Shown here: piece after piece, positions 1 to 64,000 of the stretch
Layout of the letters: each line of letters opens with the position of its first letter
How positions within the stretch are numbered: position 1 is the stretch's first letter
Origin: Bryobacteraceae bacterium
GTDB taxonomy: Bacteria > Acidobacteriota > Terriglobia > Bryobacterales > Bryobacteraceae
Length of the DNA: 64,000 bases
Direction: 5' to 3'
Assembly (NCBI GenBank): GCA_023384675.1
Contig: JAHDVK010000025.1
Coordinates: 1 to 64,000 of the forward strand
Program-made: the position numbers and the translations under genes
The notes under the pieces: model-generated
Told to the model about the DNA's origin: nothing
Database searches by the model: none
What the model saw: the letters and a program-made list of their open reading frames with translations, nothing else

Positions 1-358
1 CGGCGTGCATGAAGTCGGGGATGCCGATGGTGCAGGCGTCGATGTTCTTGCCTTCTTTGTCGAGCAGTTCTCTGAAGTCGCGGTACAGCGGCAGCTTTTC
101 GTAACGCTTCAGCGTGGCGGAGGGCCGCCGCAAATCGACATCGCACAGCGCCACGATGTTCTCGGTCTGCGCCGCCTGGTTGAGAATCGCTCCGCCCTGC
201 CCCCCGCACCCGATGGCGGCCACGTTGAGCTTGTTGTAAAAAGGCTTGTATCCAAGGGCGCGCAGCGATGGCACACTGCCATACCCCGCCGCCGGAACAA
301 CGCCGGCAAGCAGCGAGCCATAAAAGAAATATCTGCGGGAAACGCCGTGGCTATTCAT
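1..358 (-). CDS. Gfo/Idh/MocA-family oxidoreductase, N-terminal part (truncated by window edge)
   Basis: About 119 residues from ATG at 358 run off the left edge. The start MNSHGVSRRYFF is a twin-arginine-like signal, so the protein is probably exported through the Tat system. A Rossmann nucleotide-binding motif follows (VAAIGCGGQGGAI, about residues 45-57), then VALCDVD, where the acidic residue ends the second strand, as in NAD(P)-dependent dehydrogenases of this family. The substrate-binding C-terminal domain lies outside the window. These enzymes oxidise sugars or inositol-like substrates; nothing here identifies the substrate. A second, complete family member is encoded on the same strand at 3735-5015, and the toxin-antitoxin islet lies between them. 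Confidence 0.9.
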   Translation of the reverse strand, partial: MNSHGVSRRYFFYGSLLAGVVPAAGYGSVPSLRALGYKPFYNKLNVAAIGCGGQGGAILNQAAQTENIVALCDVDLRRPSATLKRYEKLPLYRDFRELLDKEGKNIDACTIGIPDFMHA

Positions 359-500
359 GATGATCTTCTCCCGTCGCGGACCAGGTCTTGTCAGCCCGCG
401 ATCGTTATACACCCCCGATTCTATGACACGCGCAGAGCGCGCGGATCAAGTGAATAGTCGGATGTGCAGGCCATACCCTCTGGCCGCGGGGATCGGCCAA

Positions 501-1082
501 TCATTTTCGCGGCTGCGCAGTGCGCGGCGTGCGGCGACGGCTGCGCTCAGATGGCGCGGACCCTTCCGCGGCATTGTGTTCGGCTTGCGCGTCCAGCGGC
601 TTTGGCTGCTGCTTGGAGGTCAGCCGGAGCAGAGGCATTGGCGAAACGTGAAGTCCCATTCGGCCGGTCATAGATTGTACAAACTCCCGGAAAAATGGCC
701 AACAATTGAAGACAGCGTTGACATCTTTGAAGGCGTCCAATTCGGCTTGCGTTGGCTGATACCCTTCGTTCAAGCGGTAGGTCAGGCCAAAGCGACCCGA
801 GATTCGAACCACTGGGCCTTGCTCGGGAAGCCCGCCTGCCGGCTTGCCTTCGACACTGAGGCGGATCGCGAATCCGGCGCGGGAACCGGAAAGCGGCAAA
901 ACCTCAGGCGCAAGAGCAAGACTGAGGGAGAGAGGCTCGGGCGGCTCCGGAAACTGCTGCTCTACAGAGCACTGACTCTCCAGGAGCCGAATACTCTCGA
1001 TTTGAGCGTTCCGCTGAAACGCAGCGGAAGCCTTCACGGCTGCGCTGTCCTGGCTTAGCAAAAAGTCCACACGCGACTCCAT
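501..1082 (-). CDS. SecB-like chaperone of a toxin-antitoxin-chaperone (TAC) module
   Basis: 193 residues. The segment at about 118-144 (AFKDVNAVFNCWPFFREF followed by VQSMTGRMG) matches the conserved C-terminal helix region of SecB-like proteins, and the N-terminal half is compatible with the SecB beta-sheet fold. In known TAC systems such a dedicated SecB-like chaperone holds and folds the antitoxin so that it can neutralise the toxin. The gene is third in an operon, 8 bp after the stop of the MqsA-like antitoxin, matching the usual order toxin, antitoxin, chaperone. The last 30 or so residues are basic and low in complexity and may be disordered. Housekeeping SecB is less likely because of the operon context and the divergent ends. 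No other SecB is visible in the window. Confidence 0.72.
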   Translation of the reverse strand: MESRVDFLLSQDSAAVKASAAFQRNAQIESIRLLESQCSVEQQFPEPPEPLSLSLALAPEVLPLSGSRAGFAIRLSVEGKPAGGLPEQGPVVRISGRFGLTYRLNEGYQPTQAELDAFKDVNAVFNCWPFFREFVQSMTGRMGLHVSPMPLLRLTSKQQPKPLDAQAEHNAAEGSAPSERSRRRTPRTAQPRK

Positions 1083-1090
1083 AGATGAAC

Positions 1091-1627
1091 CTAGGCTGCA
1101 TACGAACAGTCAGGAGACCGGCCCGACGCCGGTCCACTCCCGGTCAACGGGCTAAAGCCAGCCCAATCAGATCGAGTCTCCGCTTGCACTGTGACGGGGA
1201 CAGGCCCAAGTCTGCTCTCAATCGGGAGGGCCGACTCCAATTCGCGCAGGTTCGTGCGAGCCGCTTCCACATCCGTGCAGAGGCGGATGAGGCGGTCGCT
1301 GGATTCGTCCTGGATTGCGCCGGCTTCCCATCGCTTGACACTGTTGACGCCGACGCCGAGGCGGCAGGCGAAGGCGCGTTGCGAAAGGCCCAACCGCTTG
1401 CGGGCGGCCTTGAACTCATCCGTGGTGAGAAGGCCGTGGGCGCGGCGGTACGCGTCGGCACTGGCGATGGAGTAGGCATCAGCCTGGGCGTCGGTCAAGA
1501 CGGTCTCGCCGCAGTGGTCGCAGACTTCAGCTTCGACCTGGACGCGAAACGACTCTCCACGCACATTGGCCTCAACGATGGCGGACTGGACCCGCATGGT
1601 ACCAATCCCGCAAACGAAGCATTTCAT
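1091..1627 (-). CDS. MqsA/HigA-type antitoxin with zinc ribbon, HTH and long C-terminal tail
   Basis: 178 residues from ATG at 1627, which overlaps the toxin stop codon as ATGA; upstream in-frame methionines would lie inside the toxin gene. The N-terminal zinc-binding part has paired CxxC motifs (Cys3/Cys6 and Cys36/Cys39). A Cro/CI-type helix-turn-helix follows at about 78-103 (LGLSQRAFACRLGV...VKRWEAG). This layout is that of MqsA-family antitoxins, which autorepress their operon. Residues 130-178 extend beyond the HTH and include an aromatic patch (SDWAGF). In TAC antitoxins such a tail acts as the chaperone-addiction region; assigning that role here is inference from the neighbouring SecB-like gene. 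Toxin binding would be expected through the zinc domain. Confidence 0.78.
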   Translation of the reverse strand: MKCFVCGIGTMRVQSAIVEANVRGESFRVQVEAEVCDHCGETVLTDAQADAYSIASADAYRRAHGLLTTDEFKAARKRLGLSQRAFACRLGVGVNSVKRWEAGAIQDESSDRLIRLCTDVEAARTNLRELESALPIESRLGPVPVTVQAETRSDWAGFSPLTGSGPASGRSPDCSYAA

Positions 1628-2094
1628 TTCTCTCTCCTCGGCAGAACAGGAGGATGACATGACCAGAACAGGACATGCGGCTTCTTCTCCTCCAGATGAA
1701 GCTGGAACTTCAGGTAGATCCCCGCCTTCAGTTCCAAGCTCTGAAAAAGGTATGGATAGCCCGGCGGCCTCTCGAGGTCGTGGGGCGGTTCGTAATCGAC
1801 CGGCTGGATTTCCGCCAATCGCCGGAGAACGAATGCGCGGCGTTCCAGCAGCGAGACATTGTAGTGATCCCGGATCTGGTCAACAAAATTGGAATGGTAG
1901 CGGGCGGTTCCGTCATTGACAGCCCTTTCGGCGATCTGGAGAGCTTCCTCGGGGTCGTGCCGGCCCAGATAGCCCTTGCTGATGACTTCTTCGTAGAACC
2001 TCTGCTCATACTTCCGGAAGTAGTTTTGTTTGTCTAACTCTTCCGCACGGGCCTTCCAGAGCGCCGGATATGGATTCTTGTTCGGGGCGCTCAT
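1624..2094 (-). CDS. Putative toxin of the TAC module, MqsR/HigB-like
   Basis: 156 residues from ATG at 2094, preceded by GGTGGG as ribosome binding site; a GTG at 2103 is an alternative. It is the first gene of the three-gene unit and overlaps the antitoxin start by four bases. The C-terminal strand pattern (GIYLKFQLHLEE...HVLFWSCH, about residues 125-147) resembles the final strands of MqsR-type mRNA interferases, where an YLK strand is followed by a hydrophobic strand. The N-terminal 100 residues are mostly helical and charged, and make the protein longer than MqsR (about 98 residues). Toxin identity therefore rests mainly on position and weak C-terminal resemblance. Expected activity, if correct, is ribosome-dependent or free mRNA cleavage. 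Confidence 0.55.
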   Translation of the reverse strand: MSAPNKNPYPALWKARAEELDKQNYFRKYEQRFYEEVISKGYLGRHDPEEALQIAERAVNDGTARYHSNFVDQIRDHYNVSLLERRAFVLRRLAEIQPVDYEPPHDLERPPGYPYLFQSLELKAGIYLKFQLHLEEKKPHVLFWSCHPPVLPRREK

Positions 2095-2128
2095 CGAACC
2101 CACCTATACGGTACCATATGGGCCCAAA

Positions 2129-2611
2129 CTAGGCAAGATCCTTGTCCGGGCGCTGGGCCGGAAGCGAGAGAAGTCTGGCGAGCAGGGCTTCTGCCTGGGT
2201 GCCGGCAACCTGGATGGGGCAAGCGGCGGGGGCGAGGATGGCGCGGGCGGCGTCGTCGTAGATGATGTTGGATTCGGGGTAGCCGCGGGCGGTTTTGGCG
2301 CGGATTTCGGTATCGAGGTCGTCGCGGGTGTCCGTGGCTTCCCAATAGCCACGGTTGATGGAGAAGTCGTCGCGGAGGGTGGCGTCGGGTTTCACGAAGG
2401 CGCCGGGGGCGAGTTTATAGGGGTGTTCGGGGATGAGTTGCCACTTGCGGCGGCGGGCGAGATCGGCGAGGAGGGTCTGGAAGGCGGAGCGGGTGGCGGA
2501 TTCGTGTTCCACGCCCGCTCCGCGAAATTCCCGCAGAGTCAGTTGGTATTTGTGCAGCAGTTTGTCCGCGGGCTGGATTTGGACTGGCACAGTTCCAACG
2601 AATTCTATCAT
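2129..2611 (-). pseudogene. N-terminal remnant of a large restriction-type enzyme (PD-(D/E)XK nuclease end)
   Basis: 160 codons from ATG at 2611. The sequence resembles the N-terminal nuclease domain of very large single-chain restriction/helicase/methylase proteins (type ISP-like): KLLHKYQLTLREFRGAG, then HESATRSAF, then KPDATLRD, then RGYWEATDT with DDLDTEI after it. Those proteins exceed 1000 residues, whereas this frame stops after about 160 and no helicase or methylase sequence follows. The expected E-x-K of the nuclease core reads E-A-T here (Glu91, Thr93), so the catalytic lysine appears lost. Both facts suggest a decayed fragment. A free-standing small protein derived from the domain cannot be excluded. 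It sits directly upstream of the TAC operon on the same strand. Confidence 0.55.
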
Positions 2612-2651
2612 CCCCGCCTTCGATTCCGGCCGAAATCCGATCTATGCGCAC

Positions 2652-3015
2652 GCGGCCCGAAGCGCAAAGCTCAGCCCAGTTCGCTCCACTCAGCCCGCTT
2701 GCGGGCCCGGTAGGCATGGTTGCAGAGCTGCGCGGCGCCGGCGGCGTAATGGCCGTCGAGCGCGTTCTCCAGGCTCGGCTTGTTGTCCACCACCGATTCC
2801 ACGAACCGCGCCACGTGCGTGGGGCCCCGCTGCACGCGGACCTCCTCTTCCGGCCGCCGCTGGGTCTCCGGCCTGCCCTCGAACGATTTCAAATACGCCC
2901 CGCGATGCCGCTTCGGGAAGTTCTCCGAGCCATACCGCTGGACCTCGGCGAACACCGGCTCCGAGAAGATGGTCAGCCGCCCGCCGTCAATTTGCATCGC
3001 GCCCTGATCCCCCAT
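2652..3015. repeat. Direct repeat, copy 1 (truncated dehydrogenase 3' end)
   Basis: 364 bp that match 3716-4079 at a constant offset of 1064 bp with about ten mismatches and no gaps, roughly 97% identity. The repeat corresponds to the last ~115 codons of the dehydrogenase at 3735-5015 plus about 19 bp beyond its stop. Weaker similarity continues about 20 bp to the left. The right boundary is sharp at the CCCCAT that ends both copies. The 700 bp between the copies carry hicBA. Confidence 0.95.
2671..3015 (-). pseudogene. Truncated duplicate of a Gfo/Idh/MocA oxidoreductase C-terminus
   Basis: In this stretch the reading frame encodes the same C-terminal 115 residues as the intact dehydrogenase at 3735-5015, from MGDQGAMQIDGG to RARKRAEWSELG, with few substitutions (for example S for P and G for E). 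No Rossmann domain or start region is present; the open frame continues upstream to 3090 only as unrelated sequence. It is therefore a gene fragment left by duplication, not a functional enzyme. The frame is still intact, so the duplication is probably recent or was corrected by gene conversion. Confidence 0.9.
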
Positions 3016-3130
3016 TGGCAGCGAGGCAGCGAGGGACAGTACACGCAATACACCCACATTGCCTCCCCCAGGAACAAAGGTCCGAAGCACCCTGCTCCGG
3101 GCCTGATCATTGTGGTCCGCGAAATCTCGA

Positions 3131-3154
3131 GCGGCCAGGACTCAGCCTGGCCGC
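3131..3154. promoter_or_regulatory. Perfect stem-loop upstream of hicB
   Basis: GCGGCCAGG at 3131-3139 pairs with CCTGGCCGC at 3146-3154 around a six-base loop. It lies 25 bp upstream of the hicB start codon. It could be an operator for the HicB autorepressor, a leader hairpin, or a terminator shielding the genes from upstream transcription. A run of C rather than T follows, so a classical terminator is less likely. Confidence 0.5.
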
Positions 3155-3179
3155 CCCCCCACAGCGCTACACTTAAGCT

Positions 3180-3401
3180 ATGCCGCGAAAGGCCAGCGTG
3201 GTCATCGAGAAGGACGTGCACGGCTACTACGCCTGGTGCCCGGAACTCAAAGGATGCCAATCCCAGGGCACAACCCTCGAAGAGACCCTCACCCACATCC
3301 GCGAAGCGATCGAACTCTACCTGGAAACCCTGCCGCCGGAGGAACGCGACCTGTTGTTGAGCCAGGAGATCCTCACGACTGCCGTCGAGGTGAATGCCTA
3401 A
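3180..3401 (+). CDS. hicB: HicB-family antitoxin
   Basis: 73 residues with the HicB fold signature: KASVVIEKDVHGYYAWCPEL, then GCQSQGTTLEETLTHIREAI, followed by the helix LYLETLPPEE. HicB proteins bind and inhibit the HicA mRNA interferase. This is the short form without a recognisable C-terminal DNA-binding domain. The order is antitoxin first, toxin second. The expected partner start codon (ATG at 3394) lies inside the last codons of this gene, so the pair is translationally coupled. The partner frame is shifted (see hicA). The pair sits exactly between two dehydrogenase-derived direct repeats, in an islet that also holds a TAC module. Confidence 0.88.
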   Translation: MPRKASVVIEKDVHGYYAWCPELKGCQSQGTTLEETLTHIREAIELYLETLPPEERDLLLSQEILTTAVEVNA

Positions 3402-3596
3402 ACACTACCTCGCTGGACCGCGGTCGAAGCCGAGCGCGCACTCCTGGAAGCAGGCTTCGTCTTGTTGCGTTCGAAAGGCAGCCACCGAATCTATTCGAAG
3501 GGTCCGCGCCGCGTCGTTGTGCCCTTCCACTCGTGGATTGTCCTGCATCCGAAGGTCGTCAAACAAGTCATAGAAGCCGTTTTGGAAGCACGTTAG
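3394..3596 (+). pseudogene. hicA: HicA-family mRNA interferase toxin, frameshifted at codon 3-4
   Basis: From 3402 to the TAG at 3594-3596 the frame reads as a complete HicA: TAVEAERALLEAGFVLLRSK, then GSHRIYSKGPRRVVVPFHSW and HPKVVKQVIEAV. The catalytic histidine of the GSH motif is present. This frame has no start codon of its own at the N-terminus. The natural start ATGCCTAAA at 3394 is one frame off; adding a single A to the AAA run would restore MPK-TLPRW and the usual HicA beginning. So there is a one-base deletion, a sequencing error, or -1 slippage at that A run. Without slippage the toxin would not be made. Internal CTG or TTG starts would remove the first helix. Confidence 0.72.
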
Positions 3597-3715
3597 ACCA
3601 TCTGGCCGCCAACGATAGCCCGCAGGCGCCTCCCCAACCCCCTCGCCCAATCCAACCAAGCGTAGGTGCCAACCAGGGAAAATGGTGTGATTTTCCAAAT
3701 CGACCCTATACGGAT

Positions 3716-4079
3716 GCGGCCCGAAGCGCAAACCTCAGCCCAGTTCGCTCCACTCGGCCCGCTTCCGGGCCCGGTACGCATGGTTGCAGAGCTGCGCGGC
3801 GCCGGCGGCGTAATGGCCGTCGAGCGCGTTCTCCAGGCTCGGCTTGTTGTCCACCACCGATTCCACGAACCGCGCCACGTGCGTGGGGCCCCGCTGCACG
3901 CGGACCTCCTCTTCCGGCCGCCGCTGGGTCTCCGGCCTGCCCTCGAACGATTTCAAATATGCCTCGCGATGCCGCTTCGGGAAGTTCTCCGAGCCATACC
4001 GCTGGACCTCGGCGAATACCGGCTCGGGGAAGATCGTCAGCCGCCCGCCGTCAATTTGCATCGCGCCCTGATCCCCCAT
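3716..4079. repeat. Direct repeat, copy 2 (3' end of the intact dehydrogenase gene)
   Basis: Partner of the repeat at 2652-3015 (offset 1064 bp, about ten mismatches). This copy is part of the intact gene 3735-5015 and is therefore the likely source. Recombination between the copies would delete hicBA and restore a single dehydrogenase end. Confidence 0.95.
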
Positions 4080-5015
4080 GATCCAGACGCCGCGCCCGCG
4101 GTTGCCCGAATTGCAGAGGTTCACGTAGAGATCCACGATGAAGCCCTCGGGGTATTCGAGCATCGAGTTCATCACGTCGGGCACGTCGCGGCCGTCGTTC
4201 CAGCGGAAGATGCCGCCCATCGAAACGGCCGCCGCCGGGTGCTTCACGTTCAGGATTTCGTGCAGCGTCGTGAACTGGTGGACGAACAGGTCCGTGGCCA
4301 CCCCTCCCGAAAACTCCCACCAGCAGCGCCAGCGGAAGAAGGTCTCGGCGCGGAAAGGCCGCGCCGGCCGCGCGCCGAGAAAGCGCTGCCAGTCCACGGT
4401 TTGCGGCGAGGCGTCGGGCGGCACCGGATAGATCCACGCGCCTTCGGCATTGTTGCGATGCTCGCTCAGCCGCACCATGTTCAGCTTGCCGAGCCGGCCC
4501 GAGGCCACCACCTCGCGCGCTTTCGCCGTCAGCGCCGACGTCTTGCCCTGGCTGCCGACCTGCAGCACCTGCTTCGGGCGCGCATTCGACGCGGCCACCA
4601 TGCGTTGGCCTTCAACGAAACTCCAGGAGATCGGTTTCTCGATGTACACATGCTTGCCGGCATCGAGCGCATCATGCACCATCCGTTCATGCAGATGGTC
4701 CGGCGTGGCGATACACACCGCCTGCACCTCTTTGTTGTCGAGCACCGCGCGGTAATCCTTGGTGGTCTGGATCGAGGAGCCAAGCTGCTCCTTCGCGCGT
4801 TCGAGGCAGCCGTCGTAAAGGTCGGCCACCGCGATGCCGCGCACGCCCGGCACTTCGGTGAACTCATCGATCAACTGCTTGCCGCGAATGCCGGAACCAA
4901 TGAAACCGACGGTGAGACCGCGGCCATTGATCGACTGTGCGGCGGCTTGCCCGGCGAGCGTGTACGTGACGGCGCCGGCGAGGAAAGATCGGCGGGAGGG
5001 AGACTTCATGTCCAT
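3735..5015 (-). CDS. Tat-exported Gfo/Idh/MocA-family oxidoreductase
   Basis: 426 residues, complete. It begins with a Tat signal (SPSRRSFLAGAV) and a likely cleavage region near AAAQS. The Rossmann fold follows (LTVGFIGSGIRGKQL, about 34-48), with VADLYD as the second-strand acidic end. EKPISWS near residue 123 carries the family's EKP lysine that contacts nicotinamide and substrate. The C-terminal half is the alpha/beta domain typical of exported family members in Acidobacteria and Planctomycetes. The start ATG at 5015 shares one base with the stop of the WaaA-LpxK gene upstream (TGATG); a second ATG at 5009 is possible. The 3' end is duplicated at 2652-3015. The substrate is unknown. Confidence 0.9.
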   Translation of the reverse strand: MDMKSPSRRSFLAGAVTYTLAGQAAAQSINGRGLTVGFIGSGIRGKQLIDEFTEVPGVRGIAVADLYDGCLERAKEQLGSSIQTTKDYRAVLDNKEVQAVCIATPDHLHERMVHDALDAGKHVYIEKPISWSFVEGQRMVAASNARPKQVLQVGSQGKTSALTAKAREVVASGRLGKLNMVRLSEHRNNAEGAWIYPVPPDASPQTVDWQRFLGARPARPFRAETFFRWRCWWEFSGGVATDLFVHQFTTLHEILNVKHPAAAVSMGGIFRWNDGRDVPDVMNSMLEYPEGFIVDLYVNLCNSGNRGRGVWIMGDQGAMQIDGGRLTIFPEPVFAEVQRYGSENFPKRHREAYLKSFEGRPETQRRPEEEVRVQRGPTHVARFVESVVDNKPSLENALDGHYAAGAAQLCNHAYRARKRAEWSELG

Positions 5016-7285
5016 CAGGATACAGCGGGCGAGGGCCAGGGGAAATCCTCAGGCCAGCCTTCCACCTCGAGTTCGAGCGGCACGGCGAGAACGTGCGAAG
5101 GCACGGAAGGCAGATTCAGCAGGTCCTTTTCCGTGGTGAGCAGGACATCGGCGCGCGCGCTGAGCGCTTTGATTTCGCCATCGGTGTATCGATGATGGTC
5201 CGGGAAGACCTCGAAGAACGCGAGCGAAACGCCGGCTTCTGCAAGCGATACGCGGAACGCTTCCGGCTGGCCCAGTCCGCAGAATGCACCCACGCGGCCT
5301 TCAGGCAGGCGGGGAACGGCGGCCTTCATCCGCGCGAACGCGATCGGTGCGCGCGGATTTTTACGGCGGATCTCCCGGATCAACGTGGGATATTGGCGCC
5401 CCTTTCGCGTGCGCGTCAGCACGATCAGGTCGGCGCGATCGAGCGCCGCAAACGGCTCGCGCAACTGTCCGCGCGGAAACACGCCGCCGCGCAAGGGGTC
5501 GAGCGCGTCGATCAATACGATGTCGAACTCGCGGCGCATCCGCCAGTGCTGGAAGCCGTCGTCGAGCAGGATCACATCGGGCCGCCGCCGCGCGGCGATC
5601 AAGGGGAAAGCCTCGAGGCGGCGCGCCGCCACGCCCACCGCCGCATCGCCCGCGCGCAGAATCAGTTGCGCCTCTTCGCCGGTTTCATCGACCGCCGCCG
5701 CATCGCCCGGCAGCAGCGCCACCGGCCGTTGCCCGCGCCGCCCATAACCGCGCATCAGGACAGCAGGAAATAAACCGCGCCGCGCCGCCTCGCGCGCGAG
5801 CCAGATCACCAGCGGGGTCTTGCCCGTGCCGCCCATCGCCAAATTGCCTACGGAAATCACGGGAACCGGGGCAAACTCGAGCCGGAAACTCTTCCAGGCG
5901 CGATCCGCCGCCACGCCCGCGCTCCAGAGCCAGGCGAGCGGCGCCAGCCAGCGGCGGCGCGGTTGCAGGAGGGCTTCGTCGTACAGGCGGACGATGGCGG
6001 CGGCGGCGCGGGCGGTGGCGCCTCGGCGCGCGGCGGCGCATTCCAGCGCCCGCTCGCCCAGCGCGCGGCGCGCGTCGGAATCGCGCAAAAGTGCGTCAAA
6101 AACGTGCTCCAGAGCCTCTTTTTGCGCGATTTTGAGGGCGTTTTTCGCCACGAAATCGTCCGCGATCGACTGGAAGTTCTGGTTGTTTGGCCCCGTGACG
6201 ATCGCGCGCCCGAACGCCGCCGGCTCCAGCACGTTATGCCCCCCGCGCGCGGCGATGGAACCGCCCACAAACACCACATCCGCCACTGAAAACAAGGCAC
6301 TTAACTCGCCAATCGTGTCCAGCAGCAGAACGCCCGGCTTCGCCAGCGGCCCCAGCGCGGAACGCCGCACGAAAGCTACACCGGCCTCGGCCAGCAGCCT
6401 CGCCGCGGAATCGAAGCGCTCGGGGCGGCGCGGAGCCAGAATCAGGAGCAGTCCCGGATGTTGGGCCGCAAGCCCGCGAAAGACCTCCACGACCAGTTCG
6501 TCCTCGTCCACGTCGCCGGGGAAGGCGGGCGGCATGGTGGAAGCGGCGATCACGATGGGCGAAGCCGCATGGTTCGTCAAAAACTCCCGCAAATCCTCGG
6601 CGATCCGCGCCGAGGTGGGATCAAAGTCGAACTTGAGATTGCCGCCGTCGCGAGCGTGCGCGGCGCCGAGCGTGCGATAGCGGGCCTCGGCGATCGCATC
6701 CTGCGCGAGCAGTTCATGCGGCAGCGCGAGCGGAGCGCGGAAGAACCAGGCGTAGCGCCGGTAGCGGGGCAGGGCCTTATCCGAGATGCGGCCGTTGACC
6801 ACCGCCAGGCGCGCGCCCGTGCGCACCGCTTCCCGCCACAAGTTGGGCCAGATTTCGGTCTCCATCACGGCGACCACCGAGGGTTTCAGAAGCCGCAAAA
6901 CGCGCCGGACGGCAAAGCAATAGTCCAGCGGCGCATAGAAGACGCCGTCGGCGAGGCCCGCGAGCTTTTGCTCGGCCATGGCGCGTCCGGCGATGGTGGA
7001 AACCGAGACAAACAGGGGCGCTTCGGGCAGTTGCGCACGCAACTGCCGCAGCAAGCCGACGGCGCTCATCGCTTCGCCGACGCTCACGGCATGGAGCCAC
7101 ACCGCACCGGGCGAGGAGCGGCGGAAGCGGCGCGGCAGTAATCCGAATCGTTCGCCGAGGTGGCGCAGGTAGCGCCGGTCCCGCAACACCCTCACTGCGA
7201 GATAGACGAGCAAAAAAGGGAACCCGGCCCACTGCAAGGCGCGGTAGAGCGCGAAAGCCAGGCGGTGTGACAGCGGTTGCGGCAA
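5015..7285 (-). CDS. waaA-lpxK: Fused Kdo transferase (WaaA/KdtA) and lipid A 4'-kinase (LpxK)
   Basis: 756 residues join two consecutive lipid A/core enzymes. Residues 1 to about 430 are WaaA: an N-terminal membrane helix (FPFLLVYLAV), HAVSVGEAMSA with the presumed catalytic Glu71, PNLW, and the donor-binding GGHNVLEPAAFGRAIVTGPN near 345. Residues about 440-756 are LpxK: ISVGNLAMGGTGKTPL (Walker A, about 475-490), LLDDGFQHWRM, and FPDHHRYTDGE near 697. LpxK phosphorylates the disaccharide to lipid IVA and WaaA then adds Kdo, both at the inner face of the inner membrane, so the fusion couples successive steps in reverse order. The start is TTG with only a weak GAAG upstream. The two enzymes are separate proteins in most bacteria. 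Confidence 0.93.
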   Translation of the reverse strand: MPQPLSHRLAFALYRALQWAGFPFLLVYLAVRVLRDRRYLRHLGERFGLLPRRFRRSSPGAVWLHAVSVGEAMSAVGLLRQLRAQLPEAPLFVSVSTIAGRAMAEQKLAGLADGVFYAPLDYCFAVRRVLRLLKPSVVAVMETEIWPNLWREAVRTGARLAVVNGRISDKALPRYRRYAWFFRAPLALPHELLAQDAIAEARYRTLGAAHARDGGNLKFDFDPTSARIAEDLREFLTNHAASPIVIAASTMPPAFPGDVDEDELVVEVFRGLAAQHPGLLLILAPRRPERFDSAARLLAEAGVAFVRRSALGPLAKPGVLLLDTIGELSALFSVADVVFVGGSIAARGGHNVLEPAAFGRAIVTGPNNQNFQSIADDFVAKNALKIAQKEALEHVFDALLRDSDARRALGERALECAAARRGATARAAAAIVRLYDEALLQPRRRWLAPLAWLWSAGVAADRAWKSFRLEFAPVPVISVGNLAMGGTGKTPLVIWLAREAARRGLFPAVLMRGYGRRGQRPVALLPGDAAAVDETGEEAQLILRAGDAAVGVAARRLEAFPLIAARRRPDVILLDDGFQHWRMRREFDIVLIDALDPLRGGVFPRGQLREPFAALDRADLIVLTRTRKGRQYPTLIREIRRKNPRAPIAFARMKAAVPRLPEGRVGAFCGLGQPEAFRVSLAEAGVSLAFFEVFPDHHRYTDGEIKALSARADVLLTTEKDLLNLPSVPSHVLAVPLELEVEGWPEDFPWPSPAVS

Positions 7286-7382
7286 GGGCTTCGAATTTCA
7301 GAGTAACGCGGAGGCAACCTGCGGGCGGGGCGGGGCGTCGTTATAAAGGCGGTTACCCTGGTAGATAGCAGGATCGAATCCC

Positions 7383-8009
7383 ATGCGCAGCTTTCCAGTT
7401 CTTGTAGCAGCGACGGCGTTGCTGGCCTTGACGGCCGCAGCGCAAAAGAACGCCACGCCCTTCCGGCCGGGCAAGGCGGCCGACTATCCCTCGCATCAGA
7501 CGGTGGGTCCGGTGAAGATCGCAGCCGTGAAGTACGAGTCCGACAGCGAGACGAAGCCGCTGTTCGGGGGCAAAGTGAACCCGAACGAACATGGCGTGCT
7601 TCCCATTCTGCTGATCATCGACAACGCGGGCGACGATACCCTGCTGTTCGACCGCATGCAGGTGCTCTATCAGCAAGCGGGCGGGCGCAATTCGGTGGAG
7701 CCGACCGATCCGAAGGAGTTGCCTTACCTGATGGGCGTGCGGCGGCCGCGCCAGGCGGGCGCGGGCGGGGGTATCCCCTCGCCGATTCCGTTGCCGCGGC
7801 GGAAGAACCCGCTGGCGGCGGTGGAATTCGACACGCGCGCCTGGGGCGCGAAATCGCTGCTGAAGGGCGACAGTGTGCACGGCTTCACTTACTTCCAGGC
7901 CCGCGCGCTGCGGAACGCGATCCTGTACGTCAGCGGCATTCGCGAAGCGTCCACAGGCAAGGAAGTGTTCTTCGCCGAAGTGCCGCTCGACACGCCCACG
8001 CCCGATTAG
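7383..8009 (+). CDS. Secreted protein of unknown function
   Basis: 208 residues. A clear signal peptide (MRSFPVLVAATALLALTAAAQ) is followed by a mature domain of about 185 residues. No catalytic motif was recognised. The middle carries a Pro/Gly-rich segment (RQAGAGGGIPSPIPLPRRKN) that looks like a linker between two beta-rich halves; phrases such as LPILLIIDNAGDDTLLFDR and YFQARALRNAILYVSGI suggest an immunoglobulin-like sandwich, but that is only inference. It is divergent from the WaaA-LpxK gene and ends 2 bp from the convergent cytochrome gene. The ATG at 7383 is the only start that gives a proper signal peptide. Confidence 0.75.
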   Translation: MRSFPVLVAATALLALTAAAQKNATPFRPGKAADYPSHQTVGPVKIAAVKYESDSETKPLFGGKVNPNEHGVLPILLIIDNAGDDTLLFDRMQVLYQQAGGRNSVEPTDPKELPYLMGVRRPRQAGAGGGIPSPIPLPRRKNPLAAVEFDTRAWGAKSLLKGDSVHGFTYFQARALRNAILYVSGIREASTGKEVFFAEVPLDTPTPD

Positions 8010-8011
8010 GC

Positions 8012-8992
8012 TCAGTACGTGCCCTGCTGCGGATGCACATCCACGGGGTGACGGATGGCGGGAATGGTGCGCAAATAGGCGTAGATGGCGCGCAGGTCCT
8101 CATCGGTCAGGCGGGCGAGCCCGAGCCAGGGCATGATCGTAAAATTCGACTGATTCATGGGCGGAGCGTTGGCGGCCGTCATCTCCGCATAGCCCTTGAA
8201 TTTGGCGACAAAGCGGTCTTCGCTCCAGAGGCCGATGCCGGTTTCTTCGTCCGGGGTGATGTTGGCGCTGCGGACGAGCCGGGTGTCAAACCGGAACGGC
8301 TCGCCGCCGGCGAATTCGCGGCCCGCGACAGGAACGCCCTTGTCCAAAAGGCTATGGCAGGTCTTGCACTCGCCGAGTGTGACGAGGTATTCGCCATACT
8401 TTACGCGGTCCTCTTTCGTCGGCGCCGCGACGGGGCCGTTCACGGGCCGGGGCAGATCGTTGATGAGGTATTTGACTGGAAACACGAGTTCGGTGCGCGG
8501 CTGCGCTTTGCGGACGGGCGGAATGGTGCGCATGTAGGCGATGAGCGCGTAGGCGTCCTCATCGCTCATGTGCGCGTAGTGCTCAAAGGGCATGAAGTTG
8601 AACAGGGCGCGCCCGTCGCGGGAGACCCCTTCGCGCAGCGCCCGCAGGATTTCACCGTCGGTCCAGGCGCCGAGGCCGGTCTCCGGGTCGGAGGACAGGT
8701 TGGCGCTGATCACACGCCCCGGAAGGCCCAATTCAGCGGGAAATTCGAAGCCCGAGGCCCGCTCCGCTTCAATGACGGGACCGGGAAACCTGTTCCAGTC
8801 GCGCGGTGAGTGGCAGCCGTCGCAGTCGGCGAGGTTTTCAAACAGGTAGCGGCCGCGGGTGATACGCTCATCCGTGATTTCCACCTTCATATCCAAAGGC
8901 TGGACGAATGCGGGTTTCTTCGTGGCCAGCCAGGCGAAGCCTCCGCCTGCCAGCAAAGCGAGCGCGAACAGAGCGATCGCGAACTTCTTCAT
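8012..8992 (-). CDS. Membrane-anchored dihaem cytochrome c
   Basis: 326 residues with an N-terminal hydrophobic anchor (FAIALFALALLAGGGFAWLA) and two haem-binding motifs, CDGCH near residue 57 and CKTCH near residue 212. Each is followed by a matching c-type domain with a possible distal methionine (FNFMPFEHYAHMSDED and FTIMPWLGLARLTDED), so the protein is an internal duplication. Such proteins serve as periplasmic electron carriers, often as subunits of alcohol or aldose dehydrogenases or terminal oxidases; no such partner is adjacent. A good AGGAG lies 6 bases before the ATG, and an inverted repeat stands in the leader. Confidence 0.88.
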   Translation of the reverse strand: MKKFAIALFALALLAGGGFAWLATKKPAFVQPLDMKVEITDERITRGRYLFENLADCDGCHSPRDWNRFPGPVIEAERASGFEFPAELGLPGRVISANLSSDPETGLGAWTDGEILRALREGVSRDGRALFNFMPFEHYAHMSDEDAYALIAYMRTIPPVRKAQPRTELVFPVKYLINDLPRPVNGPVAAPTKEDRVKYGEYLVTLGECKTCHSLLDKGVPVAGREFAGGEPFRFDTRLVRSANITPDEETGIGLWSEDRFVAKFKGYAEMTAANAPPMNQSNFTIMPWLGLARLTDEDLRAIYAYLRTIPAIRHPVDVHPQQGTY

Positions 8993-9008
8993 CGGGGTAC
9001 TCCTGTTT

Positions 9009-9023
9009 CCGGTCCCAGACCGG
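9009..9023. promoter_or_regulatory. Inverted repeat in the cytochrome c leader
   Basis: CCGGTC (9009-9014) and GACCGG (9018-9023) form a perfect six-base-pair stem around CCA, 17 bp upstream of the cytochrome start and downstream of the Hfq-like gene. It is followed on the minus strand by AAACAGGAG, the ribosome binding site, so it could occlude translation or serve as an operator. The lack of a T run argues against a terminator for the upstream gene. Confidence 0.35.
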
Positions 9024-9076
9024 ATTGATTGTTCCGGTCAGTATACGCGATACGCGTAACAGGAAGCCGAAGTAGC

Positions 9077-9388
9077 TCAGGCCTTGTACATATATTTAAT
9101 GAAGGACTTGTAGACCAACAGGTTGGGCCCCTCGTCGCGATTGAGCTTGATGCAGCCTTTGTCGTACCACTCGATGACGCCGTTCAGTTCCTCACCGTCA
9201 CGCAGGACCACGACCATGGGTGTTTTCGACTGCATCTGCTTGACGTAATAGAAATTTTCGGCGTTGGTGGTGTCGGGGGGAGTCTGCTTCTTGATGGGCG
9301 GCTTCATGCTTTTCACATTCTTCGCCGCGTAATTTTGTTTAGATTCCGCCAAGGGCGGACGGATGAGTCTCCGGTTTGAGGATTCCAA
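9077..9388 (-). CDS. hfq: Hfq-like RNA chaperone (Sm-like) with N-terminal extension
   Basis: 103 residues from a TTG at 9388 with AGGAG seven bases upstream; ATG at 9307 would give 76 residues. The Sm core is at the C-terminal end: NAENFYYVKQMQSKTPMVVV, then LRDGEELNGVIEWYDKGCIK (Sm1 region) and LVYKSFIKYMYK, which aligns with the VYKHAISTI motif of Sm2. The canonical KH of Hfq is KS here. Hfq forms a hexameric ring that pairs small RNAs with mRNAs. The N-terminal 30 residues (RRLIRPPLAE...) are basic and may contact RNA; I infer the long form because of its better ribosome binding site. The usual acidic C-terminal tail of Hfq is missing. The gene is divergent from the GH2 gene. Confidence 0.72.
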   Translation of the reverse strand: MESSNRRLIRPPLAESKQNYAAKNVKSMKPPIKKQTPPDTTNAENFYYVKQMQSKTPMVVVLRDGEELNGVIEWYDKGCIKLNRDEGPNLLVYKSFIKYMYKA

Positions 9389-9545
9389 GGGATGGCTCCT
9401 GGTGTGGACCGCCGCCGCGCCGGGTTCAGCGGGCAGAACGGCAAGATTTGAATTATTGATAGCACATCCGGGCTTGGGTACTCAAGCATCCGATTATCCG
9501 GGAAGAACGGGCGCGGCCGGCCGGGAAGAGCATAGAATACTTGCT

Positions 9546-11348
9546 ATGCGCACGCACATTCTCCTCGGCTTTCTTGCCGTCCCCTTGCTGACAGCGCAGC
9601 CCATCCCGCGGGCTGAGCATCCGCAGCCTCAATTTCAGCGCGAACAGTGGCAGACGCTGAACGGCCCTTGGGAATTTGAATTCGACGACGGAGACAGGGG
9701 TCTCGCGGAGGATTGGGCGACTGCCGCGCGCAAGTTCTCGCGGCAGATCGTGGTGCCCTTCGCATTCGAGACCAAGCTGAGCGGCATTGGCGACACGTCG
9801 TTCCACCCGGTGGTGTGGTACCGGCGCTCGTTCGAAATCCCCGCGGCATGGAAGGGGCGGCGGGTGCTGCTGCATTTTGGCGCGGTGGATTATCACGCGA
9901 TGGTGTGGGTGAACGGGCGGATGGCGGGCGAGCATGAAGGCGGCTCCACGCCGTTCCGCTTCGATATCACGCCCCACCTGAAGACGGGCGCGAACACGGT
10001 GACCGTGCGCGCGTGGGACCCGCCTGAAGACCGCGCCATCCCGCGCGGCAAACAGTACTGGGAGCCGAAATCACGCGGCATTTTCTACACAAGAACGACG
10101 GGCATCTGGCAGCCGGTGTGGCTGGAAGCCGCGGGCGAGAGCTATCTGGACTCGCTGCGAATCGACAGCGACATCAGCGGAGCCGTGACCTTCGACACCC
10201 GCGTGGCGCGGGCGAAGAAGGATCTGACGCTTGCTTTCACTGTTCGCGACGGCGAAACAGTGGTGGCCACGGGCAGTTCCAGCGGCGTGCGCGAGTCGAA
10301 GTACCTCGCGGCGGCGGCGAGAGTAGGCAGCCCGAAGCTCTGGCAGTTGAACCGGCCCGCGCTCTATGACGTGACGCTCGAGTTGCGCGACGGAACTCAG
10401 GTGCTCGACCGGGTGCAGACCTACTTCGGCTTCCGCAAGATCGCGATTGAAAACGGTCGCTTTTATCTCAATAACCGGCCGGTGTATCTCAAGTTTGTAT
10501 TGGACCAAGGCTACTGGCCGGAGTCGCTTCTGACGCCTCCATCGGACGACGCGATCAAGTTCGACATCGAGAAAACTCTCGAAATGGGCTTCAACGGCGC
10601 GAGAAAACACCAGAAATTGGAGGATCCGCGGTTTCTTTATTGGGCCGATAAGATGGGTTTTCTGGTGTCGAGCGAAATGGCGAACGCCTATCTCTACGAT
10701 GAGCAGTACGCCTTCCGCTTCATGCGCGAGTGGAAGGAGTCGGTGCTGCGGGACATCAACCATCCGTCGGTCGTGATGTGGGTGCCGATTAACGAAAGCT
10801 GGGGCGTGCCGAACCTCCGCGATCCGCGCCAGCAGGCGCACCTGCGGGCGCTGTATCACGCGACGAAATCGCTGGACCCTACGCGTCCGGTAGTCACGAA
10901 CGACGGCTGGGAGAATCTCGAGGTGACGGACCTGTTCGCGGTGCATGATTACGTTGCAACCGGAGCGGGGCTGCTTGCGCGGTGGCAGAGCATTGAAGTG
11001 AAGCCGGGCGCGGCGCTTCCTTCGCATTCGCGCGGCTACCTGATTCCGGGGTATGAGTACAACGGCGCGCCGCTGTATTTGTCGGAATTCGGCGGTATCG
11101 CGTATATTCCCGCGGGCGTCAAGGTGCCTGAATCGGCGTGGGGGTACGCGGGGGTGGAGCCGAACCAGGAGGCGGCGCTCAAACGGCTGCGCGGGCTCTA
11201 CGAGGCAATCGCCAAGTCGCCGTTCATCGGCATCTGCTACACGCAGATCACCGATGTCGAACAGGAGATCAATGGTCTATTGACCTACGACCGGAAGCCG
11301 AAGTTCGATCCGAAGGCGATCAAGGAACTGAACGACATGTTGCGCTGA
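9546..11348 (+). CDS. Secreted glycoside hydrolase family 2 protein
   Basis: 600 residues from ATG at 9546, chosen because it starts a signal peptide (MRTHILLGFLAVPLLTAQ). The GH2 three-domain layout is visible: a sugar-binding jelly roll (LNGPWEFEFDDGD ... VVWYRRSFEIP ... FGAVDYHAMVWVNG), an immunoglobulin-like middle domain, and a TIM barrel with the acid/base in VPINESWG and the nucleophile in YLSEFGG. The family cleaves beta-galactosides, beta-glucuronides or beta-mannosides in the periplasm or outside the cell; specificity cannot be read from the sequence. It is a stand-alone gene ending directly before the convergent PPK2 gene, consistent with a plant- or microbe-polysaccharide degrader. 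Confidence 0.9.
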   Translation: MRTHILLGFLAVPLLTAQPIPRAEHPQPQFQREQWQTLNGPWEFEFDDGDRGLAEDWATAARKFSRQIVVPFAFETKLSGIGDTSFHPVVWYRRSFEIPAAWKGRRVLLHFGAVDYHAMVWVNGRMAGEHEGGSTPFRFDITPHLKTGANTVTVRAWDPPEDRAIPRGKQYWEPKSRGIFYTRTTGIWQPVWLEAAGESYLDSLRIDSDISGAVTFDTRVARAKKDLTLAFTVRDGETVVATGSSSGVRESKYLAAAARVGSPKLWQLNRPALYDVTLELRDGTQVLDRVQTYFGFRKIAIENGRFYLNNRPVYLKFVLDQGYWPESLLTPPSDDAIKFDIEKTLEMGFNGARKHQKLEDPRFLYWADKMGFLVSSEMANAYLYDEQYAFRFMREWKESVLRDINHPSVVMWVPINESWGVPNLRDPRQQAHLRALYHATKSLDPTRPVVTNDGWENLEVTDLFAVHDYVATGAGLLARWQSIEVKPGAALPSHSRGYLIPGYEYNGAPLYLSEFGGIAYIPAGVKVPESAWGYAGVEPNQEAALKRLRGLYEAIAKSPFIGICYTQITDVEQEINGLLTYDRKPKFDPKAIKELNDMLR

Positions 11349-12236
11349 TCAGCTCTCGTTGTCCAGATGGAGTTTGGCCAGCAGCAGCGCCTCGCGCTGC
11401 TCATTGGTCACCGCGGGGTACTCCAGCTTCAGCGACTTCAGTTTCCGGTGGATCACATAGGCCACCGCCAGCCGTGTGAACCACTTGTTGTCCGCCGGAA
11501 TCACGTGCCACGGCGCGTGTTCCGTGCTCGTGTGCCGCAGGCAGTCCTCGTACGCTTCCACGTAGGCATCCCAGTGCCCGCGCTCGCGAACGTCGGAATC
11601 GGAAAATTTCCAGTTCTTGTCCGGACGTTCGATCCGCTCCAGAAACCTCTTCTTCTGCTCTTCCTTCGAAACGTTCAGATAAAACTTCAGCACCTCGACG
11701 CCGTTGTGCGTCAGGTACTCCTCGAAATTGTTGATCTCCTGGTACCGCCGCTTCCAGATGTTCTTGTCCACCCAGCGCTTCGGCAGCTTCTGCCGCTCCA
11801 GTATCGCCGGGTGGACCCGCGCCACCAGCACCTCTTCGTAATACGAGCGGTTGAAAATGCCGATCCGCCCCCGTTCCGGCAGGCGTTTCATGCAGCGCCA
11901 GAGGTAGTCGTGGTCCAGTTCCTCGGACGACGGCGCCTTGAAGGAGAACACCTGGCAGCCTTGCGGATTGATGCCGCTCATCACGTGCTTGATGGTGCCG
12001 TCCTTGCCGGCGGCGTCGAGGGCCTGGAAGATGATGAGGATGGCGTACGTGTCCTGGGCGTAGAGCTTGTCCTGGAATTCGGCCAGCAGCTCCACGCCTT
12101 CGTTCAACCGCGCGGCCGCCTCTTTCTTCTTCATCGATTCCGGCGTCCAGCCAGGATCATAATCCTTCGCGAGCGAAATCTTTTTCCCCGGAGGAACGAT
12201 CAGTTTGTCGAGAAGGCTGTCGGGTAATTTTTTCAT
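11349..12236 (-). CDS. ppk2: Polyphosphate kinase 2 family protein
   Basis: 295 residues, close to the length of one-domain PPK2 enzymes. It has the Walker A-like QALDAAGKDGTIKHVMSG (about 70-87), the lid and base-binding segment RIGIFNRSYYEEVLVARVHP, and Walker B-like VLKFYLNVSKEEQKKRFLER. The enzyme transfers phosphate between polyphosphate and nucleoside mono- or diphosphates; one-domain forms usually make NDP or NTP from polyphosphate in the cytoplasm. Downstream of the membrane pyrophosphatase on the same strand, but separated from it by a strong terminator, so the two phosphate-energy genes are neighbours rather than an operon. Confidence 0.93.
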   Translation of the reverse strand: MKKLPDSLLDKLIVPPGKKISLAKDYDPGWTPESMKKKEAAARLNEGVELLAEFQDKLYAQDTYAILIIFQALDAAGKDGTIKHVMSGINPQGCQVFSFKAPSSEELDHDYLWRCMKRLPERGRIGIFNRSYYEEVLVARVHPAILERQKLPKRWVDKNIWKRRYQEINNFEEYLTHNGVEVLKFYLNVSKEEQKKRFLERIERPDKNWKFSDSDVRERGHWDAYVEAYEDCLRHTSTEHAPWHVIPADNKWFTRLAVAYVIHRKLKSLKLEYPAVTNEQREALLLAKLHLDNES

Positions 12237-12298
12237 GGCTGTTCCGGTCCAGCCTATCGGCGGACCGCGGCGGCGTCAAGCACGCCCGCGGAGCAGAG

Positions 12299-12331
12299 AA
12301 AAGGCGGACGCGCCTGAGCGCGCCCGCCTTT
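12299..12331 (-). terminator. Rho-independent terminator after hppA
   Basis: On the minus strand AAAGGCGG.GCGCGC pairs with GCGCGT.CCGCCTTTT across a three- to four-base loop, and the stem ends in a TTTT tract. It lies 24 bp after the pyrophosphatase stop and 63 bp before the ppk2 start. The A/T ends on both sides would let it work in either direction. Confidence 0.85.
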
Positions 12332-12354
12332 GCGGTCAACCGGGAGGATCCGGG

Positions 12355-14877
12355 TTACTCGATATGAGCGCCCTCGATCCGCATGTTGTAGAAACTGCGG
12401 TACACGAACACCAGCGCAATCACGAAACAAATCACCGCCAGGATGTGCGAAAGCGGCGAAGTCGGATCGCTGTGGCGCATCTCCACGGCGAGTTCCACCG
12501 CGAGCAGCCCGAACAGCGTCGTGAACTTGATGATCGGGTTCAGAGCCACCGATGACGTGTCCTTGAACGGATCGCCCACCGTGTCGCCCACCACCGTCGC
12601 ATCATGCAGCGGAGTGCCCTTCGCTTTCAACTCGGTCTCCACCACCTTCTTCGCGTTATCCCAGGCGCCGCCGGCATTCGCCATGAACACCGCCTGGAAC
12701 AGGCCGAAGATCGCGATCGAGATCAGGTAGCCGATGAAGAACCACTCTTCGTAGAACGCGAACGCCAGCGTCGCGAAAAACACCACCAGGAAGATGTTGA
12801 ACATGCCCTTCTGCGCATACTGCGTGCAGATGGCCACCACCTTCCGGGAATCTTCCTCGCTGGCCTTCGTGGCGTCATCCGTCAGCTTGATGTTCTTCTT
12901 GATGAACTCCACCGCGCGGTACGCGCCCGTCGTCACGGCCTGCATCGAAGCGCCCGTGAACCAGTAAATTACCGCGCCGCCCATGATCAGGCCGAGCAGG
13001 AACGGCGGGTGCAGAATGGTCAGGAACTTCAACAGTTCGGGGTTCAGCTTGTCGGTCAGCGTCATGATGATCGAGAAAATCATCGTCGTCGCGCCAACCA
13101 CCGCCGTGCCGATCAGCACCGGCTTCGCCGTCGCCTTGAACGTGTTGCCCGCTCCGTCGTTCTCCTCCAGGTTCTCCTTGCCCTTCTCGAAGTCAGGCTT
13201 GAAGCCGAAGGTCTTCTCGACATCGGCTTCGATCCCCGGGATTTGTTCGATCGTCGAGAGCTCGAATACCGACTGCGCGTTGTCCGTCACAGGACCATAG
13301 CTGTCCACCGCGATCGTAACCGGGCCCATGCCCAGGAAGCCGAACGCCACCAGACCGAAAGCGAACACGGCCGGTGCGTGCATCAACTCGCCCAGACCCA
13401 GCATCGAGACCCCGTACGCGATCCACATCAGACCCGTCATCGCGAGGCCCAGCCAGAACGCCGAGAAGTTGCCCGCAACGAGTCCCGACAGGATGTTCAG
13501 CGATGCGCCGCCTTCCCGCGAACTCGTCACCACCTCGCGCACGTGCCGCGAATTTACCGACGTGAACACCTTCACAAACTCCGGAATGATCGCGCCCGCC
13601 AGCGTGCCGCAGGTGATCACCGTCGCCAGTTTCCACCACAGGCTGGAATCGCCCTTCAGCTCGGGAATCATGAAGTAGCTCACCAGGTAGGTCAGGCCCA
13701 CGCAGACGATCGACGTCAGCCACACCAGGTTCGTCAACGGCGCTTCAAAATCCATCTTCTTGGCGTCGGCGTACTTTGCCTTCGCGATCGTGTGGTTGAT
13801 GAAGTAGCTGGCCGCCGATGCGATCACCATCATCACGCGCATGATGAAGATCCACACCAGCAATTGCACCTGCACCAGCGGGTCGAACACCGCCAGCAGG
13901 ATGAACGTGATCAACGCCACGCCCGTGACGCCGTAGGTCTCGAAACCGTCGGCCGAAGGTCCAACCGAATCACCGGCATTGTCGCCAACGCAGTCGGCGA
14001 TCACGCCCGGGTTCCGCGCGTCGTCTTCCTTGATCTTGAACACGATCTTCATCAGGTCCGCGCCGATGTCGGCGATCTTCGTGAAGATGCCGCCCGCCAC
14101 GCGCAATGCCGCCGCGCCCAGCGATTCGCCGATCGCGAAACCGATGAAGCAGGGACCAGCGTAGTCGCCCGGAATGAAGAGCAGAATGAACAGCATGATC
14201 AGCAGTTCCACCGAGATCAGCATCATGCCGATGCTCATGCCGGCCTGCAGCGGAATGTCGTGACAAGGGAACGCTTTGCCCGTCAGGCTCGCAAACGCGC
14301 AGCGCGAATTCGCGAAGGTGTTCACGCGGATGCCGAACGCCGCCACTGCGTAGCTGCCCAGAATGCCGATCATGCTGAATAACAGAATGATCGCCACCTT
14401 GATCGCTTCAAACTCCAGCAAAAAGCCGAAGTAGAACACGATGATCACCCCAATGAAGATCTCCAGAATCAGCAGAAACTTGCCCTGCGTCTGCAGATAC
14501 GTCTGGCAGGTGGCATAGATCAGCTCCGATACCTCCAGCATCGACTTGTGCACCGGCATGTTCTTCAGCCGCGTGTAGATCATCAGGCCGAAAAGCATTC
14601 CGAAAATGCTGACCACAATGCCGATCATCAGCAGGGTGCGGCCGCCGATGCCGTCAAGGAATGTCGCCTGGTCCAGATCCGGCATCACCAGATTCGCTTC
14701 GCCGCCCGGACGGTGCTCGGGCTGCTGCGCGAACATGGGGGCCGTGCCCAGCGACAGAATCATCGCCAGGACCACCATCGAGACGAAGGCGCGGCTCCGG
14801 CGGAACCACGCTCTGGGTTGAGTCTTCATCGAGTTCGCCTGACGCGGCTTACGCGTCAGGCTTGCTGTGGGGAACAT
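12355..14877 (-). CDS. hppA: Membrane-bound proton-translocating pyrophosphatase, K+-independent type
   Basis: 840 residues and about 16 membrane helices. It hydrolyses pyrophosphate and pumps H+ across the cytoplasmic membrane. Substrate-site motifs are present though divergent: DIGADLMKIVFKIKEDDARN, then VGDNAGDSVGPSADGFETYG, and near the end VVGDTVGDPFKDTSSVALN. GNTFKA near residue 577 has Lys where K+-dependent enzymes have Ala, indicating the K+-independent class. GGGAGG precedes the ATG at 14877; ATG at 14829 would start directly before the signal-like helix (VSMVVLAMILSLGTAPMFAQ). A strong terminator follows. The long upstream leader contains a stem-loop. The protein is longer than the usual 680-720 residues, mainly through its N-terminus and loops. 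Confidence 0.93.
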   Translation of the reverse strand: MFPTASLTRKPRQANSMKTQPRAWFRRSRAFVSMVVLAMILSLGTAPMFAQQPEHRPGGEANLVMPDLDQATFLDGIGGRTLLMIGIVVSIFGMLFGLMIYTRLKNMPVHKSMLEVSELIYATCQTYLQTQGKFLLILEIFIGVIIVFYFGFLLEFEAIKVAIILLFSMIGILGSYAVAAFGIRVNTFANSRCAFASLTGKAFPCHDIPLQAGMSIGMMLISVELLIMLFILLFIPGDYAGPCFIGFAIGESLGAAALRVAGGIFTKIADIGADLMKIVFKIKEDDARNPGVIADCVGDNAGDSVGPSADGFETYGVTGVALITFILLAVFDPLVQVQLLVWIFIMRVMMVIASAASYFINHTIAKAKYADAKKMDFEAPLTNLVWLTSIVCVGLTYLVSYFMIPELKGDSSLWWKLATVITCGTLAGAIIPEFVKVFTSVNSRHVREVVTSSREGGASLNILSGLVAGNFSAFWLGLAMTGLMWIAYGVSMLGLGELMHAPAVFAFGLVAFGFLGMGPVTIAVDSYGPVTDNAQSVFELSTIEQIPGIEADVEKTFGFKPDFEKGKENLEENDGAGNTFKATAKPVLIGTAVVGATTMIFSIIMTLTDKLNPELLKFLTILHPPFLLGLIMGGAVIYWFTGASMQAVTTGAYRAVEFIKKNIKLTDDATKASEEDSRKVVAICTQYAQKGMFNIFLVVFFATLAFAFYEEWFFIGYLISIAIFGLFQAVFMANAGGAWDNAKKVVETELKAKGTPLHDATVVGDTVGDPFKDTSSVALNPIIKFTTLFGLLAVELAVEMRHSDPTSPLSHILAVICFVIALVFVYRSFYNMRIEGAHIE

Positions 14878-14911
14878 TTAGTCCATCCTCCCGGTTTGTC
14901 GGAGTCTTGTT

Positions 14912-14938
14912 CTCAACGGCTTGGGCCGCGCCGTTGAG
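14912..14938. promoter_or_regulatory. Stem-loop in the hppA/BASS divergent region
   Basis: CTCAACGGC (14912-14920) and GCCGTTGAG (14930-14938) form a perfect nine-base-pair stem with a nine-base loop. It lies 35 bp upstream of the longest hppA start, within the 188-bp region between two divergent genes. It may be a leader RNA structure of hppA or an operator serving both genes. Confidence 0.4.
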
Positions 14939-15065
14939 GAGTAAGAGATCGGAAATTTGCGCTTATCCAGGCCCAAGAAACTAGCATATAGGACTGGAGT
15001 ATCGGAATCAACACGCCGAGGGCAGGATTCTGGACGGATTTGTTCATCGGGGTGAGGAAAGGGGT

Positions 15066-16043
15066 ATGCTGGTGTCTCGCGTCATGGATAAGCAAAACCT
15101 TAAGGGACTCCGCTTCACCGCGTTTGTACTCGCCGCCGTGGCCGTCTCGATGATCTGGCCCGCGCCGTTCCGGCAGGTGGGCGGCTACGACCTCACTCGC
15201 CTGATCGTCCCTTTGATTCAGATCATCATGCTGGGAATGGGCGCCACGCTGAGCGTGGCCGATTTCACCCGCGCCTTCAAGATGCCCCGCGCGGTGCTGT
15301 GCGGGCTGCTGCTGCAGTTTGCCATCATGCCGGTGCTGGGCTTCGCCATTGCCGCCACGTTCGGATTCCCGAAGGAGGTGGCGGCGGGCGTGATCCTGGT
15401 GGGGGCGTGTCCGGGCGGCGTGGCGTCGAACGTCATGAGCTTTCTGGCCAAGGGCGATGTGGCGCTCTCGGTGACCATGACCGCTTTCTCCACGCTGGCC
15501 GCCCCCGTGATGACGCCGCTGGCCATGACCCTGCTGGCCGGCGAGTACGTGCCCGTGTCGTTCAACGAGATGATGATTTCGATCGTCAAAATGATTATCC
15601 TTCCGGTCGCGGGCGGGCTGCTGCTCAACCATCTGCTGAAGGGCCGCGCGCAATGGCTGTACAAGCTCTTGCCCGTGGTGTCGATGGCGGGCATCGTGGT
15701 CATCATCACCATCATCACGGCGAATTCGCGCGACCAATTGATGACGCTGGGACCGGCGCTCATTCTGGCCGCCGTTATCCATAACGGCATGGGTTATCTG
15801 CTCGGCTATTGGGGCGCGCGGCTGGGCCGCCTGGATGAGCGCGCCTGCCGCACCGTGGCCATCGAAGTCGGGATGCAGAACGCCGGGATGGCCTCGGGTC
15901 TGGCCATCAATGTCCTCAAGAACGTGAACTCCGCCATCGCCCCGGCCATCTTTGGGCCGCTGATGAATGTGACGGGCTCGGTGCTGGCGAGCTGGTGGGG
16001 TGCGCGGGGGGTGGACGCTGGCAGCGCGGTTGTCAAGGATTGA
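15066..16043 (+). CDS. Bile acid:sodium symporter (BASS) family transporter
   Basis: 325 residues with 9-10 hydrophobic helices. Family hallmarks: LGMGATLSVADFTRAF, then GACPGGVASNVMSFLAKGDV (the conserved PGG.ASN crossover segment) and IEVGMQNAGMASGLAI (the E-x-G-x-QN second crossover). These transporters move organic anions or pantothenate/keto-acid-like substrates with sodium; the true substrate is unknown. GAGGAAAGGGG immediately before the ATG at 15066 supports that start. The stop codon lies inside the parDE operator. Confidence 0.92.
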   Translation: MLVSRVMDKQNLKGLRFTAFVLAAVAVSMIWPAPFRQVGGYDLTRLIVPLIQIIMLGMGATLSVADFTRAFKMPRAVLCGLLLQFAIMPVLGFAIAATFGFPKEVAAGVILVGACPGGVASNVMSFLAKGDVALSVTMTAFSTLAAPVMTPLAMTLLAGEYVPVSFNEMMISIVKMIILPVAGGLLLNHLLKGRAQWLYKLLPVVSMAGIVVIITIITANSRDQLMTLGPALILAAVIHNGMGYLLGYWGARLGRLDERACRTVAIEVGMQNAGMASGLAINVLKNVNSAIAPAIFGPLMNVTGSVLASWWGARGVDAGSAVVKD

Positions 16044-16055
16044 CAAAGATTGTCA
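16030..16055. promoter_or_regulatory. Phased half-sites, probable ParD operator
   Basis: Three six-base half-sites stand exactly 10 bp apart: TTGTCA at 16030, TTGACA at 16040 and TTGTCA at 16050. The last two also form the palindrome TGACAA-AGA-TTGTCA. A further TGACA occurs at 16069. Ribbon-helix-helix repressors such as ParD bind short half-sites at about this spacing. TTGACA also matches a sigma-70 -35 element. The site overlaps the stop codon of the BASS gene. Confidence 0.6.
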
Positions 16056-16092
16056 GTGCGGCCTAACCTGACAGCAGGAGTGGTGGCGTGCG

Positions 16093-16359
16093 ATGAACGT
16101 AAACCTGACAGAAGAACTGGAGTCGCTGGTTCACAGTAAGGTGAAATCGGGTCGCTACAACTCTGCCAGCGAGGTGGTGCGCGAAGCTCTGCGGTTGCTG
16201 GAAGAGCGGGACGAACTTATGGAGATCCGCCGCGAAGAGGTTCGCCGCCGGATTCGGGCAGGTATCGGTTCTCTGGAGCGCGGCGAAGGCGTGGACGGCG
16301 ATGATTTTCTTGCCAGGCTGACAGGCGCAGTCAAGAAGGCCAAGAGCAAGAGGCGCTGA
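16093..16359 (+). CDS. parD: ParD-family antitoxin (ribbon-helix-helix)
   Basis: 88 residues. MNVNLTEELESLVHSKVKSG followed by RYNSASEVVREALRLLEE is the classical ParD ribbon-helix-helix DNA-binding domain. The remaining tail (EEVRRRIRAGIGSLERGEG...) is the toxin-wrapping segment. ParD neutralises ParE and represses its own operon. It is followed after four bases by parE, so the two are one transcript. The GTG upstream of the ATG has no better ribosome binding site. The operator lies just upstream. Confidence 0.93.
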   Translation: MNVNLTEELESLVHSKVKSGRYNSASEVVREALRLLEERDELMEIRREEVRRRIRAGIGSLERGEGVDGDDFLARLTGAVKKAKSKRR

Positions 16360-16363
16360 GCGA

Positions 16364-16669
16364 ATGGGGAAGGGCTTTGTCCTCTCTCGTCCCGCGCAAG
16401 AAGATCTGACCGATATCGCGGATTACTACTTGCGTGAAGCGGGCCCTCAAGTGGTCTTGAGAATACTCGCGGAGTTCAAAGCCACACTCAAGCAACTTGC
16501 GAAAAATCCGGGCATCGGGCACCGCCGCGAAGATCTTGCGGGCCCGGATGTGCTCTTCTTTCCCGTTCGACCCTACATGATCTTTTACCGCCGGGGCCGG
16601 TCGTACATTGAGATCATTGGCATCCTGCACGCGGCGCGCGATCTCCCGCGGGTTCTCGGCCAGCGGTGA
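16364..16669 (+). CDS. parE: ParE-family toxin (RelE/ParE superfamily)
   Basis: 101 residues matching ParE: LSRPAQEDLTDIADYYLREA, then KQLAKNPGIGHRREDL, then FPVRPYMIFYRR, and the ending IIGILHAARDLPRVL. ParE toxins poison DNA gyrase and stop replication. All the conserved basic and aromatic positions (HRRED, RPYMIFYR, HAARD) are visible, and the length is normal, so the toxin is likely active. It overlaps nothing and ends 7 bp from the convergent protease gene. Chromosomal copies commonly act in stress response or stabilise accessory DNA. Confidence 0.93.
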   Translation: MGKGFVLSRPAQEDLTDIADYYLREAGPQVVLRILAEFKATLKQLAKNPGIGHRREDLAGPDVLFFPVRPYMIFYRRGRSYIEIIGILHAARDLPRVLGQR

Positions 16670-16676
16670 ACAGGAG

Positions 16677-19600
16677 CTACTGCTGATTGTGATAATCCGG
16701 ATACGCCGGCTTCCGGTGCTTCACTGGCGGATTCTTCTTCAACTCCTCCAGCACCACTTCCACGGCCTTCTCAAGCTGCGGGTCGCGTCCCTGGCGCACC
16801 AGGGCGGGGTCCTGCTCCACTTCGATATCGGGAGCCACGCCCCAGTTTTCGATTTCCCATTCGCCCTCCAGATTGTAGAAGGCGAGATTCGGGGCGGTAA
16901 TGCGGCCGCCGTCGATCAACTCCGGAAAGCCGAAAATGCCCACCAGCCCGCCCCAGGTGCGTTTGCCGACTAGCGGACCGATACCAAGTTTGCGGAACAT
17001 CCACGGCATGGCATCGCCGCCCGAACCCGCGAATTCATTGATGATCATCGCCTTCGGGCCGAACACGCCGTTCATGGGCGTCGTGAAATCGTTGCCCGCG
17101 CGCGTCGTGAAGTAGTTCAACAGCGGGCGCCGCAGCAGATCCACGATGTAGTCGGCGATCTGCCCGCCGCCGTTGAAACGTTCGTCGAGAACAAACCCTT
17201 CCTTGCCGATTTGGGCGAACACCCAGCGGTTGAAGTTCGTGAACCCGCCGGCGCCCGTGTTCGGCAGGTGGACATAGCCAAGCCGGCCGCCTGAAAGCTG
17301 CTCCACTTTGCGGCGGTTGCCCTCCACCCAGTCCATGTAACGCAGCCCCTGCTCGCTGGCAATTGGCACTACGGTCACATCGCGCGCGCCTTCGCCGTTG
17401 GCATTGGGCCCTACCTTCAGCCGGACGCTCTTATCGGCCGTGGCTTCGAAGAACGAATAGAGATCATCGGTGTCCCGCACCTCGCGGCCGTTCACTTGCA
17501 GAAGGAATTCGCCCGCCTTCACGTTCACGCCAGGCTGTGTGAGCGGGGCGCGCAGATTCGGGTTCCAGTTCTCGCCGGTGAGGACCTTCGCGAAGCGGTA
17601 TCGGCCGCCGGCGCGCTCATAGTCCGCGCCGAGCAGGCCGCCTTGCACCTGCCGCAACGGCGGAAACGCGCCGCCAGCCACATAGAGATGACCGACGCTC
17701 AACTCGCCCAACATCTCGCGGAACAGGTAATTCAGATCCTCGCGGTGCGCCACCGCCGCGAGGTAAGGCGCATACTTCTTTTCCGCAGCCGCCAGGTCGA
17801 GGCCGTGGTAGTTCGGAGCGTACAGGAAATCGCGCTGCAGTCGCCACGCCTCACGGTACATCTGCCGCCACTCGGCGGGCGGGTCCACGCGCATCTCCAT
17901 GTCGGCGGTCTTGATCGTACCCTCGCCCGGCTTCGGGGGCGCCGCCGTACCGCTGATGGCCCAACGCTGGCCCTGCCGGTAGAGCATCTTCTCGCCGTTG
18001 CGCGACACAATGAATTCGCGGACGCCGTCGAGCACCTTGTCGAGCTTGCGCGTCTTCATGTCGAACTTGTGCGCGGTGCGGGATGGCGGACCTTGCTGCG
18101 GCGTGCCCGCGGGCGGGTCCTCGAGCAGATAGAAGACGCCTGCTTTGCCTGCCACCAGGTCCGAGTAGTTGCGCGCGGGCGGCGGCAGCGCGAGGATCCG
18201 CTGAGAGACACCCTCGAGATCAATGCGGACTTCGACTTTCGCGGCTTCCTTCTTCGGCTCTTCTTTCTTCGCCGGTTCCGTCTTTTCCTCATCGCTCTCG
18301 GGCGCAAGCGGAGAGGGGTCGTCCGCCCGGAGCACCACCACGTACACGCTGCGGTTCTGAACGCGCTCCTGGCTCGTCATGTCCAGCCAGCCGGTGTTCA
18401 GCCCCTGATTCGTGCTCGCCGTGAAATAGAGAAACCGTCCATCCTTGTCGAACGCCGCATGGCGGGCGTCGCTCAAACCGTCGGTGATCTGGGTCTTCTG
18501 GCCCGTCTCGAGCGAATACACGTGGACCGCGCGCAACTGGTTCGGCAGCACCTTCGTGTATACGATCCACTTGGAGTCGGGGGACCATTTCGGCGCCACC
18601 TCATCGCGGAACGGCGAATCGTAGTGATCCCCATCCACCTTCGTGATCTGCCCGGTCTCCACGTCCACGATGCAGACAGTCAGCATGGAATCGCGGAAAA
18701 GGATCTTCTTGTTGTCCGGCGACCATTCCGGATAGTAGAAAAACGCGTTTCCCCCGAGGTCGATTTTCTTTACCTCGGCAATGCCCGATTGCGGCGCGAT
18801 ATGCAGTTGATATTCGCCCGATTCATCGCTCATATAAGCGATCTTCTGACCATCGGGCGACCACGAGGGCATCCGCTCGGCTACACCCGGCGTGGCGGTC
18901 AGGTTCCGCACGTCGCCCTTCTCGCCGGGCACGGTGAAGATCTCGCCGCGCGCTTCGAACACGGCCCGAACCCCAGTGGGGCTGAGTGCGGCGTGGCTGA
19001 TTCGCGTCCCCACCTTCTCGAACGAAGGCCTTACTCCGGGCAGGTCTCCATCCAGAGTGATCTTCACGGGCGTCACCCGCCCGGATTTCAAGTCGTACAG
19101 CTCCAGTCCGCCGAAGCGCTCCAATACAATCGCACCCGGCCCGAGAGCGGCGCTTTTATAATCCAGCCCCGAGTTCTTTATCGCCTCGACCACTTTCCTG
19201 GACTTAGGCTCATAGCGGAATAGCGTCACCGGCCCATTCCGGTCGGAAAGAAAATAAACTGCATCCCCGGCCCATATTGGATTAAAATCATTCGAATTCT
19301 CGCGGGGAATCTCTTCCACCCGCGAATCGGACAATTGCGCCAGCCACACCTTGGAGGTGCGTCCGCCACGGTATCGCTTCCAGATCGTGAAAGCCGGAGG
19401 CACGGGCGTATAGGCCAGGCGCGCGCCGTCCGGAGAGTATGCCGCGGAAATGCCCGCCGGCAGAGGAATCCTCTCGCCGGGCCCGCCATCAAGTCCGATC
19501 CGGTAGAACTCGGGCAGTCCCACCGGGCTGGTCCGCGCGCTGCGGATCAATAGTTGTTGCCCGTCCCGAGTGAAATCCACAGGCGCGTCCGGACCCGGGA

Positions 19601-19901
19601 AGTGCGTCAGGCGCTTCGGCACGCCTCCGCCCGCGGGGATTGTGAACACGTCCATGTTGCCGTCGTAGGTTCCGGAAAAGGCGATTGTGGCGCCATCGGG
19701 GGAGAAAATGGGTCCGGTCTCGAGACCGTCGCCCGTGGTGAGGCGCACCGCCGCGCCACCCTGCCTCGGAACGCTCCACAAGTCCCCGGCATAGCTGAAG
19801 ACGATGTGGGTCCGGCTCAATGCCGGTTGCTGGGGAAGTAAACTCTGGGCCGGGGCCAGGGCCGTGGCTAGTAGAAAAAGAACGGATGCAATGGGTTTCA
19901 T
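16677..19901 (-). CDS. Secreted Tricorn-like S41 peptidase with beta-propeller domains
   Basis: 1074 residues with a signal peptide (MKPIASVLFLLATALAPAQS). The N-terminal 560 residues carry many WD40/PD40-type propeller blades (FSPDGATIAFSG, YSPDGARLAYTP, WSPDGQKIAYMSDE, WSPDNKKILF, WSPDSKWIVYTK). After a charged Glu/Lys linker come the C1 helix bundle (presumed base His in SVGHLYV, near 736), a PDZ domain (VKAGEFLLQVNGREVRD) and the S41 core with the presumed nucleophile in FAGSGGDAMPW near 960. This is the archaeal Tricorn core layout in bacterial secreted form; it probably trims peptides in the periplasm. It may serve the same pool as the M61 peptidase encoded just upstream on the same strand. 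Confidence 0.93.
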   Translation of the reverse strand: MKPIASVLFLLATALAPAQSLLPQQPALSRTHIVFSYAGDLWSVPRQGGAAVRLTTGDGLETGPIFSPDGATIAFSGTYDGNMDVFTIPAGGGVPKRLTHFPGPDAPVDFTRDGQQLLIRSARTSPVGLPEFYRIGLDGGPGERIPLPAGISAAYSPDGARLAYTPVPPAFTIWKRYRGGRTSKVWLAQLSDSRVEEIPRENSNDFNPIWAGDAVYFLSDRNGPVTLFRYEPKSRKVVEAIKNSGLDYKSAALGPGAIVLERFGGLELYDLKSGRVTPVKITLDGDLPGVRPSFEKVGTRISHAALSPTGVRAVFEARGEIFTVPGEKGDVRNLTATPGVAERMPSWSPDGQKIAYMSDESGEYQLHIAPQSGIAEVKKIDLGGNAFFYYPEWSPDNKKILFRDSMLTVCIVDVETGQITKVDGDHYDSPFRDEVAPKWSPDSKWIVYTKVLPNQLRAVHVYSLETGQKTQITDGLSDARHAAFDKDGRFLYFTASTNQGLNTGWLDMTSQERVQNRSVYVVVLRADDPSPLAPESDEEKTEPAKKEEPKKEAAKVEVRIDLEGVSQRILALPPPARNYSDLVAGKAGVFYLLEDPPAGTPQQGPPSRTAHKFDMKTRKLDKVLDGVREFIVSRNGEKMLYRQGQRWAISGTAAPPKPGEGTIKTADMEMRVDPPAEWRQMYREAWRLQRDFLYAPNYHGLDLAAAEKKYAPYLAAVAHREDLNYLFREMLGELSVGHLYVAGGAFPPLRQVQGGLLGADYERAGGRYRFAKVLTGENWNPNLRAPLTQPGVNVKAGEFLLQVNGREVRDTDDLYSFFEATADKSVRLKVGPNANGEGARDVTVVPIASEQGLRYMDWVEGNRRKVEQLSGGRLGYVHLPNTGAGGFTNFNRWVFAQIGKEGFVLDERFNGGGQIADYIVDLLRRPLLNYFTTRAGNDFTTPMNGVFGPKAMIINEFAGSGGDAMPWMFRKLGIGPLVGKRTWGGLVGIFGFPELIDGGRITAPNLAFYNLEGEWEIENWGVAPDIEVEQDPALVRQGRDPQLEKAVEVVLEELKKNPPVKHRKPAYPDYHNQQ

Positions 19902-19973
19902 TGAAGGCTGAACTCAATCGTAACGCCTGCGGCGCCGCCGGGGCAGGGCGGGTGAAGTGAATTTACATCCGCC

Positions 19974-21791
19974 CTACCGTTCGTGCAGCAGCGCGCGCCA
20001 GTTCTCCCGCTGTTGCTTGGTGGCGTCCTGGCGGGGCGCCAAGATCCATGACGGCGCTGCGCGGCGCTCCACCCGCATTTCGATGGTCCGCAATTCGTCC
20101 CGCCGCGCCACCAGCACGCGCACCGTCTCGCCCTCTTTGTAGCGATCGAGTCGCGCGGGCCAATCGGTGGTGCGCACGCGGATGCCATTCACGGCGATGA
20201 TTTCGTCGTCCACATTGAAGCCCGCATCCCAGCCCTGGGTGTCGCGGCGCACGGTGGACACCACCACGCGCCCCGCGTCGCCGCGTGTCGCAAGCCCTGT
20301 CTCCACCGGACGCCGGGCCGCATCGGGCAGGAACCGTAGCCCATACCAATCGAGCGCCTCGGTGTAATCGAGTTCCTCCGTCGTCCCGATCACTTTGTCA
20401 AACCACGCGCTCAAATCCGCGCCTGCGACCTCGGAGCACACCGCGCGCCACTCCTCGGGCTTGAAGCCCCGATCGCCGCCGTATCGCTGGTAGGCCAGCA
20501 CCATGGCATCGTCGAGCGACCTGGCGTTGCGCGTCAGCTTGCGGATCTTCGCATCGAGCAGGAAGGCAATCACCTCGCCCTTGGTGTAATAGCTGATCGC
20601 CGTGTTGGCCGAATTCTCGTTCGGGCGGTACAGCTTGATCCAGGTGTTGAACGAGGAGTCCTCCATCGACTGCACGAGCCGCCCGGGCGTCGTTTGCAGC
20701 GTGTGAATTGCGCTTGAGATGTCGGTGAGCAGCCTCTCCTGCGAAGCCAGTCCGGCACGCTTCAACGCCAGCGGGCCATAGTACGAGGTAAAGCCTTCGG
20801 CCATCCACAAATCGGGCGTGTAGTTTTCGTTCTCGTAATCGAAAGGTCCCAGCGCCACAGGCCGCAGCCGCTTCACGTTCCACGTGTGGAAGAACTCGTG
20901 GCTCACCAGATTCAACCAGCGGTGGCGGCTGGGCGCGCGGGTTCCTGCCGCGCCGGGCGCGGGCGGCTCCGCGTTGTTCCCATAGGCCCACCGCGACGCG
21001 TTCAGCCACGTCGAATTCTTGTGCTCCAGTCCGCCGCCCGATTCCACAATCATGTTGAAGAACACGTAGTGGTCGTAAGGCAGACTGCCGAACATCCGCG
21101 TGAACTCCTCCACAATCCGCTTCACGTCCCGCGCCGACGCCGGACCGTCCCACATCGGACCTTCGCCCTGATTCACGAGGTAATGCGGCTTGCCCGCCAC
21201 CACAAACTCGTGGATCGGCGCGCTGCCAGCATAGATCGGGCAGTCGAGCAACTCATCGAGATCTTCCGCCGCGTAGGTGTGCGCCTCGCCCGGCTTGCGT
21301 TTCATCCCGCTGATCGACTTCGCCCAAGCCGCCGGCAGTTCCAGGCGCACCTCGTAGGGCCGCTTTTCCCCGTTGACCAGCGTCATGAAGTTGGGCGCGC
21401 CGTTCAGCATGGCGAAGTCCGCATCCACCCAATTGCCCTGCACGCTGATCTCGCGCGCGTATACCCTGTACTTCACGGTGACGCGCGCCGCGCCGCCCGT
21501 TTCGATCCGCCAGCGGTTCTTCCGCGATTTCGACCACTGGAGCGGCGCGCCCGCCGCCGCGCGCGCCTCGAAAGCCTCGACGTTACGCGCATACTCGCGC
21601 ACCAGATAGCTGCCGGGCGTCCACACGGCCATAAACAGTTCCACCTGCGGCCCGGCCGCGGGAATCGAGGCCTCCACCTCCAAATAGTGCGTGTGCGGAG
21701 CGGGGAAGCGCAGCGTGTACTGAATCGCTTCCTGCGCGACTGCCGGAACGCATGAAAACACGAGGAGTGAAAGATGTATGACGAGTCTCAT
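19974..21791 (-). CDS. Secreted M61-family (glycyl) aminopeptidase with PDZ domain
   Basis: 605 residues, signal peptide MRLVIHLSLLVFSCVPAVAQ. The zinc site is HEFFH (about 297-301) with the third ligand in WMAEGFTSYY. An N-terminal beta domain (RFPAPHTHYLEVEASIPA) precedes it and a PDZ domain ends the protein (GWDAGFNVDDEIIAVNGIRV). M61 enzymes remove N-terminal residues, with preference for Gly or Ala. The next gene downstream, 72 bp later on the same strand, is the Tricorn-like protease, so both probably work on periplasmic peptides. The start is only 38 bp from the divergent trmFO start, so the two promoters must overlap. Confidence 0.92.
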   Translation of the reverse strand: MRLVIHLSLLVFSCVPAVAQEAIQYTLRFPAPHTHYLEVEASIPAAGPQVELFMAVWTPGSYLVREYARNVEAFEARAAAGAPLQWSKSRKNRWRIETGGAARVTVKYRVYAREISVQGNWVDADFAMLNGAPNFMTLVNGEKRPYEVRLELPAAWAKSISGMKRKPGEAHTYAAEDLDELLDCPIYAGSAPIHEFVVAGKPHYLVNQGEGPMWDGPASARDVKRIVEEFTRMFGSLPYDHYVFFNMIVESGGGLEHKNSTWLNASRWAYGNNAEPPAPGAAGTRAPSRHRWLNLVSHEFFHTWNVKRLRPVALGPFDYENENYTPDLWMAEGFTSYYGPLALKRAGLASQERLLTDISSAIHTLQTTPGRLVQSMEDSSFNTWIKLYRPNENSANTAISYYTKGEVIAFLLDAKIRKLTRNARSLDDAMVLAYQRYGGDRGFKPEEWRAVCSEVAGADLSAWFDKVIGTTEELDYTEALDWYGLRFLPDAARRPVETGLATRGDAGRVVVSTVRRDTQGWDAGFNVDDEIIAVNGIRVRTTDWPARLDRYKEGETVRVLVARRDELRTIEMRVERRAAPSWILAPRQDATKQQRENWRALLHER

Positions 21792-21829
21792 GGCTGGCTA
21801 CGGGGTGAACCTACAATGGTAATGGATTC

Positions 21830-23188
21830 ATGCCTGACTCTTCGATCCAGGTGATCGGCGGCGGACTCGCGGGCGCGGAGGCCGCCTGGCAGCTTGCGCG
21901 CGCTGGCGTGCGCTGCAATCTGTTCGAGATGCGGCCGGCCAAATCGACCAACGCCCACCAGACCGCCCTGCTCGCCGAACTCGTCTGCTCGAACTCGCTC
22001 AAAAGCGACGCGGAAAACACAGCCTCCTGGCTGTTGAAGCACGAGTTGAGGCGTCTTGATTCCCTCGCCCTCCGCGCCGCGGCCGAGGCGCGCGTCCCCG
22101 GTGGCCACGCCCTCACGGTGGACCGCGAACGATTCGCCGCGTTCATCACCGCCGCGATCGAAGACGAACCGCTGATCGAACTCCGCCGCGAGGAAGTGCG
22201 CGCGATCCCGCGGACCGGAATCGTGATCGTCGCCACCGGGCCGCTGACCTCGGGCGCGCTCGCCGCCGATATCGCGAACCTCACGGGCAGCGAGCGGCTC
22301 TATTTTTACGACTCGATCAGCCCCATCGTGGACGCCTCCACGGTGAATCGCGAGATCGCCTTTCCCGCCTCGCGCTACGGCAAGTCGCTCGACGGCGGCG
22401 CCGATTACCTGAACTGCCCGTTCACGCGCGACGAATACTACGTCTTCGTCGAGGCGCTGCTCGCCGCCGAAAGCGCCCCAGCGCACATCCCGGAGGACCA
22501 GGAGATTCACGAGGGCAGGATTCCGTTCTTCGAGTCCTGCCTGCCCATCGAGGAGATCGCACGGCGCGGCCCGGATACGTTGCGCTTCGGGCCGATGAAG
22601 CCGGTGGGCCTGACCGACCCGCGCACCGGCCGCCGCCCCTGGGCGGTGGTCCAACTCCGCCAGGAGGACCAGCGCGCGGACAGTTACAACCTGGTGGGCT
22701 TCCAGAACCACATGACATTTGGTGCTCAAAAACGCGTTTTTTCGCTCATTCCGGGCCTCGAAAACGCCGTTTTTTTGCGATTTGGACAGATGCACCGCAA
22801 CACCTACATCAACGGCCCCGAACTGCTGAACTCCACGCTCCAACTGAAGCCGGACCCGCGCGTTTTCTTCGCGGGCCAGATCTCGGGCGTGGAAGGCTAC
22901 GTGGAATCCATCGCCACGGGCCTGCTGGCGGGCCGTTGGGCGGCGGCGCTGGCGGCGGGCGAAGCGCCCCGGCCCATGCCGCGCACCACCGCGCTCGGTT
23001 CGTTGTGCCACTACGTTTCGGCGGCCGATCCCCGCCGCTACCAGCCTGCCAATGTCTCTTTTGACCTGCTGCCCGCGCTCGATGACGCCGCGCACGCAAA
23101 GTTTCGCAAGGACCGCAAAGCCCGCCACGCCGAGATCTGCCGGCGCGCCGTGGCGGCGATGGACGAATACCTGGCCGTACATGTCTGA
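21830..23188 (+). CDS. trmFO: tRNA (uracil-54-C5)-methyltransferase, folate-dependent
   Basis: 452 residues. FAD site IQVIGGGLAGAEAAWQLARA at the N-terminus, then FEMRPAKSTNAHQTALLAEL and VCSNSLKSD, a TrmFO signature, and GLLAGRWAA near the C-terminal FAD contact. The enzyme makes 5-methyluridine at position 54 of tRNA using methylene-tetrahydrofolate and reduced FAD. The xerC start overlaps its last eight bases, so the two are co-translated; the same order is known in Firmicutes. Two A/T-rich runs inside the gene (22728-22742, 22769-22777) sit in otherwise GC-rich sequence but keep the frame. Confidence 0.96.
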   Translation: MPDSSIQVIGGGLAGAEAAWQLARAGVRCNLFEMRPAKSTNAHQTALLAELVCSNSLKSDAENTASWLLKHELRRLDSLALRAAAEARVPGGHALTVDRERFAAFITAAIEDEPLIELRREEVRAIPRTGIVIVATGPLTSGALAADIANLTGSERLYFYDSISPIVDASTVNREIAFPASRYGKSLDGGADYLNCPFTRDEYYVFVEALLAAESAPAHIPEDQEIHEGRIPFFESCLPIEEIARRGPDTLRFGPMKPVGLTDPRTGRRPWAVVQLRQEDQRADSYNLVGFQNHMTFGAQKRVFSLIPGLENAVFLRFGQMHRNTYINGPELLNSTLQLKPDPRVFFAGQISGVEGYVESIATGLLAGRWAAALAAGEAPRPMPRTTALGSLCHYVSAADPRRYQPANVSFDLLPALDDAAHAKFRKDRKARHAEICRRAVAAMDEYLAVHV

Positions 23189-24080
23189 GCTCGCCGAAGC
23201 CGTGGACCGCTATCTCGCCGCACTGGCGCGCGAGAATGCCTCCGCGCACACCATCCGCAACTATGCGGCCGACTTGAACCAGTTCCTCGGCTATCTCGGC
23301 CGGGGCGGGGCCGAGCTGCCCGCCGCGGACGGGGTGGATCAACTTCTGCTGCGCGAATGGCTCGCGGATCTGTATGCGCAAAACCTCAAAAAAGTGACGA
23401 TTCGGCGCAAATTAGCGTCGATTCGAGGCCTTTTTGAGCATCTTTTACGCGAAGGGCGGATCGCCGTGAACCGGGCGAAACTGCTTACCACGCCGCGGCT
23501 CCCGAAGACCCTGCCCAACGTTCCGACCGAGGAGCAGACCAACACGCTCATCGATTCCATCGCCGCGCGCCAACTCGAACGGCCGCATCCCGAACGGGAT
23601 CTCGCCCTGTTCGAAATCCTCTACGGCTGCGGGTTGCGCATCAGCGAGTTGTGCGGGATGAATGTCGAGGATGTGGACCCGCGCGAAGGCTGGGTGCGGG
23701 TGCGCGGCAAGCGGAAGAAGGAGCGGCAGGTGCCTGTTCCCGGCCGCGCGCTCACCGCGCTCAACCGCTGGCTCGAAGCGCGGCGTCCGGGGCCGGAGGA
23801 ATCGGCTGTGTTTTTGAACCATCGCGGTACGCGTCTGTCGGACCGCGGCGCGCGCGGCATTTTGAAGCTCTACGCGGTGGCGCTGGCGGGCGATGGCGGC
23901 CTGCATCCCCATGCGCTCCGGCACGCCTACGCCACCCACCTGCTGAGCGCCGGCGCCGACCTGCGCGCGATTCAGGAGCTGCTCGGCCACGCCTCGCTTT
24001 CCACCACGCAGAAATACACACAGCTCTCGCTGCTGGATCTGATGAAGGTGTACGACAAGGCCCACCCGCGCGCGAAGTAG
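23181..24080 (+). CDS. xerC: Tyrosine recombinase XerC
   Basis: 299 residues from ATG at 23181, inside the last codons of trmFO. An earlier in-frame ATG at 23052 would lie wholly within trmFO and add a non-family segment. The SAM-like N-terminal domain (VDRYLAALARENASAHTIRN) is followed by the catalytic domain: Arg in GCGLRISELCG, His-x-x-Arg in HPHALRHAYATHL, His in ELLGHASLS and the tyrosine in TQKYTQLS. It acts with XerD at dif to resolve chromosome dimers. Length and the absence of phage genes or attachment repeats nearby indicate the housekeeping recombinase rather than an integrase. Confidence 0.93.
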   Translation: MSELAEAVDRYLAALARENASAHTIRNYAADLNQFLGYLGRGGAELPAADGVDQLLLREWLADLYAQNLKKVTIRRKLASIRGLFEHLLREGRIAVNRAKLLTTPRLPKTLPNVPTEEQTNTLIDSIAARQLERPHPERDLALFEILYGCGLRISELCGMNVEDVDPREGWVRVRGKRKKERQVPVPGRALTALNRWLEARRPGPEESAVFLNHRGTRLSDRGARGILKLYAVALAGDGGLHPHALRHAYATHLLSAGADLRAIQELLGHASLSTTQKYTQLSLLDLMKVYDKAHPRAK

Positions 24081-24087
24081 CGCATCG

Positions 24088-24450
24088 CTATTCGTCGCGA
24101 TGCACCGTTCCGGGCGAAAAGGCGGGCAGGCAGACGGCGATATACTCCGCACCTTCGTCGAGCGGCGTGGAATAGCGGATCCATTCGCCGGCCGCGGTGT
24201 GAACCGCCTGTCCGGCATGCACGTCCATCGCGCCGCCCTCGAACTCCACGCGCACCATTCCGCGGAGGACAATGGTGAACTCGTCGAACTCCGGCCGCTG
24301 GCCGGGCTCCTCCCAGCCGCCGGGACTCCGCATGTGGGCGATGGAGCAGTGCGCCGTGGCGGTATTCACGCGGCCCACGTATTCATCGATCAGCTTGGGC
24401 TTGGTGCCGGCGGCCTCTACGCGCGTGGGGGCTTGAATCAAACGGGGCAT
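24088..24450 (-). CDS. Single-domain cupin protein
   Basis: 120 residues. A cupin barrel is visible: EEPGQRPEFDEFTIVLRGMV and VEFEGGAMDVHAGQAVH. The first metal motif is imperfect: Glu occurs where His ligands usually stand (RPEFDEF), so metal binding is uncertain. Small cupins of this kind act as isomerases, dioxygenases or small-molecule binders; no function can be assigned. It lies 10 bp downstream of the response regulator gene on the same strand and may be cotranscribed with the two-component system. It is convergent with xerC with 7 bp between. Confidence 0.8.
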   Translation of the reverse strand: MPRLIQAPTRVEAAGTKPKLIDEYVGRVNTATAHCSIAHMRSPGGWEEPGQRPEFDEFTIVLRGMVRVEFEGGAMDVHAGQAVHTAAGEWIRYSTPLDEGAEYIAVCLPAFSPGTVHRDE

Positions 24451-24460
24451 CGCATTCGCC

Positions 24461-25909
24461 TCAACCTGCCTTCTCGGATTTCTTGCGGATGGGAATGTCC
24501 AGCCGCTTGATCTTCTGATTCAGGGTGGACAGGGGAATCTTGAGCCGGGCGGCGGCCTCGGTCTGCGAGTAATTCACCTGTTCGAGGATGTCGATAATGG
24601 CGCGCCGTTCGAAGTCCGCCACCACTTCGAACAGCGAAGCGTCGGAGGGAAGCTGCTCGCCCGGCTCGCGGGGAATGCGGACGCCCGCGGAATGCAGCAC
24701 CGGCTCAGGCAGCACCGCCGCAGGCACTTCCTCCTCGGTGGCCAGGACGGCGGCGCGCTCGATGGCGTTCTCAAGTTCGCGCACGTTGCCCGGCCAGTTG
24801 TAGTCCATCAGGATGTGCAGGGCTTCCGGCTCGAAGCGCAGCCGCGACCGGCCCTGCGCATCGAGAAACTTCTCGTTTTCGCGGCAATAAATCTGGAAGA
24901 AGTGTTCGATCAGCGCCGGGACATCCTCTTTGCGGTCCCGCAGCGGCGGCAACTGGACGTTGATCACGTTCAGGCGGTAATAGAGATCCTCGCGGAACTT
25001 GCCGTCGTCCACGAGCTTTTTCAAGTCCGAGTTCGTGGCGGCGATGATGCGGACATCCACGCGCACGACGTCGTTCGAGCCCACGGGCATGAACTCGCGT
25101 TCCTGCAGCACGCGCAGCAGCTTCACCTGCATGTCGGGCGTCAGCGTGCCGATCTCGTCAAGGAAGAGCGTGCCGTGGTCGGCGGTTTCGAAGTAGCCTT
25201 TGCGGTTGGCTACGGCGCCGGTAAAGGCGCCTTTGACGTGACCGAACAGCGCCGATTCGAGCAGGTCCGGCGGCACCGAACCCGAATTCACGCCCACGAA
25301 TGGCCGCTCGGCGCGCGGCGATGCGGCGTGAATCGCCTTGGCGATCAGCTCCTTGCCCGTGCCGGTTTCGCCGGTAATGAGGATGTTCGATTTCGAAGGC
25401 GCCACCTGAGAAACCAGGTCGAGCACCCGCTGCATGCGGTCGCTCTTGCCGACGATGTTGGGGAACGAATAGCGCTGTTTGAGGGCGCGGCGCAATTCGC
25501 GGTTTTCTTGCTCGAGGCGTGTGCGCGCGATCTGGCGGTCGATCTCGATGATCAGCTTTTCGTTGTCCCAGGGCTTCGAAAAGTAGTCGTTTGCACCGGA
25601 TTTCAGCGCTTCCACGGCCACTTCCACCGAACCGTAGGCGGTGATGAGGAAGACCGGCGTGTCGCGGTCGCGCTTGCGGATGTCGTCGAGCACCTCGAGC
25701 CCCGACCGGTCGGGCATCATCAGGTCCAGCAGCACGAGGTCAAACACCCCGCGCTCGAAGCGGTCGAGCCCCGAGACGCCGCCGTCGGCGGTCGCAACCT
25801 GGTAGCCCTCCAGGTCGAGCAGCGTTTCGAGCGATTCGCGAATATCGGCTTCGTCGTCGATGACGAGGATGCGGCCGCGCGGGCTCGCGAGGGTCTCAGC
25901 GTCAGGCAT
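24461..25909 (-). CDS. NtrC-type sigma-54-dependent response regulator
   Basis: 482 residues from ATG at 25909; longer frames would run into the kinase gene. Receiver domain: acidic pocket VIDDE, phospho-Asp62 in LLDLMMPDRSG, and conserved Lys112 in FSKPW. AAA+ domain: GETGTGKE (180-187), the sigma-54-contacting GAFTGA (227-232), and FLDEIG. Fis-type helix-turn-helix at the end (YSQTEAAARLKIPLSTLNQK). It activates sigma-54 promoters when phosphorylated. Its start overlaps the end of the kinase gene by eight bases, so the pair is coupled. Its targets are unknown; no convincing -24/-12 site was seen near these genes. Confidence 0.95.
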   Translation of the reverse strand: MPDAETLASPRGRILVIDDEADIRESLETLLDLEGYQVATADGGVSGLDRFERGVFDLVLLDLMMPDRSGLEVLDDIRKRDRDTPVFLITAYGSVEVAVEALKSGANDYFSKPWDNEKLIIEIDRQIARTRLEQENRELRRALKQRYSFPNIVGKSDRMQRVLDLVSQVAPSKSNILITGETGTGKELIAKAIHAASPRAERPFVGVNSGSVPPDLLESALFGHVKGAFTGAVANRKGYFETADHGTLFLDEIGTLTPDMQVKLLRVLQEREFMPVGSNDVVRVDVRIIAATNSDLKKLVDDGKFREDLYYRLNVINVQLPPLRDRKEDVPALIEHFFQIYCRENEKFLDAQGRSRLRFEPEALHILMDYNWPGNVRELENAIERAAVLATEEEVPAAVLPEPVLHSAGVRIPREPGEQLPSDASLFEVVADFERRAIIDILEQVNYSQTEAAARLKIPLSTLNQKIKRLDIPIRKKSEKAG

Positions 25910-28814
25910 GAACAGTCTTCCGGACGGTGGGGAACTCGAGCCGGAAGACCGCGCCTTCGCCGGGCCGCGAGTCGGCTTCGATCGAACCACCGTGCTCTTC
26001 CACGATGCCATAAGTGACGGAGAGCCCGAGGCCGGTGCCCTTGCGCGCCGACTTGGTGGTGAAGAACGGATCGAAGATGCGGTCCAGATGATCGCGGGCG
26101 ATGCCGGGCCCCGTGTCGCGGATTTCCACCCGGACGCTCGCGCCTCCGGCCGAGGTGGCAACGCAAAGCGTGCCGCCGCTCAGTTCGGCCATGGCATCGC
26201 GCGCATTCAGGAACAGATTTAGAAACACCTGCTGGAGCTTGCCGGCGTTGCCACGGATAACGGGCAGCGGCTCGGCGAGATCGACGGCCACCTGGACCCC
26301 GGCCTTTTCGAACTGGTGCTCCAGCAGCGACAGCGTTTCGCGCAGCACCCGGTTCAAATCGAGTTCGGCAAAATCGGTGGAGGACGTGCGCGAGAAGTTC
26401 AGCAGCGAATTCACGATCTCGCTGGCGCGGAACGTCTGTTTGGCGATCTTGTCGAGCAGCTTGCTTTTCTGTTCGTCCCCATGCACCTGCTTTGCGAGCA
26501 TCTGTGCGTAGGTCGAAATCACCGCCAGCGGCGTATTCACTTCGTGCGCGACGCCCGCGGCCAGCAAGCCGATGGAGCTGAGCTTGTCGGCCTGCACGAG
26601 GCGGCGCTCGAGTTCGTCACGCTCGGTAACGTCGTCGATGATCACCAGCCGGCCGATTCGCTGCCCATCCTTGGTGACCAGCGGAGCGATAGCGAGATTC
26701 ACCAGCGTGTCGCGGGCATCGCCGTTGTTGCCGTTCGGCGCGGCATCGCCGTTTGTGTGGTTCGCCCGCAGCGGCACCTTGTAGAGCTGATGCACCGTGC
26801 TGTCGGCCCGCAAGCGCTCGAAGTGGAGCGCCATCTCGGGCGGGAACAGGTCGCTCAATTTGCGGCCCACGGCGGCGTGCCGCGGGATGCCGGTGAGCCG
26901 TTCAATGCGCGAGTTCCAGCTCTCGACGCGGTCCTCGAGGTCGGCCGCCAGAATGCCCACGTTGATCGACTCGACGATGTTTTCGGAGAACTCCTTCAGC
27001 CGCTCCACCTGTTCCGCCTTCGCCGCCAGGGAGTTGTACAGCCGCGCGTTCTCCACCGCCATCGCCACATAGCCCGAGAGCGTCTGCAGCAGTTCGACGT
27101 CGTCGGACGAGAGAAAATCGCCCTTGGTCGTCCGCGAAACGCCCATCCACGCCAGTGTCCGGCCGCGGAACTTGCAGGGCAGATAGTAAGTCAGGTCCAA
27201 CTCGGCGATCGTGGAGCGGACCGAGGAGGGCATCTCGCGCGTCACCACGTCAATCGCCCGGCGGGTGCTCTCGAAGAACAGGTACGGGCGGCTGCCGGGC
27301 GCCGAAAGAAAACTCAAGTCGAGCGCCTGCTGATTCAGGTTCCGGGGATGGCCCTCGCGGTCCAGCGTGGAGTGCAGGTGAAAGCCCGATCCTTCATCAT
27401 TCGCCAGGAAGAAGGCGATATGGCCAACCTGCAGAGTGCTCACCAGGCGGTCGCCCACCCCGAGCAGTGACCGGTCGAGATCCATCTCCGAGGAAAGCTC
27501 CCGCGCGAACCCCACCAGGGTCACGCGGTAATCGTACCGGTCCTTGTAGAAGACATACCGGTCGAGCTGCTGTTGAATCCAGTTCCGCAGAGGTTCGAAT
27601 ACGAACCCGGCCACCAGCACCAGCAGCACCACCGCCGTGGGGGAAAGCTCGTCGCGCCGCGCCAGCGAAAACACCAGCGACGAAACGATCCCCAGCACCG
27701 CGAGAGTCGCCAGCAGGTACACATAGCCCTGCTGGAAGATGATGTCCACATCCATCAGCCGGTAGCGCAGGATCGAATAGGCCCACGCCAGCGGCACCAG
27801 CGCCAGGAAAAGCACCGACAGCCGCATCGACGGCGTCGGCACCAGACCCAGAATGAACGGCGCGGCATACAACGCCACAAACGGGACCACGCCCGCGAAA
27901 ACGCCGTTGCGCAGCCATTTCAATTGCTGGCGGACGATCGCGTCTTCGCTGCGCCGGTAGCTCAGATGCAGCAGCACACCGCCCGCCAGGTACGTGGCCG
28001 AATATAGCAGCAGCCACGCGCGGTCCAGCAGCCAGCGGATTTCGATCAGCGGCAGCGCCGTGCGGATCACGCCCATCGCCACGGCGATCTGCAGCGCGAT
28101 CAGCGAGAGCGCGGGCAAGTAAATGCCGAGCGTCTGCCAGGCGGTCCGCTCACGGCGCGATTCCGGAAACGTCAGGCAAAAGTGAAGGAAAAGCGCCGGC
28201 GCCATCAGGCTGGCCACGATGTTGCTGATGTAGATCGCCGTGTCGAAGCCGTTCAGCTTGCCGGTGTAGTGGAACGTATGCAGCACGAAGCTCGCCAGGC
28301 ACAGCAGGAAAAAGTGCAGCGATTTCGGCGCGCGCTGCCGCCGGAAAAATAGAAACAGGCCGATGCCGAGCCAGGCGATCCCGATCAGGTACTGCCAGTA
28401 GAGCGCGCGGTCGCGGTTGGCGTCCGAGACGATCACCAGCGCTTTCAGTTCGGCCCCCTCGCGCTTCAGCGTGTAATCGGCTTTGCCCCACACCCCGATC
28501 CGGTTCAGGATGCGCGCTACGTCGATGGCGTGCTCCACCGCCATCCCGTTCGGATTGACCGCCGTGCCGATGCGCTCGAGCACGTCGCCTTTGCGAATGC
28601 CCGCCACATCGGCGGGGCCACCCGGCGTCAGGTAGACCGCGGTCACTTGCGGCGGTTCCCCAGGCTTTTCCGCCGGGACCTCCATCCAGGTGGCGCCATC
28701 GTCGGGGAGCGCGTATTTGCGTTGCTGCTGATAGTTGATTGCGGCGCAGATCACCGCCGCCACCGTCATGATGACGAGTAGGGCGTTGACGATCTGTGCC
28801 TTGAGCTCCTTCAA
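25902..28814 (-). CDS. Multi-domain membrane histidine kinase (PDZ, TM, GAF, PAS)
   Basis: 970 residues. Order: TM1 (VNALLVIMTVAAVICAAINY), an extracytoplasmic PDZ domain (YLTPGGPADVAGIRKGDVLE, about 60-120), 7-8 membrane helices (about 140-430), a GAF domain (about 455-625), a coiled segment and PAS domain (about 640-735) with a TNGDAAPNGNNGD insert, then HisKA with the phospho-His near 755 (AAGVAHEVNTPLAVI) and HATPase (FLNLFLNARDAM, DTGPGIA, GTGLGLSV). It pairs with the sigma-54 regulator that follows. A PDZ domain outside the membrane suggests sensing of unfolded or peptide ends, by analogy with other PDZ sensors; this is inference. Confidence 0.93.
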   Translation of the reverse strand: MKELKAQIVNALLVIMTVAAVICAAINYQQQRKYALPDDGATWMEVPAEKPGEPPQVTAVYLTPGGPADVAGIRKGDVLERIGTAVNPNGMAVEHAIDVARILNRIGVWGKADYTLKREGAELKALVIVSDANRDRALYWQYLIGIAWLGIGLFLFFRRQRAPKSLHFFLLCLASFVLHTFHYTGKLNGFDTAIYISNIVASLMAPALFLHFCLTFPESRRERTAWQTLGIYLPALSLIALQIAVAMGVIRTALPLIEIRWLLDRAWLLLYSATYLAGGVLLHLSYRRSEDAIVRQQLKWLRNGVFAGVVPFVALYAAPFILGLVPTPSMRLSVLFLALVPLAWAYSILRYRLMDVDIIFQQGYVYLLATLAVLGIVSSLVFSLARRDELSPTAVVLLVLVAGFVFEPLRNWIQQQLDRYVFYKDRYDYRVTLVGFARELSSEMDLDRSLLGVGDRLVSTLQVGHIAFFLANDEGSGFHLHSTLDREGHPRNLNQQALDLSFLSAPGSRPYLFFESTRRAIDVVTREMPSSVRSTIAELDLTYYLPCKFRGRTLAWMGVSRTTKGDFLSSDDVELLQTLSGYVAMAVENARLYNSLAAKAEQVERLKEFSENIVESINVGILAADLEDRVESWNSRIERLTGIPRHAAVGRKLSDLFPPEMALHFERLRADSTVHQLYKVPLRANHTNGDAAPNGNNGDARDTLVNLAIAPLVTKDGQRIGRLVIIDDVTERDELERRLVQADKLSSIGLLAAGVAHEVNTPLAVISTYAQMLAKQVHGDEQKSKLLDKIAKQTFRASEIVNSLLNFSRTSSTDFAELDLNRVLRETLSLLEHQFEKAGVQVAVDLAEPLPVIRGNAGKLQQVFLNLFLNARDAMAELSGGTLCVATSAGGASVRVEIRDTGPGIARDHLDRIFDPFFTTKSARKGTGLGLSVTYGIVEEHGGSIEADSRPGEGAVFRLEFPTVRKTVHA

Positions 28815-29071
28815 CGTTCAGGGTTCCCATCTGGCCGGCAAACGCCGGAATCGTAGATACACGACCCCACCGAAATCATATGCACGCGCAGGGCCATCAC
28901 GCGAGACATCTCCTTGCCCCCAAGAATACATGAGAAATCAACCGTTTACAAGAGAGAAAGGAGGCCCGGTTCCACGATTTGGTAGGCCCGGTTTTTCCGT
29001 TTCTGGAAGGCTTGTGGAGGGCGGACCTCACCCGTCCCGGAGCGGCCCGGTGGCGGGAATCCGCGCGACAG

Positions 29072-29500
29072 CTACTTAGCGGGCATCCGCGCGGATTGAT
29101 GTCCGACTAACTGCCAGTCCCCACCCTTTTTCCGGAACACATGAAGCAGGGCGAGCACCATCTCCTGCTTGCCGCCATCGGCGGCCCTGGTCTGAAAATA
29201 GGCCCGGCAGAAGGCCATGGCAGTGCCGGCGTCCAGCATCTTCACCCGGATTGAGTCGTAGTTGATCTGGTAATACTCGGCTTTCCCAGTCTTGAGGGCG
29301 TCGATATAGGAGCGTTTGTCGTCGACAACTCCGTTGGAGTGCGAGTAGATGAGGTCGTCGGCCAGGACTTTCTCCAGAACCGGGTAATTCTTGCCGATGA
29401 CGCCCGCGGCCCAGGCGCGCTCGGCGGCCTCTACGGCCTTCTCGTCCGCCAGCGCCAGCCCGGCAGCAAACGTCAAGATCAACAGGATACGGGTGAACAT
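29072..29500 (-). CDS. Secreted NTF2-like (SnoaL/DUF4440-type) protein
   Basis: 142 residues, signal peptide MFTRILLILTFAAGLALA. The mature part has the cone-shaped NTF2-like pattern: VEAAERAWAAGVIGKNYPVL, DDLIYSHSNGVVDDKRSYI, and LALLHVFRKKGGDWQLVGHQ at the end. Members are small-molecule binding or isomerase-like domains; no function can be assigned. It follows the ThuA gene after four bases and is probably in the same transcript. The 257 bp downstream, up to the kinase start, hold no gene or clear signal that I could identify. Confidence 0.85.
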   Translation of the reverse strand: MFTRILLILTFAAGLALADEKAVEAAERAWAAGVIGKNYPVLEKVLADDLIYSHSNGVVDDKRSYIDALKTGKAEYYQINYDSIRVKMLDAGTAMAFCRAYFQTRAADGGKQEMVLALLHVFRKKGGDWQLVGHQSARMPAK

Positions 29501-29504
29501 GGGG

Positions 29505-30338
29505 TTATTGTACCTTCACGATTCCACGATAGGGAACATCGATTTCAATGCGGCCCTTCCACTGAGGCACGGGCTTCCCCAGTGCCCAGTGGATGCCGTT
29601 GATCGTCAGCCGCTGCACGGCTTCCACTGAAAAATCCTCGGGATGGCCCAGAGTCGTGAAAAACACTCGGCCCTTGTGGGAATTCACCCACGTCCACGCG
29701 ACCGCATTCGGGTTGGCGGGCTTGTTGGGTTCACGCGCGGTGCCCATCAGCAGCACTTGCGCGTCGGGCGGAGGCCACTTCGGCTCAACACGGTAAAGCC
29801 AGCTCCGGACGTGAAACTCGCGGGCCACGCCGGTCAGAATGGGGTGCTCCGCGGCCGCCTTTACATCGGTCGAAGAATTGTGGCCGTAATGGGTGTGGCC
29901 ATCGCCGCCCCAACCGGGCGGCGAGCCGAACGCCTCCGAACCCCATGCGTTCCAGTGGAGCAACGGACTGGTCTTCGGGTAGTTGAAGCTATGCGTGGAC
30001 GTGCGGAAGCCCATCACGGGTTTGCCGGACCTGACGTAGGCGTCGATATGCGCGAGCTGCCCGGCGGGGAGTTGCCGCCAGCGCAGGTAAAAAATCGCGA
30101 GATCGGCCGTCCGCAGCGTTTCCAGGCCGGGGATATCGGTTTCGCCATTCTGGTCGGGAGCCGACTTCAGCAAGGTGCAGCGCAGGCCGTAATCCTTTTC
30201 GAGGGCCGCCGCGATCAGCGGCAGCGTCTGCTCGCCGGAGTATTCATGGTCGCCGAGGACGAAGACAACATGCGGGCGGGTCTGCGCGAGCGCGCTCGCG
30301 GCCAGGAGTAGAAGCGCGAAGAAGAGCCTCATGGCCAC
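29505..30338 (-). CDS. Secreted ThuA-domain protein
   Basis: 277 residues with signal peptide (MRLFFALLLLAASALAQ). The ThuA fold resembles class I glutamine amidotransferases: HVVFVLGDHEYSGEQTLPLI, LRTADLAIFYLRWRQLPAGQ, FRTSTHSFNY and GRVFFTTLGHPEDFSVEAVQ. ThuA proteins are linked to trehalose or sugar utilisation and are often encoded near Gfo/Idh/MocA enzymes in Acidobacteria and Planctomycetes; the biochemical role is poorly known. There is no catalytic cysteine where an amidotransferase would have it. It is the first gene of a two-gene unit with the NTF2-like gene. Confidence 0.9.
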   Translation of the reverse strand: MAMRLFFALLLLAASALAQTRPHVVFVLGDHEYSGEQTLPLIAAALEKDYGLRCTLLKSAPDQNGETDIPGLETLRTADLAIFYLRWRQLPAGQLAHIDAYVRSGKPVMGFRTSTHSFNYPKTSPLLHWNAWGSEAFGSPPGWGGDGHTHYGHNSSTDVKAAAEHPILTGVAREFHVRSWLYRVEPKWPPPDAQVLLMGTAREPNKPANPNAVAWTWVNSHKGRVFFTTLGHPEDFSVEAVQRLTINGIHWALGKPVPQWKGRIEIDVPYRGIVKVQ

Positions 30339-30381
30339 TCACGTTATCAGATCTGGGAGCATGGCCGGCAACCGCCGCCCC

Positions 30382-31923
30382 CTACCGCGACGGCAGCACG
30401 GCTTCAATGAGCGATGGTCCGCGCTGGCGGAGGGCGGCCTGGAATTGCACGGCGAATTCGCCGGCGGTGCTCGCCCGGCTCGCGGGAACCCCGCAGCCGT
30501 TCGCCAGGTGCACGAAATCGAGTGCAGGGGAGGCGAGATCCAGCATGCGGCCGCCGAGCGGCCCGGGCGCCCCGGCGCGCGTCCGTTCGATCTCGACATC
30601 CAGGATCCGGTACCGGCGGTTGGCGAAGATCACAGTGATGACCTGCGCGTTCTCTCGCGCGTAACTCCAGAGCGCGGACAGCGTATACATCGCGCTGCCG
30701 TCGGCCTGCAGCGCAATCACGGGGCGGGATGGAGCGGCCAGCGCCGCACCCAGCGCTACGGGCAAGCCTTGGCCGATCGAGCCGCCGGTCACCGGCAGCA
30801 AATCGTGGCGCGCCGCGCGGGCCAGGCGGGCGTTCACCGCCTCTCCGCTTGACACCATCTCATCGGAGACGATGGCGCCTTCGGGCAGCATTCCGGCGAG
30901 CACCGCGCCAAGCGTCTCGGGATTCAGCGGGCCTTCGGCCGGCGTCAACGGCTCCCCGCCCTGCCCAGCGGCGATCTCCGAGGCCGGGTACCGTGCGGCC
31001 AAGGCCAACAGGGCGGCCAAAGGCATCGGTTCGATCCGGCAATCGGGCGGAGCCACGCTGCTGGCCCGCCCCGGGTAGCCGAAGAAGGTCACCGGCGCGC
31101 CGGTTTCCACTGTGTAGAGCAGTTCCAGCCCGGCCAGCATGGCTTCGGCCGGTTCGGGAAAGTAGGCGAGCCTTTGCGCGGGAAACACGCCGCGGCCGCG
31201 CGGCAAACGTCCGGAGTAGCGGTTGGCGAAAACGCGTGCGCCGGTGGCGGCGTGGATGCGCGCAGCGCCTTCGAGCGACGCTTCGCTGAGCGCCTCGCCG
31301 CTCAGCAGCAAACCGGCGCGCGGGCCAAGGCGCTCCAAGGTAGCGGCTGCCGTTTCCGCCTGGGCTCCGGCAGCATCGGGAGGAACGGGCGCCGCGAGCG
31401 GAGGAATCGTCAGTTCGCATTGATCCCACGAAGCATCGGCGGGAACAATCAGGGTCGCGATCCGGCCAGCGCGCGCAGCGGCGATCGCGTCCGCCGCGCG
31501 TGGGGCCACCTCGGCGGCCGTGCGCGCCGTCGATACAGAGTCTGAAAACGGCCGGGCGATCGCCTCGATGTCCGCCGTCAGCGGCGCGTCGTGCGCCAGA
31601 TGCCAGGAGGCATGTTCGCCGACGATGTTCACGACGCCCGAGCGCGCCTTTCGCGCATTGTGCAGGTTCGACAGCGCGTTCGCGAGGCCCGGGCCCAGAT
31701 GAAGCAGCGTGGCGGCGGGTCTGCCCGCGATGCGCGCGTAGCCGTCGGCCGCGCCCGCCGCCACGCTTTCGTCCAGACACAGCACGCCGCGCACTTCAGG
31801 CACACGGTCCAGCGCCGAGACGAACTGCATTTCGCTGGTGCCCGGGTTCATGAAGCAGGTGTCGACGCCATGCGCGGCAAGGGTGCGCAGCAGCGCTTCC
31901 GCGCCGGTCACGTTAACGGTCAT
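30382..31923 (-). CDS. Thiamine-diphosphate-dependent enzyme, acetolactate synthase-like
   Basis: 513 residues in the three-domain layout of the POX/AHAS superfamily. N-terminal Pyr domain: HGVDTCFMNPGTSEM and LDESVAAGAADGYARIAG with the conserved glutamate. C-terminal PP domain: LQADGSAMYTLSALWSYARE and FANRRYRI, where the GDG(S)...NN metal motif is ADGS...NRR, a substitution of the usual asparagine. The FAD-type central domain is short and low in motifs. Such proteins are often annotated as acetolactate synthase large subunit but lack a regulatory subunit; they may be benzoylformate/oxo-acid decarboxylase-like. No ilv genes are nearby. The substrate is unknown. Confidence 0.85.
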   Translation of the reverse strand: MTVNVTGAEALLRTLAAHGVDTCFMNPGTSEMQFVSALDRVPEVRGVLCLDESVAAGAADGYARIAGRPAATLLHLGPGLANALSNLHNARKARSGVVNIVGEHASWHLAHDAPLTADIEAIARPFSDSVSTARTAAEVAPRAADAIAAARAGRIATLIVPADASWDQCELTIPPLAAPVPPDAAGAQAETAAATLERLGPRAGLLLSGEALSEASLEGAARIHAATGARVFANRYSGRLPRGRGVFPAQRLAYFPEPAEAMLAGLELLYTVETGAPVTFFGYPGRASSVAPPDCRIEPMPLAALLALAARYPASEIAAGQGGEPLTPAEGPLNPETLGAVLAGMLPEGAIVSDEMVSSGEAVNARLARAARHDLLPVTGGSIGQGLPVALGAALAAPSRPVIALQADGSAMYTLSALWSYARENAQVITVIFANRRYRILDVEIERTRAGAPGPLGGRMLDLASPALDFVHLANGCGVPASRASTAGEFAVQFQAALRQRGPSLIEAVLPSR

Positions 31924-31944
31924 GAACCCAAGGCTATCGCAGCG

Positions 31945-34680
31945 CTATAGTTCCAGGCGCACCGATACCACCGGGTCGCCCATTTCGCGGATCAGCTTGA
32001 AGCCGAGCTTCTCGCTCACCTTCTGCATGGCCGTGTTTTCGGCCAGGATGTCCGCCGTGATCACCTTCACGCCTTCGGCGCGGGCGATCGCGACGAGTTG
32101 CCGAAGCAGTTCGGTGCCCAGGCCCTGTTTCTGGAACTCATCGCTGACCACGATGGCGTACTCGGCTTCGGCAGCGGCGGTGAGCCCCTGCAGACGGCCG
32201 ACGCCAATGATCGAGCGCTGGCCCGTCGCGGGGTCTTTGCGCTCCGCTACCAGCGCCATTTGCCGGGCGTAGTCGATGAAGCAGATGCGCGTGAGACGCT
32301 CGTGCGCCGTGCGCTGTGTCAGGTTCAGCGCCTGCAGGTAGCGCTGGTACACAGTGCGGTCCGACAGCGACTGGTGGAACTCCACCATCGGCGGTTCGTC
32401 CTCGGGACGGATGGGCCGGATGGTGACTGGTTCGCCGCTTCGCGTTGTCCATTGGCTGATGTATTGCGCGGGGTACGGGCGAATCGCCGTCTTTGGCAGC
32501 TCCTCGGGGCGCGTGTCTGGGTCATGCAGAACGACACGCGCGTCCAGCGCCAGGAGTTGATCCGGCGCGGCTAGCAGGGGATTGATGTCGATCTCCTTGA
32601 TCCACGGCTGCTCCACCACCAGATGCGAGAAGCGCACGAGCAGCTTTTCCAAGCCCGCGAGATCCACCGGCGGACGCCCGCGGACGCCTTTCAGCGCCGT
32701 GTAGATCTTCGTGCGCTCCATCAGGCGGCGGGCCAGCGTCGAGTTCAGCGGGGGCAGCGCCAGTCCGCGGTCCTTGAAGACCTCCACCAGTGAACCGCCC
32801 ATGCCGAACAGCAGCACTGGGCCAAATTGCGGATCGAGCGAGGAGCCGAGAATCACTTCGTAACCATCGAGTTTCGCGAACGGCTGCACGTTCACGCCGT
32901 GGAAATCGGCGGCGCTGGCTTTCTCCGTGACGCCGTCGCGGATCAGGCCGAAAGCGCGCCGAACCGCCGCTTCGTCCTTCAGGTTCAACTGCACGCCGCC
33001 CACGTCGGTCTTGTGCGTGATGGTCTCCGAGTGAAGCTTCAATACCACCGGGTAGCCGAGCTTTTCCGCCGCGGCCACGGCTTCATCCTCCGTGCCGGCG
33101 ATGATCGAAGGCAGTGTGGGTATGCCGTAGGCGGCCAGCACTTCCTTCGACTCGATCTCGGTGAGAATCGTGCGGCCGCTTTGCCGGACCTTCTCGATGA
33201 TCTCGGTGGCGCGCGCGTGTTCGGCCTCGAAACCCTCGGCCAATTGCGGCGTTTCGTACAGCGCGGAGAGGTTGCGCGTGTACTTCCACATGTAATTGAA
33301 CATGCGGGCGGCGGTGTCGGGGTAGGCGAAGGTCGGGATGCCCGCGGCGTTGAGGATCTGCTCGCCGGCGGCCACGTCCACGCCGCCCATCCAGGATGCC
33401 AGCACGGGCTTGTCGCCCAGTTTGGCGTATGGGCGCAGGTGCTCGGCGGTCTGGGTGCAATCGGTCATCGCCTGCGGCGTCAGCACCACTAGTAGACCGT
33501 CGGAATTCGGGTCCTTGGCGGCGATTTCGAGGCTTTTGGCGTAGCGGGCCGGTTCGGCGTCGCCGATGATGTCGATGGGATTGCCCTTGGACCAGACCGA
33601 CGGGAGGACTTTGTCCAACTCGGCGATGGTCTCCGCGGAGATCTCCGCCAGTTCGCCGCCCCCGAGCAGCAGGGCGTCCGCCGCCAGCACGCCGGGACCG
33701 CCCGCGTTGGTCAAGATGGTGAGACGCGGACCCTTGGGGCGCGGCTGCCGGGCGAGAACTTCGGCCATATAGAACAGTTCGGCGATATCGTTCACGCGAA
33801 GAACGCCGGAGCGCTGGAAGGCCACATCGAGCACGTCGTCCGAACCGGTCATCGAACCTGTGTGCGAAGCCGCCGCCTTCGAGCCGGCCGCCGTGCGCCC
33901 CGCCTTGATCACAATGATGGGCTTGGTCAGCGCCACCTCGCGCGCGGCCGACAGGAAGCTCCGCGCGTCGCCCACGCTCTCCATGTAGATCAGAATCGAG
34001 CGCGTCTTGGGGTCGTTGCCGAGGTAATAGATCAGGTCGCCCCAGCCCACGTCGGCCATCGAGCCAAGCGACATGAACGCCGAGAAGCCCACCATCTCGC
34101 GCAGCGACCAGTCCAGCACCGCCGTGCACAGAGCGCCGGATTGCGACAGGAACCCGACATTGCCCGTGCGCGCCATGCCCGCGGCGAACGTGGCGTTCAC
34201 GCCCGTGGGCGGGATCATGATGCCGAGACAGTTCGGGCCGATCACGCGAATGCCCGCGGCGCGCGCGTTCGCCAGCAGTTGGCGCTCGAGTTCCTTGCCT
34301 TCCTCGCCGGCTTCCTTGAAGCCCGCCGAGATGACGACGGCGGACTTGCAGCCCACCTCGCCGCATTCCTGAATGAGGCCGGGGATGAATCTGGATTGCG
34401 TAACGATCACCGCGAGATCGACCTCGGCCGGGATCTCGCGGACGCTCTTGTAGGCCTTGATGCCCAGGACGTTGTCCCGTTTCGGGTTCACCGGAAACAC
34501 AGCGCCGCCGAACGGGGTGCTCATCAGGTTCCACAGCGTCGTGCGGCCCACGCTGCCAGGGTTTTCAGTTGCGCCGATCACGGCGACGTTGCGGGGTTGG
34601 AAGAATGGGTCGAGCGGATGCGCCTCGTGCCCGAGAATGTCATGAGCCGATTCCGGTTTTGAAGTTTTGAGTGGTTTCAT
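31945..34680 (-). CDS. Acyl-CoA synthetase (ADP-forming) fused to GNAT acetyltransferase
   Basis: 911 residues. CoA-binding Rossmann domain ([20 protein letters not shown], about 30-50), succinyl-CoA-ligase-like domains ([35 protein letters not shown], phospho-His near 270 in [11 protein letters not shown]), an ATP-grasp domain ([20 protein letters not shown] and DVGGVQLNL, about 540-700) and a C-terminal GNAT domain (about 735-911, with [20 protein letters not shown]). In the Pat/AcuA-type fusions this protein acetylates acetyl-CoA synthetase and other lysines; the synthetase part may be inactive, as in Salmonella Pat, though the phospho-His is kept here. A TPP enzyme gene follows 21 bp downstream on the same strand. 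Confidence 0.92.
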
Positions 34681-34831
34681 GAACAGAGTTCCCGACAGAA
34701 AAGTCCTTTACTCTTCCATGTTCCCCCTTATCCGTTGTGGAATTCAACATTCGCCCATGACAATCCAGAAGATCCGGCATGAGAGAGTTGCGAGTCTGCA
34801 TTGGCACTTCGATTGCTGTGAGGAGTGTGCT

Positions 34832-35020
34832 ATGGCTATTCATCCTGTAATCGATCTCGATAACTGCATCGCCGACCAGGCCTGCCTGCAGTACTGTACG
34901 AAGGACGTCTATGGGCTTGATGACGACGGCAAGCCCACAGTGGATCACCCCGAAAATTGTGATGGTTGCGAGGACTGCGTCACCAACTGTCCGACGATGG
35001 TGATCAGCCTGGTTGAATAG
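34832..35020 (+). CDS. Small ferredoxin with one canonical and one atypical cysteine motif
   Basis: 62 residues from ATG at 34832, which follows AGGAG by six bases; longer starts add a non-ferredoxin segment. The C-terminal motif CDGCEDCVTNCP is a canonical CxxCxxCxxxCP for a [4Fe-4S] cluster. The N-terminal motif DNCIADQACLQYCTKD has Cys-x5-Cys-x3-Cys spacing and Thr in place of Pro, so the second cluster is uncertain (3Fe-4S or 4Fe-4S with altered ligation). It is an electron carrier in the cytoplasm; partner unknown. It is divergent from the acyl-CoA synthetase gene by about 150 bp. Confidence 0.88.
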   Translation: MAIHPVIDLDNCIADQACLQYCTKDVYGLDDDGKPTVDHPENCDGCEDCVTNCPTMVISLVE

Positions 35021-35180
35021 ACTTCCTGAGCGTGGGCGGGCGGTGCAGGCGCGGTCTTCCGGCTGGGGGATATGCCACAGGCCGGGGCGCACTGCGCTGT
35101 GGACGGGTCTCTTGGCCGCCATCCCCGGCCCGTCGTTCAATTCGGACAAAACAGCCTTATACTGGGGCCAGGGAGGCGCC

Positions 35181-35567
35181 ATGGAACGACTCGGATGGCG
35201 CGCCTGGCCCGTGGCGCATTGGGAACGGAACGCCGCGCGGGCGATCCTTCTGTTGTGGGCGGCGTTCTGGATTTGGTTCGGCTTCGCTTCCGGCTTGAGC
35301 GAACACTTATCACCGCTCGGCATCCTGATTCACACGGCGGCTCCAGGATTGGTGTTCGCGGTGATTGCAGCGGTGGCTTGGCGCTACGAGCGCGTGGCGG
35401 CCTGGCTGCTGCTGGCCGTGGCGGCCGGCATACTCTACACCTATAACGAGTTCATGGGCCACCGCGGGACGCTTTTCGTCCTGCAGGTGGGCTCGATTCT
35501 GGCCGGCCCGCCGCTACTGGCCGGGATTCTTTTTTACCTCTCCTGGAGGGGTAGCGTTCGCGGCTGA
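35181..35567 (+). CDS. Four-helix inner-membrane protein of unknown function
   Basis: 128 residues from ATG at 35181, which GGGAGG precedes by four bases. Four hydrophobic segments are visible: AILLLWAAFWIWFGFASGL, TAAPGLVFAVIAAVAWRY, VAAWLLLAVAAGILYTY and FVLQVGSILAGPPLLAGILF. The layout resembles small integral membrane proteins found in many bacteria, without catalytic residues. The last 54 bases overlap the 3' end of the convergent HEAT-repeat gene. Confidence 0.75.
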   Translation: MERLGWRAWPVAHWERNAARAILLLWAAFWIWFGFASGLSEHLSPLGILIHTAAPGLVFAVIAAVAWRYERVAAWLLLAVAAGILYTYNEFMGHRGTLFVLQVGSILAGPPLLAGILFYLSWRGSVRG

Positions 35568-36680
35568 GGCGGCCGCGACTCTGCCTCGGTGCGAATCCCA
35601 CCATCCGAGCCAGAACGAGAGGTACTCCTCGGATCTGGCCGCGAATGCCGATTCGTCCATCACCGACATGCGGATCGTCTCTTCAGTGCGGTACTCCCAA
35701 GGACCCGGCCGGATCGCGAAGCTTCCGGTTTCGGTGTTGTTCGCGAAAGCGGCGAGCCCGCCCACCCCAAGCGCCTGCAACCGCTGATCTGGATCGGCGA
35801 GGAGAGCCGCAAGGAAGGGAAGTGTTGGGGCGGTATGCGCTCGCGCCAGAGCCGCTGCGGCCGCGACCCTCGCATCCATCGGTTCGCCTGCCAACGTCGC
35901 GGCCAGGCCCAGCCGCTGGATTTCGCCGGCTTCCGCCTGCCGCGTGCGTGCAGCCACTTCCGCGAGTAATGCCTTGCGCTCGTGCGGGCCCATCTGGTGT
36001 CGCCGCGCTTCGATATGTGCGAGTACGGCATCCCCTCGGCCATAACCGATGAGACCCGCCGCGGCCGCTTCCACCACTTTGGGCGACGGCGATACCAGCA
36101 GCGCGTGGTAAGCGCTCTCGGGCAACTCTGTCCAATGGCTCCTGACCATGTGCGCAAGGTCGAACAACGCGCCTCGGCCTGGAGTTCTCCCCTGTTCGGC
36201 GGTTCGGAAAAGGGTGATCAGGATTTCTGCCAGCACGCTGCTCACGGCCGGTCCGGGCAAGGGCTGGATGCCGCTGGAGGCGGGCACGTCGAAGTAGGAG
36301 TCGTTGAATGTGACCACCGAACCTGTCATAACCGGGACGATTTCCAGATCGGCTTGAGACTCCCCTTTCAGGAAGAACAGACCACGGCCTGAAGGGATCG
36401 GGTATGGAACCTTTGCGGATTGCGATCTTGCGTCGCTCCAAATGTGAAGAAGTTGGCCTTCAGAGGCGGAACCCTTGATGCTTCGTATCACCCTGACCAT
36501 CGCTTTGCTGCCGGATTGCGTCGACTGCCCGGAAACCACATCGGCGATCACGATGTAACCGGACTCAGCCAACAATGCGGACAGCGAACGTGTCGAGGTG
36601 ATGCCGGCAGTCACCGGCGGGGGTACAACAGCGGCCAACGCCGACAGGGCAAGCAGAGATGGAATCAGTGAGCTGCGCAT
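35514..36680 (-). CDS. Secreted HEAT-repeat-like protein
   Basis: 388 residues from ATG at 36680, where a signal peptide starts (MRSSLIPSLLALSALAAVVP). An N-terminal beta domain (GYIVIADVVSGQSTQSG, VRVIRSIKGSASEGQ) is followed by helical HEAT-like repeats (VVEAAAAGLIGYGRGDAVL, AARVAAAAALARAHTAPTLP, DPDQRLQALGVGGLAAFAN). Function unknown; such proteins act as periplasmic scaffolds. The gene ends inside the neighbouring membrane-protein gene on the opposite strand, an overlap of 54 bp. The frame has no interruption, so both 3' ends look real. Confidence 0.75.
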   Translation of the reverse strand: MRSSLIPSLLALSALAAVVPPPVTAGITSTRSLSALLAESGYIVIADVVSGQSTQSGSKAMVRVIRSIKGSASEGQLLHIWSDARSQSAKVPYPIPSGRGLFFLKGESQADLEIVPVMTGSVVTFNDSYFDVPASSGIQPLPGPAVSSVLAEILITLFRTAEQGRTPGRGALFDLAHMVRSHWTELPESAYHALLVSPSPKVVEAAAAGLIGYGRGDAVLAHIEARRHQMGPHERKALLAEVAARTRQAEAGEIQRLGLAATLAGEPMDARVAAAAALARAHTAPTLPFLAALLADPDQRLQALGVGGLAAFANNTETGSFAIRPGPWEYRTEETIRMSVMDESAFAARSEEYLSFWLGWWDSHRGRVAAASAANATPPGEVKKNPGQ

Positions 36681-36766
36681 CTGACTCGTGATCCCAATGT
36701 ACTCGAGCCCCGCCACGAGTACAATTCGTCTCGATCGCAGCGCAAACCGTTACTCCGATGGGGATG

Positions 36767-37690
36767 CTACTGACACTTACCCGTGCAAACCGTCTCGGCC
36801 ACCTTCACCACGGGTCCAAGCTGGCCGCGGCCCTGCAGATCGGGCCTCTGAATCGAGTAGGTCTGCACCGCGCCAGAAGCCGTCGGCTTCACTTCGACAA
36901 TCTGACGCTCGCGCAAAGCGAGTTCGCCGGGGACCGCGGGACGGCCCGGAGCGGCGGGGCCGTACACGTCCACAACGCGGCGCTCGGCGCCCGAGGGATC
37001 CTTCTCAATGCGGGCAATGGACTGCCGGCTCAACTGCATCTGGCCCGAGGTCGCGGTTTCGTACTCGTCCACCTGCTCGCGCGTCGCGCCGTTCTCCTTC
37101 ACCGTGCGCGCCACACGCCGCGCGGCCTCCTGGAACCGGCCGTTGAGGTCGGGCACGAACGAGGTCTCCTCACGCTCGCCCCCCTGGTCGTCCGCTCGCT
37201 CTTGCGCGACTCTGCGCTCCACGGCCGAAAAAGAACCGTTGATGGTGATGCGCTCGACGCGCGTTTCCGTCCTGCTTGTTCCATTCGATTCCTGGGTGTC
37301 GGAGACGGTCCTCTCGGCAGGCTGCAACCGCCCGTTCAGGTCGGCCCGGAAGACCGTGACCGCGGTCGTCGAGGCCCCGCCCGGCCGGGTGGTGGTCTCG
37401 ACCACTTCCTTCTCGGGAGGCAGCGGCCGCCCGCTCGGGTCGAACCGCTTGATCAGCCGCTCCACAACCTTCACGCCGCCCGCATCGCGGATCACTTTCT
37501 CCTGAACTTCCTCGACTTTCGCCTCGCGGCCGTTCATGTCGCGGCCGATGGTGAGTTGGCTGGTATCGCCGCTGGTTTGCGAGGTCCAGGCCGTGCGGCG
37601 GCCTTCAGAGTCAAATACATAGGTCCGGCTCTCGGACTTCTGCGCGAACAGCGCCGAGGCGGCTAGCAGGACAAGCAGTATCACCCTCAT
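36767..37690 (-). CDS. Secreted repetitive beta-strand protein of unknown function
   Basis: 307 residues from ATG at 37690 (AGGAG five bases upstream). Signal peptide MRVILLVLLAASALFAQ. The mature part is made of repeated ~50-residue units with strand-turn patterns such as RADLNGRLQPAERTVSD, VPDLNGRFQEAARRVA and QRPDLQGRGQLGPVVKV; the repeated D-(L/M)-(N/Q)-GR turn is characteristic. It could be an extracellular or periplasmic beta-solenoid or RHS-like fragment. A two-cysteine ending (VCTGKCQ) may form a disulfide. Not recognised as any named family. Confidence 0.7.
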   Translation of the reverse strand: MRVILLVLLAASALFAQKSESRTYVFDSEGRRTAWTSQTSGDTSQLTIGRDMNGREAKVEEVQEKVIRDAGGVKVVERLIKRFDPSGRPLPPEKEVVETTTRPGGASTTAVTVFRADLNGRLQPAERTVSDTQESNGTSRTETRVERITINGSFSAVERRVAQERADDQGGEREETSFVPDLNGRFQEAARRVARTVKENGATREQVDEYETATSGQMQLSRQSIARIEKDPSGAERRVVDVYGPAAPGRPAVPGELALRERQIVEVKPTASGAVQTYSIQRPDLQGRGQLGPVVKVAETVCTGKCQ

Positions 37691-37796
37691 CACTACTCCT
37701 ATCGGCGGCATCCGCCGCCCGCTATAGGCCCCTGCTTATAATAGAAGCAAACCGCCGCCGGGCCGGCAATCCCCCCGAAAGGGCGCCCCATCGTCC

Positions 37797-39137
37797 ATGA
37801 AGCGCTTCTATATCGAGACCTTTGGCTGCCAGATGAACGTCCACGATTCCGAAAAGGTGATCGGGACGCTCGAACAGCGCGGCTACGAGCAGGTCCACAC
37901 GGCCGAAGACGCCGACCTCGTTTTTTACAACACCTGCTCCATTCGCGATAAGGCCGAACAGAAGGTCTTCCACCGCCTGGATCAGTTCAAGCGCGAGGCC
38001 GGCAAGGGCAAGGTGTTCGCCGTGATCGGCTGCGTGGCGCAGCAGGAGGGCGAGAAGATCTTCGACCGCGCGCCGCACGTCAGCCTGGTGGCGGGCTCGG
38101 CCAGCTACACGAAACTGCCCGAGATGCTGGTGCAGATCGAAAGCGGCGACCGCCGTGTGACTGGCCTGAGTCTGGAGACGGACGAGACCTTCGACACGCC
38201 CTACACGCGCCGCGACAACCCCCATCGCGCCTACATCACCATCATCGAGGGCTGCGACAAAAGCTGCGCCTATTGCGTGGTGCCGTTCACGCGCGGCCCG
38301 GAACGAAGCCGCACCTCCGAAAGCGTGCTCAACGAAGCGGGCGAGCTTGCCCGCGCGGGCTACACCGAGATCCAGCTGCTCGGCCAGAACGTGAACTCCT
38401 ATCGCGACCCGTCGCCGGCCGGGTTCAACTTCGCACAGCTTCTCGAAGCAGTGGGACGCGTGGAAGGCATCCGCCGGGTGCGCTTCACGACGTCGCATCC
38501 GCGCGACTTCGGCCGCGACATCGTCGAGGCGATCGACCGCACCGAAACGCTCTGCAACCAGATCCACCTGCCCGTGCAGAGCGGCTCCACGAACGTGCTG
38601 GCCGCGATGCAGCGCCAGTACACGCGTGATGAATACATGCGCCGCATCGAGTGGATGAAATCCGCGCGGCGCGATATCGCCATTTCCACCGACATCATCG
38701 TGGGCTTCCCCGGCGAAACCGAAGCCGATTTCGAACAGACGCTCCAGCTGCTCGACGAAGTCGAATACGACAGCATCTTCAGCTTCAAATACTCGCCGCG
38801 GCCCAACACCGCCGCGCTCGCCCTGGGCGATCACATTCCGGACGAAGAAAAAGGCCGCCGCCTCACCGCGCTCCAGGAGCGGCAGCGCGCCATTCAGTTG
38901 CGCCGCAACACCCGCCTGGTGGGGACCGAACTCGAGGTGCTCGTGGAGGGCTTCAACTCCTCCACCAGCCAGTGGATCGGCCGCACGGCGCAAAACAGGG
39001 TGCTGAACTTCACACTGCCCGCGCGCAACGGCGGCGAGCAGCCCGGCCGCCGCGAGATGCTCGGCCGCTACCTGCCCATTCGTGTCACCCGCGCGGGCCC
39101 CAACTCTCTGGCCGGCGAATGCGCGATGCTGGTATAG
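37797..39137 (+). CDS. miaB: tRNA-2-methylthio-N6-dimethylallyladenosine synthase
   Basis: 446 residues. Auxiliary cluster cysteines: Cys11 (ETFGCQMN), Cys47 (YNTCSIRD) and Cys79 (IGCVAQQ). Radical SAM motif CxxxCxxC at Cys153, Cys157, Cys160 (EGCDKSCAYCVVPFTRG). A TRAM domain ends the protein (TELEVLVEGFNS...). MiaB adds the 2-methylthio group to i6A37 of tRNAs. It starts directly before a BFN-domain gene with an 11-bp gap. It is one of the conserved housekeeping genes that fix the orientation of this part of the window. Confidence 0.97.
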   Translation: MKRFYIETFGCQMNVHDSEKVIGTLEQRGYEQVHTAEDADLVFYNTCSIRDKAEQKVFHRLDQFKREAGKGKVFAVIGCVAQQEGEKIFDRAPHVSLVAGSASYTKLPEMLVQIESGDRRVTGLSLETDETFDTPYTRRDNPHRAYITIIEGCDKSCAYCVVPFTRGPERSRTSESVLNEAGELARAGYTEIQLLGQNVNSYRDPSPAGFNFAQLLEAVGRVEGIRRVRFTTSHPRDFGRDIVEAIDRTETLCNQIHLPVQSGSTNVLAAMQRQYTRDEYMRRIEWMKSARRDIAISTDIIVGFPGETEADFEQTLQLLDEVEYDSIFSFKYSPRPNTAALALGDHIPDEEKGRRLTALQERQRAIQLRRNTRLVGTELEVLVEGFNSSTSQWIGRTAQNRVLNFTLPARNGGEQPGRREMLGRYLPIRVTRAGPNSLAGECAMLV

Positions 39138-39148
39138 GAGGGAACGCC

Positions 39149-39634
39149 ATGGAAGTCGAGATGAGAATCCGGGGCCTGATGATGGATCCGGTGACCAACA
39201 TGCCGATCGTCATTCTGCGTGACGCGGGCGGCGACGCCATCCTTCCCATCTGGGTGGGCATCTACGAAGCCAACGCCATCGCGCTCGAAATCGAGAAAGT
39301 CACCACACCGCGCCCCATGACACACGACCTGATCAAGAACGTGCTCACGGGGCTCGAAGCGGGCGTCCAAAAGGTCGTGGTGAACGAGTTGAAAGATGAC
39401 ACGTTCTACGCCGTCATCTGGCTCGAACGCGACGGCGAGCTGATCAGCATCGACTCGCGCCCGAGCGACGCGCTCGCCCTCGCCCTGCGCCTGGATTGCC
39501 CGATCTACGTCGAGGAGCAGGTGCTGAAGTCCTCGAAAGCCGCCGCCAACATCGGCGACAAGGGCGCCAACGAAGAGCTCAAGCGGTGGCTGGAAGGCCT
39601 GAACGACGAAGACTTCGGCCGCTACAAGATGTAA
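39149..39634 (+). CDS. Bifunctional nuclease (BFN/DUF151) domain protein
   Basis: 161 residues from ATG at 39149 (AGGAGGG at six bases). The family pattern is clear: MRIRGLMMDPVTNMPIVILR, ILPIWVGIYEANAIALEIE, DLIKNVLTGLEAGVQKVVV, and SIDSRPSDALALALR followed by YVEEQVL. BFN proteins have nuclease activity in plants and unknown roles in bacteria. Gene pair miaB-BFN: the bacterial BFN gene commonly stands near tRNA-modification or translation genes. A short hypothetical gene follows 8 bp downstream. Confidence 0.93.
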   Translation: MEVEMRIRGLMMDPVTNMPIVILRDAGGDAILPIWVGIYEANAIALEIEKVTTPRPMTHDLIKNVLTGLEAGVQKVVVNELKDDTFYAVIWLERDGELISIDSRPSDALALALRLDCPIYVEEQVLKSSKAAANIGDKGANEELKRWLEGLNDEDFGRYKM

Positions 39635-39642
39635 ATCTCGCG

Positions 39643-39951
39643 ATGGACGCACGCCTGCTGGCCCAACTGGAACGGATCGCCGCCGCAGGCATCCAGCTGC
39701 TGCCCACCCCGGAACTGCCGCGCCATTTCGTCTTCGAACGCGCTGGCTGCGTGGTGCTGGTGGAACGGCGTGACAACGAGTTCGGCGGCATCGGTTCGCC
39801 CGGCGCGCTGACCGAACGCGGCTTCGAGGCCCTGGTGGAGCGGCCCAGTGGGCCTGCGTTTGTCTTCAAAGGCGATGAGCGGCCCGCCACGCCGGAGCAG
39901 GCCGAGGCCGCCCGCGCCCTGTTGCGGGATTTGCGACAGGCGTTAAATTAG
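39643..39951 (+). CDS. Conserved hypothetical protein, third gene after miaB
   Basis: 102 residues from ATG at 39643, eight bases after the BFN stop. It has an N-terminal helix (LLAQLERIAAAGIQLLPTP) and a short strand-rich part (RHFVFERAGCVVLVERRD), with a C-terminal helix (QAEAARALLRDLRQALN). No motif of a known enzyme. Likely cotranscribed with miaB and the BFN gene; role unknown. Confidence 0.7.
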   Translation: MDARLLAQLERIAAAGIQLLPTPELPRHFVFERAGCVVLVERRDNEFGGIGSPGALTERGFEALVERPSGPAFVFKGDERPATPEQAEAARALLRDLRQALN

Positions 39952-40007
39952 CGTCAAACCACCCCAGAAACTGTAATCCCCGCCCCTTGTGCTGCGTCTT
40001 CCTTGAT

Positions 40008-40250
40008 GTGAGGGCCAGAATCATCATCTCGAAGGCAAAGGCGGCGCTGCTCAGCGCGGCGCTGCTGGCCTCGTTTGCTGTGATTCCGGTAGTCCCTCCC
40101 GCGCAGCAGTTTGTGGCCACGTACCAGGCCTTGGGCGCCACTGCCGAGCCGCTTTCAATGTGGGAGCGGCTCACCTTCAGCCTGCTGTTGCTGCGTGGCG
40201 CCGGGAAGGCCGCGCCGCACGCCCATGCCCGGAGCGCGGCTCCCCGCTGA
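40008..40250 (+). CDS. Possible small secreted or membrane peptide
   Basis: 80 codons from GTG at 40008; a TTG at 39987 would add seven. One hydrophobic N-terminal segment (AALLSAALLASFAVIPVV) reads like a signal peptide. The rest has no recognised motif and ends in a basic tail. The ribosome binding site is weak. A strong terminator follows at 40272, consistent with a transcript ending here. This is a low-confidence coding call. Confidence 0.4.
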   Translation: MRARIIISKAKAALLSAALLASFAVIPVVPPAQQFVATYQALGATAEPLSMWERLTFSLLLLRGAGKAAPHAHARSAAPR

Positions 40251-40271
40251 GGGCGCCTTCCAGAGAAGCAG

Positions 40272-40301
40272 AAAGGGCGGAGCCGCGAGACTCCGCCCTT
40301 T
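40272..40301. terminator. Bidirectional Rho-independent terminator
   Basis: AAAGGGCGGAG (40272-40282) pairs perfectly with CTCCGCCCTTT (40291-40301), loop of eight bases. The A and T ends make it functional on either strand. It separates the convergent genes ending at 40250 and 40322. Confidence 0.88.
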
Positions 40302-40321
40302 GACCTTAGTATGGCGATGGC

Positions 40322-41620
40322 CTATCTCTTCTTGCCAGCACCCTTCTTGGCCGGAGGCGCCGGCTTTGGCCAGCCGACGACATCCTCGTTGTCCACTTCG
40401 AACACCAGCATGAACGGATCCGCGGTGTATTCCACCGGAACACCCGAGAATTCCAGTTCGGTGCCAGGTTCGATCGGGTTTGGCATCGGGTTGTCGAGCC
40501 GGATCGTCACTTCCGACATGTCGGGCGAGGACAGTCCGAGCACGACTTCCTTCGGCCGCCGTTCGGGGCTGGAACTCACGACCACGCCCTTGAACTTCTC
40601 GACCTTGGTCCCGCCGACTTCCACGCCGCCGGGAACCAGAGTGCCCTTGAAGTTCACGAAGTAGGCGGGGCCGTTCGCGCCGCTCAGTTCCCGCTTAATC
40701 CCCACCCACAGCGCCAGCACCGGCTGCGTCCGCTTCAGTTCCTCCTCCTGCTTGATCAGGATCTCGTCCTTGGACTCGATCTTGAAGCCGGCGGGCGGAA
40801 TTGGGGTGGTCCGGGCCTGCGCAATAATGTCGGCCAAACCCTCCTTGCTGCCGTGGAAGTTGGTGTAGCTCTTCTCGTAATACGCGGTGATCTGTTTCTT
40901 CTGGTCCGGCGGCAGGGCGCCCTCGCCCTCCCGCGAACCCGCGCGAATGAAGTGGTATAACGCGGCAGACTGCTTCTCCAGGTTCCGCTGCTTCGCGATC
41001 ACCGTGCCCGTCCAGAGGCTCACCGCGGCATCGTTCGGGGCATGGTTCAGCGATTCGAGGAAATACTTCTCCGCCTCGACATTCTGATCGCGCTGCATCG
41101 CCACCCAGCCCAGCGTCTTGTTCGCGATACCCGCCATGGCGACTTTCTGCGTCCGCCAGTCGGCTTCGCTCACGCTCTCAGGCTTCTTGGAGGGATCAAA
41201 GGCTTCGTCCAAAATGGACAATAGGCCCTTGCCCGCCCGCTCCCCGCCGGCGAGGGCGTCGGGAGACGTGTCGTTCAGCGAGATCGTCAGCAGGTTCAGC
41301 CAGTAATAGGCGGGGATTGCCTTCGCGTCGTCCTTCAGCCAGTCTTCCGAGGCGGCCTTCATGGCCTTGCCGTCGCCCAACTGCTGATACGTGGTGACGT
41401 ACAGGTTGTGCCTCAGCGTCTTGAACTGGGTGTCCGGATACTTTTGCTTCCACTGGTTGATGAGTCCCAGTTTGGTCTTGGGATCCTGGGCCTTGCCGAT
41501 GGATTCCACCACCAGGTCGTATTCGGCCCGGTCCTTCCATTCCTGGGCCAGTGCACCAGCAGTGCAAAGAGCCCCCAAAACGACGGCCGCGATCGCGCTC
41601 TTTAGATTCAACAGCACCAC
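40322..41620 (-). CDS. Secreted helical-repeat (TPR-like) protein
   Basis: 432 residues, GTG start at 41620 or the second GTG three bases later (AGGAGG directly upstream). Signal peptide VVLGALCTAGALA. The N-terminal two thirds are TPR-like helices: LGLINQWKQKYPDTQFKTLR, NKTLGWVAMQRDQNVEAEKY with FLESLNHAPNDAAVS, and AYYEKSYTNFHGSKEGL. The C-terminal third is a beta domain with GTLVPGGVEVGGTKVEKFKG and a Lys/Pro-rich tail (PPAKKGAGKKR). Such proteins are abundant and uncharacterised in Acidobacteria. No partner gene is linked. 272 bp upstream, to the transporter gene, hold no recognised feature. Confidence 0.78.
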   Translation of the reverse strand: MVLLNLKSAIAAVVLGALCTAGALAQEWKDRAEYDLVVESIGKAQDPKTKLGLINQWKQKYPDTQFKTLRHNLYVTTYQQLGDGKAMKAASEDWLKDDAKAIPAYYWLNLLTISLNDTSPDALAGGERAGKGLLSILDEAFDPSKKPESVSEADWRTQKVAMAGIANKTLGWVAMQRDQNVEAEKYFLESLNHAPNDAAVSLWTGTVIAKQRNLEKQSAALYHFIRAGSREGEGALPPDQKKQITAYYEKSYTNFHGSKEGLADIIAQARTTPIPPAGFKIESKDEILIKQEEELKRTQPVLALWVGIKRELSGANGPAYFVNFKGTLVPGGVEVGGTKVEKFKGVVVSSSPERRPKEVVLGLSSPDMSEVTIRLDNPMPNPIEPGTELEFSGVPVEYTADPFMLVFEVDNEDVVGWPKPAPPAKKGAGKKR

Positions 41621-41892
41621 ATGCCTCCTAAGGTCGGTTCATGGTTCACGATGCGGGGCGCCTGCTCAACACGGCGTCCGTCCGTTCAGGTCCGCAACGA
41701 ATTGTACTTGCGGAAGTATAACGAACGGCCATCGGCCGGGGCAACCGTACGGAGTACCACAGGGTTCCGCCCGTAAACCTCCTATCATACTCGTTCCAGG
41801 CTATCCCGCGGACAGCACTGATTCCTGCCCGTTAGATGCCTGCGCGTTCAGGAATGTTCCCGCGTCACGCATATGCTAAAATCCGGTTCTTC

Positions 41893-43353
41893 ATGCGCGC
41901 GATCGACCTGGGCGTCATTGCCCTCTATCTTGTCGGCATCACTTGGTTCGGCGCCCAGTTCCGCAAGTCCCAACACTCCCTGCGCGATTACTTCCTCGGC
42001 GGCCAAACCTCGCCCTGGTGGGCTATCGCTTTCACCATCGTTTCCGCCGAAACTTCCACGCTCACCGTCATTGGCACCCCCGCACTGTCCTTCGGCGGAA
42101 ACCTCGGTTTCCTTCAGGTGGTGTTTGGCTATCTGCTGGCGCGCATCGTCATCTCCGTTCTCTTCCTGCCCCACTATTTCAAGGGCGACCTGTTCACCGC
42201 CTACGAACTCATGCAGCGCCGCTTCGGCGTCCGGCTCCGCAAACTCACCGCCGGGCTTTTTCTGGTGCTGCGCGCCCTCGCCGAGGGCGTGCGGGTGTTC
42301 GCGATCTCGATTGTCGTCTCCGTCATCCTGGGCACGGGCGAAATGCTTTCCATCGCGGTCATTGTGGGATTGACGCTTTTCTACACGTTCCACGGCGGCA
42401 TGACGGCCGTGATCTGGACCGACGTCGTGCAGATGATCCTTTACATCGCGGGCGCATTGGTCAGCCTCATCGTGATGCTGGACCTGATCCCCGGCGGCTG
42501 GCCCTACGTGATGAACCTGGCCGCCGAAGCAGGCAAGCTGAGCGTGTTCGACTTCCGGTTCGAATTCTCGATGGGCTTTTTCTCGACTACCTACACCTTC
42601 TGGGCCGGCGTGCTGGGCGGCTGCTTCCTCACCACCGCGAGCCACGGCACGGAACAGATGCTCGTGCAGCGCCTGCTGTCGGCCCGCAACCAGCGCGACG
42701 CGCGCACCGCGCTGTTCGCCTCCTGGGCCGTGATCTGTTTCCAGTTCACCTTGTTTCTCTTCATCGGCCTCATTCTTTGGGTTTACTACCGCGATACGGG
42801 CCTGGCTGTTCCGGCCAAGCTCGACCGCATCTACCCGCAGTTCATCTGGGACCACCTGCCCGTGGGCGTGGCGGGCCTCATCATGGCCGCGGTGCTGGCG
42901 GCGGCCATGTCCAACCTGAGTTCGGCGCTGAATTCGCTCGCCTCCACCAGCATCATGGACTTCTATAAGCTGCGATTCACCGGGCGGCAGGAAAGCCACT
43001 ACCTTCGAATGGCTCGCATGGCCACGCTCGTGTGGGGTGTCGTGATGTTTGGCATCGCTTATGTGGCCCGCCATGTGGATTCGGTGCTCGAAGCGGGGCT
43101 TGGCATCGCTTCGATTCTCTACGGCGCGCTGCTCGGAGTCTTCCTGCTGGGCGTGTTGACCAAACGAGTCTCGGAACGCGCCGCGATGGCGGGCATGGTG
43201 GCCGGGTTTTCCGTCAATCTCTACGTCCGGTTCGCCACGCCCATCGCCTGGACCTGGTATGTGCTCATCGGTACCCTCGTGACGGCGGGTGTGGCGATGC
43301 TCGCTTCGGTCCTGCTGGGCGACTACCGGAAGCAGGCGCCCGCGCATGAGTAG
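41893..43353 (+). CDS. Sodium:solute symporter (SSS family)
   Basis: 486 residues from ATG at 41893, the start that begins the first transmembrane helix (AIDLGVIALYLVGITWFGAQ); longer starts add a non-family stretch. About 13 hydrophobic helices follow. Family features: FLGGQTSPWWAIAFTIVSAE, FLPHYFKGDLFTAYELMQRR, FSMGFFSTTYTFWAG and AAVLAAAMSNLSSALNSLA, the last being the conserved core helix with the sodium-site serines. Substrates include sugars, amino acids and organic acids; none can be assigned. Its stop overlaps the start of the next transporter by eight bases. Confidence 0.92.
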   Translation: MRAIDLGVIALYLVGITWFGAQFRKSQHSLRDYFLGGQTSPWWAIAFTIVSAETSTLTVIGTPALSFGGNLGFLQVVFGYLLARIVISVLFLPHYFKGDLFTAYELMQRRFGVRLRKLTAGLFLVLRALAEGVRVFAISIVVSVILGTGEMLSIAVIVGLTLFYTFHGGMTAVIWTDVVQMILYIAGALVSLIVMLDLIPGGWPYVMNLAAEAGKLSVFDFRFEFSMGFFSTTYTFWAGVLGGCFLTTASHGTEQMLVQRLLSARNQRDARTALFASWAVICFQFTLFLFIGLILWVYYRDTGLAVPAKLDRIYPQFIWDHLPVGVAGLIMAAVLAAAMSNLSSALNSLASTSIMDFYKLRFTGRQESHYLRMARMATLVWGVVMFGIAYVARHVDSVLEAGLGIASILYGALLGVFLLGVLTKRVSERAAMAGMVAGFSVNLYVRFATPIAWTWYVLIGTLVTAGVAMLASVLLGDYRKQAPAHE

Positions 43354-44740
43354 CCCAGGCCTCCGTCGTGAACTCGGCCCCTGGAGCGCCGCCTCGATCG
43401 TGGTCGGCACCGTGATCGGCAGCGGTATTTTCCTGGTTCCCAAGACGATGGTAATGAATACGGGCACTCCCGAAATGGTGTTGCTCGTGTGGGTTTTCGG
43501 CGGGCTGCTCTCGCTGGCGGGCGCACTGACCTACGCCGAAATGGCCGCCGCCATGCCCGAGGCCGGAGGCGAGTACGTCTATCTCAGCAAAGCTTACGGT
43601 CCTTTCTGGGGGTTTTTGTTCGGCTGGACGCAAATGTGGGTCGCCAAGAGCGGATCCATCGCCACCATCGCCACGGGTTTCGCACTGTATCTCGCCAATT
43701 TCTATCCCGCGCTCGATCACACCCTGTTCTTCATTCCCTTGCCGATCGGTGAAGGCGGTGCGTTTCTGCCGGTAAATGGGGGCCAATTGGCGGCCATCAC
43801 GCTGATTTTGGGCCTGGGCGGGCTGAACTGGTTCGGGGTCCGCGAGGCCGCGGGCGTGCAGGTGGCCGTCACGCTGCTCAAGGTCGCCTTGATCGGCGGC
43901 GTGATCGCCGCCGGGCTGTTCGCCGGGAAGGGCGAAATGGCGAATTTTGCCACCAATACGCCCGCTCCAGGTGGCATTCTTGGCTTTTTTGCCGCTCTCG
44001 TCGCGGCGCTCTGGGCCTACGACGGCTGGAATAACGTCAGCATGGTTTCGGGCGAGATCAGACAGCCGCAGCGCAATCTCCCGCTGGCCCTGATCATGGG
44101 TACCGGGATTGTGATGGGGATCTATTTGCTGACGAATTTGGCCTATTTCTACGTGCTGCCGGCCGCGGAAGTCGCCGCCAGCGACCGCGTGGCTTCGGTC
44201 ATGATGCGTGCGGTTGTCGGCGAATGGGGCGCGACAGCCGTTTCTGTGGCCGCGTTGATCTCCATGTTTGCGGCGCTGAATGGAAGCCTGCTCTCCGGCT
44301 CTCGTATTCCTTATGCGCTCGCCCGCGACGGATTGTTTTTCCGCCGCTTCGCCGAAGTGAGCGAGCGCCACCGTACGCCCGGATTCTCCGTTCTCGCGCT
44401 CAGCGCCTGGAGCGCGGTACTAGTATTAAGCGGCCGCTACGACCAGTTGCTGACCATGGTGATCTTTCCCAGTTGGATTCTGTACGGCATGAGCACCGCG
44501 GCTGTGATCGTGCTCCGGCGTAAGCATCCGGATCTGCCCCGCCCCTATCGTACCCTCGGCTATCCTGTTGTGCCCCTTCTATTTGTTGGGGTTGCCGCCG
44601 CGCTTTTGGCGGTAACTCTCGAGAAATCTCCCCGCGAATCGGCCCTCGGGCTGATCGTGATTGCCGCCGGAATTCCCTTCTATCTCCACTGGAAGCGCCG
44701 CCTCGCTGGTTCCGCTCCCGACCCGCCTCGCCACCCCTGA
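43346..44740 (+). CDS. APC-superfamily amino acid permease
   Basis: 464 residues from ATG at 43346 inside the end of the SSS gene. Twelve hydrophobic helices. Starts with the family's unwound helix 1 signature ASIVVGTVIGSGIFLVPKTM. Helix 3 region AEMAAAMPEAGGEYVYLSKA and YDGWNNVSMVSGEIRQPQRN are also characteristic. It exchanges or imports amino acids or polyamines by proton symport. The overlap with the symporter indicates co-translation, suggesting linked nutrition; what the two transporters share is unknown. The stop is followed after 12 bp by the first of two palindromes. Confidence 0.93.
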   Translation: MSSPGLRRELGPWSAASIVVGTVIGSGIFLVPKTMVMNTGTPEMVLLVWVFGGLLSLAGALTYAEMAAAMPEAGGEYVYLSKAYGPFWGFLFGWTQMWVAKSGSIATIATGFALYLANFYPALDHTLFFIPLPIGEGGAFLPVNGGQLAAITLILGLGGLNWFGVREAAGVQVAVTLLKVALIGGVIAAGLFAGKGEMANFATNTPAPGGILGFFAALVAALWAYDGWNNVSMVSGEIRQPQRNLPLALIMGTGIVMGIYLLTNLAYFYVLPAAEVAASDRVASVMMRAVVGEWGATAVSVAALISMFAALNGSLLSGSRIPYALARDGLFFRRFAEVSERHRTPGFSVLALSAWSAVLVLSGRYDQLLTMVIFPSWILYGMSTAAVIVLRRKHPDLPRPYRTLGYPVVPLLFVGVAAALLAVTLEKSPRESALGLIVIAAGIPFYLHWKRRLAGSAPDPPRHP

Positions 44741-44752
44741 AATGCGAATCTT

Positions 44753-44768
44753 GTTCCGGAATCGGAAC
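44753..44768. promoter_or_regulatory. Palindromic operator-like site 1
   Basis: GTTCCGGAATCGGAAC: arms GTTCCG and CGGAAC around GAAT; including flanking bases the arms extend to eight (TTGTTCCG / CGGAACAA). Its arms are identical to those of the site at 44836. Centre-to-centre distance is 83 bp, about eight helical turns, so a dimeric or looping regulator could bind both on one face. It sits between the permease stop and a possible promoter. Confidence 0.6.
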
Positions 44769-44775
44769 AAACCTC

Positions 44776-44804
44776 TTGTAACTTGGGAAAAAGTAAGGTA
44801 AAAA
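44776..44804 (+). promoter_or_regulatory. Possible sigma-70 promoter for the AT-hook gene
   Basis: TTGTAA (44776-44781), a 17-bp spacer and TAAAAA (44799-44804) lie in the only A/T-rich stretch of the region, between the two palindromes and about 100 bp upstream of the small gene. Consistent with -35/-10 elements under palindrome control. Only a weak match; no transcript evidence. Confidence 0.4.
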
Positions 44805-44835
44805 AATGTTAGGCGGCTTGGGCTGAAACGCCGCT

Positions 44836-44851
44836 GTTCCGATTTCGGAAC
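44836..44851. promoter_or_regulatory. Palindromic operator-like site 2
   Basis: GTTCCGATTTCGGAAC, with the same six-base arms as site 1 (44753) and a different centre (ATTT). It lies about 30 bp downstream of the possible promoter and 57 bp upstream of the AT-hook start codon, so occupancy would block or attenuate transcription. The regulator is unknown. Confidence 0.6.
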
Positions 44852-44907
44852 CGTTGACCGGAGGAAGACGGAGCGGCCCAGGTCCAAATTTGCAGGGAGC
44901 TAACAAC

Positions 44908-45111
44908 ATGGATGTTACTAAAATGCTGGCGGAATTACGCCAGGAACGCCAGGCGATTGAGGAAGCCATTCTGACTTTGGACCGCCTCGCTCGCGGCCAG
45001 GGCAAGAGGCGCGGACGTCCACCCGCCTGGATGGCAGCCCTCAAGGAAAAGCCCGCGGCCAAAACCCCCGGCCGCCGCGGCCGTCCGCCGAAGGCTTCGA
45101 AAGAAGGCTAG
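44908..45111 (+). CDS. Small protein with two AT-hook motifs and a coiled-coil helix
   Basis: 67 residues from ATG at 44908, with GGGAG upstream. The N-terminal 27 residues form one charged amphipathic helix (VTKMLAELRQERQAIEEAIL) with hydrophobic positions fit for dimerisation. Two AT-hook-like motifs follow, KRRGRPPAW and GRRGRPPKA, separated by a Lys/Ala linker. AT-hooks bind the minor groove of A/T-rich DNA, so this is probably a dimeric DNA-binding or nucleoid protein. Control by the twin palindromes upstream is inference. A very strong stem-loop follows the gene. I know no named family with this layout. Confidence 0.72.
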   Translation: MDVTKMLAELRQERQAIEEAILTLDRLARGQGKRRGRPPAWMAALKEKPAAKTPGRRGRPPKASKEG

Positions 45112-45162
45112 GCTTTCGGCCGGACCGCCGTAAGGGAAGGCTTTTTATCAACCCCAATCAAC

Positions 45163-45188
45163 CTTGGGCCCGGTTCGCCGGGCCCAAG
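45163..45188. terminator. Strong GC stem-loop between convergent genes
   Basis: CTTGGGCCCGG (45163-45173) and CCGGGCCCAAG (45178-45188) pair perfectly over 11 bp around a TTCG-type loop. There is no long T run on either side, so termination could be bidirectional but weak, or the element may protect 3' ends. It separates the AT-hook gene and the convergent hydrolase gene. Confidence 0.65.
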
Positions 45189-45205
45189 CCATTTCCGCGG
45201 CCTCC

Positions 45206-47533
45206 CTACCGGTACAGCAAATACTTCCGCCGCTTCTCCAGAAACCCTGCCAGCTTTTCCGCCAGCGCCGGCTCCAGAAACCGCGGATCCACGCCCGCTT
45301 TGAGTTGCTCTACCAATTCCCGGCTCCCAATCAACCTGATATTTCTGTCAAGATCAATCTGCCCAGGATACAGCCGGTTGATCGCGCCGATCAGTTCCAA
45401 TCCCAGCCGGATTCCGGAGAGACCTTCCCGGTCGGTGACGACGAAGCGCACGCCTTCGATGGTCTTGCCCTCGAAATTCGACGATTGCGGCGTGAACCGC
45501 GTCGGGTAAGCGCGGACGCCCGGCACCTGGCGGCGGTTCAGCTCCGCGGCCAGTTCCACGCCCGAGATCCAGTCCGCGCCCACCTGTTCGAAGGGCGCAT
45601 CGGTGCCGCGGCCCACGCTCCAGTTGCGCGAGTATTCGATCAGCGCCAGCCCGGGGTAGAGCAGCGCCGCATTGAGGCTGCGCATCGAGGGCGAGGGGTC
45701 CACCCACGTCAGCCCAGTGGCGTCCCACCAGTCGCCGCGGAGCCAGTCCTTCATTTGGATTACTTCCAGGCGCGCGCCGACCTTGTCTTCGGTATTGATC
45801 ATGCGCGCCAGTTCGCCCAGTGTCATTCCGTGGCGCAGCGGCATCACCGTGCAGGCGACAAATGTGATCAGATCCTCGTCCACCATGGGGCCTTCCACAT
45901 GGACCCCGTTAATGGGGTTGGGGCGGTCGAGCACGATGAAATCCTTGTTTGCGGCGGCGGCGGCCTCCATGGCGTTTTTCATGGTCGAGGAGTAGGTGTA
46001 GAAACGCGCGCCGATGTCCTGGATATCGAAGACCAGCACGTCGATTTCATTGAGCATCGCGGGGCTTGGCTTGCGGTCCTTGCCCTGGTAGAGGCTCCAG
46101 ACGGTCAGGCCGCTGGCTTCGTCCTTGCCGTGGCCGACATTTTCGTGATCTTCGGTGCCCAGCAGTCCGTGTTCGGGGCTGAATAAGGCGGTCAAGTTCA
46201 CACCCCCGGCGAGCATCGCATCGATATTGCGGCGGCCGTCGCGGGTGCGCCCGGTGTGGTTTGTGATCAGGCCGGCGCGGCGGCCCTTGAGGCGCGCAAA
46301 GCCCTCGGCTTCGAGAACGTCGATGCCGGTCATCACTTTCACCGTTCGCGCGATCATGCGGCGCGGCGGCGTGCCCTGGGCGGTTTCGAGGTAGCTGGTC
46401 AGCAGGACGTCCTGCGCCTCCACGCCCAGAGCGGCTGCGGCAATGGTGGCCACGCGCGCCCGCAGCGGGCTGATCGCGCGCCGGAGGCGCGGATGGACGC
46501 TATTGGACAGCAGCACCACGTATGTGTTCGTCACCGGGTCCATCCACAGGGAGGTGCCCGTGAAGCCGGTGTGGCCGAACGAGCCGACGGGGAAGAGTTC
46601 GCCGCGGTTCGAGGAAAAGGGCGAGTCGATGTCGAAGCCGAGGCCGCGCAGGATGGGCTGGTGCGGCGGCGTATTCGGTTCGGTGAACTTGCGCACCGTG
46701 AGCGGGCTGAAGATGCGCGGGCCGCCATTGCGCTGGCCGCTTTCGAGCATCATCTCGGCCCAACGCGAGAGGTCGGCGGCGGTGGAGAACAGTCCGGCAT
46801 GGCCCGCCACGCCGCCCATGTAACGGGCCGTGGGGTCGTGGACGATGCCGCGCAGGATCTGGCCTTCCACTCTTTCCGTGGGAGCGATGCGCTTGCGCAG
46901 CGCGGGGGGCGGGTTGAAGCGGGTGTCCTTCATGCCGAGGGGCTGGAAGACACGCTCGGCCACGAACTGGTCGAGCGGCTTGCCGCTCACCTTGCGGACG
47001 ATCTCGCCCAGCAGCACGAAATTGATGTCGCTGTAGATGAAGCGCTGGCCGGGTTCGGCGACGGGCCGGTCAATCAGCGCCAGCCGGATTCCGGTGTCGT
47101 AGCCGGACCATTTCGGCTTGAGGTCCACGTCCGGCCGCAGCCCGGAAAAGTGAACGAGCAGTTGGCGGATGGTGGCGTCGCTCTTGCCGCCCTGGTAGTC
47201 CGGAAGATAATCGGTCACTTTGTCCGCAAGCCGGATCTTGCCGTCCTCGAACAGCGCCATCACCGCGGAGGTGGTGGCGACGATCTTGGTCAGCGAGGCC
47301 ACGTCGAAGATGGTGTCGAGCGCCATCGGCTCGCGCGCCGGCATCAGCGCCCGCGACCCGTAGGCCTTGCGGTGGAGGATCTTGCCCGGTTGGCCGACGA
47401 TGAGCACCGCGCCGGGGATCTGGTCGTTTTTGATCGCCTCCTCGATCGCCTCGTCCAACTCGGGCGAGCCCGCGAAGCGCTCCTGGGCAGGCAGCGCCAG
47501 CGCGCAGACTAGTAGAAAAAAAGCGAATTTCAT
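45206..47533 (-). CDS. Secreted fusion of a beta-lactamase-family serine hydrolase and NamZ-type exo-muramidase (DUF1343)
   Basis: 775 residues from ATG at 47533, where the signal peptide begins (MKFAFFLLVCALALPAQ). Residues about 20-385 are a serine hydrolase with SxxK (Ser80-Leu-Thr-Lys83 in FDVASLTKI), a Tyr motif (YSDINF) and HTGFTGT near 345. Residues about 400-775 are DUF1343: FARLKGRRAGLITNHTGR, ALFSPEHGLLG, IVLDRPNPINGVHVEGPM and WVDPSPSMRSLNAALLYPG. DUF1343 includes NamZ, which removes N-acetylmuramate from the non-reducing end of peptidoglycan fragments. In B. subtilis namZ (ybbC) stands beside a beta-lactamase-like gene (ybbE) and nagZ; the fusion joins two such parts. Start overlaps the pterin dehydratase stop by four bases. 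Confidence 0.88.
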   Translation of the reverse strand: MKFAFFLLVCALALPAQERFAGSPELDEAIEEAIKNDQIPGAVLIVGQPGKILHRKAYGSRALMPAREPMALDTIFDVASLTKIVATTSAVMALFEDGKIRLADKVTDYLPDYQGGKSDATIRQLLVHFSGLRPDVDLKPKWSGYDTGIRLALIDRPVAEPGQRFIYSDINFVLLGEIVRKVSGKPLDQFVAERVFQPLGMKDTRFNPPPALRKRIAPTERVEGQILRGIVHDPTARYMGGVAGHAGLFSTAADLSRWAEMMLESGQRNGGPRIFSPLTVRKFTEPNTPPHQPILRGLGFDIDSPFSSNRGELFPVGSFGHTGFTGTSLWMDPVTNTYVVLLSNSVHPRLRRAISPLRARVATIAAAALGVEAQDVLLTSYLETAQGTPPRRMIARTVKVMTGIDVLEAEGFARLKGRRAGLITNHTGRTRDGRRNIDAMLAGGVNLTALFSPEHGLLGTEDHENVGHGKDEASGLTVWSLYQGKDRKPSPAMLNEIDVLVFDIQDIGARFYTYSSTMKNAMEAAAAANKDFIVLDRPNPINGVHVEGPMVDEDLITFVACTVMPLRHGMTLGELARMINTEDKVGARLEVIQMKDWLRGDWWDATGLTWVDPSPSMRSLNAALLYPGLALIEYSRNWSVGRGTDAPFEQVGADWISGVELAAELNRRQVPGVRAYPTRFTPQSSNFEGKTIEGVRFVVTDREGLSGIRLGLELIGAINRLYPGQIDLDRNIRLIGSRELVEQLKAGVDPRFLEPALAEKLAGFLEKRRKYLLYR

Positions 47534-47826
47534 GACATTCTCAGGGCAAACCGGTCCAGCACGCGCGCGAGTTCGACATCCTTTGCAGTGATGCCCCCGG
47601 AGTCGTGCGTGGTGAGGTCCACGGCCACGCGATTCCAGACATTGAACCACTCGGGATGGTGGTTCAGCTTTTCGATCTCCATCGCCGAGGCGCTCATGAA
47701 CGCGAAGGCGTGCACGAAATCGGGGAACTGGTATTCCCGGTGGAGCTTGCCGGCTACGATCCGCCACTCGGGCAGCGAGGCGAGCGCTTCGCTGAGTTCA
47801 GTTTCGGTCAGTTTCGCGATTGGCAT
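47530..47826 (-). CDS. phhB: Pterin-4a-carbinolamine dehydratase
   Basis: 98 residues. The family core is clear: MEIEKLNHHPEWFNVWNRV with the catalytic histidines of the HHPEW motif, then VDLTTHDSGGITAKDVELA. The enzyme recycles the hydroxylated tetrahydropterin made by aromatic amino acid hydroxylases; it may also be a dimerisation cofactor or a side enzyme of molybdopterin metabolism. No phenylalanine hydroxylase is in the window. The stop overlaps the next gene's start in ATGA form, so it is coupled with the muropeptide fusion, a pairing of no obvious metabolic logic. An A/T-rich leader (47827-47870) separates it from the SDR gene. Confidence 0.95.
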   Translation of the reverse strand: MPIAKLTETELSEALASLPEWRIVAGKLHREYQFPDFVHAFAFMSASAMEIEKLNHHPEWFNVWNRVAVDLTTHDSGGITAKDVELARVLDRFALRMS

Positions 47827-47871
47827 GTTTTTCCCCTAATTTGACGTGTTTTTGATGCATTTTTGCGCGTT

Positions 47872-48555
47872 TTAGCGCCCTTCCAGCGGCATCAGCGCGC
47901 CGTTTGTGCCGGCGCCCGCCTCCGATGCGAGCCAGGCCAGCAGGGAAGCGATTCTCTCCGGGGCCACCCATTTCGTGAAGTCGGCTTCGGGCATGGCGGC
48001 GCGGTTGGCGGGCGTATCGATGGTTCCGGGGAGGATGGCGTTGGCGGTATAGCCGCTCTTGCGGCCTTCGGCGGCGAGCACCTGAATGAGAGCGTGCAGC
48101 CCGGCTTTGGACACGGCATAGGCGCTCAGGCCGGGAGCGGGTTTGAGACCGGCGAGCGCGCCGATGGCGAGCAGGCGGCCGCGGCCGGGGGTCAGCGCGG
48201 GGACGGCCGCGCGGAACATCGCGAAAGCGGCGCGGAGGTTGAGATCGAGCATGCGGTCGAAGGTTTCGATACTGGTCTGCTCGATGGGTCCGTCCATGGC
48301 GAAACCGCCCGCGAGTTGAATGACGGCCTCGAGACCGCCGAGCGCGGCCACGGCCGCTTCGACGGTCCGCTCGGCTTCGCCGGGCCGTGTCAGATCGGCG
48401 TTGATGCCGGTGAAGGCTTTGGGCGCGGGCCGCCAATGGCGCGCGGTGCCGGCGACGCGCGCGCCGCCGGCGAGAAACGTCTCCACCACCGGGCCTCCGA
48501 GGGCGCCGCTAGCCCCCACGATGAGCACCCGCAAGCCGTTCACGTCGTGGCGCAT
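47872..48555 (-). CDS. Short-chain dehydrogenase/reductase
   Basis: 227 residues, classical SDR length. Cofactor motif VLIVGASGALGGPVVETF, the acidic or basic residue that would choose the cofactor is Arg (GTARHWRP), which favours NADP. Active site: Ser in AIGALAGLKP and the Tyr-x-x-x-Lys in SAYAVSKAGL. The substrate is unknown. Divergent from the MEMO1-family gene with 37 bp between starts, so regulatory elements must overlap. It may be transcribed with phhB and the fusion gene downstream, 45 bp away. Confidence 0.92.
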   Translation of the reverse strand: MRHDVNGLRVLIVGASGALGGPVVETFLAGGARVAGTARHWRPAPKAFTGINADLTRPGEAERTVEAAVAALGGLEAVIQLAGGFAMDGPIEQTSIETFDRMLDLNLRAAFAMFRAAVPALTPGRGRLLAIGALAGLKPAPGLSAYAVSKAGLHALIQVLAAEGRKSGYTANAILPGTIDTPANRAAMPEADFTKWVAPERIASLLAWLASEAGAGTNGALMPLEGR

Positions 48556-48592
48556 TCTCTCATTCTGCCTGAATCGGGTGCATCATGAAGAA

Positions 48593-49810
48593 ATGCCCGC
48601 CTTGCCCCGGCTGCGATACGACCTGGACTTCATGCCTTCGCCCCTGGAGGAGCGGCCCGGACTGTTGATCCGCGACACCTATGGATTCTCGGACGCGACG
48701 CTGATCCTGCCGCCGCCGCTCTTGCCGTTGTTGCGGCTGTTTGATGGAGAAAAGGACGAGCGCGAGCTGCATTACGCCCTCTACGAGATGACCGGCGAAC
48801 TCGACGTGGCGCCGGTTGCGCGGCATCTGATCGACTCGCTCGATCACGCCGGGTTCCTGCACAACGAGCGGTACGAGCAGATGCGCGGCGCCGCTCTCGA
48901 AGCCTTCGCCGCCCAGCCGGACCGGCCGGCGCGGTTTAGCGGCAACGGCGGTTATCCCGCGGACCAGCAGCAGTTGCGTACGCTCATGATGGAGCGCTAT
49001 CTGAACCCCGAAGGCGCGGCCGGGTCCCAGGACGCCCGCTATGGCGTCGCCGCGCCCCACGTCAGTCCCGAAGGCGGCTGGGAGAGCTACCGCGACGCCT
49101 ATCTCGCCCTGCCGCGCGAGGCGGACGGGCGCACGTTCGTGGTGCTGGGCACGTCGCACTACGGCCCGCCGGAGCGTTTCGGCCTGACGCGCAAGAACTA
49201 CACGACGCCCTTCGGCGCGGCGCAAACCGACCGAGAAGCCGCCGAATTCCTTCAGCGGCGCGCGCCCGCGGCCGTCGAAATGGAGGATTACTGCCACGCC
49301 ATTGAACATTCAATCGAATTTCAGATCGTCTTTCTGCAGGCGCTCTTTGGTCCGGAAGTGAAAGTGCTGCCCGTGCTGTGCGGCCCGTTCGCGCGCAGCC
49401 TGGATCAGGGCGGCCTGCCGGAGGAGGATGCGGGCGTCGCCGCCTTCCTGGATGCGCTGCGGGAGTGGCGCGCGGGCGCGGGCCGCAACGCTTTCTGGGT
49501 GTTGGGTGTGGATATGGCCCATATCGGCGGGCGCTACGGCGACCCGTTCGAAACGCAGGCGGGCGACGAGCGGATGGCCGAGGTGGAAGAGCGCGACCGC
49601 GCGCGGATCGCCGCGCTGGCGGGCGGCAGCGCGGAGGACTACTGGGCGCTGGTGCAGCCCAACCACGACGACCTGCGCTGGTGCGGTTCCGCGCCTTTGT
49701 ACACGTTTCTGCGCGCCGTACCCGAGGCCCGCGCGGAACTGCTGCGCTACCAGCAGTGGAACATCGACCCGCAAAGCGTGGTTTCGTTCGCGGCTTTGAA
49801 TTTCCAGTGA
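48593..49810 (+). CDS. AmmeMemoRadiSam system protein B (MEMO1 family)
   Basis: 405 residues from ATG at 48593. N-terminal ~120 residues are an extra domain with a winged-helix-like pattern (LRLFDGEKDERELHYALYEM) not found in the minimal family. The MEMO1 core begins near AAPHVSPEGGWESYRDAY: FVVLGTSHYGPPERFGLTRK, HAIEHSIEFQIVFLQ and VLGVDMAHIGGRYGDPFET, with His and Asp residues for metal binding. Related to LigB dioxygenases. Bacterial members go with an AMMECR1 and a radical SAM protein, neither of which is visible here. It precedes the microcompartment genes by 80 bp on the same strand; whether it belongs to them is uncertain. Confidence 0.85.
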   Translation: MPALPRLRYDLDFMPSPLEERPGLLIRDTYGFSDATLILPPPLLPLLRLFDGEKDERELHYALYEMTGELDVAPVARHLIDSLDHAGFLHNERYEQMRGAALEAFAAQPDRPARFSGNGGYPADQQQLRTLMMERYLNPEGAAGSQDARYGVAAPHVSPEGGWESYRDAYLALPREADGRTFVVLGTSHYGPPERFGLTRKNYTTPFGAAQTDREAAEFLQRRAPAAVEMEDYCHAIEHSIEFQIVFLQALFGPEVKVLPVLCGPFARSLDQGGLPEEDAGVAAFLDALREWRAGAGRNAFWVLGVDMAHIGGRYGDPFETQAGDERMAEVEERDRARIAALAGGSAEDYWALVQPNHDDLRWCGSAPLYTFLRAVPEARAELLRYQQWNIDPQSVVSFAALNFQ

Positions 49811-49890
49811 ACGGGATGGGCGGGCCGGTTGTGATACCGTGAAAGATTCCGGGGTTCCGCGGCAAGGCGCCCCGCAAAGCAGGAGGTTGG

Positions 49891-50193
49891 ATGGAAGCCC
49901 TCGGGATGATCGAAACCAAAGGCCTGATCGGCGCGGTGGAAGCCGCCGATGCGATGGTCAAGACGGCGAACGTGACGCTCACCGGCAAGGAGTTTGTCGG
50001 CGCCGCTTACGTGGTGGTGACGGTGCGCGGGGATGTGGGCGCGGTGAAAGCGGCCACGGACGCGGGCGCCGCCGCGGCGCGGCGCGTGGGCGAACTGATT
50101 GCCGTCCATGTGATTCCGAATCCGCACGAGGAGACCGAAAAGACGCTCCCCGGCTATAGCGCGAAGAAGAACGAGAAAGGTTCTCAGGGCTGA
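49891..50193 (+). CDS. Bacterial microcompartment hexameric shell protein (BMC-H)
   Basis: 100 residues, one BMC domain. The pattern is canonical: [60 protein letters not shown] and [16 protein letters not shown]. Six copies form a hexagonal tile with a central pore. The pore loop, GSG in EutM-like proteins, reads GAAY, so the pore is less polar than in common ethanolamine or propanediol shells. The C-terminal tail ([11 protein letters not shown]) is basic. AGGAGG four bases before the start gives strong translation. The next gene encodes an acylating aldehyde dehydrogenase. No pentamer (BMC-P) or tandem (BMC-T) gene is in the window. Confidence 0.95.
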
Positions 50194-50194
50194 G

Positions 50195-50213
50195 GCGCGC
50201 CGCCTCGGCGCGC
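50195..50213 (+). promoter_or_regulatory. GC stem-loop between the shell and aldehyde dehydrogenase genes
   Basis: GCGCGCCG (50195-50202) and CGGCGCGC (50206-50213) form a perfect 8-bp stem with loop CCT, one base after the shell gene stop. It lies in the 69-bp intercistronic space. Without a T run it is more likely an mRNA-stabilising hairpin or a partial terminator that lets shell protein outnumber the enzyme. Confidence 0.55.
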
Positions 50214-50262
50214 ATCGGCAGAAACATGGAGGCCGCACGGGCGCTCCCTGGGGGAATGAGTC

Positions 50263-52107
50263 ATGTTGCAGGACGCTGACCTGGTTTCGGTCCAGGAGGT
50301 CCGAAGCAAGGTGGACGCCGCGCATGCCGCGTGGCAGATCTATCAGAAATATTCGCAGCAGCAGGTGGACGCCATCGTCGAGGCGATGGGGGCCCGTGCG
50401 CGCGCGCATGCCCGGCGGCTGGCCGAGATGGCGGTCAAGGAAACCGGCATGGGCAATGTCGAGGACAAGGTCGCCAAGAACCTGCTGAACGCCGACCTGC
50501 TGGTGCGCACGATCCGCGGCATGAAAACGGTGGGCGTGCTGCGCGAAATCCCCGAACTGAAGGTGCTGGAAGTGGGTGTGCCCGTGGGCGTGGTGGCCGC
50601 GATTCTGCCGACGACGAATCCCACGAGCACGGCGATTTACAAGGCGGTCATCAGTTTGAAGGCAGGGAACGCGGTGGTGCTGTCGCCGCATCCGCGCGCG
50701 AAGGCCTGCACGTGCGCGACGGCAGCGCTGCTGATCGACGCAGCGCGCGAGGCGGGAGCGCCTGAAGGCATCATCCAGTGCGTGAACAACCCCTCGCTCG
50801 ACGGCACTTCGGCGCTGATGAAGCACCCGAAGACCGGCGTGATCCTCTCGACGGGCGGGGCGGGCATCGTTCGCGCGGCCTATTCTTCCGGCAAGCCCGC
50901 GTTTGGCGTCGGTCCCGGCAACGTGCCGGTGCTGCTCGACCCGAGCCACGACATCGCCGAAGCCATCGCCAAGGTGGTGGACGGCAAGAGCTTCGACTAC
51001 GGCACCGTGTGCAGTTCCGAGCAGACCGTGGTGGCCGAGCGGGGCCTGCGTGACAAGATCCTCGCCGAATTGAAGGCGCGCGGCGCCTACCTGCTGGGCG
51101 ACGCGGAGCGGAAGTCGGTCGAGAAAGTTCTGTTCCGCCATGGCACGGCGGTGAGCGCCGAATGCGTGGGTCAATCGCCGCAGCGGATCGCGGAGATGGC
51201 CGGCATCAGCGTTCCGGCCGGCACGCGCATCCTGGTGGCGGAGATCGGCGGAGTGGGCAAGGCGCATCCGTTGTCGGCAGAGAAGCTCTCGCCCGTGCTG
51301 GCGCTGCTGTTTGTGGATTCCTTCGACGCCGCCTGCACGGCGTGCGAACAGATTCTGCAGTTTGGCGGCCTGGGCCACACCTGCGTGATCTTCGCGAAGG
51401 ACGAAGCGCGCGTGCGGGAGTTCGGCCTGCGCATGCCGGCATTTCGCGTGCTCGTGAATACGTCGTCGCCGCAAGGCTCGACGGGCATCACGACGGGCGT
51501 GCAGCCTTCGATGACGCTGGGCTGCGGCGCGATGGCGGGCAATATCACGTCGGACAACGTCGGCCCGCAGCATTTGATCAACATCAAGCGGATCGCCTGG
51601 GCGATTCGCACGCCCGCCGAAGCGTTTCCGGACGCTCCGCCGCCCGCCGCTGCCGGGGCCACAGTCGATAAGGATGCCCTGGTGGCCGCGGTGGAGAAGT
51701 ATCTGGCGCAGAAGGGCGTAGCGGTCACGGGCGCGAGCGTGGCGGAGGCCGTTGCGGCGGCCACAAAGCCGAAACCGGCTCCGTCCCCCCTCCGTCCCAC
51801 GATCGAGGGCGTGGTGGACCGCTTCCTGGCGACTCGGACAGCGGCTGCGGCGCCGGCTCCCACCTGTGGGTGTCCGTTGCCCGCGGCTGCGCCCTCTGCT
51901 CCCGCAGTGCCGCCGCCGGCGCCCCCGGCCGCCCCCGCGGCCGTGCCCGCACCGAAAATCGACATCGTGGACTTCGTCTGCGAGGCCGATGTGCGCGCGG
52001 CGATTCAACAGAAGAAGAAGATCTATGTCGGTCCGCGGACCATCATCACGCCGTCGGCTCGCGAGCTTGCGGGTCATGATGAGATCCTCGTGCTGGCCCA
52101 GCGCTAG
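50263..52107 (+). CDS. CoA-acylating aldehyde dehydrogenase (PduP/EutE-like) with long BMC-type C-terminal extension
   Basis: 614 residues; PduP/EutE are about 460. Core 1-455: cofactor region AAILPTTNPTSTAIYKAVIS, catalytic Cys250 in FDYGTVCSSEQTVV, and FGGLGHTCVIFAKDE. It turns aldehydes into acyl-CoA with NAD+. The extension has three parts: helix 1 (DKDALVAAVEKYLAQKGV, about 469-486), helix 2 (TIEGVVDRFLATRT, about 513-526), then a Pro/Ala-rich linker and a 50-residue end module (VDFVCEADVRAAIQQKKKIY and ITPSARELAGHDEI, about 565-614). Short amphipathic helices on linkers are typical encapsulation peptides, so the enzyme is probably a cargo of the shell encoded just upstream. The end module is not assigned. 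Confidence 0.92.
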   Translation: MLQDADLVSVQEVRSKVDAAHAAWQIYQKYSQQQVDAIVEAMGARARAHARRLAEMAVKETGMGNVEDKVAKNLLNADLLVRTIRGMKTVGVLREIPELKVLEVGVPVGVVAAILPTTNPTSTAIYKAVISLKAGNAVVLSPHPRAKACTCATAALLIDAAREAGAPEGIIQCVNNPSLDGTSALMKHPKTGVILSTGGAGIVRAAYSSGKPAFGVGPGNVPVLLDPSHDIAEAIAKVVDGKSFDYGTVCSSEQTVVAERGLRDKILAELKARGAYLLGDAERKSVEKVLFRHGTAVSAECVGQSPQRIAEMAGISVPAGTRILVAEIGGVGKAHPLSAEKLSPVLALLFVDSFDAACTACEQILQFGGLGHTCVIFAKDEARVREFGLRMPAFRVLVNTSSPQGSTGITTGVQPSMTLGCGAMAGNITSDNVGPQHLINIKRIAWAIRTPAEAFPDAPPPAAAGATVDKDALVAAVEKYLAQKGVAVTGASVAEAVAAATKPKPAPSPLRPTIEGVVDRFLATRTAAAAPAPTCGCPLPAAAPSAPAVPPPAPPAAPAAVPAPKIDIVDFVCEADVRAAIQQKKKIYVGPRTIITPSARELAGHDEILVLAQR

Positions 52108-52134
52108 CCCCTTCAGGCGAAGGAGACGCCAGTC

Positions 52135-52629
52135 ATGCGACCCAACCTTGATTCATTGACCGAAGAGATTCAACAATACCTCGCCGCCGAGCAGTTCATT
52201 GTGTTCCGCAGCCTGAGCCGGGCCGCCGACGGCCAGGCCTTTGTCTACTGGGACACCGGCCGCCACCCGGATTACAAAGCGTTCCTCGACTGTGCCCAGC
52301 AGCTTGGACTGCGGCTGATGCATTTCCACGCCCGCGAGTTTTCGCAGGCCCACCGCGAGGAGGCTCTCGACCAGCTCGAGGATGCCGACTTGCCACGAGA
52401 AGAAAAACGCACGCTGGCAAGGCGGATCGAGGAACTCGCCATCTACGAAGGCTTCACCTGCGCCGTCGAGCTGAGCTTCGACTACGAAGGGCGCATCTAC
52501 CTGTTCGAGATTCAAACCGAGTGGTACGAGGAATGGCACGACATCCTCGATGAGATCGAAGCGGCGATGCCCGACGATTTCAGCCCCGGCCTGGGCGGCG
52601 CCGGCGGCAGCTACTACTCGAATAACTAA
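52135..52629 (+). CDS. Conserved protein of unknown function next to the BMC genes
   Basis: 164 residues, AAGGAG upstream. No known motif. The N-terminal part mixes helix and strand (PNLDSLTEEIQQYLAAEQFI, FVYWDTGRHPDYKAFLDCAQ); the middle is acidic and helical (EEALDQLEDADLPREEKRTL); the end is strand-rich (ELSFDYEGRIYLFEIQTEWY) and then a Gly/Ser tail (GLGGAGGSYYSNN). It is 27 bp after the aldehyde dehydrogenase and 8 bp before recJ, so it could belong to either. No signal peptide; probably cytoplasmic. Confidence 0.75.
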   Translation: MRPNLDSLTEEIQQYLAAEQFIVFRSLSRAADGQAFVYWDTGRHPDYKAFLDCAQQLGLRLMHFHAREFSQAHREEALDQLEDADLPREEKRTLARRIEELAIYEGFTCAVELSFDYEGRIYLFEIQTEWYEEWHDILDEIEAAMPDDFSPGLGGAGGSYYSNN

Positions 52630-52637
52630 GGGTGCGG

Positions 52638-54383
52638 ATGAGCCATTCCGCGCGCTGGGTTCTGCCTGAAATCGACGACGAGGGCGTGGAGCGCCTGGCG
52701 CGCCAGTGCGGGCTCGAGGCCCCCGCGGCTCGGGTGTTGTGGACGCGCGGGTTGCGGGAAGCCACCGCCGTCGAACCGTTTCTGCATCCCAAGCTGTCGG
52801 ACCTCGAGGATCCCTTCCAGTTGCGCGGCATGGAAGCGGCCGTCGAGCGTGTTCTGCGAGCTGCCAGCGCGGGCGAGCGCATCCTGATCTATGGCGATTA
52901 CGATGTGGATGGGACCTCATCGATCGTCATCCTCAAGCTGATGCTCGAGCGCCTGGGCGCGACGGCCGATTTTCACATCCCCAACCGGCTGAAGGACGGC
53001 TACGGCATCCAGACCGAGGTGCTCGAAGAGGCGGCGCGCGCGGGCGCGAGCCTGCTGATCAGCGTGGATACCGGCATCCGCGCCCTCGAACCCCTGCGCC
53101 GGGCCGCGGAACTGGGCCTCGATGTAATCGTCACCGATCATCATTTGCCTGAAGACGAACTCCCGCCCGCCGTCGCGATTCTCAATCCCAATCAGCCGGG
53201 ATGCGCGTATCCCAACAAGGCGTTATGCGGCGCGGGCGTCACTTTCAAGCTGATTCAGGCGCTGATGGAGCGCGCCGGCATGCCGCCGGACCGCATCGTG
53301 AAGCTGTCGGATTCGTTGCTCGTGCTGGTGGCCATCGCGACGGTCGCCGATGTCGTGGGTCTGACCGGCGAGAACCGCGTGATCGTCAAGCGCGGCCTCG
53401 AGGGCCTCGCGCGCACCCGCAACAAGGGCCTGCGCGCGCTGCTCAACGCCGCCGGGCTGGAGCTTGGCGATCCCATCTCGGCCACCGATGTCGGCTTCCG
53501 GCTCGGCCCCCGCATCAATGCCGCGGGCCGCATGGACCACGCCGCCGACGTGATCGAACTCTTTCTGACCCCCGACGAGCATCGCGCGCATGAAATCGCG
53601 CAACGGCTCGATGCTTTGAACTCCGAACGCCAGCGCACCTGCGAGGCCATCGTCGAACAGATCTTCGCCGAACTCGGCGATCCCCCGCTGCCGCCCGAAA
53701 AGGCCGGCCTGGTGTTCTACAACCCGGAATGGCACCGCGGCGTGGTAGGCATTGTGGCCAATCGCGTCGCGGAGTCCTACCACCGCCCGGCGCTGGTGCT
53801 CGGGCGCGACGGCTCCACCGGCATGGCGCAGGGCTCCGGCCGTTCCATTCCAGGCTTTCACCTGCTTGCGATTCTGGAATCCATGGCGGATGTGTTCGAC
53901 CGCTTCGGCGGCCACCGCGCCGCGGTCGGAGTGACGCTGCGCGCCAGCCGCGTGGATGAGCTGCGCGAACGCTTCAACGAGGCCGTGGCGCGCGCGCTGA
54001 CAAGCGAGGAACTGGCCGGCGAGATCCGCTTCGACGCCCCGCTCACGCTGTCCGAACTGACGCCCGGCGCCGCCGGCCAGGTGCTCCAGATGGCTCCCTT
54101 CGGCTTTGGGAATCCCGCGCCGCTGTTCTATGTGCCCGGCGTGGTGATCGAAGAGCCTGTGCAGCCTTTCGGTTCGGGTCAGGACCATCTGCGGGTTCGT
54201 CTGCCCGCCGGCAACGGCCGCTTCATGACCGCCAAGGCCTGGCGATTTGGTCCCCGGGCCGACGAACTCGCTCCCGGGCGGCGTGTGGATCTGGCGCTGA
54301 CCATCGACCAGGATTTGTACTCGCTCAAACGCGGCTACAGCGGCTGGTGCGTCACGCTACGCGACGTGCGGCCAGTCCGCTAA
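52638..54383 (+). CDS. recJ: Single-stranded-DNA-specific exonuclease RecJ
   Basis: 581 residues from ATG at 52638; GTG at 52632 is an alternative. DHH phosphoesterase motifs: IYGDYDVDGTSSIVIL (DxD), VDTGI, VIVTDHHLPED (DHH), and GFRLGPRINAAGRMDHAADV. The DHHA1 part carries VGIVANRVAES and GSGRSIPGFHLLAIL with FGGHRAAVG, and an OB-like end. RecJ digests 5' ends of single-stranded DNA in RecFOR recombination, mismatch and base excision repair. Length is standard. It is followed, 98 bp later, by the nitrilase-family gene. Confidence 0.96.
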   Translation: MSHSARWVLPEIDDEGVERLARQCGLEAPAARVLWTRGLREATAVEPFLHPKLSDLEDPFQLRGMEAAVERVLRAASAGERILIYGDYDVDGTSSIVILKLMLERLGATADFHIPNRLKDGYGIQTEVLEEAARAGASLLISVDTGIRALEPLRRAAELGLDVIVTDHHLPEDELPPAVAILNPNQPGCAYPNKALCGAGVTFKLIQALMERAGMPPDRIVKLSDSLLVLVAIATVADVVGLTGENRVIVKRGLEGLARTRNKGLRALLNAAGLELGDPISATDVGFRLGPRINAAGRMDHAADVIELFLTPDEHRAHEIAQRLDALNSERQRTCEAIVEQIFAELGDPPLPPEKAGLVFYNPEWHRGVVGIVANRVAESYHRPALVLGRDGSTGMAQGSGRSIPGFHLLAILESMADVFDRFGGHRAAVGVTLRASRVDELRERFNEAVARALTSEELAGEIRFDAPLTLSELTPGAAGQVLQMAPFGFGNPAPLFYVPGVVIEEPVQPFGSGQDHLRVRLPAGNGRFMTAKAWRFGPRADELAPGRRVDLALTIDQDLYSLKRGYSGWCVTLRDVRPVR

Positions 54384-54481
54384 CCGGCGCAAACCCGTCA
54401 AAAAGCCCTGTCACCAGCCCCGACGGGGCCCTTATCAACTCGTCGCCGTATGCTACGATGATGGGACTTTCTGGGCCGGAC

Positions 54482-55330
54482 ATGCGCTCTCTCCTTACAG
54501 CACTTGTTGTTCTCGCCAACTCTGTTGTTCTCGCCCAGCCACCCGCCGAGAAGTCCTTCGTCCTTGCCGCGCTGAGCCTCACGCCCGAACCCTGGGACAA
54601 ACAGGCCAACTATGCCAAGCTCGAGCGCTTCGCGCGCCAGGCCGCGGCCCAGGGCGCGCAGGTGATCGTGGCCCCCGAAGGCTATCTCGAAGGCTATGTC
54701 GGCAATCAGCACCGCACGCCCGGCCTCACGCGGGAACGCTACGCCGCCGAAGCCGCCGAACCGCTCGACGGCCCCCTCATGCGGCGCGTGCGCTCGCTTG
54801 CCGTCGAACTGAAGGTTTACCTGATGACCGGCTTCGCCGAACTGCGCGACGGCCGCGTCTTCAATTCCGCCGTCATGTTCGGGCCGGACGGCGCGATCGT
54901 CCTCCATTACTCAAAAAGCCACACCATGAACGACGAACCCTTCAACACCAAGGGCGTCGAGTTTCCCGTGGCCGCCACCGAGTACGGCCAGTGGGGCGCG
55001 CTGATCTGCTTCGACCGCCAGGTGCCCGAAACCGCCCGCATTCTCGCCTTGAAAGGGGCTGACATCCTCTTCGTCCCCGCCTGGGGCGGCTACGGGGAGA
55101 TGAACGACCTGATGATGCGCGTCCGCGCCTACGAGAACGGCGTCCATCTCGCCTTCGTCCATCCGAAACGCGCGCTGTTGATCGACGCGGGCGGCACGAT
55201 TCTCGCGCAGAACGACGGCGAACACGACCAGATCGTCCTCGCGCGCTTCACCACGCCGTCGCGCCGCAAAGGCTCCCTGCTGCAGTACCGCCGCCCGGAA
55301 CTGTATCGCGACCTCACCCAGCCCCGCTAA
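54482..55330 (+). CDS. Secreted nitrilase-superfamily carbon-nitrogen hydrolase
   Basis: 282 residues from ATG at 54482, where a signal-like segment starts (MRSLLTALVVLANSVVLAQP); longer frames are not supported. The catalytic triad residues are visible: Glu in VIVAPEGYLEG, Lys in LHYSKSHTMN and Cys in ALICFDRQVPE. The family hydrolyses amides or nitriles. An exported member is less common; it may act on periplasmic amides. The stretch upstream to recJ contains no other gene. The FNR-like gene follows 45 bp later, possibly in the same transcript. Confidence 0.88.
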   Translation: MRSLLTALVVLANSVVLAQPPAEKSFVLAALSLTPEPWDKQANYAKLERFARQAAAQGAQVIVAPEGYLEGYVGNQHRTPGLTRERYAAEAAEPLDGPLMRRVRSLAVELKVYLMTGFAELRDGRVFNSAVMFGPDGAIVLHYSKSHTMNDEPFNTKGVEFPVAATEYGQWGALICFDRQVPETARILALKGADILFVPAWGGYGEMNDLMMRVRAYENGVHLAFVHPKRALLIDAGGTILAQNDGEHDQIVLARFTTPSRRKGSLLQYRRPELYRDLTQPR

Positions 55331-55375
55331 GGATCGCCGCCCCCGGCCCGCGCATCTTAATAACTGGGGAAACAG

Positions 55376-56065
55376 ATGCAAGCCATCCTGGTGGAATCGC
55401 GCGAAATCGCGCCAGAAGTGAGGCACTTCGTCTTCGAAGCCGGCGACCTGGAGCGGCTGTCATTCACGCCCGGACAGTTCGTCTCGTTCAGCGATCTGAT
55501 CGGCGGCAAGAAAGTCACGCGGGCCTACTCCATCGCCTCCGCGCCGGACGGCAAGCGCTTCGAGTTGTGCCTCAACCGCGTGAGAGAAGGTCTCTTCTCT
55601 CCCCGCCTGTTCGGCATGCGGCCGGGCGAAAGCGTCGAAATGCGCGGCCCACTCGGCTATTTCACCCCGAAACAGCCATTCCGCGACGCCGTTTTCGTCG
55701 CCACCGGCACCGGTATCGCGCCCTTCCGCTCCTTCCTCCGCGCACCAGAATTGCTGGAGCAAGGCGCGGCCATCACTCTTCTGATGGGCGCGCGCCACGA
55801 AGAAGGGCTGCTCTACCGGGCGGAGTTCGAAGAACTGGCCGCCCGCAACCCCCGCTTCCGCTTCGTCCCCACTCTCACCCGGCCCCCGGCGGCGTGGAAC
55901 GGGCGCGCCGGCCGCGTCCAGGCCCACCTCGAAGAGGCCCTCGGCGGGCGCGGCGATGTGGACGTCTACATCTGCGGCCTCAAGGCGATGGTCGACGATG
56001 TGCGCGCGCTCCTGAAAGAAAAAGGCTTCGAAAGGCGACAAATCGTTTACGAAAAGTACGACTGA
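55376..56065 (+). CDS. Ferredoxin/flavodoxin-NADP+ reductase-like flavoprotein
   Basis: 229 residues. FAD-binding RAYSIASAPDGKRFELCL (RxYS motif), SVEMRGPLGYFTP, and the NAD(P)-binding half with VFVATGTGIAPFRSFLRA and VYICGLKAMVDDVRALLKE. The C-terminal aromatic is Tyr in YEKYD. It moves electrons between NAD(P)H and a ferredoxin or other carrier. Downstream lies a ferredoxin-dependent type sulfite/nitrite reductase, so electron supply to that enzyme is plausible but unproven. No iron-sulfur domain is fused to it. A small membrane protein gene follows 28 bp later. Confidence 0.9.
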   Translation: MQAILVESREIAPEVRHFVFEAGDLERLSFTPGQFVSFSDLIGGKKVTRAYSIASAPDGKRFELCLNRVREGLFSPRLFGMRPGESVEMRGPLGYFTPKQPFRDAVFVATGTGIAPFRSFLRAPELLEQGAAITLLMGARHEEGLLYRAEFEELAARNPRFRFVPTLTRPPAAWNGRAGRVQAHLEEALGGRGDVDVYICGLKAMVDDVRALLKEKGFERRQIVYEKYD

Positions 56066-56093
56066 AGCCCCCAGGAGGCGTACAATTTGAGAG

Positions 56094-56351
56094 ATGTCCC
56101 CGAGGGTGAAGAACTGGATCGTACTCGCCGTTGCCGTGATACTGGTCTTCGGCGTCACCGTGGCGATCGGCCTGAGACTGGCGCCGCAGCCGCACACCGA
56201 TACCGATTACCTGGTGATCGGCTCCATCGCCACGCTGCTCGCGCTCGCGGCGCTGTTTGGCGTGCTGCTCATCACCTTCTTCAAATCGCCCGGAGCGCTG
56301 GTCCGGCGGCGGCAACGCCGCGCCGAATCCGACACAACTCCGGCCGAATAG
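56094..56351 (+). CDS. Small two-helix membrane protein
   Basis: 85 residues with two hydrophobic helices (WIVLAVAVILVFGVTVAIGL and YLVIGSIATLLALAALFGVL) and a charged, basic C-terminal tail (RRRQRRAESD). No known family. It lies between the FNR-like gene and the sulfite/nitrite reductase gene and may share their transcript. Alternatively a short region of chance hydrophobicity; the clean start, gene spacing and codon use favour a real gene. Confidence 0.6.
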   Translation: MSPRVKNWIVLAVAVILVFGVTVAIGLRLAPQPHTDTDYLVIGSIATLLALAALFGVLLITFFKSPGALVRRRQRRAESDTTPAE

Positions 56352-56403
56352 CCCCCATCCATACTTTGTTGATAGAGATTGGGATTTATGCTAGCGTAGA
56401 GGT

Positions 56404-58038
56404 GTGTCCACCGCCGTCAAGCGCTCCCCCGCTGAGGACCTGAAGGAAAACAGCCGCCGCCTGCGGGGTCCCATCGCCGAGGATCTGGCGAATGACCTGG
56501 ATCAATTCTCGCGGCCGTCCACGGGTCTGTTGAAATTCCACGGCATCTACCAGCAGGACGACCGCGATCTGCGCAAGACCGCACCGGCGAAGGTCTATAG
56601 CTGCATGGTGCGTGTGGGCGTCCCCGGCGGCGGCGTGACCGCGGAGCAATACCTCGGCCTCGACACCCTGGCCGACCGCACCGGCGACGGTTCGCTGCGC
56701 ATCACCTCGCGGCAGGGCATTCAGTATCACTATGTGGGCAAGACGTCGCTCGCGCAATTGATCCGCGCCATCAACGAAACCGGCCTGAACACCTATGCCG
56801 CCTGTGGCGACGTGGTCCGCAACGTCACTGCCTGCTCGGCGCCGGTGGCGGGCGAGCAGCGCGGCGATCTCGATGCGCTGGTCCGCGAACTCCGCCGCGC
56901 CTTGCAGCCCAAGAGCCGCGCGTATGCCGAAATCTGGCTCGATGGCGAGAAGGCCGCCACGTTGGAAGAGGAAGACGAACCGCTTTACGGCGCCACCTAC
57001 CTGCCGCGCAAGTTCAAGATCGGTTTTGCGTTTCCTGGCGACAACACCTCCGACATCTATTCGAACGATCTTGGTTTCGTGGCGCATTACGAACACGGCG
57101 AACTGGCCGGCTTCACCGTGCTTGCCGGGGGCGGCATGGGCCAGTCCAACGGCATCAAGGGCAGCTATCCGCGCCTGGCCGATCCCGTCGCATTCATTGC
57201 GCCTCAGGAAGTGCTTGCGGTCAGCGAAGCTGTGGTGTCAATCCATCGCGACTTCGGCAACCGCTCCAACCGGAAGCTCGCGCGCCTGAAGTACGTGATT
57301 GACGACCGCGGCCTCGACTGGTTCAAGCAGGAACTCGCGCAGCGTTTGGGCAAGCCCCTCGCGCCGCCGCGCGAACTGGTCTGGACCCGCGCCGACGACT
57401 ACCTCGGCTGGCACGAGCAGGCCGGAGGCGGCTGGTTTTTCGGGCTGCGCGTCGTCAGCGGGCGCATCGCCGGCCCTGTCCGGACGGCCATCCGCGAGGT
57501 GGTCGAAACCACGCGCTGCGCGGTCCGCTTCACCGTGCAACAGAACCTCTATTTCGCCGGTCTCACGGCGGAACAGAAGCCTGTCGTCGAGGAAATCCTG
57601 CGGCGCAATGGCGTCGCGCTGCCTCACGAACTGCCGCCCGTGCTGCGCCATTCGATGGCCTGTCCGGCACTGCCCACCTGCGGGTTGGCGTTGACCGACA
57701 GCGAACGCATCCTGCCCGATGTGGCCGCGCAGGTCCAGAACGAACTGAACGCCCTCGGACTCGACCAGCGCATCGTCCACCTGCGCACCACCGGCTGCCC
57801 GAACGGCTGCGCCCGCCCGTACACAGCTGAAATCGGGATCGTCGGCGAGAGCGTGCACTTGTACACGATCTATCTGGGGGGCTCCCCGGTGGGCAACCGC
57901 CTGGCCACTGCTTACCGCCGGTTGATCCCGCTCACCGAGTTGGCCGCCACGCTGCGGCCGCTGTTTGAACAGTGGAAGGCCGGGGCGCTCGAGACCGAAT
58001 GCTTCGGCGACTGGTTCCACCGTGTGGGGCCCGAATGA
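56404..58038 (+). CDS. Sirohaem-[4Fe-4S] sulfite/nitrite reductase
   Basis: 544 residues from GTG at 56404. The cluster ligands are Cys420, Cys426 (CPALPTCGLA) and Cys465, Cys469 (TGCPNGCARPYTAEI), the C-x5-C and C-x3-C motifs of this family. LRITSRQGIQYHYVGKTSL and PLYGATYLPRKFKIGFAFPG are sirohaem-region segments. The enzyme carries out six-electron reduction of sulfite to sulfide or nitrite to ammonia; the sequence alone does not decide. Its stop overlaps the sirohaem methyltransferase start as ATGA, which links the enzyme to synthesis of its own cofactor. No sulfate-activation genes are in the window. Confidence 0.93.
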   Translation: MSTAVKRSPAEDLKENSRRLRGPIAEDLANDLDQFSRPSTGLLKFHGIYQQDDRDLRKTAPAKVYSCMVRVGVPGGGVTAEQYLGLDTLADRTGDGSLRITSRQGIQYHYVGKTSLAQLIRAINETGLNTYAACGDVVRNVTACSAPVAGEQRGDLDALVRELRRALQPKSRAYAEIWLDGEKAATLEEEDEPLYGATYLPRKFKIGFAFPGDNTSDIYSNDLGFVAHYEHGELAGFTVLAGGGMGQSNGIKGSYPRLADPVAFIAPQEVLAVSEAVVSIHRDFGNRSNRKLARLKYVIDDRGLDWFKQELAQRLGKPLAPPRELVWTRADDYLGWHEQAGGGWFFGLRVVSGRIAGPVRTAIREVVETTRCAVRFTVQQNLYFAGLTAEQKPVVEEILRRNGVALPHELPPVLRHSMACPALPTCGLALTDSERILPDVAAQVQNELNALGLDQRIVHLRTTGCPNGCARPYTAEIGIVGESVHLYTIYLGGSPVGNRLATAYRRLIPLTELAATLRPLFEQWKAGALETECFGDWFHRVGPE

Positions 58039-58772
58039 GCCGCATCTACCTGGTGGGAGCCGGACCCGGCCGCGCCGATCTGCTGACCGTGCGCGCCGCG
58101 CGCATTCTTGCGCAGGCCGGCGCGGTGCTTTACGACCGGCTCGTTTCCCCGGAAGTTCTCGGCCTGCTGCCCGAAACGGCGGAACGCCATTACGTGGGCA
58201 AAGCCGAAGGCGAGCAGGACCTGATCCAACCCGCGATCCTCGAACTGCTGGAGGACTGCGCGCGCCGCCACACGACGGTTGTCCGTCTCAAGGGCGGCGA
58301 CCCGATGGTCTTCGGCCGCGGAGCGGAGGAGTGGCTCTGGCTCGCGCAACGCGGCTGGGACGTGGAAGTGGTGCCCGGCATCAGTTCGGCCGTCGCGGTC
58401 CCGGCGATGGCGGGGATACCCGCCACGTACCGCGGCCTGTCGGGCGGTTTCGCCGTGGTCACCGGCCACCGGCAGGCGGGCGGGTGCCAGCAATGGGCCG
58501 CGTGGGCGCAGGCGGATACGCTGATTGTGTTGATGGGCGTCAAACGGCGGGCGGAGATCGCCCAATGCCTGCTGGACCACGGCCGCCCCGCGAGCGAACC
58601 CGCCGCCTTCATCGAAAACGGCACTACGCCGAGGGAGCGCGTCACCGTCACCACGCTCGGCGAGATCGCCGCCGGCTGTGTGGTGGTGGAATCGCCGGCC
58701 GTCCTGGTCATCGGTCAAGTGGTCACTTTGCGCGAGGCTCTGCGGCCATTGCTCAGCCTGGCGATCGCCTGA
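58035..58772 (+). CDS. cobA: Uroporphyrinogen-III C-methyltransferase (SUMT)
   Basis: 245 residues from ATG at 58035. SAM-binding YLVGAGPGRADLLTVRA, ALYDRLVSPEVL region (VLYDRLVS), VVRLKGGDPMVFGRGAEE, VVPGISSAVAVPAMAGIPAT and FIENGTTPRERV are standard SUMT motifs. It adds two methyl groups to uroporphyrinogen III, the first step toward sirohaem and cobalamin. No CysG-type oxidase/chelatase domain is fused, so another gene must finish sirohaem. The coupling to the reductase upstream supports the sirohaem role. Confidence 0.96.
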   Translation: MSRIYLVGAGPGRADLLTVRAARILAQAGAVLYDRLVSPEVLGLLPETAERHYVGKAEGEQDLIQPAILELLEDCARRHTTVVRLKGGDPMVFGRGAEEWLWLAQRGWDVEVVPGISSAVAVPAMAGIPATYRGLSGGFAVVTGHRQAGGCQQWAAWAQADTLIVLMGVKRRAEIAQCLLDHGRPASEPAAFIENGTTPRERVTVTTLGEIAAGCVVVESPAVLVIGQVVTLREALRPLLSLAIA

Positions 58773-58817
58773 ACTCCCCCATAGCTCCGCGTTCGGGTGT
58801 AGAATTCCTCTAACGCC

Positions 58818-60095
58818 ATGACTACCCGACGCCAAATTCTAAAATCCGCCGTCGCGCCGATGATCGTTCCCAGCGTGGTGCTCGGCCAAAGGGCCGGCGC
58901 GGTCGCTCCCAGCGACCGCATCCTGTTTGGGGGTATCGGTCTCGGCTCGCGCGGCACGCACGTCCTTTCCAAAATCCTTCCGCTCAAAGACGCCAAGTTC
59001 ATCGCCATTTGCGATGTCCGCGATGAACGGCGCGAGACCATCAAGTCGATGGCCGACAAGAACTATGGCGACCGCGACTGCCGGATGTACAGCGATCAGT
59101 ACGAACTGCTCGGCCGCTCCGACATCGACGCCGTGCTGATCGCCACCGGCGACCGCTGGCACACTCCGCTTTCCATCATCGCCGCCCAGCACGGCAAGGA
59201 CGTTTACTGCGAGAAGCCCTGCTCGATGTCCATCGAGGAAAGCTGGGCCCTGGCCGACGCCTTCCGCCGGTACAACCGCCTCTATCAGGCCGGCTGCCAG
59301 CGGCGCAGCGGCGCGAACTTCATCCTCTGCAAGGACCTGCTCAATTCCGGCGCGCTCGGCAAGCTGAAAGCGCTCTATGCCAACGTCGGACCGTCGGTCA
59401 ACTGGCCGCCGCTGCCCAGCCGCGACTGGCTCGCCGAAGAGCCGCTGCCGCCCAAACAGGTGCTCGATTGGGACCGCTGGCTCGGCCCCGCCCCCTGGCG
59501 CCCTTATCATTCCTCTTACGTGCGCGGCGGCTGGCGCAACATCTATGACTTCCACGGCGGCGGAATCCTCGAATGGGGCTCGCACACCGTGGACCTGTGC
59601 CACTGGGCCGCGGGTCTCGACGAAACGCAGCCCGTTGAATACGAACCCGTCGGCACGAACGTGGGCCCTTACCACGTCAACTGCCGCTACGAAAACGGCG
59701 TCAAACTCGTCATGCGCGACAACGGCTGGGACGGCGCGCTCGACACCGGCTCGTGCAGCTTCAAAATTGAAGGCGAGGACGGCTGGGTCGAAACCGGCGA
59801 CAAGACTAAGATCGAAGCCTCCGACAACATCAAGCCCCTGCTGCGCCCCACCGAGGAAGCGCGCATGGCCTTGGAGAATCACGTCAAGGAATTCGTCCGC
59901 TGCATCCGCAGCCGCCAGGAACCCAGCGCCAGCGCCGCCGCGGCCGCCAATTCCCACGTCACCTGCCACGCCGCCTTTATCGCTTACCAGCTCGGCAAGA
60001 CCCTCAACTGGGACACCGCCAAGCACGAATTCACCAATAGCGACGTAGCCAACAACATGCGTTCGCGCGCGCTGCGCGAACCCTGGCGGATTTGA
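58818..60095 (+). CDS. Tat-exported Gfo/Idh/MocA-family oxidoreductase
   Basis: 425 residues, third family member in the window. It starts with a Tat-like signal (MTTRRQILKSAVAPMIVPSV), followed by RILFGGIGLGSRGTHVL (nucleotide-binding) and EKPCSMSIEESW with the EKP lysine. GAPWRPYHSSYVRGG-like segment (APWRPYHSSY) and GGILEWGSHTVDLCHWAAG with the His/Asp substrate-site residues are family-typical. It is probably a periplasmic sugar or inositol dehydrogenase. It is followed by a HEAT protein gene and a sugar-epimerase family gene on the same strand, suggesting a carbohydrate-use cluster. Only weakly similar to the copy at 3735-5015. Confidence 0.9.
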   Translation: MTTRRQILKSAVAPMIVPSVVLGQRAGAVAPSDRILFGGIGLGSRGTHVLSKILPLKDAKFIAICDVRDERRETIKSMADKNYGDRDCRMYSDQYELLGRSDIDAVLIATGDRWHTPLSIIAAQHGKDVYCEKPCSMSIEESWALADAFRRYNRLYQAGCQRRSGANFILCKDLLNSGALGKLKALYANVGPSVNWPPLPSRDWLAEEPLPPKQVLDWDRWLGPAPWRPYHSSYVRGGWRNIYDFHGGGILEWGSHTVDLCHWAAGLDETQPVEYEPVGTNVGPYHVNCRYENGVKLVMRDNGWDGALDTGSCSFKIEGEDGWVETGDKTKIEASDNIKPLLRPTEEARMALENHVKEFVRCIRSRQEPSASAAAAANSHVTCHAAFIAYQLGKTLNWDTAKHEFTNSDVANNMRSRALREPWRI

Positions 60096-60110
60096 GCGAA
60101 GGAGACTCCC

Positions 60111-60812
60111 ATGCAACAACCAGCACAGCAGCCGAAACCCGCCGCCGCCAAACCTAAACCCGAGCGGCCCACTCCCCCGCCGGAGTTCCAGGAGAAGGAC
60201 ATCGCCACCATGGGCGCGGCCGGCCTCGCCGCCATCCTGAAGGACCCTGCCGCATCCGAGTTCCGCAAGGCCAAAGCCTGCATGCGCGCCGGCGAACTGG
60301 GCGCGAAAGAGGCCGTGCCCGCCCTCGCCGCGTTGCTCGACGATGAACACCTGAGCGTTTATGCGCGCTACGGGCTGGAACCCATCGCCGACGCCTCGGC
60401 CAGCGAGGCATTGCGCGCCTCGCTCACCAAACTGAAGGGCGACCGTCTGATCGGCGCCGTCAATTCGATCGGCAAACGCCGCGATGCGCAGGCCACGGCC
60501 GCGCTGGTCAAAATGATGAACGGCTCCGACGCCGCCCTGGCCCAGGCCGCCATCGCCGCGCTCGGCAGCATCGGCAACGCCGCGTCCGCCAAGGAACTGC
60601 AAGGCGCGCTTCGCCGGACGACGGGCATGACCCGCATGATCGTCGCCGACTCCTGCCTGGTGTGCGCCGAACGCATGCTGGAAGCGGGCCAGCGCGACCA
60701 GGCCCTGGCGCTCTATGCCGTGCTCACCGCGCCCGACATCCCGCAGGCCGCGCGCCTCGCCGCCATGAGCGGCATTATTCGCGAGGAACGTTCGCCGTCG
60801 CGGCCACGGTAG
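60111..60812 (+). CDS. HEAT-repeat protein
   Basis: 233 residues; GGAG upstream. A Pro/Lys/Ala-rich N-terminus (QPKPAAAKPKPERPTPPPEF) precedes four or five HEAT-like helical repeats, such as AKACMRAGELGAKEAVPALA, LAQAAIAALGSIGNAASAKE and QALALYAVLTAPDIPQAARL. No signal peptide, so cytoplasmic. HEAT proteins are scaffolds or regulators; the role is unknown. It lies 15 bp after the dehydrogenase stop and 28 bp before the epimerase gene, and so probably is cotranscribed. Confidence 0.8.
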   Translation: MQQPAQQPKPAAAKPKPERPTPPPEFQEKDIATMGAAGLAAILKDPAASEFRKAKACMRAGELGAKEAVPALAALLDDEHLSVYARYGLEPIADASASEALRASLTKLKGDRLIGAVNSIGKRRDAQATAALVKMMNGSDAALAQAAIAALGSIGNAASAKELQGALRRTTGMTRMIVADSCLVCAERMLEAGQRDQALALYAVLTAPDIPQAARLAAMSGIIREERSPSRPR

Positions 60813-60840
60813 CCTGCCGCCGGAACCGGGGGGTGCGCCC

Positions 60841-62031
60841 TTGACCCTGGCCGAGCTTCGCGCGCAGTACGAGTTGAACCTGTTCGAGTCCGTCATCCCG
60901 TTCTGGTCGAAACATTCGATCGACCGGGAGCATGGCGGTTACTTTACCTGCCTCGAACGCGATGGGTCCGTGTACGACCCCCGCAAGTACGTCTGGCTCC
61001 AGGGCCGCCAGGTGTGGATGTACAGCCGTCTCTACAACCAGGTGGAGCGCCGCCAGGAATGGGTCGACATCGCCGCCTCGGGCATGGACTTCCTGCTTCG
61101 CCACGCCCGCGACGAGCAGGGCCGCTACTACTTCCGGCTCGCCCGCGACGGCCAGCCGTCCTTCTTTCAGAGGAAGCCCTATGCGGCGGTGTTCGCCGTG
61201 CTTGCCTTGAACGAATACGCGAACACCGGCGCCGGCGGCCACTATCGCGCTCAAGCCGAAGACCTGTTCTGGCGCGTGGTGGAATGGATTCGCAACCCCG
61301 CGCTGCTCGGGCGCGCACCGCTGGCGGGACAGCCCGCCTTTCGCTCGCTGGCCGATTCGCTTGTGGTGGCCAAGATGGCGCTCGAGCTGGCCGCGCCCGG
61401 CGCGGACGGCCGCTATCTCGAGGTGTTGCGCGATGGCCTACGCGAATCGCTCGAGCACCACGACCCGGCGCGCAACATCCTGCGCGAATTCATCGCCCCC
61501 GGCGCCGCAGCGGACCTGCCCGAAGCGCGCCTGTTCAACCCCGGCCACTCCATCGAAGCGGCCTGGCTGCTGTGGCACGCCATGGAGCGGACCGGCGAAT
61601 GGCAGTACCGCCAGAGAATCCTCGACATCCTGGAAGGCAGCCTTGAGTTCGGCTGGGACCGCGAGTACGGCGGGTTGTACTATTTCATGGACGTGGAAGG
61701 CAAGCCGCCTCTGCAACTCGAAGCCTCGATGAAGCTCTGGTGGCCGCACGCCGAAGCGCTCTACGCGGCGGTGCTGGCCTACACGCGCACCGGCGAGGCG
61801 CGCTGGCTCGGCTGGCTCGAGCGGCTCCATGAATACACCTTCCGCCACTTCGTGGATAGCCCCGAGTATGGTGAATGGTTCGCTTATTGCGACCGCCGCG
61901 GCCACCTCACCCACACGCTTAAAGGTAATCACTACAAGGGCTGCTTCCATGTGCCGCGCGTGCTGCTGATGTGCATTCAGGAGATCGGCCGGTGCTCGAG
62001 CACGCCGGGCGATGGACACACGCCGGGCTGA
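60841..62031 (+). CDS. N-acylglucosamine 2-epimerase (AGE) family protein
   Basis: 396 residues from TTG at 60841. The (alpha/alpha)6 barrel pattern of AGE/cellobiose epimerases is present: HGGYFTCLERDGSVYDPRKY, VWLQGRQVWMYSRLYN, LFNPGHSIEAAWLLWHAMER and LWWPHAEALYAAVLAYTRTG, with the conserved catalytic His residues in NPGHS and WPHAE. It interconverts amino sugars or mannose/glucose-type sugars at C2. With the exported dehydrogenase upstream it suggests a carbohydrate pathway. A short GC inverted repeat (62047-62060) follows the gene. Confidence 0.92.
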   Translation: MTLAELRAQYELNLFESVIPFWSKHSIDREHGGYFTCLERDGSVYDPRKYVWLQGRQVWMYSRLYNQVERRQEWVDIAASGMDFLLRHARDEQGRYYFRLARDGQPSFFQRKPYAAVFAVLALNEYANTGAGGHYRAQAEDLFWRVVEWIRNPALLGRAPLAGQPAFRSLADSLVVAKMALELAAPGADGRYLEVLRDGLRESLEHHDPARNILREFIAPGAAADLPEARLFNPGHSIEAAWLLWHAMERTGEWQYRQRILDILEGSLEFGWDREYGGLYYFMDVEGKPPLQLEASMKLWWPHAEALYAAVLAYTRTGEARWLGWLERLHEYTFRHFVDSPEYGEWFAYCDRRGHLTHTLKGNHYKGCFHVPRVLLMCIQEIGRCSSTPGDGHTPG

Positions 62032-62102
62032 TGTGCCCCCTTAAAGCGCCCGCACGGGCGGCGTGACAACTCGCGCCTGCCGTACACTAAAGGTTCTCCC
62101 GC

Positions 62103-62720
62103 ATGTCCTCCACGACAACCGCAACCGCAGTGTGGCGTATCCATCGCCGTTTGTATGACTGGGTCCTGCACTGGGCCGAAAGCCCGCACAGCCTGGCTGC
62201 GCTGTTTCTGCTGGCATTCGCCGAATCGAGCTTCTTCCCCATCCCGCCGGATGTGCTGCTGATCGCGCTGGTGCTTGGCTCCACGCACCGGTGGCTGACG
62301 TTCGCGGCTCTGTGCACGCTGGGCAGCGTGCTGGGCGGCATCGCGGGCTACGCCATCGGCATGTTCCTGATGGATACGGTGGGCGTGAAAGTGATCGATT
62401 TCTACAACGCGCAGCCTTACTACGAGAAGGTGGCCTTGTGGTATCAGCAGTACGATTTCTGGATCGTGTTCGCCGCCGCGTTCACGCCGATTCCCTACAA
62501 GGTCTTCACGATCGCCTCGGGCGCGTTGCACATGAACCTGCTGGGCTTCGCGCTGGCTTCGGCGGTGGGGCGCGGGGCGCGGTTCTTCCTGGTGGCGGGG
62601 CTGTTGCGGCTGGTGGGCGAGCCGATGCGGCGGTTCATCGACAAGTACTTCGACTGGCTGGCGCTGGCCTTCGCGGTGCTGCTGATTGGCGGGTTCGCGG
62701 CAATCAAATATCTCCGCTGA
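62103..62720 (+). CDS. DedA/VTT-family membrane protein
   Basis: 205 residues. About five hydrophobic segments. Family markers: FAESSFFPIPPDVLLIALVL (re-entrant E-x-x-xPxPPE-like), GSVLGGIAGYAIGMFLM, FAAAFTPIPYKVFTIASGAL and GRGARFFLVAGLLRLVG, the last with conserved Gly/Arg. DedA/VTT proteins act as lipid scramblases or flippases in inner-membrane homeostasis. The YqaA-like subgroup is a good match. Its stop overlaps the convergent gene at 62704 by 17 bp. Confidence 0.92.
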   Translation: MSSTTTATAVWRIHRRLYDWVLHWAESPHSLAALFLLAFAESSFFPIPPDVLLIALVLGSTHRWLTFAALCTLGSVLGGIAGYAIGMFLMDTVGVKVIDFYNAQPYYEKVALWYQQYDFWIVFAAAFTPIPYKVFTIASGALHMNLLGFALASAVGRGARFFLVAGLLRLVGEPMRRFIDKYFDWLALAFAVLLIGGFAAIKYLR

Positions 62721-64000
62721 AGTTGTCCGTCACGGTGATGCGCTCGCCGAGGTGGATGTAACGGCGGCCGGGTTCGCGCGAAGGCGCGGAGGCGCCCGAG
62801 GGGCTCCATTCGCCCACCCACACTTCGGCCTCCGGGAAGTAATACGTGATGTGGCGCCAGGTGACCAGAGTCTTGCCGACGACGATGGTGACGGGTGCGC
62901 GGGCCATTTCGGCGCGGATTACGGCGAAGGCTTCGCGCAGGGACTGATCCACGCGCCGCACCACCTGATAGCTCATGGGCCGCGCGGCGCCGCGCAGCGG
63001 ATGAAAGAACAACCCGGCACTGATGGCGCAGGCGACGGCGGTGACGGCGGCGGCGGCGCGGCGCGAAGGGAATGCGCTCGTCAGAAAATGGCCTCCGATC
63101 AGGCAGAGCGCGGGGACGGTGAGCAGCGCATGGTCGGGGTCGTAAACATGGATGGTGCATTGGAACAGGAAGGCCGGCAGGAACCAGAGGGCGAGGAAGC
63201 CGCCATGGCCGCCAAGGGATGCGCGGCGGCGCGCGGCGGCCCAGATCCACGCCAGCACGCCGAGCAAGTTGAAGACGAGCGCGACTTCGGTCATACGCCA
63301 GGTCTGCCGCCAGGTGGCGCCGAACAGCGGCGAGGAGGCGGTGAACTGGTCGGCGCTGTAGTCGCGCAGCAGTTGCAGGTAGGCCGCCGGGCCGCCGGAG
63401 GCTTCAAGGACCCAGGCGGTCCAGACCAGGGAAGGGATCGCCCCGGCCGCGGCCACGCCCAGCCACTGCTTGAGCGAAGCGCCGCGTTTCCAGGCGGCCC
63501 AGGCGAGCAGGGGCGCGAGCAGTACGGGGGCTTCGGCGCGGAAGCCGCCCATGAAGCCGGCGAAGGCGCCCGCGGCGTAGAGCCAGGAGGCCGGGGCCTC
63601 GCGCGTGGAAGCGCGCAGGGCGAGCAGCGCGACGCCGGTGCTTGCCACGGCGAGCCAGGCGCGGGCCTGGTTGGTGAGTCCGGCGAACCAGAGCACGGGA
63701 TGGAACAGCAGCAGCGCGGCGGCGGCGTAGCCTGCGCGTTCATTGAACAGCCGCGCCGCGAGACGCAGCAACAGCCACGCGGCGAGGGCGGATGCGAGGA
63801 CGCCGGTCCAAAGGAACGTGCGTTCGGGCGTGAGGAAGACCGGCCGCAGCAGGCGCGCCAGCAGGACGTAGAACGGCGACCCGGGGGGCTGCGGCTGATG
63901 GCGGGCGGGATTGAAATCGTCGAGCGCCAGCGCGTAGTTGACAGAGTCGAAGTAGAAGAGCGATTCCGGCGCTAGGGGCGCGCGCGTGAACCACACGAGC
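62704..64000 (-). CDS. Multi-pass glycosyltransferase 39-like protein (truncated at window edge)
   Basis: At least 431 residues; the coding frame runs off the right edge, and the ATG-like GTG at 63996 is unlikely to be the true start. About ten hydrophobic helices. The N-terminal loop has Asp residues in FDSVNYALALDDFNP with PPGSPFYVLLAR, which resemble the acidic first extracytoplasmic loop of polyprenyl-phosphate sugar transferases (GT39/ArnT-like). It then has ARLFNERAGYAAAALLLFHP and LTNQARAWLAVASTGVALLA. The C-terminal 100 residues form a soluble domain (VTIVVGKTLVTWRHITYYFP). Probably transfers sugar to lipid or protein in the periplasm; the acceptor is unknown. Confidence 0.75.
   Translation of the reverse strand, partial: LVWFTRAPLAPESLFYFDSVNYALALDDFNPARHQPQPPGSPFYVLLARLLRPVFLTPERTFLWTGVLASALAAWLLLRLAARLFNERAGYAAAALLLFHPVLWFAGLTNQARAWLAVASTGVALLALRASTREAPASWLYAAGAFAGFMGGFRAEAPVLLAPLLAWAAWKRGASLKQWLGVAAAGAIPSLVWTAWVLEASGGPAAYLQLLRDYSADQFTASSPLFGATWRQTWRMTEVALVFNLLGVLAWIWAAARRRASLGGHGGFLALWFLPAFLFQCTIHVYDPDHALLTVPALCLIGGHFLTSAFPSRRAAAAVTAVACAISAGLFFHPLRGAARPMSYQVVRRVDQSLREAFAVIRAEMARAPVTIVVGKTLVTWRHITYYFPEAEVWVGEWSPSGASAPSREPGRRYIHLGERITVTDNFSGDI

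What the first reader, a model, noticed from the sequence alone, without database searches (positions are those of the whole stretch)
501..2094. Toxin-antitoxin-chaperone module with a SecB-like chaperone
Three minus-strand genes with ATGA overlap and 8-bp spacing: a weakly MqsR-like toxin candidate, an antitoxin with CxxC pairs and HTH, and a SecB-like chaperone. The order toxin-antitoxin-chaperone is that of known TAC systems (HigBA-SecB and MqsRA-SecB types in mycobacteria and others). The toxin is longer than the known family members and differs at its N-terminal 100 residues, so it may be a new toxin type.
Basis: partly seen in the sequence, partly recalled or inferred. Interest (0 to 1): 0.6.

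Follow-up and report, generated by a model that had tools for sequence, protein, structure and literature searches.

The report
Chaperone-guarded toxin-antitoxin operon, new toxin family
A soil Acidobacteriota bacterium carries a three-gene switch (a toxin, its antitoxin, and a chaperone that keeps the antitoxin alive) whose layout is known, but whose toxin belongs to a previously unnamed, distant branch of the MqsR RNA-cutting toxins.

Summary
2094-1624, 1627-1091 and 1082-501 on the minus strand form a toxin-antitoxin-chaperone (TAC) operon with an ATGA overlap and an 8-bp gap. The chaperone is a TAC-type SecB: E 1.7e-11 to M. tuberculosis Rv1957, and its predicted structure matches that protein with Z 15.0. 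The antitoxin is MqsA family (TIGR03830, 3e-28). Its 44-residue aromatic tail ends in Tyr-Ala-Ala and looks like a chaperone-addiction region plus ClpX degron. The toxin matches no Pfam, NCBIfam or PADLOC model, but it is a real family, found almost only in Bryobacterales and always followed by an MqsA-type antitoxin. Its predicted fold is closest to MqsR (Z 7.3; next best 4.6). Profiles link it to MqsR-type toxins paired with MqsA-Panacea antitoxins (E 1.7e-5). It has an extra 46-residue N-terminus, an invariant His where MqsR has Lys96, and no counterpart of catalytic Lys56. Long aromatic antitoxin tails occur where a SecB follows (11 of 12 loci) and rarely otherwise (1 of 9); a conserved palindrome (21 of 22 loci) lies in the promoter. 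Most likely it is an autoregulated TAC with a divergent MqsR-like RNase: a new variant of a known kind; toxicity is untested.

The parts
1624..2094 (-). toxin gene, 156 aa: N-terminal helical extension (residues 1-46) plus MqsR-like/RelE-type core (47-151); Y127, K129 and H147 proposed at the active site
   Evidence: AlphaFold2 pLDDT 83; best structural match MqsR 3hi2 Z 7.3, rmsd 2.4 A, 82 residues; relatives; invariant K129 and H147
1091..1627 (-). antitoxin gene, 178 aa: N-terminal CxxC/CxxC zinc finger, XRE-type HTH, C-terminal tail
   Evidence: PF15731 2.1e-14, TIGR03830 3e-28, both over cut-off; ATGA overlap with the toxin
1091..1225 (-). putative chaperone-addiction tail (44 residues, contains W, F, Y) ending in Ser-Tyr-Ala-Ala, a putative ClpX degron (stop codon included)
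   Evidence: tail length and aromatic content track presence of the SecB gene; model from PMC5105189 and PMC8165232
501..1082 (-). SecB-like TAC chaperone gene, 193 aa
   Evidence: profile E 1.7e-11 to Rv1957; AlphaFold2 model Z 15.0 to 5mtw and Z 12.1 to E. coli SecB
2110..2125 (-). putative operator, imperfect palindrome GGGCCCATATGGTACC (family consensus GGTATCAWATGATACC)
   Evidence: present upstream of the toxin in 21 of 22 loci at 12 or more of 16 matches; unique exact copy in the genome
2108..2136 (-). likely promoter: TTGCCT (2136-2131), 17 nt, TACCGT (2113-2108), with the palindrome lying in the spacer and -10
   Evidence: read by eye from the sequence and from the same arrangement in relatives; not found by the stricter consensus scan

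Best explanation
This is a toxin-antitoxin-chaperone operon. The toxin is most likely a divergent MqsR-like (BECR/RelE-fold) RNase that stops translation. The MqsA-like antitoxin binds it through the zinc-finger domain and represses the operon by binding the promoter palindrome through its HTH domain. The antitoxin's aromatic C-terminal tail cannot fold alone; the SecB-like chaperone holds it and hides a ClpX-type Tyr-Ala-Ala degron. When the chaperone is drawn away (stress-unfolded proteins, or a phage structural protein as in the HigBAC and CmdTAC systems), the antitoxin is degraded and the toxin is released. Shown here by computation: gene identities, folds, synteny, conserved operator, and the tail-chaperone association. 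Inferred: RNase activity, neutralisation, addiction, trigger.
For: Chaperone: phmmer 8e-10 and profile 1.7e-11 to Rv1957; model Z 15.0. Antitoxin: PF15731 and TIGR03830 over cut-off. Toxin: all syntenic relatives examined are followed by MqsA-type antitoxins; fold nearest MqsR, with RelE-superfamily toxins filling nearly all lower ranks; profile link to PanA-associated MqsR-type toxins E 1.7e-5 over the full length, and those to MqsR 2.5e-4. Tail: in the first set 9 of 9 SecB-plus tails were long and aromatic against 0 of 8 SecB-minus tails; with four later loci 11 of 12 against 1 of 9, Fisher p 0.0004. In L073 the tail is cut by a frameshift and SecB is gone. Operator in 21 of 22 loci. About half of the long-toxin loci have a broken toxin (5 of 11: L053, L056-L059) beside an open antitoxin, as expected of a harmful gene. 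Chaperone relatives in other Acidobacteriota also end TA operons of HigBA or HicAB-like type.
Against: No direct sequence match of the toxin to MqsR; the direct profile-profile score is weak (E 0.006). Fold Z 7.3 is below the level at which common arrangements are ruled out. MqsR's catalytic Lys56 is not conserved. Two of four later loci broke the tail rule (L130: SecB without a long tail; L132: long tail without SecB, though a DUF3467 gene follows). Related loci are not statistically independent, and MAG frameshifts may be assembly errors.
Confidence: 0.82

Rival explanations
1. A TAC as above, but the toxin does not act as an RNase (for example, a RelE-fold protein that lost catalysis and binds gyrase or another target, as ParE does).
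For: MqsR's catalytic Lys56 is not conserved and Lys96 is replaced by His (residues from PMC9636575); an extra N-terminal helical part is present; ParE shares the fold without RNase activity (PMC11980606).
Against: Tyr at the MqsR Tyr81 position is largely kept, and Lys129 and His147 are invariant over most of the family; His near the end of the last strand is used by YafQ, YoeB and HigB type RNases (established knowledge).
Confidence: 0.13
2. The operon is a decaying remnant: the toxin is inactive and only the antitoxin-chaperone pair, or nothing, is functional.
For: Five of 11 long-toxin loci are broken; the adjacent window genes include a truncated restriction gene and a truncated oxidoreductase copy.
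Against: In the window all three frames, the overlap, the promoter-like sequence and the conserved residues are intact.
Confidence: 0.1
3. The 1082-501 protein is a general export SecB that happens to lie beside a TA pair.
For: The genome has no other SecB by PF02556; some TAC chaperones can replace SecB in E. coli (PMC5105189).
Against: Closest by far to Rv1957 (Z 15.0 against 12.1 for SecB); PF02556 does not detect it; relatives sit in TA operons wherever examined.
Confidence: 0.03

Closest known systems
Mycobacterium tuberculosis TAC, HigB1-HigA1-SecB(TA) (Rv1955-1957)
   Same: gene order toxin-antitoxin-chaperone; chaperone homologous over most of its length; antitoxin C-terminal tail with Trp and Tyr and a hydrophobic ending (Val-Ala there, Ala-Ala here)
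   Different: toxin and antitoxin are HigB/HigA there, MqsR-like/MqsA here; tail sequences are not alike
Vibrio cholerae RC385 MqsRA-SecB TAC (PMC5105189)
   Same: same antitoxin family, MqsR-group toxin, SecB-like chaperone; shown to be a working TAC
   Different: its toxin is assigned to MqsR; the window toxin is not recognised by PF15723, is longer, and has a different active-site set (the two sequences were not compared here)
PanA-associated MqsR-type toxins (MqsR D2 of NetFlax, PMC10440598)
   Same: closest sequence relatives found among described TA toxins (profile E 1.7e-5, on plasmid-borne representatives of that architecture); shared Y-x-K and S-x-H; partner is MqsA zinc finger-HTH
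   Different: there a Panacea domain is fused to MqsA; here a SecB chaperone and a C-terminal tail take that place
E. coli MqsR (PF15723)
   Same: nearest fold in the PDB (Z 7.3); Tyr81 equivalent; MqsA partner
   Different: no significant direct sequence match; Lys56 not kept; Lys96 replaced by invariant His; 46-residue extension
CmdTAC
   Same: TAC plan with SecB-like chaperone, anti-phage role
   Different: CmdT is an ADP-ribosyltransferase and CmdA is described as two N-terminal helices with an unstructured tail (PMC11618068); here the toxin model is RelE-fold and the antitoxin MqsA-type

Membership tests
TAC (toxin-antitoxin-chaperone) systems | three adjacent co-directional genes: toxin, antitoxin, SecB-like chaperone | tested here: met
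   same block in relatives
TAC (toxin-antitoxin-chaperone) systems | chaperone homologous to SecB | tested here: met
   E 1.7e-11 to Rv1957, Z 15.0
TAC (toxin-antitoxin-chaperone) systems | antitoxin of HigA, MqsA or HicB type with a C-terminal extension (ChAD) | tested here: met
   MqsA by curated cut-off; 44-residue extension of a kind that tracks SecB presence
TAC (toxin-antitoxin-chaperone) systems | neutralisation of the toxin requires the chaperone | not testable with these tools
   needs expression experiments
MqsA antitoxin family | two CxxC pairs plus HTH; match over PF15731 and TIGR03830 cut-offs | tested here: met
   54.2 bits vs 30; 98.1 vs 61.8
MqsR toxin family (PF15723) | match to the family model | tested here: not met
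   no hit for the window toxin or nine relatives; not found in the own genome
MqsR toxin family (PF15723) | RelE-like fold nearest MqsR | tested here: met
   Z 7.3, 82 of 91 residues, next 4.6; Z under 8 calls for caution
MqsR toxin family (PF15723) | catalytic Tyr81 and Lys56 | tested here: not met
   Tyr81 aligns with Tyr127 (mostly conserved); no conserved Lys at position 56 (residues from PMC9636575)
SecB export chaperone (PF02556) | match to PF02556 | tested here: not met
   no hit, although the fold is shared (Z 12.1)
DUF4258 toxins (PF14076), some paired with MqsA | match to the model or clear profile link | tested here: inconclusive
   no hmmscan hit; profile-profile E 0.0007-0.002 over part of the length only

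The most novel reading that the evidence does not exclude
The toxin founds a separate RelE-fold toxin family, with a Tyr/Lys/His active site and its own N-terminal part, in which one toxin-MqsA core is fitted with interchangeable sensor modules: a SecB chaperone with an addiction tail (window), a DUF3467 protein with a long tail (L132), a Panacea domain (L088), or none (L061-L063, L065).
Probability: 0.35. Interest if true: 0.6.

Novelty: new variant of a known kind. Interest (0 to 1): 0.45.

Why it matters
TAC systems sense phage or stress through competition for a SecB-like chaperone. Here closely related toxin-antitoxin pairs exist with and without the chaperone, and the antitoxin tail mostly comes and goes with it. 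That gives natural pairs to test how chaperone addiction is gained and lost. The toxin family adds an unannotated branch next to the PanA-linked MqsR toxins, and the DUF3467 gene in the chaperone slot of one locus is a testable candidate for a second kind of TAC chaperone.

Tried and rejected
Single-sequence scans with the toxin in viral contigs, plasmids, phages and 84,980 genomes found nothing; relatives appeared only in a dense search of the same order and with an alignment. An alignment of long and short toxins together was too diverse for the collection scan. MqsR appeared at E 0.67 in the PDB sequence search with one alignment and vanished with a larger one, so I do not use it. Direct BLASTP and HMM comparison of the family with Bryobacterales MqsR gave no significance. 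An ADP-ribosyltransferase (CmdT-like) toxin was considered: none appeared among the fold matches, which were RelE-type, but absence from such a list excludes nothing. DUF4258 was considered because it also pairs with MqsA (PMC11980606); the profile link was partial and weaker than that to the PanA-linked MqsR toxins.

Full report
The observation. The window is contig 54 of a 5.7 Mb, 97% complete genome. Relatives found in the named collection are mostly Bryobacterales/Solibacter MAGs, which fits the host, though the genome itself is unnamed. On the minus strand, 2094-1624, 1627-1091 and 1082-501 are three intact genes; the toxin's stop and the antitoxin's start share ATGA, and 8 bp separate antitoxin and chaperone.

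Chaperone. Pfam SecB does not detect it, but phmmer finds the M. tuberculosis TAC chaperone Rv1957 at 8e-10, and a five-sequence profile at 1.7e-11. The AlphaFold2 model (mean pLDDT 78; residues 159-191 low confidence) matches Rv1957 with Z 15.0, rmsd 1.9 A over 133 residues, and E. coli SecB with Z 12.1. In nine other genomes of the same phylum, relatives of this chaperone follow HigBA- or HicAB-like TA genes or similar antitoxin genes.

Antitoxin. It passes the curated cut-offs of PF15731 and TIGR03830: zinc finger, then XRE-type HTH, then a tail.

Toxin. It matches nothing in Pfam, NCBIfam, PADLOC or PDB sequences. Searching 257 genomes of the same order gave two groups of relatives: long toxins like the window's (about 140-158 aa) and short ones (about 114-125 aa) that lack the N-terminal extension. 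They are one family (hhalign probability 99.6, E 2.9e-24). In every locus examined an MqsA-type antitoxin follows. In 84,980 species the long form turned up in ten MAGs, nine labelled Acidobacteriota/Bryobacterales and one Opitutia on a 4.4-kb contig that may be misbinned. Outside the order, 396 genomes of the phylum gave one further member.

The AlphaFold2 model of the toxin (13 sequences, mean pLDDT 83, pTM 0.75) has two N-terminal helices, then helices and three long strands. Its best structural match is E. coli MqsR (Foldseek rank 1; Z 7.3, rmsd 2.4 A, 82 of 91 residues, model 47-145); the next match, YafQ, has Z 4.6, and the ranks below are nearly all RelE-superfamily toxins. Z under 8 alone would not be decisive. 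Direct profile comparison with true MqsR from related genomes is weak (E 0.002-0.006). A bridge exists: four plasmid-borne toxins that stand before MqsA-Panacea-like antitoxins match the window family at E 1.7e-5 over the full length, match MqsR at 2.5e-4, and each has MqsR as its top Pfam hit below cut-off. Such MqsR:PanA pairs are experimentally described (PMC10440598). Across 14 family members Pro111, Ser119, Lys129 and His147 are invariant; among four later loci one lacks the Lys (L129). Tyr127 sits where MqsR has catalytic Tyr81; His147 sits where MqsR has Lys96; catalytic Lys56 is not conserved (residues from PMC9636575). This mapping comes from sequence alignment around the strands, not from a residue-level structural alignment, which I could not obtain.

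Regulation. A palindrome, GGTATCAWATGATACC, lies just upstream of the toxin in 21 of 22 loci with at least 12 of 16 matches; 120-nt control windows from the same loci average 8-9. Four of these loci were not used to define it. In the window it reads GGGCCCATATGGTACC (2125-2110) and falls between a TTGCCT -35 and TACCGT -10. Autorepression by the HTH antitoxin is the natural reading (inference).

Chaperone addiction. In published TACs the antitoxin's C-terminal extension recruits the chaperone (PMC5105189, PMC6377645), and HigA1 ends in a Val-Ala ClpX degron (PMC8165232). In the first 17 usable loci, tails (measured from the end of the HTH motif) were 62-99 residues where an intact SecB follows and 21-55 where it does not (no overlap; Mann-Whitney p 8e-5), and aromatic residues in the last part of the tail were found only in the SecB-plus group. 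Four later loci gave two agreements and two exceptions; together 11 of 12 against 1 of 9 (p 0.0004). The loci are related, so these p-values overstate the evidence. In L073 the antitoxin tail is cut off by a frameshift, with its remnant readable in another frame, and no SecB is left. Most SecB-plus antitoxins end in Ala-Ala, Val-Ala or a similar ending; the window's ends in Ser-Tyr-Ala-Ala.

Mechanism and its status. Shown computationally: identities, folds, synteny, operator, and the tail-chaperone association. Inferred: toxicity, RNA cleavage, neutralisation, addiction, and release by stress or phage proteins (as reported for HigBAC and CmdTAC: PMC11980606, PMC11618068).

Verdict. It is a TAC with MqsA-type antitoxin, a combination already known; what is new is a toxin family without a model in current libraries, at the edge of the MqsR group, with a chaperone module that is present in some relatives and absent or replaced in others.

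Noticed in passing
L132 (G604:C4:309500-314200), 2631-2296 minus: A DUF3467 gene (PF11950, 8.5e-15) follows a related toxin-MqsA pair 11 nt downstream, in the slot where SecB usually sits; that antitoxin has a long aromatic tail. DUF3467 may be an alternative TAC chaperone.
   Followed up: partly
L088 (G074:C59), 2278-1019 minus: A related toxin is paired with an antitoxin in which MqsA is fused to a Panacea/SocA domain (PF13274, 2.3e-10), with no SecB found on the short stretch held.
   Followed up: partly
L073, 763-1658: Long toxin and MqsA antitoxin without SecB; the antitoxin tail is frameshifted away, leaving its remnant in another frame. The record is labelled Opitutia but may be misbinned.
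   Followed up: partly
window 2129-2611 minus: N-terminal remnant of a type IIG-like restriction-methyltransferase (PADLOC PDLC03621, 1.5e-15) directly upstream of the TAC, suggesting a decayed defence island.
   Followed up: no
window 2633-2932 and 3697-3996: A 300-nt direct repeat (96%) of the 3' end of a Gfo/Idh/MocA oxidoreductase gene flanks a stretch with a HicB-like antitoxin gene (3180-3401), as if a HicAB-type cassette came in with a partial gene duplication.
   Followed up: partly
window 5015-7285 minus: One ORF of 756 aa fuses a Kdo transferase (Glycos_transf_N) with LpxK.
   Followed up: no
L053, L056, L057, L058, L059: In five long-toxin loci the toxin is broken by a stop, frameshift or truncation while the antitoxin stays open; this could be inactivation of a harmful gene or MAG assembly error.
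   Followed up: partly
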